A DNA stretch of 64,000 bases. It comes from Setophaga petechia. Taxonomy: Eukaryota > Chordata > Aves > Passeriformes > Parulidae. The position numbers were made by a program, and so were the translations under genes. The stretch is taken from assembly GCA_024362935.1 (NCBI GenBank), contig JANCRA010000123.1, positions 496,001 to 560,000 of the forward strand, given 5' to 3'. This document shows positions 1-64,000 of the stretch, one piece after another (within the stretch, counting starts at the first letter, position 1; each line of letters starts with the position of its first letter). The notes beneath the pieces were generated by a model, which searched no databases, had not been told where the DNA came from, and saw only the letters and a list, made by a program, of their open reading frames with translations.

Positions 1-918
1 GGGCTGCTCCTCAGGTTTCCCTCTGTGGAGAAGCTTTGAGGCCATGGTGAAGGAAAGGAGTCGGTTCTGATGGAGGCTTTGGATCCAGAGCTTTATTCTG
101 GCCCTCAGGCCTCTGAATGCAGCAGCAGCTCCAGCAGAACTCCCTGAGCCCGTGGCTGCTGCTCCTTTGAGCCCCGGGGAGAGGGGCAGGGAAGGGGCAG
201 GGAGCCACCAAGCAGGGACAGGAGGGGAGGGACAGAGGGACAAAGGACACCTGGATGGCCCAGTGCCCCCAGGGGTAGAGGGCATCCTTTGGATCTGCCA
301 ATTCTGGAATTCCAGGACTGACAGACAGTTCTGGGAGGGGAAAGGAGAGGGGACTGACACACCTGGGAGGGAATTATCAGGGCAGGGACCCGAGGTAAAC
401 CCTGAAATCACAACACAACAGGTACACAAAGCACAGACATTGTGACCCATTGTGTGCTAGCACGAGCTGCTCTGCCACTAAAGGCCACTTCCTGCTGAGG
501 CCTCATTAATGGACAAATCATAAAATTTTTAAAAATGGTGTGAGGATAAAATTGAAAGCAGCATCTCTGAACTGGAACTGCTTTGCCATGAACTGAACAT
601 GCCTAAACCTAGTCATGGTTGAGCAGAGCAATTCCACTCAGCACTGGATAAACCCAACAGCAGAGTGCCCAGAATCTGATTTAATTTGAAAGACCACAAA
701 ATTATATTTCTCTGCTGATTTTCCAGGTGGCAGGATTTGATACAGAGTTTTTAGTTTTTCACTGCTTCCTTTTAAGTCAATTTGACAGAAATGGCTTTTG
801 GTACAAGGCAGAATTTGCTGGGTGTCACAGCAGGGATAATGGAAACATCAGAGAAATGGCAAAGCCCAACTGTGGGAGATCAAAACTCTGTCTGGAATGC
901 ACTGGAATGCATGAAGGC
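1..918. other. Intergenic, nothing recognised
   Basis: No exon, RNA gene or named repeat visible. The same holds for 1,509-2,028, 2,774-3,665, 9,303-10,430 and 12,961-13,377. Confidence 0.5.
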
Positions 919-1508
919 TGTGAAAAACACCAATCACATGTTTTTAAAATTTTAAAAGTTTAATAGTAATGAAATGGTTATAAAAATAGTAATACAATTT
1001 GAGTAATAACAATTTGGACAAATTGAATTAGGACAATATGAAACAACAAATACAAAGAGTTATGGATGTCCAGGTACCTTTTTCTGGGCAGCACGAGCCC
1101 AAAAAGGACCCATGTTAACAGAGGATTAACCCTTAAAAACAACAGCCTGTTGCATATTCATACACCTCATCCATGATGCATAAATTCCATTCAAACACAG
1201 GATTCTGTCTGGTCAGTGTCAGCTTCTTCCTCTGAATCCTGACAGAGCCTTTGAGGCAGGAAGAAGTTCATGTCTTCTGATAAGAGGGCAATAAATTCTT
1301 TTTCTCTGAAAGATTCAGGTGTCCTGTGGCTGCTATCTCGCTGTGAGTCCTTTCTTTAAAAAAATTATCCTACACAGCATCGTTTCTAAAACTATATTTA
1401 ACACACTACTTAAGAGAATTAACACAGCATTACTTTCTAACACAACACATATAATATTCATTTTAATATTTGTGAAAAGCCAATCATAAAATACACATAT
1501 TTTTCACC
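919..1508. mobile_element. Solo LTR (family A)
   Basis: Starts TGTGAAAAACACCAATCA and ends ATTTTTCACC; about 85-90% alike by eye to the copy at 13.4 kb. No target duplication seen. Confidence 0.8.
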
Positions 1509-2028
1509 AAAATTTTCTGGACTCTTTCAGGCCAAGTTTTCTGGAAGAGCAGAAGTCAGGGAAATTTGCACCTCTCGTGGGACATCCACTGATCCACCAA
1601 AGCAGCCTCTCTTTTTGGGGACACCAAGAGCTGCAGCAGGATCTTCCATTCAGCAGGATCTGGCAGACTGGGTGTGTGCTGGCCTTTGTGAGGATGTGGA
1701 AGGGATTTTTGCATGGTTGGCACCAACATGGCCACGAGCACGACGTCTGCAGGGGAAGGAAGGGTGGTGGCCAGAGGCAGTGCAGCCACAGGGACACCCT
1801 GCAGGAACAGGAGCTGCCCTTCCTCGCGGCTTTGCTGATTAAGGAGCTCCTTTTGTTGGCACTTGGAGCTGGGATTAAAACATTGCTGGGAGTGAAACGC
1901 TCAGGGCCAGGCGAACAGCTTGTTCCCAGCTGGCTCAGCACTTTCCTGTTTGCAATTCCACCTCTCAGAGCTCAGAAAATGCTCCCTGAAGGCAAAGGGG
2001 TGCTGGGCTGGCAGCCCCACACAGCCCC

Positions 2029-2168
2029 TGTGGTGTTTGTGAGGTCCCCAGGACGAGGTGAGAGATTAAAAATCTGACTCCATGCTCTCAAAAGGCTGAA
2101 TATGATATGATATGATATGATTGATATGACATGATATGATACGATATGATATGATATGATATGACCTC
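2029..2168 (-). mobile_element. Truncated family C LTR ending in a (GATAT)n run
   Basis: Starts TGTGGTGTTTGTGAGG and keeps GGACGAGGTGAGAGAT and CTGACTCCATG, then a GATAT-type run (2,099-2,164), and is cut there by a family B LTR. Confidence 0.7.
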
Positions 2169-2773
2169 TGTCAGGATAATTAACCCACAAACACCAGAGG
2201 TTTGTGTCCAAAAAGGAGACAGAGGAGTCCTTTGACTTTATTCCAATCAAGGCAGAGGCCATGGGGCATCCCCTGGGATCTCTCAGATTTTTGGAGGATG
2301 CTGCCTCCCTTTTTATCCCAATTTCCAGCCACATTTCCCTTCTCTCTTTCCCCATTTCTGAGGTACTTGAGAGGTTCAGACTTCCCCAAACACCTGATCC
2401 CAAAGATTTTCCTCTAATGTATAACCCTCCCTTTTAATTTTTAATTCTTACTGAATTTGGGGGTTTCTTCCCCATTTCTGAGGTACTTGAGAGGTTCAGA
2501 CTTCCCCAAACACCTGATCCCAAAGATTCCCCTCTAATGTATAACCCTCCCTTTTCATTTTTAATTCTTATGGAATTTAGGGGTTTTCCCCATTGTTTCT
2601 TCATCTTTCAATGTCTCATTTCATTTATCACCAAACCTAAAGTTTATTGGTAAAAGCAAATCTCTTTTTCCATTCATCAATCAGTGGAATCCTTCCCATT
2701 GTTTCTTTTCTCTCCCAGTGCTGGTTTCATCCACCAGCAGACCCACAGCTCGTTTGGAAACACAAATCCCCCA
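2169..2773. mobile_element. Family B LTR with internal tandem duplication
   Basis: Starts TGTCAGGATAATTAACCC and ends near AAATCCCCCA. The ~130-bp block from CCCCATTTCTGAGGTACTTG to TTTTTAATTCTTA occurs twice in a row. Confidence 0.75.
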
Positions 2774-3665
2774 TTCCTGTCCCCCCAAACAGGAGGAGCT
2801 GGGGGATGTGTCTGCCCCAGAGGGCCACCACTGCATGGTTTAAAGGTCAGGTGGCTCCTTCTGGCCCTGTCCCAAGTGGCAGAGCCCTCTTGGGCTGCTC
2901 TTGTCACAGGGAGCAGGGACACGTTTGGGTTGGTGGTGGCTGCCCCTGCTCCCCCTGCCAGCAATGTTCTGCCTGGGAAATGGGCTGTGACTTAGCAGGC
3001 AGCTTTCTAATGACTCCTCAAACTGAGATTTTTATCCCTGTAAATGCAACTAGGTCTCAGTGTCCCTGATTAGTTTCTTGTGACAAATTCCATCTGCCTG
3101 CCCGGGAACAACAAAGACCTAAAAAAACCTGAGCACCAGCCATGCAGCTCCCATGCTGGGCTTTGTCATCACAGGAAATCACTTACAAAACAGGAAACTC
3201 TTCCTTGTTCCACTCAATTTCCTGGGACTATTTGCTGTGAAATGTCACCTTCTCAGATGAAGGAATGGGATTTATCACAATTAAGGGAGGCTTTGACATA
3301 TCCTTTTAAGTGAATTAAGGGTGCTGTAATTCTGAATTCGCCCAGGGCCTTGTTGTTGCAGTGGGAGTCCTCAGAACATCAGAAGCTTGCACATTTTTGG
3401 GCAGTTTTTGGTGTGATTTTGCTGTTCCTGGCAGTGTGGGCTGCCAAGGTTGACAATGAGTGGCTCATTGTCAGAATGCTGGCCCTGAACATTCCTCAGG
3501 AATGCAGAGAGAGGACTCTGGTGCTGGGTTGTTGATTGACTGAGCTGTTTCCGATGTGTTTGGGATTTTGAGTCACAATGCACCTGCGTCACTGCCCTCG
3601 TCAGTCACCGCTTTCCTGCTCTGAGATTTTGGCTGTGACACAGACACAGAGGAGCTGAACCTGCA

Positions 3666-4605
3666 CAGGGGTTCCGTGGCACAGGGGTTCCATGGCACAG
3701 GAGTTCTGTGGCACAGGGGTTCCGTGGCACAGGGGTTGTGTGGCACAGGGGTTCTGTGGCACAGGGGTTCCGTGGCACAGGGGTTCCATGGCACAGGGGT
3801 TGCATGGGACAAGGGTTGTATGGCACAGGGGTTCTGTGGCACAGGGGTTGTATGGCACAGGGTTTGTATGGCACAGGGGTTCCATGGCACAGGGGTTCTG
3901 TGGCACAGGGGTTCTGTGGCACAGGGGTTGTATGGCACAGGGTTTGTATGGCACAGGGGTTCCATGGCACAGGGGTTCTGTGGCACAGGGGTTGTATGGC
4001 ACAGGGGTTGTATGGCACAGGGGTTCCATGGCACAGGGGTTGTATGGCACAGGGGCTGTATGGCACAGGGATTCCATGGCACAGGGGTTCCATGGCACAG
4101 GGGTTGTATGGCACAGGGGCTGTATGGCACAGGGATTCCATGGCACAGGGGTTGTATGGCACATGGGTTGTATGGCACAGGGGTTGTATGGCACAGGGGT
4201 TGTATGGCACAGGGGTTCCGTGGCACAGGGGTTCTGTGGCACAGGGGTTCTGTGGCACAGGGGTTCTGTGGCACAGGGGTTGTATGGCACAGGGATTCCA
4301 TGGCACAGGGGTTCTGTGGCACAGGGGTTGTATGGCACAGTGGTTCTGTGGCACAGGGGTTGTATGGCACAGGGGTTCTGTGGCACAGGGGTTGTATGGC
4401 ACAGGGGTTCCATGGCACAGGGGTTCTGTGGCACAGGGGTTGTATGGCACAGGGGTTCCGTGGCACAGGGGTTGTATGGCACAGGGGTTCCATGGCACAG
4501 GGGTTCTGTGGCACAGGGGTTGTATGGCACAGGGGTTCTGTGGCACAGGGGTTGTATGGCACAGGGGTTCCATGGCACAGGGGTTCCATGGCACAGGGGC
4601 TCTGT
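3666..4605. repeat. 16-bp minisatellite, ~58 copies
   Basis: Unit GGCACAGGGGTTSYRT with few variants, almost without length change. All six reading frames are open across it because no frame of the unit makes a stop, and these frames are not genes. Confidence 0.95.
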
Positions 4606-6493
4606 CTCACATAAATTCTGTCTCACACAGGTTCTGTCTCACACAGAACCCTTGTGAGAAACAGCTCCTCACTTTTCACAGTTCAGGAAGGTTTATTAAA
4701 CCTTATTAAAAATACAACAGAAGACTGAAGAAAGAAAAAAGGTTACGGTGCTGAGAGCAAAAGATTTTCCCCTCCATGTGCTCAGCCCCCTCACAATGGA
4801 GGTTTTTCCTTTTTAACCCTTTAACCCCTCCCAGAGTTCTGTCCATCAACCCCTTCTTGGCTGTCCAGTGGTGGAGATCTCAAATCTCTTCCATAGTGAC
4901 AAGCCAGCCCTCCCAGATGTGCCTTGATAACCACCCGAGGGGGTACAACAGAACTATAAATCTATCAAACTTTTCTAACCTACATACATGAGATTTGCCT
5001 GTTAATTTTGAGTCAATCATTGCATTACTCATCTATCACAGCATGGATGAACTTTACAGAGCCCTTGGTGGGAGTTACTGGGAGCAGTTATTGTGTCCAG
5101 CCCTGCTGGGGTGGGTTTGAGCCTTTCTGATGAAATGTCACTAAACAGATACTGGTGTTGTCCGTTTGGTGACATTTCATCCGAATTTTCAGCTGGTTTT
5201 GTTCCAGAATTTTAAGCTGGTTTTGAGTGGCTCTCCAGCCACAGGAGGGCGGCACCAGCACAAGCTGCCAAAGCGCTGGTCACAGCCTGGCTTTGCTAGA
5301 AAAATAAAACAAAATCACGAACCAAATTAGCGTATATTTATGTGTATATTACGAAATAAAAGATTAAAATATAACAGGAAGGAAGGAGGGAACCCTTAAG
5401 CATCACCCAGCCCTGCTGAGCCCTTGTGCAAATGCAGGAGGAAAGTGTGTTTACTTTTCAAAGCAAGATTAATTTCTAAATCATTTTTTAAGTATCAAAA
5501 GGAGATTAATCCCCTATGAAGTGATCTAGAAGAAGCACCCTGTTTCCTCTAAGAGCTAGGGAGGACTAGAAAGCCAGCAGGACTTTTGTGGGACCTTTCC
5601 AGGGTCTAAATGTGCTGCAAGAAGCAGAGCAGAAGCAGAAGCTCCCTGTCCCAGCAGGATTTTTGTGGGACCTTTCCAGGGTCTAAATGTGCTGCAACAG
5701 ACTTGGACAATGACATAATGCACTGTTCATCCACAAATCATTTACCATTTTAAATATCTCTTTTAAAAGGGCAAAGATTTAATTTGGTGGCTGTTTTTAT
5801 TGTGTTTACAATGGTTTGGAAAATGATTAAAAGAGAAAATGAGTGGGTGCTGAGGTCCCAGGGTCTCTCTGGGTACAGCTTTTGTGGGGTCAGGAGGCTC
5901 AAGGGTGCCTGGAGCCACAGGGAAACCCCCAGGGGTGATCTTAAAGCTCCTGCTCAACCTCCTGCTTCACTAAATAAAGGAAAAGTTATCTAAATGGTGT
6001 AGAAATGCAGAATTGCTGGCAGTGCTCTGCAGCTTGGCTGATGTTTAACCTGAAACCTGCTCAGGTGATGGGATTTGCCTGTCTGAGGGGAGGGTGAGGC
6101 TAAGGCCAGGCCAGGCCAGGCCAGCCCTGCTGATGTTTTCTTCAGGATAAAGATAATTTCTTGGCCAGAGCTCAGTCTGCAGCAAGGCAAGGGCATTGCC
6201 TTCCAAACAGTTTTGTTTGTTTGTTTGGTTGGTTGAAGTGAGATGTTTTTGAGAGAGGTCCCTGCAACCACTCCAGGTTAAATTAAGAATTGGCACACAG
6301 TGACAAGGGAATCAACACCTGAACCAGCCAAACCCTGAAAAAAGAGTCCAAAATGAAATTCTTTTATTTGCTTTCCCCTGGCACTGGCACCTGCAGGCTT
6401 TTATCTGCAGCTGTGTGGGAAGAGCTCACACTGCAAACCCAATTCCCATAGGATGGGACTGTGAGGAATCAAACTGTGTTTGATCCCATCCTG
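4606..6493. other. Intergenic; old repeat debris and one short duplication
   Basis: A 37-base block (TTTTGTGGGACCTTTCCAGG onward) occurs at about 5,583 and 5,660. The part around 4.69-5.04 kb resembles AT-rich sequence near 27.5 kb (GGTTTATTAAAC), probably another LTR family. No gene. Confidence 0.45.
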
Positions 6494-6499
6494 GAGAAG

Positions 6500-6922
6500 T
6501 GTCACAGACATCTTTTATGAAAAATCTTTTCCTTAGGATTTTTCCTCCTGAGAGGCTGAGAGGCCTCAGGAACAAAATGTAACCAATGGTTATCTGCTGC
6601 TGTGGAATGCAACAGGTGCATCTGGGATTGGGCTCATGTGGTTGTTTCTAATTAATGGCCAATCACAGTCAGCTGGCGTGGACAGAGAGTCCGAGACAGA
6701 GCCTTTGTTATCATTATTTTCTATTCTATTCTATTCTATTCTATTCTATTCTATTCTATTCTATTCTATTCTATTCTAACCTTCTGATTAAATCCTTTCT
6801 TCTATTCTTTTAGTATAGTTTTAATGTAATATATATCATAAAATAATAAATCAGCCTTCTGAAACATGGAGTCAGATCCTCATCTCTTCCCTCATCCTCA
6901 GACCTCTGTGACCACTGTCACA
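6500..6922 (+). mobile_element. Solo LTR (family C) with perfect 6-bp target duplication
   Basis: TGTCACAGACATC to CCACTGTCACA, flanked by GAGAAG at 6494-6499 and 6923-6928. Carries a (TATTC)n run at about 6,719-6,778 and an AATAAA in CATAAAATAATAAATCAGCC. Confidence 0.93.
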
Positions 6923-7187
6923 GAGAAGGACCCAAACATGCTGAGTAAACAGCAGTGTTGTACCAGACAGTGTGATTAGAGAACTTTGAGGAGCACTTGA
7001 TCTCAAACACTCCATAAAATGATAATTTTTTAATGTTATAGTAGGGAAAACCTTCTCTACACAGCTGAAAGGAAGAAGGGAGGTGAGCCCCAGCTTCCTC
7101 AAGGGTGTGAGGCAATCCAGCACTGGGAAGTTGCTAAAATACACTGGGGCACTGCTTCAAGTTCAGGTTCTGACTGAGCTTTAATAT

Positions 7188-7564
7188 TGTGGTGGTGTTC
7201 ACAGGGGTCTTAGGATGAGGGAAGAGACGAGGAGCTGACTCCATGTTTCAGAAGGCTGATTTATTATTTTATGATATATATTACATTAAAACTATACTAA
7301 AAGAAGAAAGGATTTCATCAGAAGGCTGGCTAAGAAGAGAAAAAGAAAGAATGATAACAAAGGTTTGTGGCTCGGACAGAGAGCCCGAGCCAGCTGGGCT
7401 GTGATTGGCCATTAATTAGAAACAACCACATGAGACCAATCCCAGATGCACCTGTTGCATTCCACAGCAGCAGATAACCATTGGTTACATTTTGTTCCTG
7501 AGGCCTCTCAGCTTCTCAGGAGGAAAAATCCTAAGGAAAGGATTTTTCAGAAAATATGGCTACA
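7188..7564 (-). mobile_element. Solo LTR (family C), opposite orientation, perfect 6-bp target duplication
   Basis: TGTGGTGGTGTTCAC to ATGGCTACA, flanked by TAATAT at 7182-7187 and 7565-7570. It is inverted relative to the copy 265 bases to the left. It lacks the microsatellite of that copy. Confidence 0.92.
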
Positions 7565-7869
7565 TAATATCTTATAAAAATTAGGTGACATGATTCAAAA
7601 TGGAAGGGTTTCAAAGCTGAATTTCACTCTGTAAACAGCAGCCTCAGGTCGTTGCTGAGCTTTGTGCCAAAGCACGTTGGGTTCTGTGAGGAGACTCTGA
7701 ACTCTGCTCTGCCCCGTGATGCGTGTGTGGCTCTGGGCATCAGCCACAGGCAAAGAGCAAAAATTGTTCCCCTGAATCCAGGAGGAGCTTCCTCATCCTC
7801 CCCAGCAGGGACTGGAAGGTTTCCCCAGCTGCAGGAATGTGCTCTTTGCTGATGGAGTGATAAAACTGT

Positions 7870-8400
7870 CTTTGGTCCTCTTAAAGAAGAGTTTAAAGTT
7901 AGTTTAAAGCTATCTTTTGTCTTCTTAAAAAGGAAAGAAGCTCAGAAGTTTCTCTCCTCTATTAGGTGAAGAAGGCATTTCATAGGTTTGGGGGACTTCA
8001 CCTCAAACTTAAGGGGGATACCCAGTTGGACAAAGCCAAAAAGTCTGATCTGAGCAATTTACTAGAAAAAGAAGAGAACAAAGAAACAAATTGCTTTTGT
8101 GGGGTGTTTTACCAAGAGCAAGAACCTCTTGCACCTGGCTGGGTTTTTTTCTGTAAAGAGTTTTGTTATTTTGCCTTTTATTAAAATCTTTTTGTTTCCA
8201 ACACTGCCACAGAAGCCATCCTGCTGATTTGATGCCTCCAAAGGTAGCTGAGCTATCTTGGGTGAGAAATAAACCTCCAAGAGCTTATGAGACCTGGCTG
8301 GAAGAGGCTCCTAATTCTCCCAGCCTGTCCAGGCTGCTGAGAATTAATGGGGCTCTTCCTCTCCCTCCATTACTGGGTATCCACCTGTGAAGCTGTAAAG
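7870..8400 (+). mobile_element. LTR-like interspersed repeat (family H)
   Basis: Shares, in opposite orientation, the segment with TTCCAACACTGCCACAGAAG and GAGACCTGGCTGGAAGAGG with the repeat in IDO intron 1 near 48.5 kb. Ends were not resolved. Confidence 0.55.
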
Positions 8401-8590
8401 GGTAGAACAGTAAATCTTACAATCAAATATTCAATTATACCTAATTTATTTGCTTATGGCACACGGTAAGCTCTGCAATCAAGCGTGTTAGGCTTTATGT
8501 CCCAAGCTCTCCTGGGAGTCAGGGGACGTGCCTGGCAGTGGATTTAGGGGGGTTTGCTGAGCACAGGGACAGGCAGGGCCTGAGCCCTGA

Positions 8591-9302
8591 AAATCTGGGG
8601 TGTCCCAGGCACAGAGACCCTGGAACAGCATTGGTTCAGCTCTGCCTGCTCCCTGATTTTGGTAAATGCTTCTCCAACCTCATAACTTGGTTTTGTATAT
8701 TTATATTGTGCTAAAACATTCAGTGTTTAAATCTGGGGTGTCCCAGTCACAGAGACCCTGGAACAGCATTGGTTCAGCTCTACCTGCTCCCTGATTTTGG
8801 GTAAATCAGGTAAATGCTTCTCCAACCTCATCATAACTTGTTTTTGCATATTTATATTGTGCTAAGACATTCAGTGTTTAAATCTGGGGTGTCCCAGTCA
8901 CAGAGACCCTGGAACAGCATTGGTTCAGCTCTGCCTGCTCCCTGATTTTGGTAAATGCTTCTCCAACTTCACAATGTGTTTTTGCACATTTATATTAAGC
9001 TAAAATATTCAGTGTTTAAATCTGGGGTGTCCCAGGCACAGAGACCCTGGAACAGCATTGGTTCAGCTCTACCTGCTCCCTGACTTTGGGTAAATCAGGT
9101 AAATGCCTTTCCAACCTCACAATATGTTTTTGCACATTTATATTATGCTAAGACATTCAGTGTTTAAATCTGGGGTGTCCCAGGCACAGAGACCTGGAAC
9201 AGCATTGGTTCAGCTCTGCCTGCTCCCTGATTTTGGTAAATGCTTCTCCAACCTCATAACGTGGTTTTGCATATTTATATTGTGCTAAGACATTCTGTGT
9301 TT
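8591..9302. repeat. Five tandem units of alternating 139/150 bp
   Basis: Units start ATCTGGGGTGTCCCAG at about 8591, 8730, 8880, 9018 and 9166. Units 1, 3, 5 have TTTTGGTAAATGC; units 2, 4 have an 11-base longer GGTAAATCAGGTAAATGC. Confidence 0.9.
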
Positions 9303-10585
9303 GGGAAGGAGTTTATTGTTTGAACGAGGATAAAACCAGCATGTGTTTGGCAGCACGTTCTGCATAATATATCAAAGGTTTTTTTTACTTCTGTATAAAA
9401 TCCTTCAACTCACCTGGAATTTTTCCACAGACTGCGCTCTGCTCAAGGTTTCAATTTGCCTTAGAGTTGTACATTTGTCCTTGTCCTCTCTGTGCTGCCT
9501 TCCTGCAAAACTGGCTCAGAAAATGGTACCAGGGTGAGGGTGCAAATCAGAGCCTCCCAGAAAGTCTGGGGGAAGAAAGGCTCTGATGGCTCCCAAGCTG
9601 ATTTCTAAATGAAAAATTGTGCCTTGTACTTTACTGTTCAGGAAGAGGGGAAAAAAAAAAAAGGTGTCTGGATTGGAATATTTTCAGCATTTGGGAAGGC
9701 AGGTGAATTTTAAACAGAGCCCAGCTGGAATACAGCCAGTCTGGGAAGCACAGTGTGGCAGTTCTCTCTTTCCTTTCCATTATGGTCCAGGCAGAAACAG
9801 CAGCAGGTGGAGAAAGTACTTTGAGTCAGATTCTTCCTGATTCCTTGAGGCATTAAAGCATCTCTGCATTGCAAGGACAATGGAAATCCACTTTTTCACG
9901 TGCATAAATGTTTTAAAAACTGAATTTTCTGATGATGTGGGAAAACAGCAGCTTTCACACAGCTCCCCCTGGGAATTCCTTTGTAGGGGGATGCACTATA
10001 AGGTTGTGTGGAAAGTGATTTTACCCTTAAGGAGTTGCAGCTGTACCAATTACTAAAGATTAGGAGCAGGCCTGATGTTAAGAAGCTACACCTGCAGCCA
10101 ATAAGAACAGTGGCATAAAAGAGTGGATTGGTGGGATCTGAAAGAGAAGTGAGATGGCTGCTGCAAGGACAGGAACAGTCATGTCTGTGAAAAGAATTGG
10201 AGTCTGTTGGCTGTGCTGGGAGGAAGGAGGAGTCAGTGATGTGAAGAGCTGCTCATGAGAAGTCACTGAGAAGGTATGGGACCTTTGCTAGGTGATAACA
10301 ACAGGACTTTTGCTATTTGATAACAACATTCCTTCTGCTGCAGGGATGGGTCCTGGCCCCCAGGGTCAGTTCCAGCAGGCTTTGGGGGGATGGCACGGTG
10401 TCACCCTGAATTTTCAATATTTTCTAAGCCATCTGATGTTCATATTCTTGTAAGGAACTTTCTCACACACCTTCTGTAAATAACTTATTGGTTTGCATTA
10501 TTTTGTGGAGGAGGAGAAATTGGATGGACTGTTGGTTTGTCCAGTGTCATTGGAGAAGTGGCACTGTCACCGTCCCACCCACTGT

Positions 10586-11116
10586 TGTCACTAACATGTT
10601 TTATGAAAAATCCTTTTGCTAGGATTTTTGAGAAGCTGAGAGTCCTCAGAGATGAAATGTAAACAGTAATTATCTGCTGCTGTGGAATGGAACAGGCAGA
10701 TCTTTGGTCTCATGTGGTTGTTTTTAATTAATGGCCAATCACAGTGAGCTGGCTTGGACTCACTGGTCAGTCACAAGATTTTATTATCATGCCATTCTTT
10801 TCCTTGCTAGCCTTCTCATGAAATCCTTTCTCTCTTCTTTTAGCATAGTTTCAATATATCATTATAATGAGATGTGATATGAGATGTGATATGAGATGTG
10901 ATATGAGATGTGATATGAGATGTGATATGAGATGTGATATGAGATGTGATATGAGATGTGATATGAGATGTGATATGAGATGTGATATGAGATGTGATAT
11001 GAGATGTGATATGAGATGTGATATGAGATGTGATATGAGATATTCCAGCCTTCTGGAACATGGAGTCAGATCCTCATCTCTTCCCTCATCCTGGGACCCC
11101 TGTGAACACCAGCACA
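10586..11116 (+). mobile_element. Solo LTR (family C) with 12-bp array, inserted in a family G repeat
   Basis: TGTCACTAACATG to ACCAGCACA, flanked by CACTGT (10580-10585) and GACTGT (11117-11122). The family G sequence (as at 14.34-14.64 kb, inverted) resumes on both sides, which proves insertion. Inside is a run of about 14 GATATGAGATGT units at about 10,868-11,041. Confidence 0.9.
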
Positions 11117-11419
11117 GACTGTCACTTTTGGAAAATTATAAATGTTTGATAACTGATCTTGATTGATGATATTATCAAATCTGATTGTCCTTGGGTGTTC
11201 TCAGGTGGTTCTGGGGGAAGCCCATCTCTGCACCAGCCTCATCTTTTATTTGTTAACGAGCCATTCTTTCCTGCTGCCACCAGGAGTTTCACAACTTCTG
11301 CGTGGTAATCCAGGCTGTCCATGCTCTGAGGCTGGACTTTCGTTATAATTTACTTTACAATTTCTATTTTATACATTTTCCACCCGAGCACGAATTGCTT
11401 TACATCACACACAACAATC

Positions 11420-11680
11420 CTGCAGATGAATCAGCGCCCCTTCCCAGGCCTGGGGCAGCGCTGAGCGCTGGGAAATGCGGATTTTCCACGGGGGAGGCTG
11501 CGGGAGCCTGCAGCCGGGTGATGCCCCGATGAGTGCGCGCTGATTGTGCCGCTGATGCTCCCTCGGCGTGGGCGCTCAGCCCGGGAGGAGCCGGCTCTGA
11601 TTCACTGCCCGGGGCCCAGCTGGGAGCCCTGAGCCAGAAAATGGCACAGCTTCCACAGCACGGCCTGCTGGGGCCTGCTG
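11420..11680. other. CpG-rich patch without a gene
   Basis: Dense CpG with CGCTGAGCGCTGGG, GAGTGCGCGCTG and CCTCGGCGTGGGCG, cut on its right by family B LTR sequence. It could be a distal promoter or an exon of an unrecognised RNA; no splice or coding signal is convincing. Confidence 0.3.
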
Positions 11681-11681
11681 T

Positions 11682-12960
11682 GGGGAAAATGAACCCACAA
11701 ACACCAGGGGTGTATGTCCGAAAAGGAGACACAGGAGTCCTTTGGCATTATTGCAATACAGGCAGAGCCCATGGGGCATCCCCTGGGGTCTCTCAAATTT
11801 TTGGAGGATGCAGCCTCCCTTTTTATCCCAATTTCCAGCCACATTTCCCTTCTCTCTTTCCCTATTTCTGAGGTACTTGAGAGGTTCAGACTTTCCGATA
11901 CGTCTGATCGCAAAGATTTCCCTCTACTGTAAAACCCTCCTTTTAATTTTTAATGCTTGTTAGGAAAATGAACCCACAAACACCAGAGGTTTATGTCCAA
12001 AAAGGAGACAGAGGAGTCCTTTGACTTTATTCCAATAAAGGGAGGGCCATGAGACATTCCCCTGGGGTCTCTCAAGTTTTTGGAGGATGCAGCCTCCCTT
12101 TTTATCCCAATTTCCAGCCACATTTCCCTTCTCTCTTTCCCCATTTCTGAGGTACTTGAGAGGTTCAGACTTCCCAGAACACCTGATCCCAAAGATTTCC
12201 CTCTAATGTATAACACTACCTTTTAACTTTTAATTCTTACTGAATTTAGGGGTTTTCTCCCCATTTCTGAGGTACTTGAGAGGTTCAGACTTTCCGATAC
12301 GCCTGATACCAAAGATTTCCCTCTAATGTATAACACTACCTTTTAACTTTTAATTATTGTTAGGAAAATTAACCCACAAACACCAGAGGTGTATGTCCAA
12401 AGAGGAGGCACAGGAGTCCTTTGACTTTATTCCAATCAAGGCAGAGCCCATGGGGCATTGCCTTGGGGTCTCTCAGATTTTTAGAGGACAGAGACTCCTT
12501 TTTATTACAATTCCCCTTCTCTCCTTCCCCATTTCTGAGGTACTTGAGAGGTTCAGACTTCCCAGAACACCTGATCCCAAAGATTTCCCTCTAATGTATA
12601 ACCCTCCCTTTTAATTTTTAATTCTTACTGAATTTAGGGGTTTTTCCCCATTTCTGAGGTACTTGGGAGGTTCAGACTTCCCAAAACACCTGATCCCGAA
12701 GATTCCCCTCTAATGTATAACCCTCCCTTTTAATTTTTAATTCTTACAGAATTTAGGGGGTTTTCTTTTTTCTTCCCCATTGTTTCTTTCATCTTTCAAT
12801 GTCTAATTTCATTTATCACCAAACCTAAAAGTTTATTTGTAAAAGCAAATATCTTTTCCCATTCATCAATCAGTGGAATCCTTCCCATTGTTTCTTTTCT
12901 CTGGTTTTATCTCCCAGCAGCCCCACAGCCTGTTTGGAAACACAAATCCCCCATTCCTCT
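11682..12960. mobile_element. Cluster of three tandem family B LTR copies
   Basis: The family B start (AAAATGAACCCACAAACACC and variants) occurs near 11,683, 11,957 and 12,358. The first two copies are 3'-truncated and only the third runs to the end (CACAAATCCCCCATTCCT). The internal block GGTACTTGAGAGGTTCAGAC recurs five times. Confidence 0.75.
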
Positions 12961-13382
12961 CAGTGCCATGGGTGCAGCTCACTGGGAAAAAGGGCCTTTT
13001 TCAGGGTGGTGTATTAAGATTCTGATCATGGCCCAGCTTTTGGTTTTTTAGCAGAGATAAATGGCAACTGTGCCATCTCCTGTTGCCTGCAGTATTTTAG
13101 AGGCTTTTTGTCTCATAAATAGCCTTGTCTTGACACTGGGGCATCATTTTGCTGCACGTGAGGCGTTTGAGCTTTGAAACCCCAGCCCAGCTCTTTTCTG
13201 TGAAAACCACACGAACACATCCACAAATCTCACTCTTTACAGCTTGTCACTCACACTTAACCTGCTTTAGAGCAGAGGTTTCCCTCAGCTGCAGATGAAA
13301 TATGCTTCACCTGTGACTGTTTTCAGAAGCACGAGGCACCCCTATGCCAGGGGCACCAAGGCTTGTTGCTCTCCTGGTTTGC

Positions 13383-13995
13383 TGTGAAAAACGCCAATCA
13401 GTTGGTTTTAAAATTTTAAAAGTTTAATAGTAATGAAATGGTTATAAAAATAGTAATGCAATTAGAGTAATAATAATTTGGGCAATTTGAATTAGGACAA
13501 TATGAGACAATAGAAACAAAGAGTTATGGACATTTGGATACCTTTTTCTGGGCAGCACGAGCTGAAAAAGGACCCACGTTAACAGAGGATTAACCCTTAA
13601 AAACAACAGCCTTTTGCATATTCATACATCTCATACATGATGCATAAATTCCATTCAAACACAGGATTCTGTCTGGGCAGTGTCAGCTTCTTCCTCTGAA
13701 TCCTGACAGCGCCTTCAAGGTGGGAAGGAGTTCATTTCTTCTGATAATGGAGAAATAAATTCTTTTTCTCTGAAAAATTTAGGTGTCCTGTGGCTGCTAT
13801 CTCACTGCAAGTCATTTCCTTAAAAAAAGTATCCTACATAGCATAGTTTCTATTTTAACATTTTGTTATGACCTAAAACTATATTTCACACAGTACTTAA
13901 GAGAATTAACACAGCATCACTTTCTAACACAACACATATAATATTCATTTTAATATTTGCAAAAAGCCAATCATAAAATAGGCATTTTTTTCACA
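13383..13995. mobile_element. Solo LTR (family A) with 5-bp target duplication
   Basis: TGTGAAAAAC to TTTTTTCACA, with 9-bp inverted ends, flanked by TTTGC at 13378-13382 and 13996-14000. A 5-bp duplication fits class III (ERVL-like) or class I elements better than family C. Confidence 0.9.
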
Positions 13996-14340
13996 TTTGC
14001 CAAGCAGAGTCTGTCCCTCTGGGTGCAGCAGGGCAGGAGCTCAGCTCAGCAGTTAATTTTTAACTTGCCTGTTGCTCCACGGTGTAGGGGAAGCTGCCAG
14101 GGAGGTGTTGCTGTTGACTGGAGCACCCTGTCCCACACACACAAACACAGCCAAGTGAGGGCTTGGCTTTGGACTCTGCTCCTGCCTGTGTGCTGGATTT
14201 CAGCAGGCACTGAAGGTCACAGTACTGGCTGTTCAGACTCTGGGAACATCCTCATCTGCTCCTGAACACTCTGCTCAGGTTGAGCCGGGCTGCTGGCTCG
14301 TTCCAACCCCATCTTTTCATCTTTGGAGAGATGGGGATGG

Positions 14341-14640
14341 CTGTTTGTTACTGTAGGACATGAAATAACATAAGGCACACACTGGTGTTCTCAAGGCAAA
14401 AAAGGGAAGTTTATTTTCTGACTCTAACATTTATAGATTTCCAAAAGTGACAGTGGATTGCAGGGTGACAGTGCCACCTCTCCAATGACACTGGACAAAC
14501 CAACAGCCCATCAAATTTCTCCTCCTCCATGAAAGAATTTAAAACAATGAGTAATTTACAGAAAGTGTGTGAGACAGTTCGTTCCAAGAATGTAAATATC
14601 AGAAGGCTTAGAAAATCTTTAAAAATCAAGGTGATGGGTG
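14341..14640. mobile_element. Family G LTR-like repeat
   Basis: Shares GGGAAGTTTATTTTCTGACT, AAAAGTGACAGTGGATTG and AGAAGGCTTAGAAAATCTT with 33.44-33.72 kb, and, inverted, with 10.44-10.58 and 11.12-11.17 kb. Confidence 0.7.
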
Positions 14641-14699
14641 TTTGATGAGGGGACAGAGGGTGGGACCTCTGTGTGGTCTGCTGTCACTGACACCCCCTT

Positions 14700-15295
14700 T
14701 GCTCTGGGCTTTCTCATTCCATCACTGTAGCCACATTTCTCTTCATAGACAAAAGCAAGGCACAGTTCTTCCCAATAATATTTCTGGGTTTCACATTCTC
14801 TGAACCTCAGAGAAAAAAAACACAATTCTTATCTCATTTGCTGTGCCTGTTTTTGTGCCAAAGTAAAATGCAATATGGAGATTGTTTGCCCAGAGTGATG
14901 ATGTTTGGTTTCCTTGGCCTGTCAGGGCCAAGTGTGTAGCCCCACATTTCTCTTCCCAGAGAAAAGCAAGGCACAATTCTTCCCAAGAATATTCTTATCT
15001 CATTTGCTGTGATTGTGTTTTGCAAAAGTAGAATGCAATAGGAGATTGTTCACCCACAGTGATGGTGTTTGGTTTACCCACAGTGATGATGTTGTGTTTC
15101 CTTGGCCTGTCAGGGCCAGGTGTGTGTGTGTGTTGAGACTGTTGGGTGACAATCATGAGATTCTGTGCAGTTGTGTGCAGGTTTGAGTGCTTGGCAGATT
15201 CAGTTTTAGATGTAAAGAATAATATAATTAAGTAATTAATTAGCCTTCTGAAAAGATGGAGTCAGATGCATCATTCTCTCTCCCCTCCTTGGGAT
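14700..15295 (-). mobile_element. Family I-related repeat, inverted, internally duplicated
   Basis: Contains, as reverse complement, the family I blocks TTGGCCTGTCAGGGCC, AATGCAATATGGAGATTG and CTGACTCCATC. Several blocks occur two or three times. Confidence 0.55.
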
Positions 15296-15751
15296 TGCCT
15301 GCAAATTCAATGCAGCACCTTGAGTTGCTCCCCAGTCTGTTAAGCCAGAGCTTCTGCCAAAAGTCTTCTCCTTAGTTTGTGTCCTGCCTTTCTGTGGCTT
15401 CTCCCCACCAGCAGTGCTAGTGTGGAACCAGCAGCACCCTCCCAGCACAGCTGCTGAGCAGGGCATTAGACCAGCTGGATAAAATTAGCTGTTCACCCGC
15501 ACGTTCCTCAGGATGCTGGGCCAGGGGACACCCAGTACAGCCAGCCTGACTCATGGAGAAGAATTAATGGAAACGCCCGGCTCCTGCAGGGAGGAAATTC
15601 CTTGAACAGCCTTTTCCTGCGTTTGTTGTGCTGGGGGCTGACAATGGGCTCTGCTCCTGGCCCGGAGCGCGGCGTGCGCCCCGCAGGCGCCGGGGCTGCG
15701 GCACCGGAGCTCAGGAAGGGCTGGTGACAGTGACAGGGACAGCACCACCCT

Positions 15752-16500
15752 TGTGGGAATCCATGGAATTAGAGAGGTTTGGGAAAGCTGCAAAAGGCAG
15801 GCCTCAGATACAGCAGAATTGAGAGTAGAGCTAAAGCAGCAGTTATGAAATAGGTCAGCAGAAAAAGTATTTAAAGTGTAGAAAAAGCAAGGGCAGATAG
15901 AGCAATAGGCTATGTATTAATGCTTGTCTGAATAGCCTTCTAAGCTGCAGAAAGTTTATGTAGCAAGATATTAAGAAGGTTAAAACTTAATAATGGAGCT
16001 CTGTGCAGGTATTGTATTTGAAATAAGCAAACATTGTTTAACCAAAGGTACCTGTGCTTATGGTGATTGGATAGAACTACTGTCAGTGTGCTTTTGCTTT
16101 GTGTGATTGGTCCCAAGATGCAGGAATTTGGGCATGCCTTGTCCTTTTTCCTTCTTCTTCTTGGCCTCCATCTTCTGGGTGATGATGGCTTTTTTTAGGT
16201 TGGTTTAGAGTAGAAGCTCACTGTCTAACATAGGTGATAGATATTGGGAAGTAATTGTAAATATTGTACACGTAGTTTTTAGTATAAAATATAACACCAC
16301 CCCAGGGGCAGGCAGAGTGCCTCTGTCTGACCTACTGAGCAGACCTCAGCAGGCCAGAGAAAGAATTTTATAGATAAGAAACAATAAACAACCTTGAGAA
16401 TGAGAACAGAAGAGCTCTGACTCCTTCTTCGACTGCTGGGCTGGGAAAAGAGACTTTAACACACCTCAGGGTCACTGTGAGCAGCAGAGATTCTGAGACT
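15752..16500 (+). mobile_element. LTR of mixed D/E type
   Basis: The left half matches family E (TGTGGGAATCCATGGAATT; CTGTGCTTATGGTGATTGG), and the right half matches family D as at 37.6 and 49.8 kb (TAGTTTTTAGTATAAAATAT; AACAATAAACAACCTTGAG). The AATAAA in the latter is the LTR poly(A) signal. Confidence 0.7.
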
Positions 16501-17104
16501 CCCCCACCTCTCAAACCCAAATTAATCTCTGGTATCCCCATGTGCAAGTATAGTTTCAACCAAAACATTAGGCTGTGATTCTAAAAATAGAAGTTAAACC
16601 CTTCTTACCTGCCCAGGGGAGGTTAAACTAGCAAGAACTGCTAATTCTTGCAGTGTGGGCAAGGGCCCTGGGATGGTTGGATATTTGTACCTCAAACTCT
16701 TTTTGGTCCATGTTCTGTGAGAATTCATTGCAGGTTTTGTTGAGCCTTTTGAGTGAGGCACGTTCCTGGAGCACAAACCTGCCAAAGCAGCAGACAGGCT
16801 ACAACCAAGGAAAAGTGCCTTTTTTCACTGTAAATATCCAATAATCACATAACTTCTTAGTAAGTGGCCTTTATTTATCAGGGATACCACTCAGACTAAT
16901 AATTTCAGAGTAATGAGACAAGAGGGACTATAAAATCCCCAAGTCAGCAGATGTTATGAATCATGTTATGCAAATCTTGTGAACAGGACTGTCTGGGCAA
17001 CCACTTCAGAGGGTGTGGATTTCAGTCTGCCACAAGCTTGGCTTCTGCCAGATTGGCTTCCTTCTTTCAAGGAAAGGCTGGTGGCAAATGCTGCCCAGGT
17101 CATG

Positions 17105-17925
17105 GGTAGCAAAGGGGAGCTGGGTTTGGTTTTGGGGACACAAAGGGTGACAAGGCTCTGTCAAATCCAGCATTGGCCCTGGCTGGGTTTGGTTTGGGGG
17201 CCCAGAGTGACAAGGCTCTGCCAAATCCAGAATTGGGTTTGGTTTTGGGACCCAGAGAGTGACAAGGCTCTGCCAAATCCATCACTGGCCCTGGCTGGGT
17301 TTGGTTTTGGGGACCCAGAGAGTCTCAAGGTTCTCATAAATGCAGCATTGGCCCTGCATGGGTTTGTTTTTGGGGGCACAAAGGGTGACAAAGCTCTGCC
17401 AAATCTAGCATTGGCTGGGTTTGGTTTTGGGGGCCCAGAGAGGGACAAGGCTCTGCCAAATCCAGAAATGGGTTTGGTTTTGGGACCCAGAGAGTGACAA
17501 GGCTCTGCCAAATCCATCACTGGCCCTGGCTGGGTTTGGTTTTGGGGACCCAGAGAGTCTCAAGGTTCTCATAAATCCAGCATTGGCCCTGCCTGTGTTT
17601 GTTTTTGGGGACCCAGAGAATGACAAAGCTCTGCCAAATCCAGCACTGGCCTGGCTGGGTTTGGTTTTGGGGCCCAGAGGGTGACAAGGTTCTCTCAAAT
17701 CCAGCACTGGCTGGGCTTGGATTTAGAGGCCCAGAGGGTGACAAGGCTCTGCCAAATCCAGCATTGGGTTTGGTTTTGGGGCCCAGAGGGTGACAAGGCT
17801 CTGCCAAATCCAGCATTGGGTTTGGTTTTGGGACCCAGAGAGTGACAAGGTTCTGCCAAATCCAGCATTGGGTTTGGTTTTGGGACCCAGAGAGTGACAA
17901 GGCTCTGCCAAATCCAGCACTCGTC
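17105..17925. repeat. ~52-62-bp minisatellite, 14 copies
   Basis: Units carry GGGTTTGGTTTTGGG, CCCAGAGAGTGACAAGG and CTCTGCCAAATCCAGCA; longer units add CCCTGGCT. Confidence 0.92.
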
Positions 17926-17929
17926 TTCC

Positions 17930-18710
17930 TGGGAGGGGAAATCACCATGCATCCCACTCCAGTTATAAATAATTACAATTGCCCGTTCTATTAGGTGACT
18001 TAAAAGATTATTTCCAGTCTCCCTGACTTATTGGCAATTTGGAGTTCTTACTGTAGGCAAGAAAAAACCTGTAGCTGGGCTATTGCTCTTCCAAGCTGCT
18101 TTATCTTTGTTGCTCTAAGCAGAGTCATGGGAATGTTTTTATCTAAACCATCAGGTTATTAGAGGACAGACGTATAAATAACCAGTCTTTGCTATTTTTA
18201 AGTACTTTCAGCATCGTCTATCATGATAGTACAGCACAACCTGCAGAAAAACAGCTCAGTTCTGCTGCCAGAGCTTTGTAACTTATTGCTGTTTCTTTGG
18301 GTGGTGAGGAGCCAGGCCCAGGCTCCTTCTCTGCTCTGCAGAAATGCCAAAGGCTGACAAGCAATGCTCCTGAACCATCATTTTCTACACCTTTCCTCAA
18401 TGCAGAAGTTGTTATTCTGCATTATTACAGAGGGGAAACTGACACTGGAGTTGATTGGAAATAAATTTGGTGGGGAAATGACATGGTTGCCATAGCAATT
18501 GTGGGCCAAGCTGGTGCTGGCAGGTGGGATGGGGGAGCCAGGGGCTGCTCCACATCCTGAGAATGGGCTGCCAAAGCCACATCAGGGGAATGAGGGAGAG
18601 GTGCAGGTAGTCTGCTCCTAAACCAGGCCTCTGTGAAATGACAAAAAAAGTCTAACCCCACCACTCCAGGAGAACTGAGCATTTCAGACAAGATAATTTA
18701 GATTTACTTC
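17930..18710. other. Intergenic, nothing recognised
   Basis: Unique sequence downstream of TCIM beyond its likely poly(A) site; no coding pattern. Confidence 0.5.
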
Positions 18711-18714
18711 ATAA

Positions 18715-20123
18715 TTTATTAGTTTTCACATCACTGTATGCAATAAATTATAGCCAATATAATATTAACATTGTCATAAAATATTGCCATGAAATAAGTA
18801 CTCATCTAATAGTGGCTGTCACCTACACAGAGAAGAACTGTAGTTATTATATTTAGATTTTTAGTGTTAGTGGTAAGTGAACATAATATTAGGGAACTTC
18901 ACAGTAAATTCAGGGAAATCTGTCATTATTATTGCTTCTGTGCAAACGACTTTTCCTGCACACACAGAGCTTGGCAAGGAAAGGCACAGCTGTGCAGAGT
19001 TAATGCATTCCCGGACAGCTGAACTCGCTGCACCACGCTGCCTTGGGGGCATTTCACAGATTCTGACCCTGACCAGCAGCTGGGAGCTCTCCAGAGCCCC
19101 CCACCAGCCACAGCAGCGGGGCTCAGGCTGAAGAGGCAGAGCAGATCTGTGAGCACCAAGTCCATCAGGAGTCCTGGGTGTGGGGGTTCCCCAGCTCAGT
19201 CCCATGGCTGCCCAGAGGAGCTCGTCTGCCCCAGCTGGGAGCTGCTCTGGCTCTGAGAGCCTCTGGCCACCAGGCTGCTGGTCACACTGGTGTGCTGTGG
19301 GCATTGATGCTGCTGGGCACAGCAGAGCTGCTGTGGGCACTGATGTGCCATGGGCACTGGTCCTGCTGGTCACACCAGTGCTGCTGTGGGCACTGATGGT
19401 GCTGGCCACACAAATGTGCCATGGGCACTGATCAGCCTGCTGGTCACACCAGTGCTGCTGTGGGCACTGATGGTGCTGGCCACACCAGAGCTGCTGTGGG
19501 CACCGATGTGCCATTGGCACCGATCCTTCTGGCCACACCAGTCCTTCTGGTCACACCAGTGCTGCCGTGGGCACTGATGCTGCTGTCCACACCAATGTGC
19601 CATGGGCACAGATGATCCTGTGGGCACTGGTCAGGTTGCTGTCCACACTGATGTGCTGTGGGCACTGATGCTGGTGGGCACACCAGTGCTGCTGGTCACA
19701 CCACAGCTGCTGGCCACACCAATGTGCCATGGGCACTGATCCTGCTGGCCACACCAGTGCTGCTGTGGGCACTGATCAGGCTGCTGTCCACACCAATGTG
19801 CCATGGGCACTGATCAGGCTGCTGTCCACACTGCTGTGCTGTGGGCACTGGTCCTGCTGTCCACACCAATGTGCCATGGGCACTGATCAGGCTGCTGTCC
19901 ACACTGCTGTGCCATGGGCACTGGTCCTGCTGGCCACACCGATGCTGCCCTGGGCACCGATGCCGCTGCCCGCAGTGATGCCGCTGTCGGCCCATGGTTT
20001 GCGGTGGAGCTGAAGCCCCGTGCGTGGGCTCTCAGCTCCCCAGGCCCACGGGGCAGCCGAGCATGCTGAGCGTGCTAGGAGCTCTCAAACAGTCCCGTCA
20101 CAAAGCGTTCTCCGTCCGCCAGC
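18715..20123 (-). other. TCIM: Probable TCIM 3' untranslated region with AATAAA
   Basis: From the TCIM stop codon to an AATAAA on the minus strand at 18720-18715 is about 1.4 kb, a plausible 3' UTR for this gene. The segment 18.7-18.95 kb is AT-rich and non-repetitive, as expected for UTR. The middle (19.26-19.99 kb) is a GC-rich minisatellite. Where the transcript really ends cannot be told from sequence alone. Confidence 0.4.
19255..19985. repeat. Minisatellite directly downstream of TCIM
   Basis: Tandem, imperfect repeats built from GTGCCATGGGCACTGAT, CTGCTGGCCACACCA and GTGCTGCTGTGGGCAC blocks in variable order. It starts about 140 bases past the TCIM stop. Open frames through it are a by-product of the repeat and not genes. 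Confidence 0.85.
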
Positions 20124-20444
20124 TCAGTGAACTTTGATGGAGTATTTCCGAAACGTCAGGAACTGCAGCAGTTTGTCTTTCCTCCTCTGCTTTAGCGCCA
20201 TCAGCGCTCTCGTTTTCTCCTCCATGTCCTGGTCGGTGGCGAGGATTATCTTGGCTCTCTCCTCCGCCTTTTTGTCGCCGGAGTTTCTGAAGAGTTTCTG
20301 CAGGGACGCCTCGTTGATGCTCTCGAAGATGTTGGCCGCGGCTTTCTTGCGCAGCGCGGTGTCGAAGCGGTACCCATGGAGCGAGGGGCTCACCCGCAGG
20401 GATGTGGACATGGCTGCAGTGCTGGAGCTCGTCTGTGCTTTCAT
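20124..20444 (-). CDS. TCIM: TCIM (TC1/C8orf4), transcriptional and immune response regulator, single exon
   Basis: An intact 106-codon reading frame, the same length as human TCIM. Recognisable blocks are MSTSLRVSPS near residue 12, FRNSGDKKAEERAKII in the middle, KTRALMALK after it, and the C-terminal RKYSIKVH, all nearly identical to the mammalian protein as I remember it. The protein is a small, basic, largely disordered nuclear factor known in mammals as a positive regulator of Wnt/beta-catenin signalling (it binds Chibby) and as an early-response gene. There is no intron, as in human. I chose the start at 20444 because it restores the family length; a second in-frame ATG lies 11 codons in. 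A TATA-like box lies about 50 bases upstream. The next recognised gene is the IDO gene about 18 kb away on the same strand, matching the human 8p11 neighbourhood. Confidence 0.96.
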   Translation of the reverse strand: MKAQTSSSTAAMSTSLRVSPSLHGYRFDTALRKKAAANIFESINEASLQKLFRNSGDKKAEERAKIILATDQDMEEKTRALMALKQRRKDKLLQFLTFRKYSIKVH

Positions 20445-20490
20445 CGAAGCTCTGCCGGCTCTGCCCTGCCGCTGTGCTGCCTCCAGGAGT

Positions 20491-20500
20491 GGTATTTAAA
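20491..20500 (-). promoter_or_regulatory. TATA-like box of TCIM
   Basis: On the minus strand this reads TTTAAATACC, about 50 bases before the TCIM start codon, which leaves room for a short 5' leader. The position relative to an intact single-exon gene is the only support. Confidence 0.45.
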
Positions 20501-20553
20501 GGCAGGCTGGAGGAAAAAGCCGGAGGGCTCCGGTTACAGCGGTGAGATCACGA

Positions 20554-20561
20554 TGATGTCA
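20554..20561 (-). promoter_or_regulatory. CRE/ATF-like site upstream of TCIM
   Basis: TGACATCA on the minus strand, one base from the palindromic CRE, about 55 bases upstream of the TATA-like box. CREB/ATF control would suit an early-response gene, but this is a single short motif. Confidence 0.3.
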
Positions 20562-20663
20562 ACACCCAACAGTCGCAGGCAAAGTTTAACATTTAAGTTG
20601 CCAACTTTCCTGTCGTGCGGACCAGATGAAAAGTCCTCTCTGCTGCTGGAAATCTTCTTTTTC

Positions 20664-20764
20664 TTCTGGAAATGTTGGGGGGTTTTGACCCATCACAGAG
20701 CGGGCTTCTGGAAATGTTCTTCTGGAAATGTTGGGGTTTTTTGACCCATCACAGAACAGGCTTC
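20664..20764. repeat. Short tandem duplication upstream of TCIM
   Basis: A block containing TTCTGGAAATGTTGGGG and TTTTGACCCATCACAGA occurs twice within about 100 bases, roughly 220 bases upstream of the TCIM start. Confidence 0.6.
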
Positions 20765-22023
20765 AGCCATGGGACTGAGCCAGCACAGCCCAAACTCCAC
20801 TGCTGCCCTTGCTGCATGTGAAAAGCACTGTGTGCACAGTGGATTATATAATAAACGAGTAAAACTCCAGGTGAGAAGTGCTGCAATGCCAGCGAGAGGC
20901 TGGAGCCTGTGCAAACAGCCAAGAACTTGGCTCTGTCTCCACTGCCAGCACTGCAAACCTGCTCCTGTCTGGACACGGGTTCCTTTCTGCTGCTTCCAGC
21001 AGATGTAACTGATCTTTAGTGCACACAGAGCTGCAGTTTCTGACTGACAAGTGTTGTCCCAAAGGCAGGTGATCCATAAAATCCCCTGAGATGACTTCCC
21101 TGGGTGTTACACCCTCAGCTGCGCTGGCAATGGGCTCAGGGAGAGCAAGAAATCTCAGTTTGCTGCCCTACTCCTGCCTCCAGTGTCCTTTTGCTTAAAT
21201 TTCGTGCTCATTAGAGCTGGAAAGAAAACTCACCTCTGCTCCACAAGGCTTTCCATACCACCCTTGGTCAATGACAAGCCCTTGGGCTGGGAGGACTCTC
21301 TCTTAGTCATGCAGGTCAGTTTTGGCTCCTGTGAGGAGCAGGGAGCTGCACTCCGTGTCCCTTTGGGTCCCTTCTCACTCGAGGGGCACTGTGGGCAGGG
21401 CACAGCTGCCAGCAAGGGGCTGGTTCTGCCCACCAGGGCTCCTGCTGGCCTCACACACCTGGGCTGAGCACAATCCAACCTGGCCCAGAATAGCTGTGGG
21501 TTCAAAAGTCACTTAAGGCCAGGAGCCAGAGATAAGTGTATTTTGGTTAATGTTTTAAAGCAGCCGGATGCTGCAGAGGCTCTGTTTGGTAAACTAGACG
21601 TTTGTTTACTGTTGCTGCTGACCCTGTTACTCATCCTGGCTGAAAGGCTCTAGGAGCAGCCTCTGCCCCCATCCCACTCAGACCAGGGGTTTCCCTTTTT
21701 TACCAGAGAGATGTGGAAATCACCTCTGACCACACTGAAGAGCAGATCCAAGGAAACATCACCCAGCTGCTTTTTACTCCACATTCCCTTTAAAACTTCA
21801 GCTCCTTTGGATGGAGGGAAGGGATAGGTCTGAGCCACACACAGGGGATATGTCTGGGCCTCTCTGGCACTCAGCAGGAGCAGTGAAGAGCTGAGCACAC
21901 CTGAAGCCTTTGTGTAGATGTTTGTGCTGGCTCAGAATGGAGAAGGGGATTGCCTGTGCCCTGTTGGTCACCAGGTGAACTGGCATGGGGCATTGAGAAA
22001 CTGAGACTCAGAACATCCTGTGA

Positions 22024-22195
22024 TACCTGAGAGATGTAACAGATAGATATGGATGATATAGATACAAATATATAGATGTATATATATATATATATATATC
22101 GATATATAGATATATAGATACATAGATATATAGACATATATATAGATACATAGATAGATATATAGATATATAGATATATAGATATATAGATACAG
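22024..22195. repeat. GATA/TATA-type microsatellite, first of a pair
   Basis: AGATAT and TA runs. The ~45 bases before it (CATGGGGCATTGAGAAACTG, ATGTAACAGATAGATATG) recur before the second array at 24.0 kb. Confidence 0.9.
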
Positions 22196-23399
22196 CAGGG
22201 CAGATTGCTCCTGAGCCCCAGAATAACTGCCAAGCCCAGCTCCAGCCAGGCTCAGATCAACTTCCAGCTGGCCAGGACTTGCCAGGCTTCTTTCCTTAGG
22301 AAAGGGAGTGGCCCCATTTCAGTGTCTGGCCACTTTTCTACCTGGGACTTGGGACTTGGTGCTGCTGGGCACATCCTGAAACAGCCCTGAACCCTGCAGT
22401 GCCCATATCCTGCCAGGACATGGGTTTCCTCAGTGCTGCCAGGACTTTGCTCTGCCATGAGCTCTCTCTGCACGTGCCATCCCTTCCTGTGGTTCTGTCA
22501 TTGTGTGAGTTACTTTTTACAAGTTTTTCACAATTCCTTTTGTATGGGCTGGGTGTTCCATGCTTCAGTGTGTAAACAACAGCTTTGCAAGTCCCTGGGA
22601 TTCTTCTCCCACCAGCCAGACGTGCAGCCTCTCACCTTGCCATGGCCCTGCCAAAAATTGGTGAGACCAATTCGTCAGCTGCTCGTTCAACATTTGCAGG
22701 GCTGATAAATCCACCCTGAAAATAGAACAGTTTTGGTGTGGCTGCCTGGAAAAGATCTCATGGTTTATAGGCTGTGCTACCATGAAATGTGATGGGGCAG
22801 CAGAAGGAAGCAGGGCCACATGTGCTGCCCAACCCTCTCTGCTCAGAGCTGCACTGAGGGGTAAATCTGCCCAAAACACGTGCCTGGGTGAAATCCTCCA
22901 AGTGCTTTTCTTCACAGGACAGATAACACAGTGTCAGGGCACTTGGGGCAAGATTCAGTGCCAGGAGATCAGCCAAGATCTTGTGGGCTGAAGAAAACAA
23001 ATCCTTTTTTTTGTCCCCTGGTCAAAAAGCAAGAGCTGAGGCAGGTTCACGTGCGCCTTGTTTTCACCACTCCCACTGCACATGGAATCACTCTGCAGGT
23101 ATTTGCAGAGATGTGGCTGACAGCATAAATTAGCAATATCTGGGGAAGATACAAGCTCAGAAAAGTATCTGCCATGGAAACCGAGACTAAAGCTGATGCT
23201 CTAGGAGTAAGACATCAAAAAGCTGCCAAGATCAAGCACGCGTTCCTTGTGAGCTCATCTCGCACAGAGCAGTAACAAATGTCTTTGCCCCTTCAAGCTT
23301 CTCTGCCCACTTTGTATAAATTTAGTTGTGCTTGGCTCTGACAGAGCGATGAAGCATGCCTCGTCTGGTTTTTTTCCAGTAATTCTTGTTTATATGGGT

Positions 23400-23640
23400 G
23401 CTTTAATACTGCTTTCCCAGTAATGCCTAGGAGGAATTATTCATGTGTTGGATTGGAGAGCAACTTCAGAGAAGATGTGATTTCTATCATCGTTCTCCCG
23501 CTATTCTTGTGTAATTGCTTTGTGAGACGCAAACGCTCCATTTCACCCGTTAATGGGAGGATTAATTCCCATCCCCACCGTCTGCAGAGAGGCACAGCCA
23601 CATCTCTAATTGTGCTCTGCTTCTTCTCCCGGCGTGGCGG
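23400..23640. other. Possible conserved non-coding element
   Basis: Unique, balanced-composition DNA with several homeodomain-type ATTA/TAAT cores (GGAATTATTCATG, CCCGTTAATGGGAGGATTAATTCCC, TCTAATTGTG), unlike the repeats around it. No coding pattern. The call rests on texture only. Confidence 0.25.
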
Positions 23641-23999
23641 GCCCGGGGTGCTCTGGATGGGGATGGTTCTGCTGCCAGGAGAGCCCCGGGACTGGGCAGG
23701 GAGCTGGCAGCCCCAGGGCAGGAGCTGGAGGGAGCTGGGGCAGCCACAAACTCCTGCAGAGAGCTGGCTTTGCCTTCATGCAACCTCCAAAAGCGCTCCA
23801 AAGAAGGCAATCCGGGATGCCTGGCAGCTCCCTGGGGCATGTTCTGCATAGTTTTCCCTCCACTGGCTGCTGCCAAAGCCTGCACGGTCTGGAGCATCCA
23901 TTTGGGGTCAGAGGATGCAGCAGCACCCATGGAGCATCCGTGCTGCCCAGCCCTTCCCAGGCATGGGGCATTGAGAAACTGAGACTCAGAATGTCCTGT

Positions 24000-24452
24000 G
24001 AGATGTAACAGATAGATATGGGTGATATAGATATAGATACAGATATAGATATATATATAGAGATAGAGATATATTAGATAGATATATAATAGATATTATT
24101 ATATATATTATTATATATAGATATATAATATATATTATATCTATTTATATCTATCTATATATCTGTAATATATAGATAGATAGATATAGATATAAATATA
24201 CATAAATATAGATATATAGATAGATATAAATAGATATAGATATATAGCTATAGTTATAGCTATAGATGAAGATGATAGATATAGATGTAGATAAATATGA
24301 TAGATATAGATAGATATATAGATATATTGCTATAGATATAGATATATAGATATATAGAGATATATAGGTATAGATATAGATATAGATTATATAGATATAG
24401 ATAAATATGATATAGATATAGATTAGATATAGATAGATATAGGTAGATATTT
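24000..24452. repeat. GATA/TATA-type microsatellite, second of a pair
   Basis: About 450 bases of AGATAT variants with the same left flank as the array at 22.0 kb but a different right flank. Confidence 0.9.
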
Positions 24453-24454
24453 GC

Positions 24455-25985
24455 TTTGTCTTCAGGCCAATTCAGTGAAAACCTAAGAATGGGAAATGCC
24501 CAGGAGCCTCCAGCCATCTCTGCCCTTCCCATCCCTTCCCTGGCTTGGAGCTCTGGCTCCTCACAGCCTTCACAGCTGGGGAAACCCAGCCTTTCTCAGG
24601 AGCCACAAATGCCACTGGCTGCTGGGAAAGGGCTCTGAGGATGGGAAGGTTTCCGAGATGCAGCGCTCTGCAGACAGCTGTGGGATGGCTCTAAGGTCAA
24701 GGAGGAGCTGCTTCATTGTGCTGCTCTTGGAATCCAAATTCCTGGGAGGTTGTCAGACATCCAGGTCGTGCGAATGGCAGTGCCTGCCCTGGCTCCAACC
24801 TGCCCACAGCCTCTCTGCTCTGGGACTTGTGTGCCTCTGGGACTTGTGTGCCTCTGGGATTTGTGTGCCTCTGGGACTCCACCTGAGATTTCTGTTTGTT
24901 TGGCCGTTGCTTGGGTTTTTCTGTGGTTGTTCTTTCTTTAGTAGAACATCTGGGAACACTTGTCCCAATCTCACGGCAGGACACCGTACCCTTTGCTCAG
25001 AAACCCCAAGAGTTTAACTTGGCCATCTGTGCTCCTTGTGACTCCTCTGAGGTCCCCATTTCCGAGATATGGGTCAGGGCAGGTATGTGTCCCCAGTTCA
25101 GAGGTACAGGAAGGAGGGGATGTTTGTCCCCAGGTCAGAGATTCAGGATAGGGAGGGTCTTTTAAGGGCACTTCTGTTGCAGTTCAGTTGCTGGGAAGCA
25201 CAGATATATCTCAGACAATCCTCACACAGCTCCCTGGCCTGAAAACAGGAAAAACATACTGGTTTTCAGACAACAGAAGGCATGATGGCACAATTAAATT
25301 CCATCAGAAAATATTTTAATAAGGGAAAAAATAGGGAGAATTTTTTTCTAAGTGAGGGGAATGCAGCCCCAGAATTGTGCAGAGCAGCCCTGTCCTGCTC
25401 TGGCCCAGGGAATGGCTGGAGCTGGCTGAGCCAAGCATTGCTCTGTGCAGGGAGACCATATAAGAGTAAAGCCTGTGGTGTTACTGATAATGAATGTCTC
25501 CTCATTTCTCATAAATTCTCTGCTAAATGTACGATCACCAAGTTAATAATGCAGCGCAGGGCATGACGGATGGCCAGTTCCAGTAAGTAAATCATGTCTG
25601 GTAAGAAACAGAAGAGAAACAGGCACTTTTACCAGGCAGGACCCCTTGGGAGAAGAATTCAGCAAAGCAGAGCTGAGGACACATCAGGTGTGGATGCTGG
25701 GGGACTGCAGGGGCTGGAGATGCAAGGGCTTGCTGTGTAAGGAAGCCACAGGTGATTCTCTTGGTGCTTGAGACTTCTGAAATCCATCTTGCAAAGAGAA
25801 ACTCTGGCTGTGGTGCTCCCCACATGTTATGGGAGATGATTCCTGAAATATGGTGATGGGTTGCCATCCAGAGCATTGCCACAAAAAGAACAGCCTGGTC
25901 TGTGGGGATGCAGGTGAACAATAACACCCAGGGGTGTGCAGCAGGGTGGGGATTGAGAAAACTCAATCATGTGCCAGCAGGAGAC
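24455..25985. other. Intergenic, nothing recognised
   Basis: Only short repeats such as three GGGACTTGTGTGCCTCT units near 24.83 kb. The same judgement applies to 20.77-21.98, 22.2-23.4, 26.43-26.95 and 27.6-28.68 kb. Confidence 0.5.
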
Positions 25986-25989
25986 CAAA

Positions 25990-26430
25990 CCCCTGGGATG
26001 GCAGTAGCACCATGGCATGGCACCAGTGCCCTGGGATGGCACCAACCCTCTGGGATGGCATGAGCACCATGGGATGGCACCAATGCCCTGGGATGGCACC
26101 AGCACCATGGGATGGCACCAACCCTCTGGGATGGGACTAGCACCACGGGATGGCATCAGCACCATGGCATGGCGCTGGCACCATGGGATGGCATCAGTGC
26201 CCTGGGATGTCACCAACACCCTGGGATGACACAAGTGCCCTGGGATGGCACCAGTTCCCTAGGATAACACCAACACCCTGGGATGGCACCAACCCCTTGG
26301 TATGGCACCAGCACCATGGAATGGCTCCAGCACCATTGGATGGCTCCAACCCCATGGGATGGCACCAACAGCATGGCATGGCACCAATGCCCTGGGACAG
26401 CACCAATCCCCTGGGATGGCACCAGCCCTT
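25990..26430. repeat. 21-bp minisatellite, ~21 copies
   Basis: Unit like CATGGGATGGCACCAACNCC. Being a multiple of three it gives a heptapeptide-like frame, but there is no gene context. Confidence 0.92.
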
Positions 26431-26949
26431 CATGTCCTGCTGTTCCCCTGGGAGCCAAGGAAAGTATTTGAACATCCCTGATATTCCACCCCTGAATACA
26501 CTGATGACTTCAGCATCTTCCTGGCGGGCCAGGAATGAAAGTTTGGACTTTGGAGCACGAACAACCTTTCCTTTCCCTGCCCAGTTTCCTGTTTGATCTT
26601 CCTGCAGGTCCCGAGGAGCCGTGGCTGCAGAGGGGCTCAGCAGAGCCGTCTCCAGCTGTCAGACAGTTCATTGTCTCTGCCTCGGGGACGGGCCCACGGA
26701 AATCCTGCCGTGGGCAGGGCTGGGGGCTGGCCCGGGGCTGGCCCGGGTCATTGTCACATTGCCCCGCACGCGCTCGGCGCCGCCGTGCCCGCTGCTGGGG
26801 CTGCAACCCCTGCCCAGCCCTTCCTCTGCTGCAGGAGAGGTGGCAGACAGGATGTGCCTCGGTGCCTTTGTGCTGCTCTCTTGTATTGCACTCAATGGTT
26901 TTTACACTGCTCCTCCTTCTGGGGGGCTGCATGGCCCCCAAAGCCCCCG

Positions 26950-27320
26950 TGGCCATTGGAAATCAAAGGTGACTCCGACAAAGGGGAGAGAATGATGCAT
27001 CTGACTCCATGGATATCAGAAGGCTCATTAATTACTTTATTACACTATACTGTATACATTTCATCTAAACTGAATCTGCCCTGCACTCACTCTTGCTCAC
27101 AACTGCTCACACTGCACTCATCTCTGATTCTCTCATGCCTGTCCCACACACACACACCTGGCCCTGACAGGCCAAGGGAACAAAACATCCTCACTTTGGG
27201 TAACCAATCTCCACATTGCATTCTACTTTAGCACAGCAAGCAAGATCAGAATTGTGTTTTCCTTCTTCTCTGCTTGTCTCACAGCTTCTCTCTGTTCACA
27301 GGGCATGTGAATACCACAGA
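26950..27320 (+). mobile_element. Family I LTR, copy without the AT array
   Basis: Shares AAATCAAAGGTGACTC, CTGCCCTGCACTCACTCTTG, ACACACCTGGCCCTGACAGG and TGAATACCACAGAGCTG with the copy at 39.25-39.88 kb. Confidence 0.7.
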
Positions 27321-28689
27321 GCTGCCACCAGAGCTGGATGGAGGGAGCAGGGTGGGTGCCAAAGGTGGGGCAGGATGGTGGCACTGGGGCAGCCTGGGGG
27401 GCTGGGGGTGTGTTAAGGGTGAGAAACTGCTCATTTTTATTATTTAAAATTTTTTATTATTTTTTCAAAATTTTTATTATTTAAAAATTATTATCTATTA
27501 TTTATTTTAAAATTTAAAAAGGTTTATTAAACTTTAACAAAAATACAACAAAGGGCTGTTGTTGTAATACCACAACTATACATCACTAAAGCTTTTCTTG
27601 ATATTCACACAATAGTTATCTTTTAATTGTGAGAGCCAATCATCTCATTATCCATCTGTAGCATTAAGGGGGCTCTGGGGTACCCAGGGAGGGCTGTGGC
27701 CGTGCAGAGGAGATCCTGGGCCAGGCAGGGAACACCGAAGGCTCTTTCTGGGGCCAGGCACAGGGGAAAGCCTGGCTGACCTCGGTGCAATGTGTGAAAC
27801 CCTGCAAGCAGCCCAGGCTGGGAAACACTGGCTTCGTGCTGGAAGAGCTAGGGCAGGTCCAAGGGCAGAGGCACAGCCTTGTTGAGCAGTATTCAGTTTT
27901 CAGTTCCTTCATTCTGTGTCAAAGCAAAGGGAGCTCCTGACATGGCTGTGTTTTGGACAGGAATGGCTGAGGTTTGTGTGGCTGAATAACACTGGGAGAA
28001 GAATACCAGGAAGGGAAGGGAAGGAGGGGAAGAGCAAAGCTGCATCTGTGGAGATTGATCAGGGATTTATCAGAGATTTATCAATGCCGTGCTGATCGTC
28101 TGGGAGATGAGCTTGGCACTGCAGAGTCATCAGCCTTATAGCTCATTTCTCCACTAACAAAAGAGTTTCTGGGAGAGAACAGATGGTGTTTGGCTCCTAC
28201 CACCATCTCTGGTGGCCCAGCAACTTTGCTTTGAAGCTGCTAGAAAAGCAATTTCTGTGATCCCCTTCCCACCCCTGTGGCAGTGCCTGATCCACAGGGG
28301 CTGCTGGCTGTACTGGGGTATTTTTGGGGCATTTTTTGCATGCTGCAGATCCTCCCCAGGTGCAGCTGCTGCAGGAGGACGGGAGCTGCTCCAGGGCTGC
28401 CATTCAGGTTTGTGCTGGGGCTCTGGCTGTCCCAAGGCCACTGCAGCTGTTAGGGCAGGTAAGTGAACTTTTGCCAGTGTTGTTTTCCCCAGAGAGCTGC
28501 CTCAGCTGCACACGTCAGCCCTGCTCAAAGAGCAGCTCAGGGCTGTAAAGCCTATCAGTGGGACAGGCAAGGCTGGCAGCTCCAGGCACCAGAGCAGAGC
28601 CGCCTGCAGCAGGTCTGAGCCGGGCAGAACTGGAGCAGGGAGGCTCCCAGGAGCCCTGAATCACCTGTGGGGTGAAATAAACAGGGCAG

Positions 28690-29440
28690 GAGACTTTCTC
28701 TGCTTTGAATGCCTTTATTAAAAATGATCAACTCAAGGTTGGGAAGCTCGATGAGTCCAACACCGCTCCTAGGGTGACTCGGAGGAGAAGGAATGTGCAG
28801 CTTTGTCCATTAAAGGGTAGAGCTGGGGGGGTCCTGTTCTCACAAGAGCAGTGGGCTTGTACCCCCATATTACAACTCTAAAGTTTTCCAAGGTTGCCCT
28901 CTTAGTTCCAGCTAAAGTCTTTGCTCAGGGCGAGGGGCAACAAAGGTTCTCAGCATCTCTGCAGGTTTGGTACTTTGTTCCTCACGTCCAGACATCACTC
29001 TGATTTCTTAATTCTGTGTTGGCTCGTTGTTTTTGGGGTCTTTTCAGTAAGTTTGGTGGGGTATCTTCCCATGGCATGCTGGTCCCAAGGTCATTTTGCA
29101 TTCCCTCTGATGCCCACCCATGTGCCCTGCTCTCACTGTCTGGGTAGCAGGGCCATCAACTCATCCCCAGGCAGGGCCTTACTGATACAAAAGGAGCAAT
29201 TAGTGAAAACAACCGGTGATTACAAGAACAAACAGGTAGAACTTCACCTTGACAGCAACTGGTGTAACTGGTTCTGCAACCCTTTTCCCCCCAAAAATTG
29301 GCAGATTTTTTTACTTATAACACGGGGCAGCTCAGGACAGCTCAGAGCGCTTCCCCTCGTGTCCTGGCCACCAGCAGCAGCCTGCTGCCAGCCCCTGCTC
29401 TCAGACGTGTTTAACTCTCCCAGCAACGCCTTCTAGATGT
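28690..29440 (-). mobile_element. LTR-like repeat; part recurs at 29.78-29.86 kb
   Basis: The block AGGTTGGGAAGCTCGATGAG with ACCGCTCCTAGGGT occurs at 28,735 and 29,788. TTTATTAAAAATGATCAAC at the left end may hold a minus-strand AATAAA. Family not named. Confidence 0.45.
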
Positions 29441-29864
29441 TTCCCCACAGCCACAATCTCAGTCTCAGTGAGTGATGCCTTGTTTACATGGGAGCCTTGT
29501 CTTTGTTCTCCAGATCTGCCCTTGACTCGCTGTCAGGTGTCAGCGTGCAGGGGCTTCAGGCTGTCTGCTGGGTTATTTATGCAGCAGTTCAGACAAAAAA
29601 GAACCAGTTTAGAGCTGCCAGTAGATTTGAGTTCTGGGAGGGAGGGGAGGGAAGGGGAGAGGGGTGATGCTGTGTGTAGCAAGCTGTGCAGTCCCTCTGG
29701 CAGGGTCTGGCTGAGCAGAGAAGTGCTGATGGTGAGCCTGGGATCTGAGCCCTCAGTGGCTCAGGGTCGAACCAGAATGATCAGCTCAAGGTTGGGAAGC
29801 TCGATGAGTCCAACACCGCTCCTAGGGTAACTCGGAGGAGGAGGAATGTGCCCAGCCAGCAGTT

Positions 29865-31925
29865 TGTGCTGTGGAGTTGTTGGCATCTGCCTGGGAGAAG
29901 TAAATCCTGTTTGATTTGGTGTCTGCCTCGTGGAGAGAATCCGCCCATCACGAGGGTCTGTGTGAGACCGAGGGAGGTTGTAGGTCAGGGGACACATGGG
30001 GAGCCCTCACCACTGTGATGGGAACAAAAAATCTAAAATAAAAGCTGTGGTGTGGCAGTAAACAGTGCTGAGTGTGACGTCAGGTCACTGAGGCCCTGAG
30101 CCCATGTCCAGCACCCTCTGTGCACAGAGCTGAGTCAGTTCTGGCCCCTGTGCAAGGAGCATTTTCCAATTCTGTTCAGGGAAATCTTACCGAGAAAGTA
30201 AACAGATGTCTGCCCCCAAACCCTGCCCCTGTGCAGGCCTCTGTGACCTGCTGGGGAAGGGGATGCTGATGCAGCAAAGGGGATCCTCACCCCAAGGTGC
30301 TCCTGGTGCTGAGTTTGGCAGGCACTGGTGAGCACCAAGCTGCTGGTTTGGCAGACTAATTGGGGAAGAGAAAGGAATAACAGCCTGGCCAAGTGCCCCT
30401 GGGCTGGTGGGATGGTGTCCTGGCTTCTGGGACACTGTCCTGACCCTCAGGGGTGCTGTCCTGATGTGCCCCATCTGCTCTGAGCTCTGTCCCACGTCCC
30501 CTCAGGCAAATCCTTTCCTCAGGGACTTCTCCCCACACCCACTCCTGGGGCTGTGGGGCTCCTCTCTGTTGAGGAAGTAATCTTTGATCAGTAGAAATGA
30601 AACCAGGAAAATATTTTCCATTTGTGGCAGGATAAAAATGGCTCAAGCCAGGCGTGATTGATAGCTGAGAAAAAATGCAAGCAGCCCCCGTGCCGTTTGT
30701 GAAGGCTTCCCACTGTCCTTGCTTACAGTAAACACTGAATAAATTTAGCTGCAGAGCCCAGCATGACACAGCCTCTTACTGCAATAATAGCAGTGCCTGT
30801 CTGTTTTCCTTTTTTTTCTCTTTTCTAAGAAATGGGGTTGAGTAGAGCTCCTGGGAAGCCGGGTGGTGATTGCCTCACGGGTTCACTGGACAGCAGGGTC
30901 TGTGCTTGGCCTTGTTTACTCTGAGATAAACTCAGCAGAGAGTGGAGAAAGATGGGGATGGAAATCAGAGGAGCACAGGGAGAGGTGCCCTTGTTTACCA
31001 GGGCTGGCACTGTGGGCTGTGCTGACTAACTTGGCAAACAGGCCCGTGGCACATCCTCTGCGTGGCACCAGTGACGTGCCACCCTGCACCACTGGTCAAA
31101 CCCTGCCTGGGCACCCTGGGCAGCACAGAGGTGTTGACACCCTCATCAGGACCTGCCTGTGTCTTATTCCCACCCTTTGCCCCACATTATTTTTATTCTA
31201 GTGCCAATGTTTGGGTTTCTTTATTTACCAACAGCTGTAATAGTGCAATGTTTTACAAACAGTGGCCAGACACCAAAGTTTTTAGGGAAATAAAACCCCT
31301 TTCCAAAGGTCCCTCTGGGTATCCTTTATCTGATAATGAAGATTTTACCATCTCCCAGCCCTGTGCCATCCAGCAGTGGTGGCTTCTCAATCTGTTCCCC
31401 AATCCTTCTCCATATTAGGTGTAATTTAGCAGCTCCTCTCTCCTCCCCCTTGCTGTAATTTGCACTTTTTGGCTTGAGTCATGGCCTGTAATCGTATCTG
31501 GCCTTCCCCAGGTGCAGATAAGGCTCTGCTTGTGCCAAGCTCAGTGGGACACTGTGCTCCAGGCACAGCCTGAGCTCTGGGGCAAGAGGCAGCACAGAAA
31601 GAAGGGGAAGGCAGCTGTTTTCTGTGCTCTCAGATCCCTCCCAATGGGAAATCACAAACAAACTTGGTTGTTATTAATAAATTGCTTAGAGACATGTGGA
31701 TGAGGTGTGCAGGAACAGAGCCTGACCAGGTGAGAAGGAATTGTCCCCCCAGCAGAGCCCTGGGATGGTCCCTGATCACAGAGCAGGGACATTGGGGCCA
31801 CAGGTGTGACAGCACTGGGGACTTGCTGCCTTCCCAAGGTACTGCAGGTGGTTCTGCAGCAGGACAAGGTTTGGGATATGTAGGAGGGTCAGGATGGATG
31901 GAGATGAGAGATCTCTGCAGCCAGG
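29865..31925. other. Intergenic, nothing recognised
   Basis: No exon visible. A block GAGATAAACTCAGCAGAGAG at 30.93 kb recurs at 32.63 kb (GAGATAAATTCAGCAGAGAG), so part is repeat-derived. 32.75-33.43, 33.72-35.05 and 35.61-36.63 kb are likewise empty of recognisable genes. Confidence 0.45.
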
Positions 31926-31929
31926 GTGT

Positions 31930-32470
31930 GGAATTTGGGGTTTATTGCAAAGGGCCTGGGTGCAGGGCCCTGCTGGGAGCTGCCAGGCACAGCTCAGAGC
32001 AGGCCTGAGAGAAGAGAGGGGGAGAGAGGATGAGAGGGGGAGAGAGTAAAAGGGTAAGAGAGAAGAGAGGGGTAAGGGAGTAAAAAAGGTAAGAGAGTAA
32101 AAAGGGTAAGAGAGTGAGGTTCCCGTTACAACACAATAAATCTTCTTCTGTGTTGAATATTCTGATTATCACTCACCAATCCAGTACAAGATACAAATCC
32201 TACAGCATTTCCATACAGCCTATAAGAATCATTACATTACCATCCTGTGTTCCATTTTAAACCCTATAAACTCCTCTTTGGGCCCCTTCTGCCAAGCTGC
32301 AGGGTCTGCTCTGCCCCTTGGAGCTGTCTGCAAGCAGAGGGTGTTGTTCCATCCAAAGAGGATCACCTTCAGCCAGCCACACCATTGTTTTCCAGTTGTT
32401 CAGTACCTGAGGGATCTCAAAGCTTGCTTTCATTTCAATCTCACTTATAGTTTCCATATTCTCAAACTCT
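31930..32470 (-). mobile_element. LTR-like repeat with purine-rich run
   Basis: Includes GGGTTTATTGCAAAGGG (AATAAA on minus), a GAGAGA/GGGTAAGAGAGTAAAA run at 32,008-32,120, and an AT-rich right part. One copy only in the window, so the call is tentative. Confidence 0.4.
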
Positions 32471-33435
32471 TTTGCCAGACAATTCTATTTATATTCCTGT
32501 TCCATCTTCCCCAACAGAGATGCAGCATTTGGAGCCCAGCAGCCCCTGGGTGCTCCCAGGAATGCAGCAGCTCCAAAGCTCTGCTCCAGCAGCACAGGTG
32601 AGGCAGGAATTGAGGGAATTGCTCTGAGATAAATTCAGCAGAGAGTGGAGAAAGATGGGGAGAGAAATGAGCAATCCTGGCACGGACAGGAGCACAGGGA
32701 GAGGAATTGCAGCCGTGGCTCAGGCTGGAATTGGCCATGGCTCCAGTGGGACCTTCAGGATGTAACAGCAGCCTGGGGACCCTGAGATGGGGCTGCAAGA
32801 CTCCCAGACACTTTAGGGAGGTTGATCATGAATGAGTTTATGGCTTATGAGGGGTTTGTAAGGGAGCCAGGACCCAGATAATGGGGGATTTTAATTACTT
32901 GGATATTGATGGATATAATAAGTGTGCAGCAAACCACAAAGGGAAACCTATGGCTGGAGGGGAGAGTGAGATTGATCTATGCACAGCATGCTAAATCACT
33001 TAAATCATTCAGAGCCTCCTCTGGCCCCAGCTCCAGGAGCAGAGCCAAGTATGATAAATAAGGCCGGAATTGGGAAGTGTCTGGAATCCAAATGTTTGTG
33101 TTCCTGTTCGATTTCAAATATTCATGGGACAAAAGCAGCAAAGCTTTGGCTGGAGCTGCCTGGGGGCTCTGGGAGTCCCTGTGGAGGGGGCTGGACCAGC
33201 AGCAGCAAAGGTGCTCAGGAACTTTTGCACAGATTTGTCTCAGGGTGAGACCTGGGCACGGCAAGGAGGGACCCGGAGGCCAAAGCGATTGGGGATGATG
33301 GAAAATCTGAGCCAGCAGAGTGTGGGTGGGATGACAGGCTGGGCATGGCCCAGGGAGCACAGGGAGCCTGCAGGCAGGGCTGGCCACCTCTCATGGGCTG
33401 GTCCCAGGGATGGTGAGGCTCTCTGGGGTTTGGTG

Positions 33436-33715
33436 TGTTGCTATAGGACACGAAACAACACACACTGCTGCTCTTAAGGTGAAAAAAGGGAAGTTTATTT
33501 TCTGACTCCAGCATTTATAGTTTTTCAAAAGTGACAGTGGATTGGAGCATGACAGTGCCACCTCACCAATGACACTGGGCAAATCAACAGTCCATCAAAT
33601 TTATCTTTGTCTATAAAAGAATGCAAAACAATGAGTTATTTACAGAAAGTGTGTCAGAAAGTTTGTTACAAGAATGTGAACATCAGAAGGCTTAGAAAAT
33701 CTTAAAAATCAGGGC
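33436..33715. mobile_element. Family G LTR-like repeat, second copy
   Basis: Same blocks and orientation as the copy at 14.34 kb, with moderate divergence. Confidence 0.7.
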
Positions 33716-35051
33716 GACATTGGTGCATGGAAGGTGTGCCCAGGTGAGGTCTCCTTCTGCCACCTTGGGTGTGCACCAGGCTCCATCACACAGGCCTGAC
33801 CATCAGATATCATGGGGAAATCTCTGTTTAACAAAAGCAAAGAGTCAGGAGTCAGGTGGACACTCCAGTTTGTGGCTGGAAGAGCTGCTGGGCAGCTGCA
33901 CCATGGAAACCTGTGCCCAGTGCTGCAGGGACAGGGCTGGCTCCAGAGATAAGGGAGATTTCTGTGTGGGTGGCACTGATTTGGGTCTGGAGCTGCTGCT
34001 CTGCATGTGGACCAGGGCTGTGACATCTCTCCTGTTTTTCCATCCACTCCCTGGCAGGTGTCAGTCCCAGCTGAGCCAGCAGATGCTGCTGGGCTCAGGG
34101 AGTTGGTGCAAACTCCCTGAAAAGTGGAAATTACAGGGCCACTGCCTTAAGGCCTGCACAGAAAGTGGTGGTTTTTGAAGAGGTTCTTGGCAATCAAGGA
34201 TCCAAAAATCTTTCCAAACTGGGTTTAATCTCAGAAGGCAGTGAGAAGCTTTGGGAGTGGATCTCTGACCCCTACAGGCCCTGTACCTCTGGCAGCTGAG
34301 GTCTGGGGGGCAGCACCTCTGAAAGAGGGAGGGGAGCAGCTCTTTTGCTGAAATACCATAAATTCTATTCCTGAGCTGCAGAAATGGCCTTAACCCTTCC
34401 TGTCCCAGGGCTCAGGTTGTCCCAGCTGGGGTCTGACAGAGAGCAGCAGAGCCTGGCCATTGCTGCTCAGGATGGCTCCTGTGCTGGACTCACCCCACAC
34501 ATTCTGGGGTGTGCAGAGCTGCCAAAACAAACCCTTGGGGACAGAGCAGGGCTTCAGGAGGGCAGCACAGTTCCCACTGGTGGGATGCAGCAGGGATGCC
34601 AAGCACACGGTTATCCTCAAACACCTCGTGCCATTTTTAGGCACAGACATAAATTATTGAAAATGCCACGTGCTTCCAGTCAGAATGCACCTGAGGGCTT
34701 GGATGTCTGTGTCTTGTGATCAGTGTTAGACAGGAATGGTTTGAAAACAGAGAGGAATCAAAGCTCTCCTGGAGCAGCTGTCCCAGGCTGCCAGGAGAGC
34801 ACACAGGAGAGGCCTGTGGCTCACTGTGGCTCAGCTCTGGGTTCTCCCAGAGCTGCAGGATCCTTGCTGAGCCCCGTTCCAAAGGAGCTGCTGATTGTTT
34901 GTGAGCTGGTTGGTAACCACAGAGCCTGGGCTGTGCAGTTTGCTGGCTGACTTTGTCTCTGCAGGTTTTTTGGCACCTTGCTTGTCCACCAAAGAAGGGC
35001 AGTGTGCTCTCCAGAGAAACTTGGCTCTCCAGAGCCCTCTGACATGATCAG

Positions 35052-35605
35052 TGTGGGAATCCATAAAATCAGAGGGTTTTGGGAAAGCTGCAAAAGGCCC
35101 CAGAGACAGCAGAACTGTGATTAGAGCTGAGCAACAGCCATGAGATTGGTCAGCAGAAAAATTATTTTAAAAGTAGAAAAGCAAGGACAAATAGAACAAT
35201 GGTCTGTGTATTAACACTTGTCTAGAATAACTCCCTAAGCTACAGAAAACTTTATTTAGAGAGATATTAGAATAAGCTTAATAATGGAGCTCTGTGCATT
35301 GTGTTTGAAGGCTCACAAGCAGGTATTGTATTTGAAATAAGCAAGCATTGTTTAACCAAAGGTACCTGTGCTTATATTGGTTGGGTAGAACTACTGTCAA
35401 TGTGCTTTTGCTTTGTGGGATTGGTCGAAAAACTTTTAAAGTGAGTTGTAACATTAAGTTCTTTTTCTGCTGCCTGGGATGTGAGCTGGTGGCATCTTCC
35501 CATTGTCATAACCATGGAATGAGACTGATGCTGGAAAATCAAACAGCTCAGGGCACGTTCCCAGCAGTCCTGTCCTGTTTGTGATTTGTACAAACCCTGG
35601 CTGGT
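35052..35605 (+). mobile_element. Family E LTR
   Basis: Starts TGTGGGAATCCATAAAATC and is alike over about 550 bases to the copy at 57.0-57.55 kb. Confidence 0.75.
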
Positions 35606-36639
35606 GATAATCAGCCTCTCTGATTTCCCATCTCCCCTTTTCTCTGCTGAGGTGACAAATCCTTGCTCCTGAGGACCCTGGTGGCACAGGGCAGCGTGTT
35701 TGGGGAAGGGAGTTTGCAGAAGGAAGAAAATCCCTGTGCTGGGGGTCCTGAGGCCCCCCTGGCACCAGCACTGCTGCTCCCAGCAGGGTTTGGGCATTTC
35801 CAGCCCGTGCAGAGCCCCCATCCCTGCAGGGCCAACCTCCCTCCAGTCCTGGCTGCGTTTCTCATTTAGATGGAGTGATTTTTCCCCTGGTCCAAGTTTG
35901 CTGTTTTCCTGAAATGGTCTGAAATGTAATAGGCCAAGACAATCATTGGGATGAAATATTTCCTCCATGAAATATGCAGCAGCTATTCAGAAATGAAGAT
36001 CAAGTGGAGGGAGTGCTGCCAGGCAGAGATTTAAAGGTGCTGACACGTTCCCGTGGGTTGTTTACTGAAGTCATCTCAGAAGCCCCAGTTTTAGGGCTGT
36101 ATTCAAAAAAAGAGCACAAAATACAATTTAGCAAGAGTTTAATAATTCAAGCTACAGCGTGCTGAGCTTGTTTTTGCCCTTATGGGAACATCATCTCATT
36201 TCAAAGGACCTTGACTGTCTTCTGGTCGTGCAGAAGGGGCACTGCCAGGGCTATTTTTGCACCAAGGCACTGATTGGGTGTGAATCCTGCCTCTGGTGCC
36301 GGTGCCAGCAAAACCTGGGGAGGCAAAACAGAGCCATATGGCCCCATTTCCCTAAAGATGTAAAATTCCAAGGAATCTGGGCGTGCTGACTTGCTAGAAA
36401 AGGGCAGCATAGGCACCTGGCATTTTAAAAAAAGCTTTAGCACGACTCTTGGCACAGGCTGTGCCCACTCAGCCCAGCTGGGTGGTGCAAGGTGAGCCCA
36501 TTCCTGCAGCCTGGGCTGGGCTGTGACATTTGGGAGCAGCCACACCCAGCACGGGGGATGCTCCAGGGTCTCACTTCACCTGCAGAGGGGTCAGAAGAGC
36601 CTTTCTATGGGGCTGACCCTGCCACCAGGCTGTGTGTTT

Positions 36640-36867
36640 TCTATTCTATTCTATTCTATTCTATTCTATTCTATTCTATTCTATTCTATTCTATTCTATT
36701 CTACTCTACTCTACTCTACTTCTATTCTATTCTATTCTATTCTATTCTATTCTATTCTATTCTATTCTATTCTATTCTATTCTATTCTGTTCACTTCTAT
36801 TCTATTCTATTCTATTCTATTCTATTCTATTCTATTCTATTCTATTCTATTCTATTCTGTTCTATCA
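36640..36867. repeat. (TTCTA)n microsatellite, ~45 units
   Basis: Pure TTCTA with short CTCTA and TTCACTTC interruptions. All forward frames are open (Ile-Leu-Phe-Tyr-Ser) and meaningless. Confidence 0.95.
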
Positions 36868-37139
36868 TTCTGTAAGGATCAGGGCTTTGTCACAAATATT
36901 TTTGCCATGCTGGTCCCTTGGGCAAGCCGTGTGTCCCCATGTCCCTACTACAGCACTGTGTTATCACCAAGATTTCAAGTGAAGCCTGTGTGACCTCCAA
37001 TGCTGCACTTTTGTACTTTTTGGGACATCCTGAGCCCTTCATGAACCAGGAGGTGGATTTGGCATGGAGAGCAACCCCTGAGTAACCCCTGTGCCTCGGT
37101 GCAGCCTCCTGGGCACCCCACATTTGTCCCCTTTTCTCA

Positions 37140-37545
37140 CCCACCCTCCTTTCGGGAGCTTGGGTTTGAGCACCTTCAGCATCACTCCCACGACAGAGGG
37201 TTGGTGTTTGCTGGAGTAACCGCGGTCCCTTTGCAGCTGTGGGGGGACAGAGCCGTGCCCGGGTGCCAGCTGTGGGAGCTCCTTCTCGCCCTGCATCCCC
37301 CGATCCCCGCCCGTGCCCACCTCCCATCCCATCCCTGCCCCGCTCGGTTCCCCCGGTGCCAAACGCGGCTTTCTGCCGCCACCTGGTGATGGCCACAAAA
37401 GGGCTGTGACATCTCAGGGCCCGGCAGTTCACGGCTTTTTTGGTCCCTGTGACCCACCCGTCTCCATCCGGGGTGGAGCGGGGATCAAGCGGGGCTTGGA
37501 GGGACACAGCCCTTCCCGGGGCCCGGGGGTGATGTGCTGGTGCTG
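37140..37545. other. CpG-rich patch downstream of IDO
   Basis: GC- and CpG-rich (AACCGCGGTCCC, AAACGCGGCTTTCTGCCGCC, GAGCGGGGATCAAGCGGGG). No gene recognised. Frames through it do not resemble any family I know. Confidence 0.3.
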
Positions 37546-37594
37546 GTGCCAGTGCCACAGGAGGGCCCTGTGCCTGTGCCAGGGGAGTCTCGGG

Positions 37595-38300
37595 GCTTTA
37601 GCTGGTCACAGTGACCCCGAGATGTGTTAGAAAGTCTCTTTTGCCAGAGTCAGAGCTCTTCAGTTCTCGGTCTCAAGATTGTTTATTGTGTCTTATCTAT
37701 AAAATTTTTTCTCCTGTTCAGCAGGACAGACACAGGCACTCTGCCTGCCTCGGGGGTGGTGTTATCTTTTTATACTAAAAACTACGTGTACAATATTTAC
37801 AATAACTTTCTAATACCTATCACCTATGTTAGACACTGAGTTTTTACTCTAAACCAATCTAAAAGTGCCAACATCACAGCAGAAGATGAAGGCCAAGAAG
37901 AAGAAGAAGAAGAAGAAGAAGAAGAAGAAGAAGAAGAAGAAGGAGAAGGAGGAGGAGGAGGACAGGACATGCTCAGATTCTTCCATTTTGCCTCCTGAAC
38001 CCCCATTCTAAAAGCCCCAAAAATCTATTTTTCACCCCGTGATAAATTCACTATCATTCTACTTAAACTGTTGTGGCTTGCAGATCTTCATATAAGGTTG
38101 GTAATTTTTTCCATGGGTCAAGAACAAAGGCACAGGGGTCTTGGGCTCTGTGCCAGGGTCTCTGAGCCCCCTGGCAGGGATTTGGGCAATCCAGGACAGC
38201 CAGAGGGATGTCCTGAATTCCAGCAGGGGAGGATGCTGAGCTCACAGCATCACTGCTCTCTGTCTCCAGCCCCGAGCGTGTCCCTTGTGTCCCAAACCTG
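37595..38300 (-). mobile_element. Family D LTR plus a short internal remnant, downstream of IDO
   Basis: The LTR part (about 37,595-38,045) includes TTTATACTAAAAACTACGTG, a GAA/GGA run at 37,897-37,962 and AATAAA on the minus strand at 37687-37682. The adjoining 38,060-38,300 resembles 50,640-50,830, as expected for retroviral sequence beside a 3' LTR; it is too decayed to read as protein. Confidence 0.65.
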
Positions 38301-38408
38301 CACAAGAGGGAAGGTGCTGCTGATGGGAGATTTTGCATCTTGGCTTGTTGCAGATGGAGCCTCTTGGCCTCCTGTGCCCACTTTGGGCAACCCTCAGGGT
38401 GGGTCAGG

Positions 38409-38788
38409 TGTCACTGACATATTTTCTGAAAAATATTCGCTAGGATTTTCTCCTGAGAAGCTGAGAGGCCTCAGAAGTGAAATGTAAGCAATAACTATCT
38501 GATGGCTGTGGAATGTGGTCTGGAGATGGTTTACCAACAGGTGCATCTTTGATTGGTCTCACGTAGATTGGTCATCAAGTAAAAACAGTGATGGTCCAGC
38601 TGTGTTGAGGCTCTGAGTCTGTCACGAGATTTTATTATCATTCTTTGCTAGCCTTCTGATATCTCCTTTCTCTTTCTTTCATATCGTTTTAGTATAGCAT
38701 TTTTAATATAATACATACCATAAAATAATAAATCAGCCTTCTGAAACACAGAGTCGAGATTCTCACCACACCCACAGACACTGCCACA
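38409..38788 (+). mobile_element. Solo LTR (family C, 6-bp target duplication) one base past the IDO stop
   Basis: Begins TGTCACTGACA and ends CTGCCACA, flanked on both sides by GTCAGG (38403-38408 and 38789-38794). Internal CATAAAATAATAAATCAGCC contains the LTR's own AATAAA. It is antisense to the IDO gene. A 6-bp duplication is usual for class II (ERVK-like) elements. Confidence 0.9.
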
Positions 38789-38789
38789 G

Positions 38790-49300
<10,511 letters not shown>

Positions 49301-49496
49301 GGCTGCTCCTGCCTGCCAGGGCTGCTCTGGCCCCGCTGGCAGAATGTGCTGAGCCAGCAGCTGGGCCTGGAGGGGTCAGCCTGGCTGCCCAATGGCCACA
49401 GGGTCTGAGCAAACACGGCTAAAGGTTGCTGATAAGGATTTGTCTGCAGCAAACACAACAATCTACATCCACTCCGGGACAGAGAGCCTCACCTCC

Positions 49497-49505
49497 TTCT
49501 GAGAA
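49497..49505. promoter_or_regulatory. STAT/GAS-type site (TTC-N3-GAA) upstream of the IDO start
   Basis: TTCTGAGAA, a perfect GAS palindrome about 200 bases upstream of the IDO start codon. Mammalian IDO1 is induced by interferon-gamma through GAS and ISRE sites, so the position is suggestive. A TATA-like string (CATATATCAT, minus strand, near 49.62 kb) lies further upstream, which would put this site in the leader; the real start of transcription is unknown. Confidence 0.35.
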
Positions 49506-49739
49506 TGAAAATTCATTAAAAACTTCAAAATCCCCATCAGCCTAAAAATAGACTTCTACTCCCTTACCTTCTTCCCCATTGCACTGTTCATATCATGATC
49601 TATCCTACAATTTGCAGCATGATATATGGCCTCAGACCCCTACATTACACTCTGTCCCTGTGGATGGGAAAGCCTTGGCTCACCTGTCTCTGGGGAGCAG
49701 GGGCTGTGAGCTGGCTCCTCCCAGGGCTGCCAGGCTCCC

Positions 49740-50605
49740 GTGGGTAGGAGGTTCTCAGAATCTCTGCTGGTCACAGTGACTCTGAGATATGTACAAATCT
49801 CCTTTTCCCAGCCCAGCAGATGAAGGAGGAGTCAGGATTCCTCTGTTCTCATTCTCAAGGTTATTTATTATTTCTTATGCATAATATTTTTTCTCTTACC
49901 TGCTGAGTTCTGTCTGGCAGGTCGGGTTGAGGCACACTGACTGCCTTCAGGATGCTGTTAACGTTTTATACTAAAAACTACTGTACATTATTTACAATAC
50001 CTTCCCAATACTTGTCACAGACATGTTTTATGGAAAATCCTTTCCTTAGGATTTTTCCTCCTGAGAAGCTGAGAGGCCTCAGAAACAAAATGTAACCAAT
50101 GGTTATCTGCTGCTGTGGAATGCAACAGGTGCATCTGGGATTGGTCTCATGTGGTTGTTTTTAATTAATGGCCTAGCTGGCCTAATCACAGCCTAGCTGG
50201 CTCAGACTCTCTGTCCGAGCCACAAAACCTTTGTTATCATTCTTTCTTTTTCTATTCTTAGCTTAGCTAGCCTTCTGATGAAATCCTTTCTTCTATTCTT
50301 TTAGTATAGTTTTAATGTAATATATATCATAAAATAATAAATCAGGCTTCTGAAACATGGAGTCAGATCCTCATCTCTTCCCTCATCCTCAGACCCCTGT
50401 GAACACTGTCACAAATACCTATCACCTGTGTTAGACAGTGAGCTTCTACCTTAAATTAATCCAAAAGTGCCACCAACATAGCAGAAGATGGAGGCCAAGA
50501 AGAAGAAGAAGAAGGAGAGAGGCTGGACACACCCTGATTCCTCCATCTTGCCTCCCTAACCCCCATTCTAAAAACCCAAAAAATCTATTTTTCACCCCGT
50601 GACAA
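49740..50605 (-). mobile_element. Family D LTR between IDO and ADAM, split by a family C LTR
   Basis: Same blocks as at 37.6 kb (TTTATACTAAAAACTACTG, ACCTATCACCTGTGTTAGAC, TTTTTCACCCCGTGACAAAC). Interrupted at 50,007-50,419. A retroviral-remnant segment follows to about 50.83 kb. Confidence 0.75.
50013..50413 (+). mobile_element. Solo LTR (family C) inserted in a family D LTR
   Basis: TGTCACAGACATG to CACTGTCACA, flanked by AATACT (50007-50012) and AATACC (50414-50419). The surrounding family D sequence is uninterrupted in the copy at 37.6-38.06 kb. The microsatellite slot here is almost unexpanded (TTCTATTCTTAGC). Confidence 0.92.
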
Positions 50606-51140
50606 ACTAAATATTATTCTACTTAAACTCTCTTGACTTGTAATTCTTCATATAAAGGTTGGTAATTGTTTTTTCCATGGGTCAAGATCAAAGGCACAGG
50701 GGCTCTGTGCCAAGGTCTCTGAACCCCTGGGCAGGGTCTGGAGTCCTCCAGGGCAGCCAGAGGAATGTCCTGGGTTCCAACAGGAGGTGGCTTGGGGCAG
50801 CAGCTCAGGGACACTGCTCCTGTGCCTGGGGATCCCCACCGTGCTGGCAATGCCAAACCTGTGTGCAGTGGGCTGCTGAGCTGGTTGTGGCAGGCAGGAT
50901 CCATCCTCCCAGCCTGGGGATGGTTGATGCTGGTCCCTGGCCAGACATGCACAAGCACAGTGGATGCTGCTGCTTTTCCCCGTGCTGCTGGGGCCACTGG
51001 GGCTGCCAGGGGGGTCCCAGCAGGATGCCCTGAGCAGGGCCTTCCCCAACAGCAGCTTTCTGGGGGAAAATCAACCCTGAGAGTGCTGCCTGTGCAGGCA
51101 GGGCTGGGGCTGGAGGCACTGGGAGTGCAGGGGAAGGGAA

Positions 51141-51345
51141 GGGCCAGGGTGCAACAGCAGGACTGACACCCCCATGGAATATAGGTCCAAGCCCAGGGGT
51201 GCAACAGCAGGACTGACATCCCTGTGGGGTGCAGGTCCAAGCCCAGGGGTGCAAACAGCAGGACTGACATCCCTGTGGGGTGCAGATCCAAGGGCAGGGG
51301 TACAACAGCAGGACTGACATCCCTGTAGGGTGCAGGTCCAAGGGC
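51141..51345. repeat. ~50-bp minisatellite between IDO and ADAM
   Basis: Four to five units with CAACAGCAGGACTGACATCC and GGGTGCAGGTCCAAGCCCAG. The rest of 50.83-51.75 kb shows no gene. Confidence 0.8.
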
Positions 51346-51752
51346 ACCTGCACCAAGTGCAGGAAACATGCACTTCACATACAAAACAGAGGTGACACCC
51401 TCACAGTCAGCACCAGGGCCACCACATGAGGCCTTCCTTGGTCCCCAGCTCTGAGGAGGGGAGCCATGAGCCACACACATCCACACAGGATGATCCACAC
51501 AGGAGAACTCCACTCCAGTGGCAGCCACAGTGCCTGAGCCAGCCCTGCTGAACAGCCCCAGCATCAGGCACCTTCACAGCCCTCACAGACGGGCAAATCC
51601 CATCCACCACCATGTGCCCACAAGAAAAGGGGACAATCTCAGCAGCTGTGGCCTCTAGGCCCCAAGAGCAGGGTTAACTATGATAAAAAACATAGACTAC
51701 GTAAGCAGGAAACCACGGGGCACTGGCCATGACACCAGCTTTGCCCAACACC

Positions 51753-51758
51753 TTTAAT
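51753..51758 (-). terminator. ATTAAA poly(A) signal overlapping the ADAM stop codon
   Basis: The minus strand reads ACTAATTAAAGG: the TAA stop (51756-51754) is inside ATTAAA, a common variant poly(A) signal. If used, the 3' UTR would be only about 10-30 bases. Confidence 0.35.
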
Positions 51759-52264
51759 TAGTGCCCGTGGTGCTGCCCCAGCGCTGGCTCTGCTGGTGGG
51801 TCTGTGTGGTGTCTGTCATCATCTCCAGCTCTGGCTCTAGCTCTGTGTCTGTCTGCAGCTCTGGGGTCAGCTCTGGGTCCTGTAGCTCCAGGTCTGGCTC
51901 CCATTTTAGCTCCAGGTCTGGCTCCAGATGTAGCTCCAGGCCTGGCTCCTGTTTCACCTCCAGATGTGGCTCCTGATGTAGCTCCAGGCCTGGCTCCTGT
52001 TTCACCTCCAGATGTGGCTCCTGATGTAGCTCCAGGCCTGGCTCCAGATTCAGCTCCAGGCCTGTTTCCCGTTTTATCTCCAGGTCTGGCTCCCGATTTA
52101 GGTCCAGGTGTGGCTCCCTATTTACCTCCAGGTGTGGCTCCCATTTCACCTCCAGGCCTGGCTCCTGGTGTTGCTCCAGGCCTGTTTCCCGTTTTACCTC
52201 CAGGTCTGGCTCCAGGTTTCGCTCCAGATCTGGCTCCAGCTCCCTGCCCGTGTCCCGGCTGGTG
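51754..52264 (-). CDS. ADAM exon 19: cytoplasmic tail of ~15 octapeptide repeats
   Basis: About 169 codons. After a short lead (RDTGRE) the reading frame is a tandem 24-nt repeat coding E-P/T-x-L-E-x-x-x about fifteen times, e.g. EPDLEVKR, ETGLEQHQ, EPGLELHQ, EPHLEVKQ. It ends with a more ordinary acidic stretch and TTQTHQQSQRWGSTTGTN. Two acceptors 6 nt apart (exon starts 52264 or 52258) keep the frame. Known ADAM2 tails are only a few dozen residues. On the other strand the same repeat yields a long but spurious proline/alanine-rich frame. Confidence 0.85.
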
Positions 52265-55200
52265 CTGTGGGGGGATCTGCAGTGGGGCCTTGGCCCTGCC
52301 TTGGCTCAGGGGGTGCCTCAGCCTGAGGTCACCTCTGCCCAAGGGTCAGCCCTGGGCAGTGCCCTCATGTCCCCATGGCAGTCACCCTATCCCCTCCTCT
52401 TCAGGGACGCCCCCAGCCCTTCCACACCCTGCCTCCCCCAGGCCCCCACAGCCATGGGGCCCCACTCACCCCTCGGTGCCCGGGGCCTGCTCCCCGTGGC
52501 GCTGGCCGGGCACCTGCTGCCGCCACAGCCCGAGCCCCAGGGCCGCCGTCAGGAACAGCAGGACGAGGCTGGAGCCCAGCACCAGCCAGGCCATCTCACC
52601 ATCCTCCAGTGCTCGATGCAGGCCTGGCGGGAGACAGCCTGGATGGGCACGGGCACTGCCAGCTGGGCACAGGCACTGCCAGCTGGGCACAGGCACTGCC
52701 AGCCCTGCTGGGCACTGCCAGCCCAGCCAGACACTGGCACACCAGCCCAGCCCTGCACAGGCACTGCCAGCCCAGCCTGTCCAGCCCAGCCGGGCCCTGC
52801 CCGTGCCATCCCATGGTGCCCACTCACCTCCCTCTGTGAACTGCAGCCCGCTGTCCCTGCTGCCCCCATGGCGTGACCCCCTAAACTGGCAGTCGGGGGG
52901 CTGCCAGCCCATGTTGCAGTGGCAGTTGCCCTTGTTGTTGCACACCTGCAGGGCCAGGGAGGGGTACAGGTGTGCAGGGGGCTGGCACAGCCTGCCCCCC
53001 CAGCCCAGCACCCCTGGGACTCACCCCGTGGCCGTGGCACTTTGTTTTGCTGTCACAGATGGGTCCCAGCACCGACACTGGCTGGCATGTGCCATTCATA
53101 CACACCTGGGAAAAACCATGGCAGCTCCAGCCCAGCACTGCCTCACCCATACAGCACTCAGCACATCAGGCTGTGGCCCTGGGCCACAGGGAAATGAAAA
53201 CACACTATTAAAAAAAAAATTAAAAATAAAGAAGCCACAGTTCTGCCCTGAGGCCAGGTCATTTTAGTTCTCACACCCCACCAAGTGTGAGCACTATAAA
53301 AATGAGTTTTTGTAGTGTTTTTAAATATCAAGCACACCGCTGCAAGCAATGAATGTTTTGATGATCTTGTTAATACTCACAGTTTCTATTTGTCATTCTG
53401 GATGATTACAGAATATTTCCTTACCCTTCCAGAGCCACACTTTGTCCCTGGAGTGACCAGAAGGGGATCCAGCCATGTGGACACATTCAGGTAGTTCAGA
53501 GTCACACAGATGTGATGCTTCACCCGGGCGTACATCACAGCAGTGGCAGGTGCTAAGAAGGGCTTGTGGGATGGGTATGTGCAGACTAACTTCCCACACC
53601 TGAGATCCCTGGAAAGCCAATTTGCACAGGATGTGTATCAAACATACACAGACACGTGGGCCTGTTCTTCAGCACAGGCCACAGCCAGCATCTGAGGTCA
53701 CCATTTGTGGTATTTACAGGGGTCCCCAGGACGAGGTGAGAGATGAGTGAATCCATGTTCTTGGAAGGCTGATTTACTATTCTATTCTATTCTATTCTAT
53801 TCTATTCTATTCTATTCTATTCTATTCTATTCTATTCTATTCTATTCTATTCTATTCTATTCTATTCCATTCCATTCCATTCCATTCCATTCCATCCCAT
53901 CCCATTCCATTCCATTCCATTATATTATTATAGAATGCTATACTAAAACTATACTAAAGAGTACAGAAAGGATACAGACAGAAAGATTAACAAGAATGAT
54001 AATGAAAAACTCATGACTGACTCCTCAGAGTCCAACATAGCTGATGGTGATTGGTCATTTAGTAAAAACAATTCACATGAACCCAATCACCTGTTGGTAA
54101 ACAGTCTCCAGCCACATTCCAAAGCAGTAAAACAGGGGGAAGCAAATGAGAGAATATGGTTTTCTCTCTGAGGCTTCTCATCTTCCCAGGAGAAGAAATC
54201 CTGGTGAAGGGATTTTTTCAGAAAATGTGACAGTGACACAGACACACACAGACACTGCCTGATGAACACTGGGACATTGAGCAGCACAGTCTGCTGAGAA
54301 AACATCAGCAGGACTGGGAGGGTCTGTGACACAAGAAGAGACACCATACCGAGGAGAACACACACAGGTATTACTGCTTCACAAATCTCACCATAAACTG
54401 GAGTTCTTGCCACTTCTCTTGACTGTCCAACCCCAATGAAAGCTGGATTTTATCAGATCCAGAGCCCCCTGGGCAGCATACCTCCACATACAGTTCTGGT
54501 ACTTGTGGTTGGACTTGAAGCCGCAGTGCCCGAACCTGTCCCGCTGCCCGTTGATCTCCTCGTAGCACATCACGGGGGCGTTCCTGGAGTCTGCAAGTTC
54601 AGCAAGAATATTTGTTACTCTGCTAGATAATATGTATAAATTCCTGCTGAGTAATCTCTCTGAATGAAAATCCTGGCATACCAAAGGAGGGTTCCAGGAA
54701 ATTCCTTCTGATGAGATTACAGCGATGTGCACCAAAATCCCAGCATGAATATTCATCTCCAGAAGTGTTGATTCCAGAGGATTATTCATGTGACCAAACC
54801 CCAGCAACATGCATTTGATATGCATCATTGATAAGATAAATATGTGTCTCCTAGCCTGAATATTCATCTCCAGAAATGTGGATTCCCGAGGATTATTCAT
54901 CTGACCAAACCCCAGCAATATGCATTCATCATCAATAAGATAAATCAGTGTCTCCTAGAATGTATATTGCAGGAGATTTTCTGCAAAATCCCAGCCTGAA
55001 TATTCATCTCCAGAAATGTTGATTCCAGAGGATTATTCATCTGGCCAAACCCCAGCAATATGGGGTTATCATTGATAAGATAAATCTTATCAATGATAAG
55101 ATAAATCATTGATAAGATAAATCTGTGTTTCCTAGAATGTATATTGCAGGAGATTTTCTAACAAAGTGAATTGTTTGCCATTTTCAGGAAACTCTCAGCA

Positions 55201-58200
55201 AGAGCAGCAGCAAGAAAGGAAAAATTACATGAATATGCTTAAAAGATAAAATCAACAGTAAGAAAGCAAGAAACCCTTCCCAGCAACCCTAGGAGTTTGG
55301 AAATATATAAAAAAGACTTTGTGAGAGCTGTCTCTCCATGATCTACAGAGGAGTGGAGCCCTAGTGGTCCCCCATCTCACCTGATGCTTTTAGCCTGGTT
55401 CAGCACTGACCTATCTTTCCTTGTGGCCTTTTTTATGACTGTATTTTAATTATTGAAAACATTTTCCTTATTAATCAAATTAACTAATTCATTTATAACA
55501 GTACCACTAAAAGGAACACAAAGGAACATATTCTGCTATCTAACAACTTCATTTTTCATTATTTAATTAGAGAAAACACACCTATCCCTGCCCAAACCCT
55601 CAGCAGTCCTGAACCTCAGGAATCAGCAGGGGAAGTTCTCTAATTGAGTTTGCCCGCATAAAATAACAATGGAAAGAACAAAAAGCAAATTATCTGTGAA
55701 GCACTGGGGGAACTCTGTGCTTCCAACCAGAGCTCGAAACGCTTTCCTAGAGCTGTGCCTTCCCTCCAGGTGCCCCACTCTGCTGAGCTGGGTGCACTGA
55801 GGAGCACAGGCAGGTGATGCTGTGGCCACCCCAGCCCCTGAGCAGCGCCAGTGCCACCAGCACAGCCCGTTACCTGTCCCGTAGAGCCTCCTGCACTGCA
55901 GGTCCGGGGACTGGCAGCGTCCCTGGTAGCAGTAGCCGGTGCCACGCCAGCACTCCTGCCCGTCCTGCACGTACACATCGGGCGGGCAGGAGGCGGAGGA
56001 GCCGCTGCAGAACTCGGGCAGGTCACACTGGGCATCGGCGGCCGGGCGGCACAGCGTGTTCCTCCACTTGAACTGCGGAGAAGGAGGAGCTCTGCAGCCT
56101 CCCGAGCCCACCAGGCTGAGCAGCAGGAGCCCTGCAGCCTCCCTGACCTGCTAGCCTGAGCAGGAGGGGCTCTGCAGCCCCCTCACCTGCCAGCGTGAGC
56201 AGCAGGAGCTCTGCCAGCCTAGGCAGGAGGAGCTCTGCAGCCCCCCATGTCCCCCAGCCTGAGCAGGAGGAGCTCTGCAGCCCCCCATGTCCCCCAGCCT
56301 AGGCAGCAGGAGCTCTACAGCCCCCCAGGTTTCCCAGGCCGAGCAGCAGGAGCCCTGCAGCCTCCCAGGCTGAGCAGGAGGAGCTTCACAGCCCCCCACG
56401 TCCCCCAGCCTGAGCAGGAGGGGTTCTGCAGCCCCCCATATCTCCCAGCCTGAGCAGCAGGAGCTCTGCAGCCCCCCAGGTCTCCCAGGCTGAGCCCCCT
56501 CTGCCCAAGCCCCCCCCCCCTTGAGGCACTCAGGTGTGACAGGTGAGTGACACTGCCTGGGACAGTCCCCAGGTAATATTCCCCCCAGGGGCTCCCAAGA
56601 GCTGAGACTGCAAGCAAACCCCAGGAACCTTTCCCACTGCACAGCAGGAAGGTTGGCTCTATCTCTCAGCATGGGAATATGCCATTTGTCCAAAAATAGA
56701 CAATGATTTTGTTATAGTTATAAAAATCTGCCTTACCTGACAATTTCTACAACATAATCCGGAGGCACATCTTGCTCTTGGCTTCAGTCTACATCTTGGA
56801 GTGCAACACCTGTCCTTCTGGCATTCCTGTGGACACATGGCAAACCCACATTATTTTATTTTGCTGTCCCCCCGAGCTTCTCCTCCTCCTCTCCCCATAT
56901 TACGTGGGCAATATCCAGCAGAACAAACGGGCAAAGCTGCCACACAGAAACAATCCCCAACCCAACACAGCCCTCCCTGGGCTGCTCCCCGTGTGGGAAT
57001 CCATAAAATCAGAGGGTTTTGAGAAAGCTGCAAAAGGCAGAGACAGCAGAACTGTGACTAGAGCTGAGCAGTGGCCATGAGATTGGTCAGCAGAAAAATT
57101 ACGTAAGAAGTAGAAAAGCAAGGATAAATAAAACAATGGTCTGTGTATTAATGCTTGGCTAGAATAATTCTCTAAGCTGCAGAAAAGTTTATCTAGTGAG
57201 ATATTAGGAAGTTCTAAGCTTAATAATGGAGCTCTGTGCATTGTGTTTTAAGGCTTACAAGCAGGTATTGTATTTGAAATAAGCAAGCATTGTTTAACCA
57301 AAGGTACCTGTGCTTATAGTGATTGGATGGAACTACTGTCAATGTGCTTTTGCTTTGTGGGATTGATCAAAAGAGTTTTAAAGTGAGTTGTAACATTAAG
57401 TTCTTTGTCTGCTGCCTGGGATTTGTGCTTGGTGGCATCTTCCCATTGTCACAACCATGGAATGAGGCTGATGCTGAAAAATCAAACAGCTCAAGGCACG
57501 TTCCCAGCATTCCCATCCCGTTTGTGATCTGTACACAGCCCCTGGCTGGCAATACCCTGCTGGGTACACTGGGGCTGTGTCCAAAGGTTGGTGACTCCAC
57601 AGGCACTGGGAGCACAAAGGCAGGGCTGTGCCCACCAGGGCTGTGCCCCTCTGGGCTGTGCCCACCAGCACTGTGCTCACCTAGGCTGTGCCCACCTGTG
57701 CTATGCCCACCACCGCTGTGCCCACCAGCACTGTGCCCACCTAGGCTGAGCCCACCTGGGCTGTGCCCACCAGGACCGTGCCCACCACCGCTGTGCCCCC
57801 TGGGCTGTGCCCACCAGGACTGAGCCCCCCTGAGCTGTGTCCACCTGGGCTGTGCCCATTCTGGGCTGTGCCCACCAGGACTGTGCCCCCCTGGGCTGTG
57901 CCCACCAGGACTGTGCCCCCCAGGGCTGTGCCCCCCTGGGCTGTGCCCACCTGGGCCGTGCCACAGTCGCACTGCTCCCCCGGCTCCACCACGCGGTTGC
58001 CGCAGACGGCGCCGCTCTGCCGGGACTGGCGGCTCAGCCGGGGGCTGCTGAAGAGGCAATCCCCTCTGCCCTGCTTCAGGAAGGTCTCAAAGTCCCTGAT
58101 GCTGCAGTTACTGAAGGCTTTCGCCCCACTGAGATGTCTAAAATAAAGCAATGATCAGGTTATACATTACACAAAGCAATGATCAGGTTATACTTTACAC

Positions 58201-61200
58201 ATTCACTGCCCCTCTCTCTCCCCCAAGCTCTGTGCAAGTCAAGGGCTCACCCAGACACTGACAGCCCCCCAGGGTCTATTAATTCACCTGATCTACAGCT
58301 CATTATTAACAGAGATTGGAAAACATCCTGAAGTACCTTCATTTTAGAGAGCAAAGGTCTCCTTTGTCAAATTAAGTGCTAAATTGCTATTTAATGAATT
58401 CTTTTTTTCTTCTTAGAGGAAAAAAAGCAGGGATTTCTTCATTGAAATAATGATATTGAACTGAAATAACTGGTGTTCAGGCATTGGAATTGCTGCTCAG
58501 GGAGGTGGTGCAGTCCCCATCCCTGGAGGAGTTCAAGAAATCACTGACACAGCACTCAGTGTTCTGGTCCAGTTGACAAGGTGGTGATTGGTCAAAGGTT
58601 GGACTCCAAGCTCCTGGAGGCCCTTTCCAGCCTGAGTGATTCCATTTTTGCAGTGGAATGACAGTGCTGGAGGACACCTCTGACAAGGGGACACCGTGCA
58701 GCCACCCCTGTGCCCCCTTCACGTGCCCCAGCCCCTGGGGCAGACTCACAGCGCCGCAGGGCTCATGGTGCAGACCCGTCCAGGGCAGCTGCAGCCTCGG
58801 GGGCTGTCGGGGCTCATGCCCAGGCTCTGGCCCAGCACCTGTGCCAGCAGCACGGAGAAGGACTCCAGGGTCACGTTCCCGTGGTACTGGAGGGAGGAGA
58901 GAGGGGAGCTGCCAGAGCTGAGCGTTCCTTGCAGGGATACAGATCCTCCCACGAGCTCCATCCACCCCTGCTCCTGCTGCCCAGGCTGCTGAGGGACAGG
59001 CACAGGACAGGGGGGACCATACCAGGGCCACGGTGGCAGCAGCATCTCTCTGACATGCCCCTCCTGGAGCCGCTGCACCCACGAGGGCTCCTTGGTGCCT
59101 GTACCTGTGACAGAGCTGGGGTCACTGCTGTGGTCAGTGGGGGATGATGGCTCTGTACAGCCCAAGTCCCCTTGGTGTCCCTGTTTGCTGTCCCCAGGGG
59201 AGCTGGGCAGGGTCTGGTGCCTGGTGCTGGCAGGGACTGGGGGGTGACAAGGGATGGACAGCACCATTGCAGCTGCTGCATCACTTGGAAGAAATACTTG
59301 AAGAATATTAAGGACTTAATAAAAATGGATTTTTTTTTAAAAGCATTTTTTGTCAGTTTCAATTCACATTGGTTTGACTGATTGCTACCACATAACTTTT
59401 AACACTCATGAACCTTTATCTTACCCTAAGAGAGAAGCAATGTTGTGAGCCTGTGGCTCCAGGGACAACTGTTTCCACTGTAAAAATCGCTGTAGAAGGT
59501 CATCTGTGTCCCCTGCTGTTGATATTTTATCCCCCTCTGCCCACAGCTCCAGGGAGGACAGCACAATGGTGACATTAAGGGGATTGAACATCTGAAAGAA
59601 TAAGAGAAGAAACATCTGCTCTCACACCTTCCCTTCATGCAGAGCCACCACTCTGCACACAGTAAACACAGGGGAAAAGTAAATTGCTGCTGTCAGTGCC
59701 TCAATGACATCTGTAGCCAAAAAGAATGAACACACCTAAAGAATAAAGAGATACAGCAAGAGGCCTGAGCCAAATTTCAATAACTTCATAAGTGTTAGGG
59801 GCTTTGGAAATAACTTCTCATTGCACAAGTGAACCATAAGACCAGCAGTGGAGTAAAGAACAGGACTGGAAGTTGGTTACAAGTCCCTGAGAGTAAGCAG
59901 GTGAATTGGATCAGTGAGATCAGGGGAGAGGGAAGCAACCCAGGAGTCCTCAAAATGCAGGGTTTGGCTGCCCTGAGGCAAACTGCCTGTGTTTCTGTAC
60001 ATCTGCATGAGACATGGCCATCACACAGGGCAAGATGTTCTTCTGTGGCATGTCCAGAGGAAAAACCTTCTCAGGAAACACAGAATTCTTTACATAACAT
60101 CCTCCTAAACCTAAAAGCAGCTAGAAAAGAGGTGGCCACTGCTAACACCAACATCCCCCTCATCCCCCATCTCACTGCAGTACAAACCAGACTTAAGAAC
60201 TCACATTGTTGATTAAATTGAAGGCCTGGATTATGTTCTGTGTCGCAGCATTTGGGTCTGATCCCATATAGTTGTACTGAAAAACAACCCAAGAGGACAC
60301 AAGGGCAGACAAGGTGCTTACCATGTCAGTGTTGGAACACTGAAATGATTCCCAACACTGAGCCATGGAGCTACAAATTCATGTTCCTTATTTCCTACAA
60401 AATCCACAGCATGAGGAACTTTTCAAAACAGAAAACAAATCCATGTAAAAGCTGGGAAATTTACCATTTCCATGCTCACAGAAGTCAGGCAAAGAGAAGG
60501 AAAAAGTGGCTGGCATGGACTTACCAAAGCCTTGTCCAAAACCACGTACACTGTGAGGTATTTGGGAGATTGTGCAGAGGCCGAGAGGGGCTGAAAGAGA
60601 AAATGGGCTTCAAAGTACAGATTCTGCATTCTCTGCTCCCCTCACTGTTGCTGCTGGCTGTGCTTTTCAAAGCTTGTGTCCAAGTGTCTGGCCAAAGACA
60701 CACAGAAGACCTTCCAGCAGAAGCAGGTCCCTCCTCACAGCACAGGGACAGCAGCAGCACTGTGAGAACAGCAGCACTCACCTCATCATCCCTGGGGGCC
60801 TCGTCCAGCACGTCCCAGGCTGCCAGCCCAGCCTGCCCTGCCTCGGGGGGGCTGTGGGCAGGGGGGGCTGCTGCCATCTGCTCCTCACCCACTCGGAACA
60901 GCACGTGCTGGAAGGCAGGGGAGTAGCCCAGGGGCTGGATCCTGTAGCTCACGTTCTCAAACTGCAGCAAACCCCTGCCAGGGCACCAGCACTGCCCACT
61001 TGCTGCTGGGCACTGGCACAGCTGCCCCAGCTGTTTGTTCTGCAGGCCAGGGGCAGCACAGGGGTAGGGCTGGTGCTGTACCTGAGCCCTGAGCAGGTGT
61101 TGAGGGTCACTGCTGAGCTGGGGAAGCCATCGATGTAGCCCCAGTAGTGGCAGCCTCCCTGTGACATGACAGAGGACAGGGAGCTCTTCCATGGCTGGGC

Positions 61201-62100
61201 AGGACATCCCCTTACCCACCACCCCAGCTGGAGCAGCTGCCTTGGGCAGAGAAAAACAAAACCCAACATGGACAAAGACAGCCCAAAGCAAGGCCAGGTT
61301 ACCTCCGAGGGGGCAGAATCAGCGTGCAAAGATCCCTGCTCACTGGACACATAAGTCTGGAAATCATCAGATAAAAAGGCACTGCAAGAGAGAGGCACAA
61401 AGAGAGGCACTTACAGCAGCATCCATCACCCAGAGCTCCTCAAGCTTCTCAGGGAGCAGGGCAGTGGCAGGGCCAACTCACTGCTGCTGCAGGTGGATGG
61501 TGTAAGGCTTCCCCTCGATCCTCAGGGTGTAGGACACTGCCTCCTTGTGCACACAGAAAAGCAGAGAAGGGGAGAAATGGCAACAGGGAGTTGGGAATAG
61601 CACAGTCCAAGGCCTGGATTGTGAACAGCAAAGGGGGAGCACAGCGTGGCTGCAGCCATCAATGGTGCTGGCAGTGCCACTGTTACAGCTGCCAGCACAT
61701 CTGTACTCCCCCAGCCCTGTTACAGCTGCCACATCTGTACTCCCCCAGCCCTGTTACAGCTGCCACATCTGTACTCCCCCAGCCCCTTTTGTTCAGCTGA
61801 ACCCTCCTTCCCCCAGCCTCTCTTACAGCTACCCCCACATCTCTACTCCCCCATCCCTCCTCTTCAGCTGAACCCTCCTTCCCCCAGAGCCCCCCAGCAC
61901 CGTGCCTGCTTCAGCCCCTCCTCTCCTTTTGTGCTGGCCCCCAGCTGCTGCGGGATTGTGATCTGGGACCAAACCTGCCCACCCACAGGGGACAGAGACC
62001 CCCATGGCTGAGCCCAGTGCTGGCGGGCTGGGGGCTCGGGGGGGCCCTGCCCAGCCTCGTGCAGCAGCTCCAGGAGCAGCAGGAGCAGCAGTGGGGGCAT
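51754..62100 (-). CDS. Non-catalytic ADAM of the ADAM2/ADAM32 type (fertilin-beta-like), nineteen exons, ~920 residues
   Basis: Membrane-anchored adhesion protein. Exons: 61906-62100, 61482-61543, 61303-61381, 61082-61158, 60782-60974, 60525-60590, 60205-60276, 59425-59591, 59023-59104, 58750-58886, 57951-58137, 56737-56826, 55874-56072, 54482-54590, 53425-53608, 53025-53105, 52828-52945, 52470-52623, 51754-52264 (2,763 nt, all phases agree; every donor is GT except exon 1). Order: leucine-rich signal peptide; prodomain (IEGKPYTIHL, CHYWGYIDGFP, LLQFENVSYRIQPL); metalloprotease-like domain (YNYMGSDPN, VLSSLELW); disintegrin (GEQCDCG, CDLPEFCSGSS); cysteine-rich; EGF-like (VCNNKGNCHCNMGWQPPDC); one membrane helix; long repetitive tail. 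Sequence is closest to remembered human ADAM2 (735 residues), but ADAM32 or ADAM18 orthology cannot be excluded. Mammalian relatives are sperm proteins for egg binding. The start codon is uncertain: in-frame ATGs also occur upstream, to 62208. Confidence 0.92.
52640..52790. repeat. 20-bp minisatellite in ADAM intron 17
   Basis: Repeats of GGCACTGCCAGCTGGGCACA and the shorter GCACTGCCAGCCCAGC, about seven units, filling most of a 204-base intron. Confidence 0.8.
53706..54232 (-). mobile_element. Family C LTR in ADAM intron 14
   Basis: TGTGGTATTTACAGGGG to CAGAAAATGTGACA, with a (TATTC)n run changing to (CATTC)n at about 53,776-53,930. No clear target duplication. Confidence 0.8.
54738..55150. 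repeat. Three tandem ~120-bp units in ADAM intron 13
   Basis: Each unit carries TGAATATTCATCTCCAGAA, AGGATTATTCAT and CCAAACCCCAGCAA, followed by TTGATAAGATAAAT. Units start near 54.74, 54.86 and 55.00 kb. Confidence 0.75.
55874..56072 (-). CDS. ADAM exon 13: disintegrin loop and start of cysteine-rich domain
   Basis: Codes CRPAADAQCDLPEFCSG, the integrin-binding disintegrin loop in which DAQCD takes the place of ECD-type motifs, then DVYVQDGQECW and GYCYQGRCQSPDLQC, the usual ADAM pattern. It begins phase 0 after exon 12 and ends with one base of the next codon. Confidence 0.93.
56080..56505. repeat. ~38-bp minisatellite upstream of the ADAM exon 13 acceptor
   Basis: About ten units with GAGCAGGAGGAGCTCTGCAG and CCCCCCATGTCCCCCAGC on the plus strand. 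The array runs up to within a few bases of the authentic acceptor (CTCCGCAG at 56073). Confidence 0.88.
56992..57555 (+). mobile_element. Family E LTR in ADAM intron 11
   Basis: Starts TGTGGGAATCCATAAAATC and ends near TGTGATCTGTACACAGCCC; antisense to the ADAM gene. The intron's 15-bp minisatellite follows. Confidence 0.75.
57630..57955. repeat. 15-bp minisatellite at the ADAM exon 11 splice donor
   Basis: About 22 units of GTGGGCACAGCCCAG (minus strand) with variants. The first unit follows directly on the exon end GGCACGGCCCAG, which is itself unit-like. Many units contain AG|GTGGGC or TG|GTGGGC, copying the authentic donor. Confidence 0.9.
58470..58655 (+). mobile_element. CR1 LINE 3' end fragment in ADAM intron 10
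   Basis: Contains the CR1 hallmarks in order: CTCAGGGAGGTGGTGCAGTC, CCCTGGAGGAGTTCAAGAA, AAGGTTGGACTCCAAG and GGAGGCCCTTTCCAGCCT. CR1 is the main LINE of birds. The element is 5'-truncated, as most copies are. Confidence 0.85.
58750..58886 (-). CDS. ADAM exon 10: degenerate metalloprotease active-site helix
   Basis: Codes YHGNVTLESFSVLLAQVLGQSLGMSPD, where active ADAMs have HExGHxxGxxHD. The zinc histidines are replaced (AQVLGQSLGMSPD), as in ADAM2, whose human sequence has AQLLSLSMGITYD. The exon closes with the cysteine-rich CSCPGRVCTMSPAAL. The protein is therefore expected to bind and not to cut. Confidence 0.93.
61680..61895. repeat. Minisatellite in ADAM intron 1
   Basis: Units of about 34 bp with ACAGCTGCCACATCTGTAC and TCCCCCAGCCCTGTT, then two longer units with TTCAGCTGAACCCTCCTTCC. 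It starts about a dozen bases downstream of the exon 1 donor. Confidence 0.8.
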
Positions 62101-62239
62101 TGCACAAAGTGGCCCCATGGCCGGGCAGTAACTGCCCCGCAGTAACGGCCCCACAGCCCACCAGTAACTGCCCACAGCTAACAGCCCCACCAGTAACAGC
62201 CTCCCCACCCCTTAAAGCAGAGGCTGAGGCAGAGATTTG

Positions 62240-64000
62240 TACAAAACTGGCATCTTTATTGCTTGTTGGGGCTGTACAAAGGGGTTGGGAGCAGCCCTTG
62301 GGCCAGGGAGCAGCGCGGGGCTGCTGCAGAGGGGGACACAGCTCCCGACCTGCCCGGGACAGGTATCCCTACACTTTACAAAAGAAAGTCAGTAGTCATC
62401 TTCAGCATTCACCACCAAAAACTGGAGCCATTTCCTGTCCGTGGCATCGCTCCTCACACCACACATCCCTGCTGTTCCAACGGGCACGCCGGGAGTACAA
62501 AAACTCTTTGTCTATGAAGGCACCATGTTCAGCATAGTTTAGTTCACACACACAGTTAAGTACATCATCTCTCTGGATGACTTCACTCCCTGGATCCCCT
62601 CCTCTTTCCCCACCCTCTGACCAGGGCTGGAGATGGGCTGCATCCAGCTGCAGAGCTCACTGTGACAGACAGACAGACAGACAGACAGACTGCCCACTCA
62701 GGCAGAGCGGGACACAGCAACACAATTAGGAAGTAATTGATTATCTTGGAACAAAAAGGAGACCCCCCACCAGTACAGTTGGTGAAACTCTAGGTGACAT
62801 TTTACAGATTTTAATGGTGTTATAAATCTTAATCTAAGTTTATGGGAAACCACAGGAGTTCAAGTATTTTATTACTGCACACACTATATATATATTTATG
62901 TATGTATATACAGAGAAAAAGATTATTTTTTGGCAATATTAGGGGGATTTTACAGATTGAGCTGTGCTTGTGGGCGAGCACAGAGCGAAACAGCCCAGCA
63001 GGCTCTTCAGCACTTATCTCACTTTTAGCAAGTTGGTGCAATAGAACCTCACTTTTAGCAAGTTTGTGCAACAGATTTCTATTTGTGACAACAACATCCA
63101 GCTTCTACCCATGGCACCACAGGATCAGGATCAACAGTTCCCTCTCCTAGCAGAGTGGATGCTGAGCACCTCTGCCCAGGAGAAGTTCCAAAATCCAGTC
63201 TAGCCCATGGTGCAGGAGCAGAGGGCAGCCCAGTCTGACACACAGGGGCCCTGACTGGCACTACAAGGGCTTGGCTGTTAAATTCAGGGTGCATCAGCCA
63301 CCAGGCTCCCATTTAAAGTGCTCAGAGAAGCTCTGGTGGTCCAGGCAGAGACACTTCCCACTTCCCAGTGTTCTGCAGAGGCTGCTGCTGTCTTCAGACC
63401 TCAATTAAAACCTAGCAGCAGCCCATTTTTTAAAACCAGAATATGGCCGTGTCTTCTCGTACCTTTATCTTCACTGCCCATCCATGGATTAGTGGGAATT
63501 AGTACAGGAGACTCGTTTAGCCACTCTCTAATTAAAAAGCATTAAACTCAGTGCTCCTATAGCACAGCTTAGTGTCAGTCAGCATGGAGTTAAGAATTTA
63601 AGTGCATTATTATGCATCTATAAACATATATACATGCATAAACATGTTTAAAATGTATCTCTCTTCCTGAAAAAGTCCTCTGAGACCTCATTCCATTTAT
63701 GGGAAACACTTTCAGTCCATGCAGAGTAACTGTAAATTAACTGACAGATCTTGCTTTGCAAACGGGTTACTCCAATTCCTCACTGCACAGTCAGAGAGAC
63801 AACAACAAATCAGACAATTTCCTTACCAGGGCTCGTGGCAGAAATGGGGGAACCCCAAAGCCACGTGCTGGATTTCAGGACTATTTCCCTGCAGGTGCTG
63901 CACTCCTGCTGCCAGCCTGGCTGCAGCGGCAAAGCTTGGCCAGAGCGAGGGACGGGCTGGGTGTTTCAGTCCCTGGAGCTTTGGTCGAGGTATTTATTGA
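62240..64000 (-). other. Probable 3' UTR of an unidentified gene continuing past the window
   Basis: About 1.75 kb of non-repetitive, AT-rich sequence without a plausible coding exon, ending in AATAAA at 62260-62255. It includes a (GACA)n run near 62.66-62.69 kb and AT-rich stretches at 62.88-62.93 and 63.62-63.66 kb (TATATATATTTATGTATG and TATACATGCATAAACATG) typical of long vertebrate 3' UTRs. In mammals other ADAM genes neighbour the IDO genes, so another ADAM is a reasonable guess, but nothing here identifies it. Confidence 0.45.
62255..62260 (-). terminator. AATAAA poly(A) signal of the next upstream gene
   Basis: TTTATT on the plus strand, read as AATAAA on the minus strand, followed by a G/T-containing stretch. 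It lies about 155 bases from the ADAM start codon, so the upstream gene would end just before the ADAM promoter. Confidence 0.5.

Follow-up and report, generated by a model that had tools for sequence, protein, structure and literature searches.

Directly behind the stop codon of IDO2 in Setophaga petechia lies a solo LTR, here called LTR-A, which very probably inserted at this position while the ancestral stop was preserved within the duplicated target site. The insertion changed no protein sequence and set the old 3' flank apart from the coding exon. All positions refer to the window, i.e. the whole stretch of 64,000 nucleotides that was analysed. The features at the insertion site are the following:

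38403..38408, no strand: left target-site duplication GTCAGG, read from the sequence
38409..38788, plus strand in its sense direction and thus antisense to IDO2: LTR-A, solo LTR of 380 bp, recognized by its TG...CA ends, its repeat match and the flanking duplication
38789..38794, no strand: right target-site duplication GTCAGG, read from the sequence and holding the IDO2 stop codon TGA (38792-38790, minus strand)
38790..39157, minus strand: last IDO2 exon including the stop codon, the protein of which matches the genome once only

The solo LTR and its target site

The boundaries given for the LTR in a first-pass annotation, which had placed it between two GTCAGG copies, are exact base for base. 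The sequence also agrees with the further claim that the IDO2 TGA resides inside the right-hand copy and was preserved in this way, and the 3' UTR indeed opens with antisense LTR sequence after just one base (C, the last of the duplication). Both features by which we recognize a solo LTR, TG...CA ends and a single LTR situated directly between short target duplications, are present. When the two flanks were joined over one GTCAGG and the resulting 106 bases were compared with the bird's own genome, the query matched in two halves only (positions 1-56 and 51-106), which overlap in the six GTCAGG bases, and this is the pattern predicted by a target duplication. Neither an LTR-free allele nor a second IDO2 copy was found that could serve as an empty site within the genome, as the joined flanks gave these two halves only and the search with the last-exon protein scored two candidates, of which one matched.

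It might be argued that the GTCAGG match arose by chance and that the true right end of LTR-A lies elsewhere. The last 23 bp of LTR-A diverge from its family, and 33 of the 39 other scored matches end at LTR position 357 of 380, just as such a reading would have it. LTR-A nevertheless terminates in CCACA, the usual terminus of the family, with the GTCAGG match directly outside; two further family copies (L003 and L004) are likewise shortened near the same end, and a rough probability for such a match, by our own arithmetic, is ~0.001. At its other end LTR-A starts with TG at the customary place for the family. In view of the family-like ends, and because the joined flanks matched as two halves, a chance duplication of 6 bp is considered unlikely, and we regard a displaced right end as very improbable.

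A genuine insertion at the stop would have come about in a few steps. An endogenous retrovirus very probably integrated antisense to IDO2 at six target bases that included the stop codon, and staggered integration followed by repair would have doubled these six bases, leaving TGA plus one base on the coding side. Later recombination between the two LTRs would then have produced the solo form, as is suggested by the presence of just one LTR between the two GTCAGG copies. The protein stayed as it was, the new 3' UTR opens with antisense LTR sequence, and the old proximal flank persists as a remnant of 171 bp in front of a second LTR-like repeat, LTR-B, that is described below.

That the insertion had been tolerated only because of the duplication, as was claimed in the first-pass annotation, finds no support. 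Joined without the duplication, the reading frame would run ...MIR-VWQCLWVW-stop, so that one residue and the stop would be lost and eight residues gained at the very C-terminus. As so few C-terminal residues would change, the duplication preserves the stop without being required to account for tolerance. The same annotation had called such an event rare, and this holds for one given locus but not genome-wide. With uniform insertion, an assumed number of 16,000 genes and the requirement that the duplication covers the whole stop, 0.26 stop-covering insertions are expected at 4972 copies (a number of first-look candidates that are unconfirmed as copies) and ~5 at an assumed 100,000 LTR copies. 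LTR-A at the IDO2 stop is therefore unusual in its position and ordinary in its kind, i.e. a solo LTR in a 3' UTR with the stop kept.

The IDO2 gene and the age of its stop codon

As judged from its sequence, the gene that ends at the insertion site is a complete, single-copy IDO2:

38790..49300, minus strand: IDO2 coding gene with ten exons, 412 aa, GT-AG introns and an intact reading frame
49300-49199, 47832-47737, 46544-46425, 46257-46139 and 45559-45545, minus strand: the first five IDO2 exons, the last of these being a microexon
44677-44578, 44396-44279, 44158-44107, 41451-41303 and 39157-38790, minus strand: the IDO2 exons that follow the microexon

The intact frame comprises 407 aa, to which the 15-nt microexon adds the residues that bring it to 412, and the TGA closes the last exon. 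The Pfam IDO domain PF01231 is found at residues 17-407 of 412 with an E-value of 1.5e-127 and 426 bits. Assignment to IDO2 and not to IDO1 is indicated by a search of solved chains with the last exon, in which both IDO2 sequences reached 112 bits while all 23 IDO1 sequences remained at or below 90.5 bits. In addition, the best database names for the protein are IDO2, with up to 95% identity among the best 120 of 1007 relatives. The last exon agrees with that of Melospiza georgiana in 118 of 122 residues and with those of two Darwin's finches, Nesospiza and Calcarius in 110 to 112 of 122 (five relatives compared). The protein of Camarhynchus parvulus and Geospiza fortis is the same avian IDO2 with the same C-terminus and 95% identity, and the C-terminus is also shared with Melospiza georgiana, a comparison made at the level of the protein.

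The stop codon coincides exactly with the insertion point and it is thus conceivable that LTR-A truncated a once longer IDO2 and that the present stop is a result of the insertion. The C-termini of the relatives speak against this. We compared the best 120 of 1007 relatives found and measured the distance to the protein end from the start of the GTGG motif. In 114 of these 120 the protein ends exactly 25 residues from that start, and a 115th, P0064, has the same end although a single residue of its anchor motif is exchanged (GTEG). The exceptions are P0017, which is one residue shorter, P0088, which is two residues shorter, and P0087, which is two residues longer, while P0074 and P0120 are truncated models and uninformative on the C-terminus. 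The C-terminus shared by 115 of 120 relatives indicates that LTR-A neither shortened nor lengthened the IDO2 protein, and the stop position is ancestral. Truncation by LTR-A is rejected on account of these conserved C-termini and its probability is close to nil. A longer IDO frame past this point, which would contradict the account given in the first-pass annotation, occurs among the best 120 of 1007 just in P0087 (Aptenodytes forsteri), by the two residues mentioned, with the two truncated models again uninformative.

The gene contains some peculiar sequence elements. Among 16 relatives that were fetched, six have database models that lack the microexon at 45545-45559 (15 nt) and show G-NLDT in place of GPLEIENLDT or GPLEMENLDP; this absence is probably an annotation gap. 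The donor site of exon 2 falls within a minisatellite with a 28-bp unit (47556-47742). Its motif ACCAG|GTATGG is thereby repeated on the minus strand as five tandem copies, along with two GTGTGG variants. The intron between exons 8 and 9 harbors a tandem array (41617-42889) with units of 188 to 388 bp. By eye, sequence resembling this array is present in the predicted proteins of Melospiza and Lamprotornis, and these intron-like stretches are probably due to misannotation.

LTR-A and its relatives in the genome

When the 380 bp of LTR-A were used for a search of the 1.22-Gb assembly, 4972 first-look candidates were obtained, unconfirmed as copies, and 40 of these were scored. All 40, LTR-A included, matched, pointing at a repeat with many copies; among these 40 the best match other than LTR-A itself shows 84% identity. 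Nineteen other family copies were fetched with flanks of 1.5 kb. In eight of them a single TG...CA LTR is immediately bordered by an exact 6-bp duplication, and none was seen by this exact test at the remaining 11, with near matches left uncounted. A target duplication of 6 bp, a mark of class II (ERVK) elements, is thus found at LTR-A and in exact form at eight of 19 other copies. By this rule, and from the duplication length alone, LTR-A would be a class II (ERVK-like) LTR. It shares TG...CA ends, the 6-bp duplication, high copy number and the solo form with songbird class II (ERVK-like) solo LTRs. More diverged relatives of LTR-A account for ten further matches in the window, of which three lie inside IDO2 introns, with such relatives at 40400-40746, 40853-41036, 45048-45334, 50013-50373, 53919-54238, 6500-7558 and 10586-10863.

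In a star fit of 20 copies (LTR-A plus the 19 others, LTR positions 1-357) the longest branch is that of LTR-A, with 0.108 substitutions per site, a value that is biased because the copies were chosen as those nearest to LTR-A, and from which we draw no date. At a slow rate near 0.003 this branch would correspond to ~36 My. The faster rate used for crow in PMC7341801, 0.0158 per site per My, would yield ~7 My. The same study describes corCorLTRK1b near crow NDP, likewise a songbird ERVK LTR element near a host gene. That element is a young insertion of 2.25 kb, located 20 kb upstream and accompanied by expression data (PMC7341801), whereas LTR-A is a solo LTR at a stop codon that is known here from sequence. 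Among the matches listed in a literature search for LTRs situated at stop codons or within the 3' ends of bird genes, no title was identifiable as the IDO2 locus.

Probable transcript ends and the second LTR-like repeat

The stop codon is followed by two repeats in opposite orientation. The following features bear on the possible transcript ends:

38702..38707, minus strand: ATTAAA on the antisense strand of LTR-A, +83 nt from the stop, with poor downstream context (hexamer map)
38631..38636, minus strand: AATAAA on the antisense strand of LTR-A, +154 nt from the stop (hexamer map)
38232..38402, minus strand: remnant of the former IDO2 3' flank, 171 bp, between LTR-A and LTR-B
38226..38231, no strand: right copy, GGGGAG, of a putative LTR-B target duplication (sequence)
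37588..38225, minus strand: LTR-B, a second LTR-like repeat, sense to IDO2, delimited by repeat search and by GGGGAG on both sides
37582..37587, no strand: left copy, GGGGAG, of the putative LTR-B target duplication (sequence)

The sense-oriented LTR-B with its GGGGAG flanks, lying behind a 171-bp remnant in which none of eight poly(A) hexamers is present, is new relative to the first-pass annotation. A query covering 38000-38402 gave 3114 candidates, 40 of which were scored and all matched, so LTR-B is a high-copy repeat. It carries TATAAA (first base 37774) followed by AATAAA (37687-37682), an LTR-like order, and among three other aligned copies TATAAA is kept in all and AATAAA in two. By eye, the duplication matches of the three other copies are at best partial and an exact one is seen only here, which renders the ends of LTR-B and its nature as an LTR less sure.

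Within 2.6 kb past the stop we found three AATAAA or ATTAAA hexamers only, those at +83 and +154 in LTR-A and one at +1103 in LTR-B. The weaker variants AGTAAA (+942) and TATAAA (+1016) both fall within LTR-B as well, and the next distal hexamers are ATTAAA at +2647 and AATAAA at +3534. By a crude, home-made score of downstream GU/U content, ranked against 147 hexamers of the window, the +154 site stands at the 82nd percentile, the +83 site at the 1st and the +1103 site at the 6th. As a first guess, the IDO2 poly(A) signal would most plausibly be the antisense hexamer at +154. An antisense AATAAA is also present in 14 of the 19 other family copies, and its position is roughly the same in 13 of these.

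Since every AATAAA and ATTAAA in the first 2.6 kb is part of an LTR, the IDO2 mRNA probably ends at an LTR-supplied site, a reading to which we give moderate preference. The transcript would then be cleaved behind the antisense AATAAA at +154 or, if this were skipped, behind the sense AATAAA of LTR-B at +1103. By the hexamer map, the suggestion in the first-pass annotation that poly(A) choice may be affected appears strengthened. It is already known that TEs can contribute 3' UTRs and poly(A) sites. In human genes TEs including LTRs supply termination sites, and in the part of that work considered here such sites are mostly sense-oriented and stronger in this orientation, a bias that speaks for LTR-B and against LTR-A (PMC3517506). 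The IDO2 locus resembles these cases in that LTR sequence in a gene offers poly(A) signals; it differs from those described there in that the nearest signal is antisense and predicted and in that the place directly after a stop codon is unusual (PMC3517506).

The insertion could also be functionally silent if polyadenylation took place at a distal site past LTR-A and LTR-B, the repeats being carried without effect in a long 3' UTR. More hexamers indeed follow at +2647 and beyond, and in the human data, again as far as the part considered goes, antisense LTRs have the tolerated orientation in genes and terminate less often (PMC3517506). Such a silent state is nonetheless made doubtful by the AATAAA with good downstream context at +154 and by the lack of any AATAAA or ATTAAA outside LTR sequence in the first 2.6 kb. 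A more far-reaching version of the LTR-supplied end, for which we can offer only tentative backing, is that the two opposite LTRs have taken over the proximal 3' end altogether, so that the poly(A) sites and almost the entire 3' UTR would be retroviral, with a switch between a very short mRNA ended by LTR-A and a long one ended by LTR-B.

The sense strand of LTR-A points toward the last IDO2 exon, and it might act as a promoter from which an antisense transcript enters this exon and represses IDO2. This is quite unlikely, as the sense AATAAA of LTR-A itself, near its 3' end on the plus strand, would tend to halt such a transcript.

Returning to LTR-supplied transcript ends, the locus constitutes a natural experiment in which the coding sequence of IDO2, an immune-linked tryptophan-degrading enzyme, is untouched up to the stop while its proximal 3' UTR has been swapped for LTR sequence. 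Should there be LTR-free relatives, the influence of this swap could be singled out by a comparison of 3' ends and mRNA levels of IDO2.

Two further regions of the window deserve mention. A minisatellite at 3663-4603 consists of ~59 copies of a 16-bp unit and is open in several frames, so that the long ORFs there are no evidence of genes. Beyond the 5' end of IDO2, six minus-strand ORFs were subjected to a domain search, which gave no match for two of them. The other four, located within 54391-59267, have ADAM-type domain matches (reprolysin twice, ADAM cysteine-rich twice, disintegrin once), with the disintegrin and one of the ADAM cysteine-rich matches just under the cut-offs. By these domain matches, the predicted exons in this region belong to an ADAM-type gene on the minus strand.
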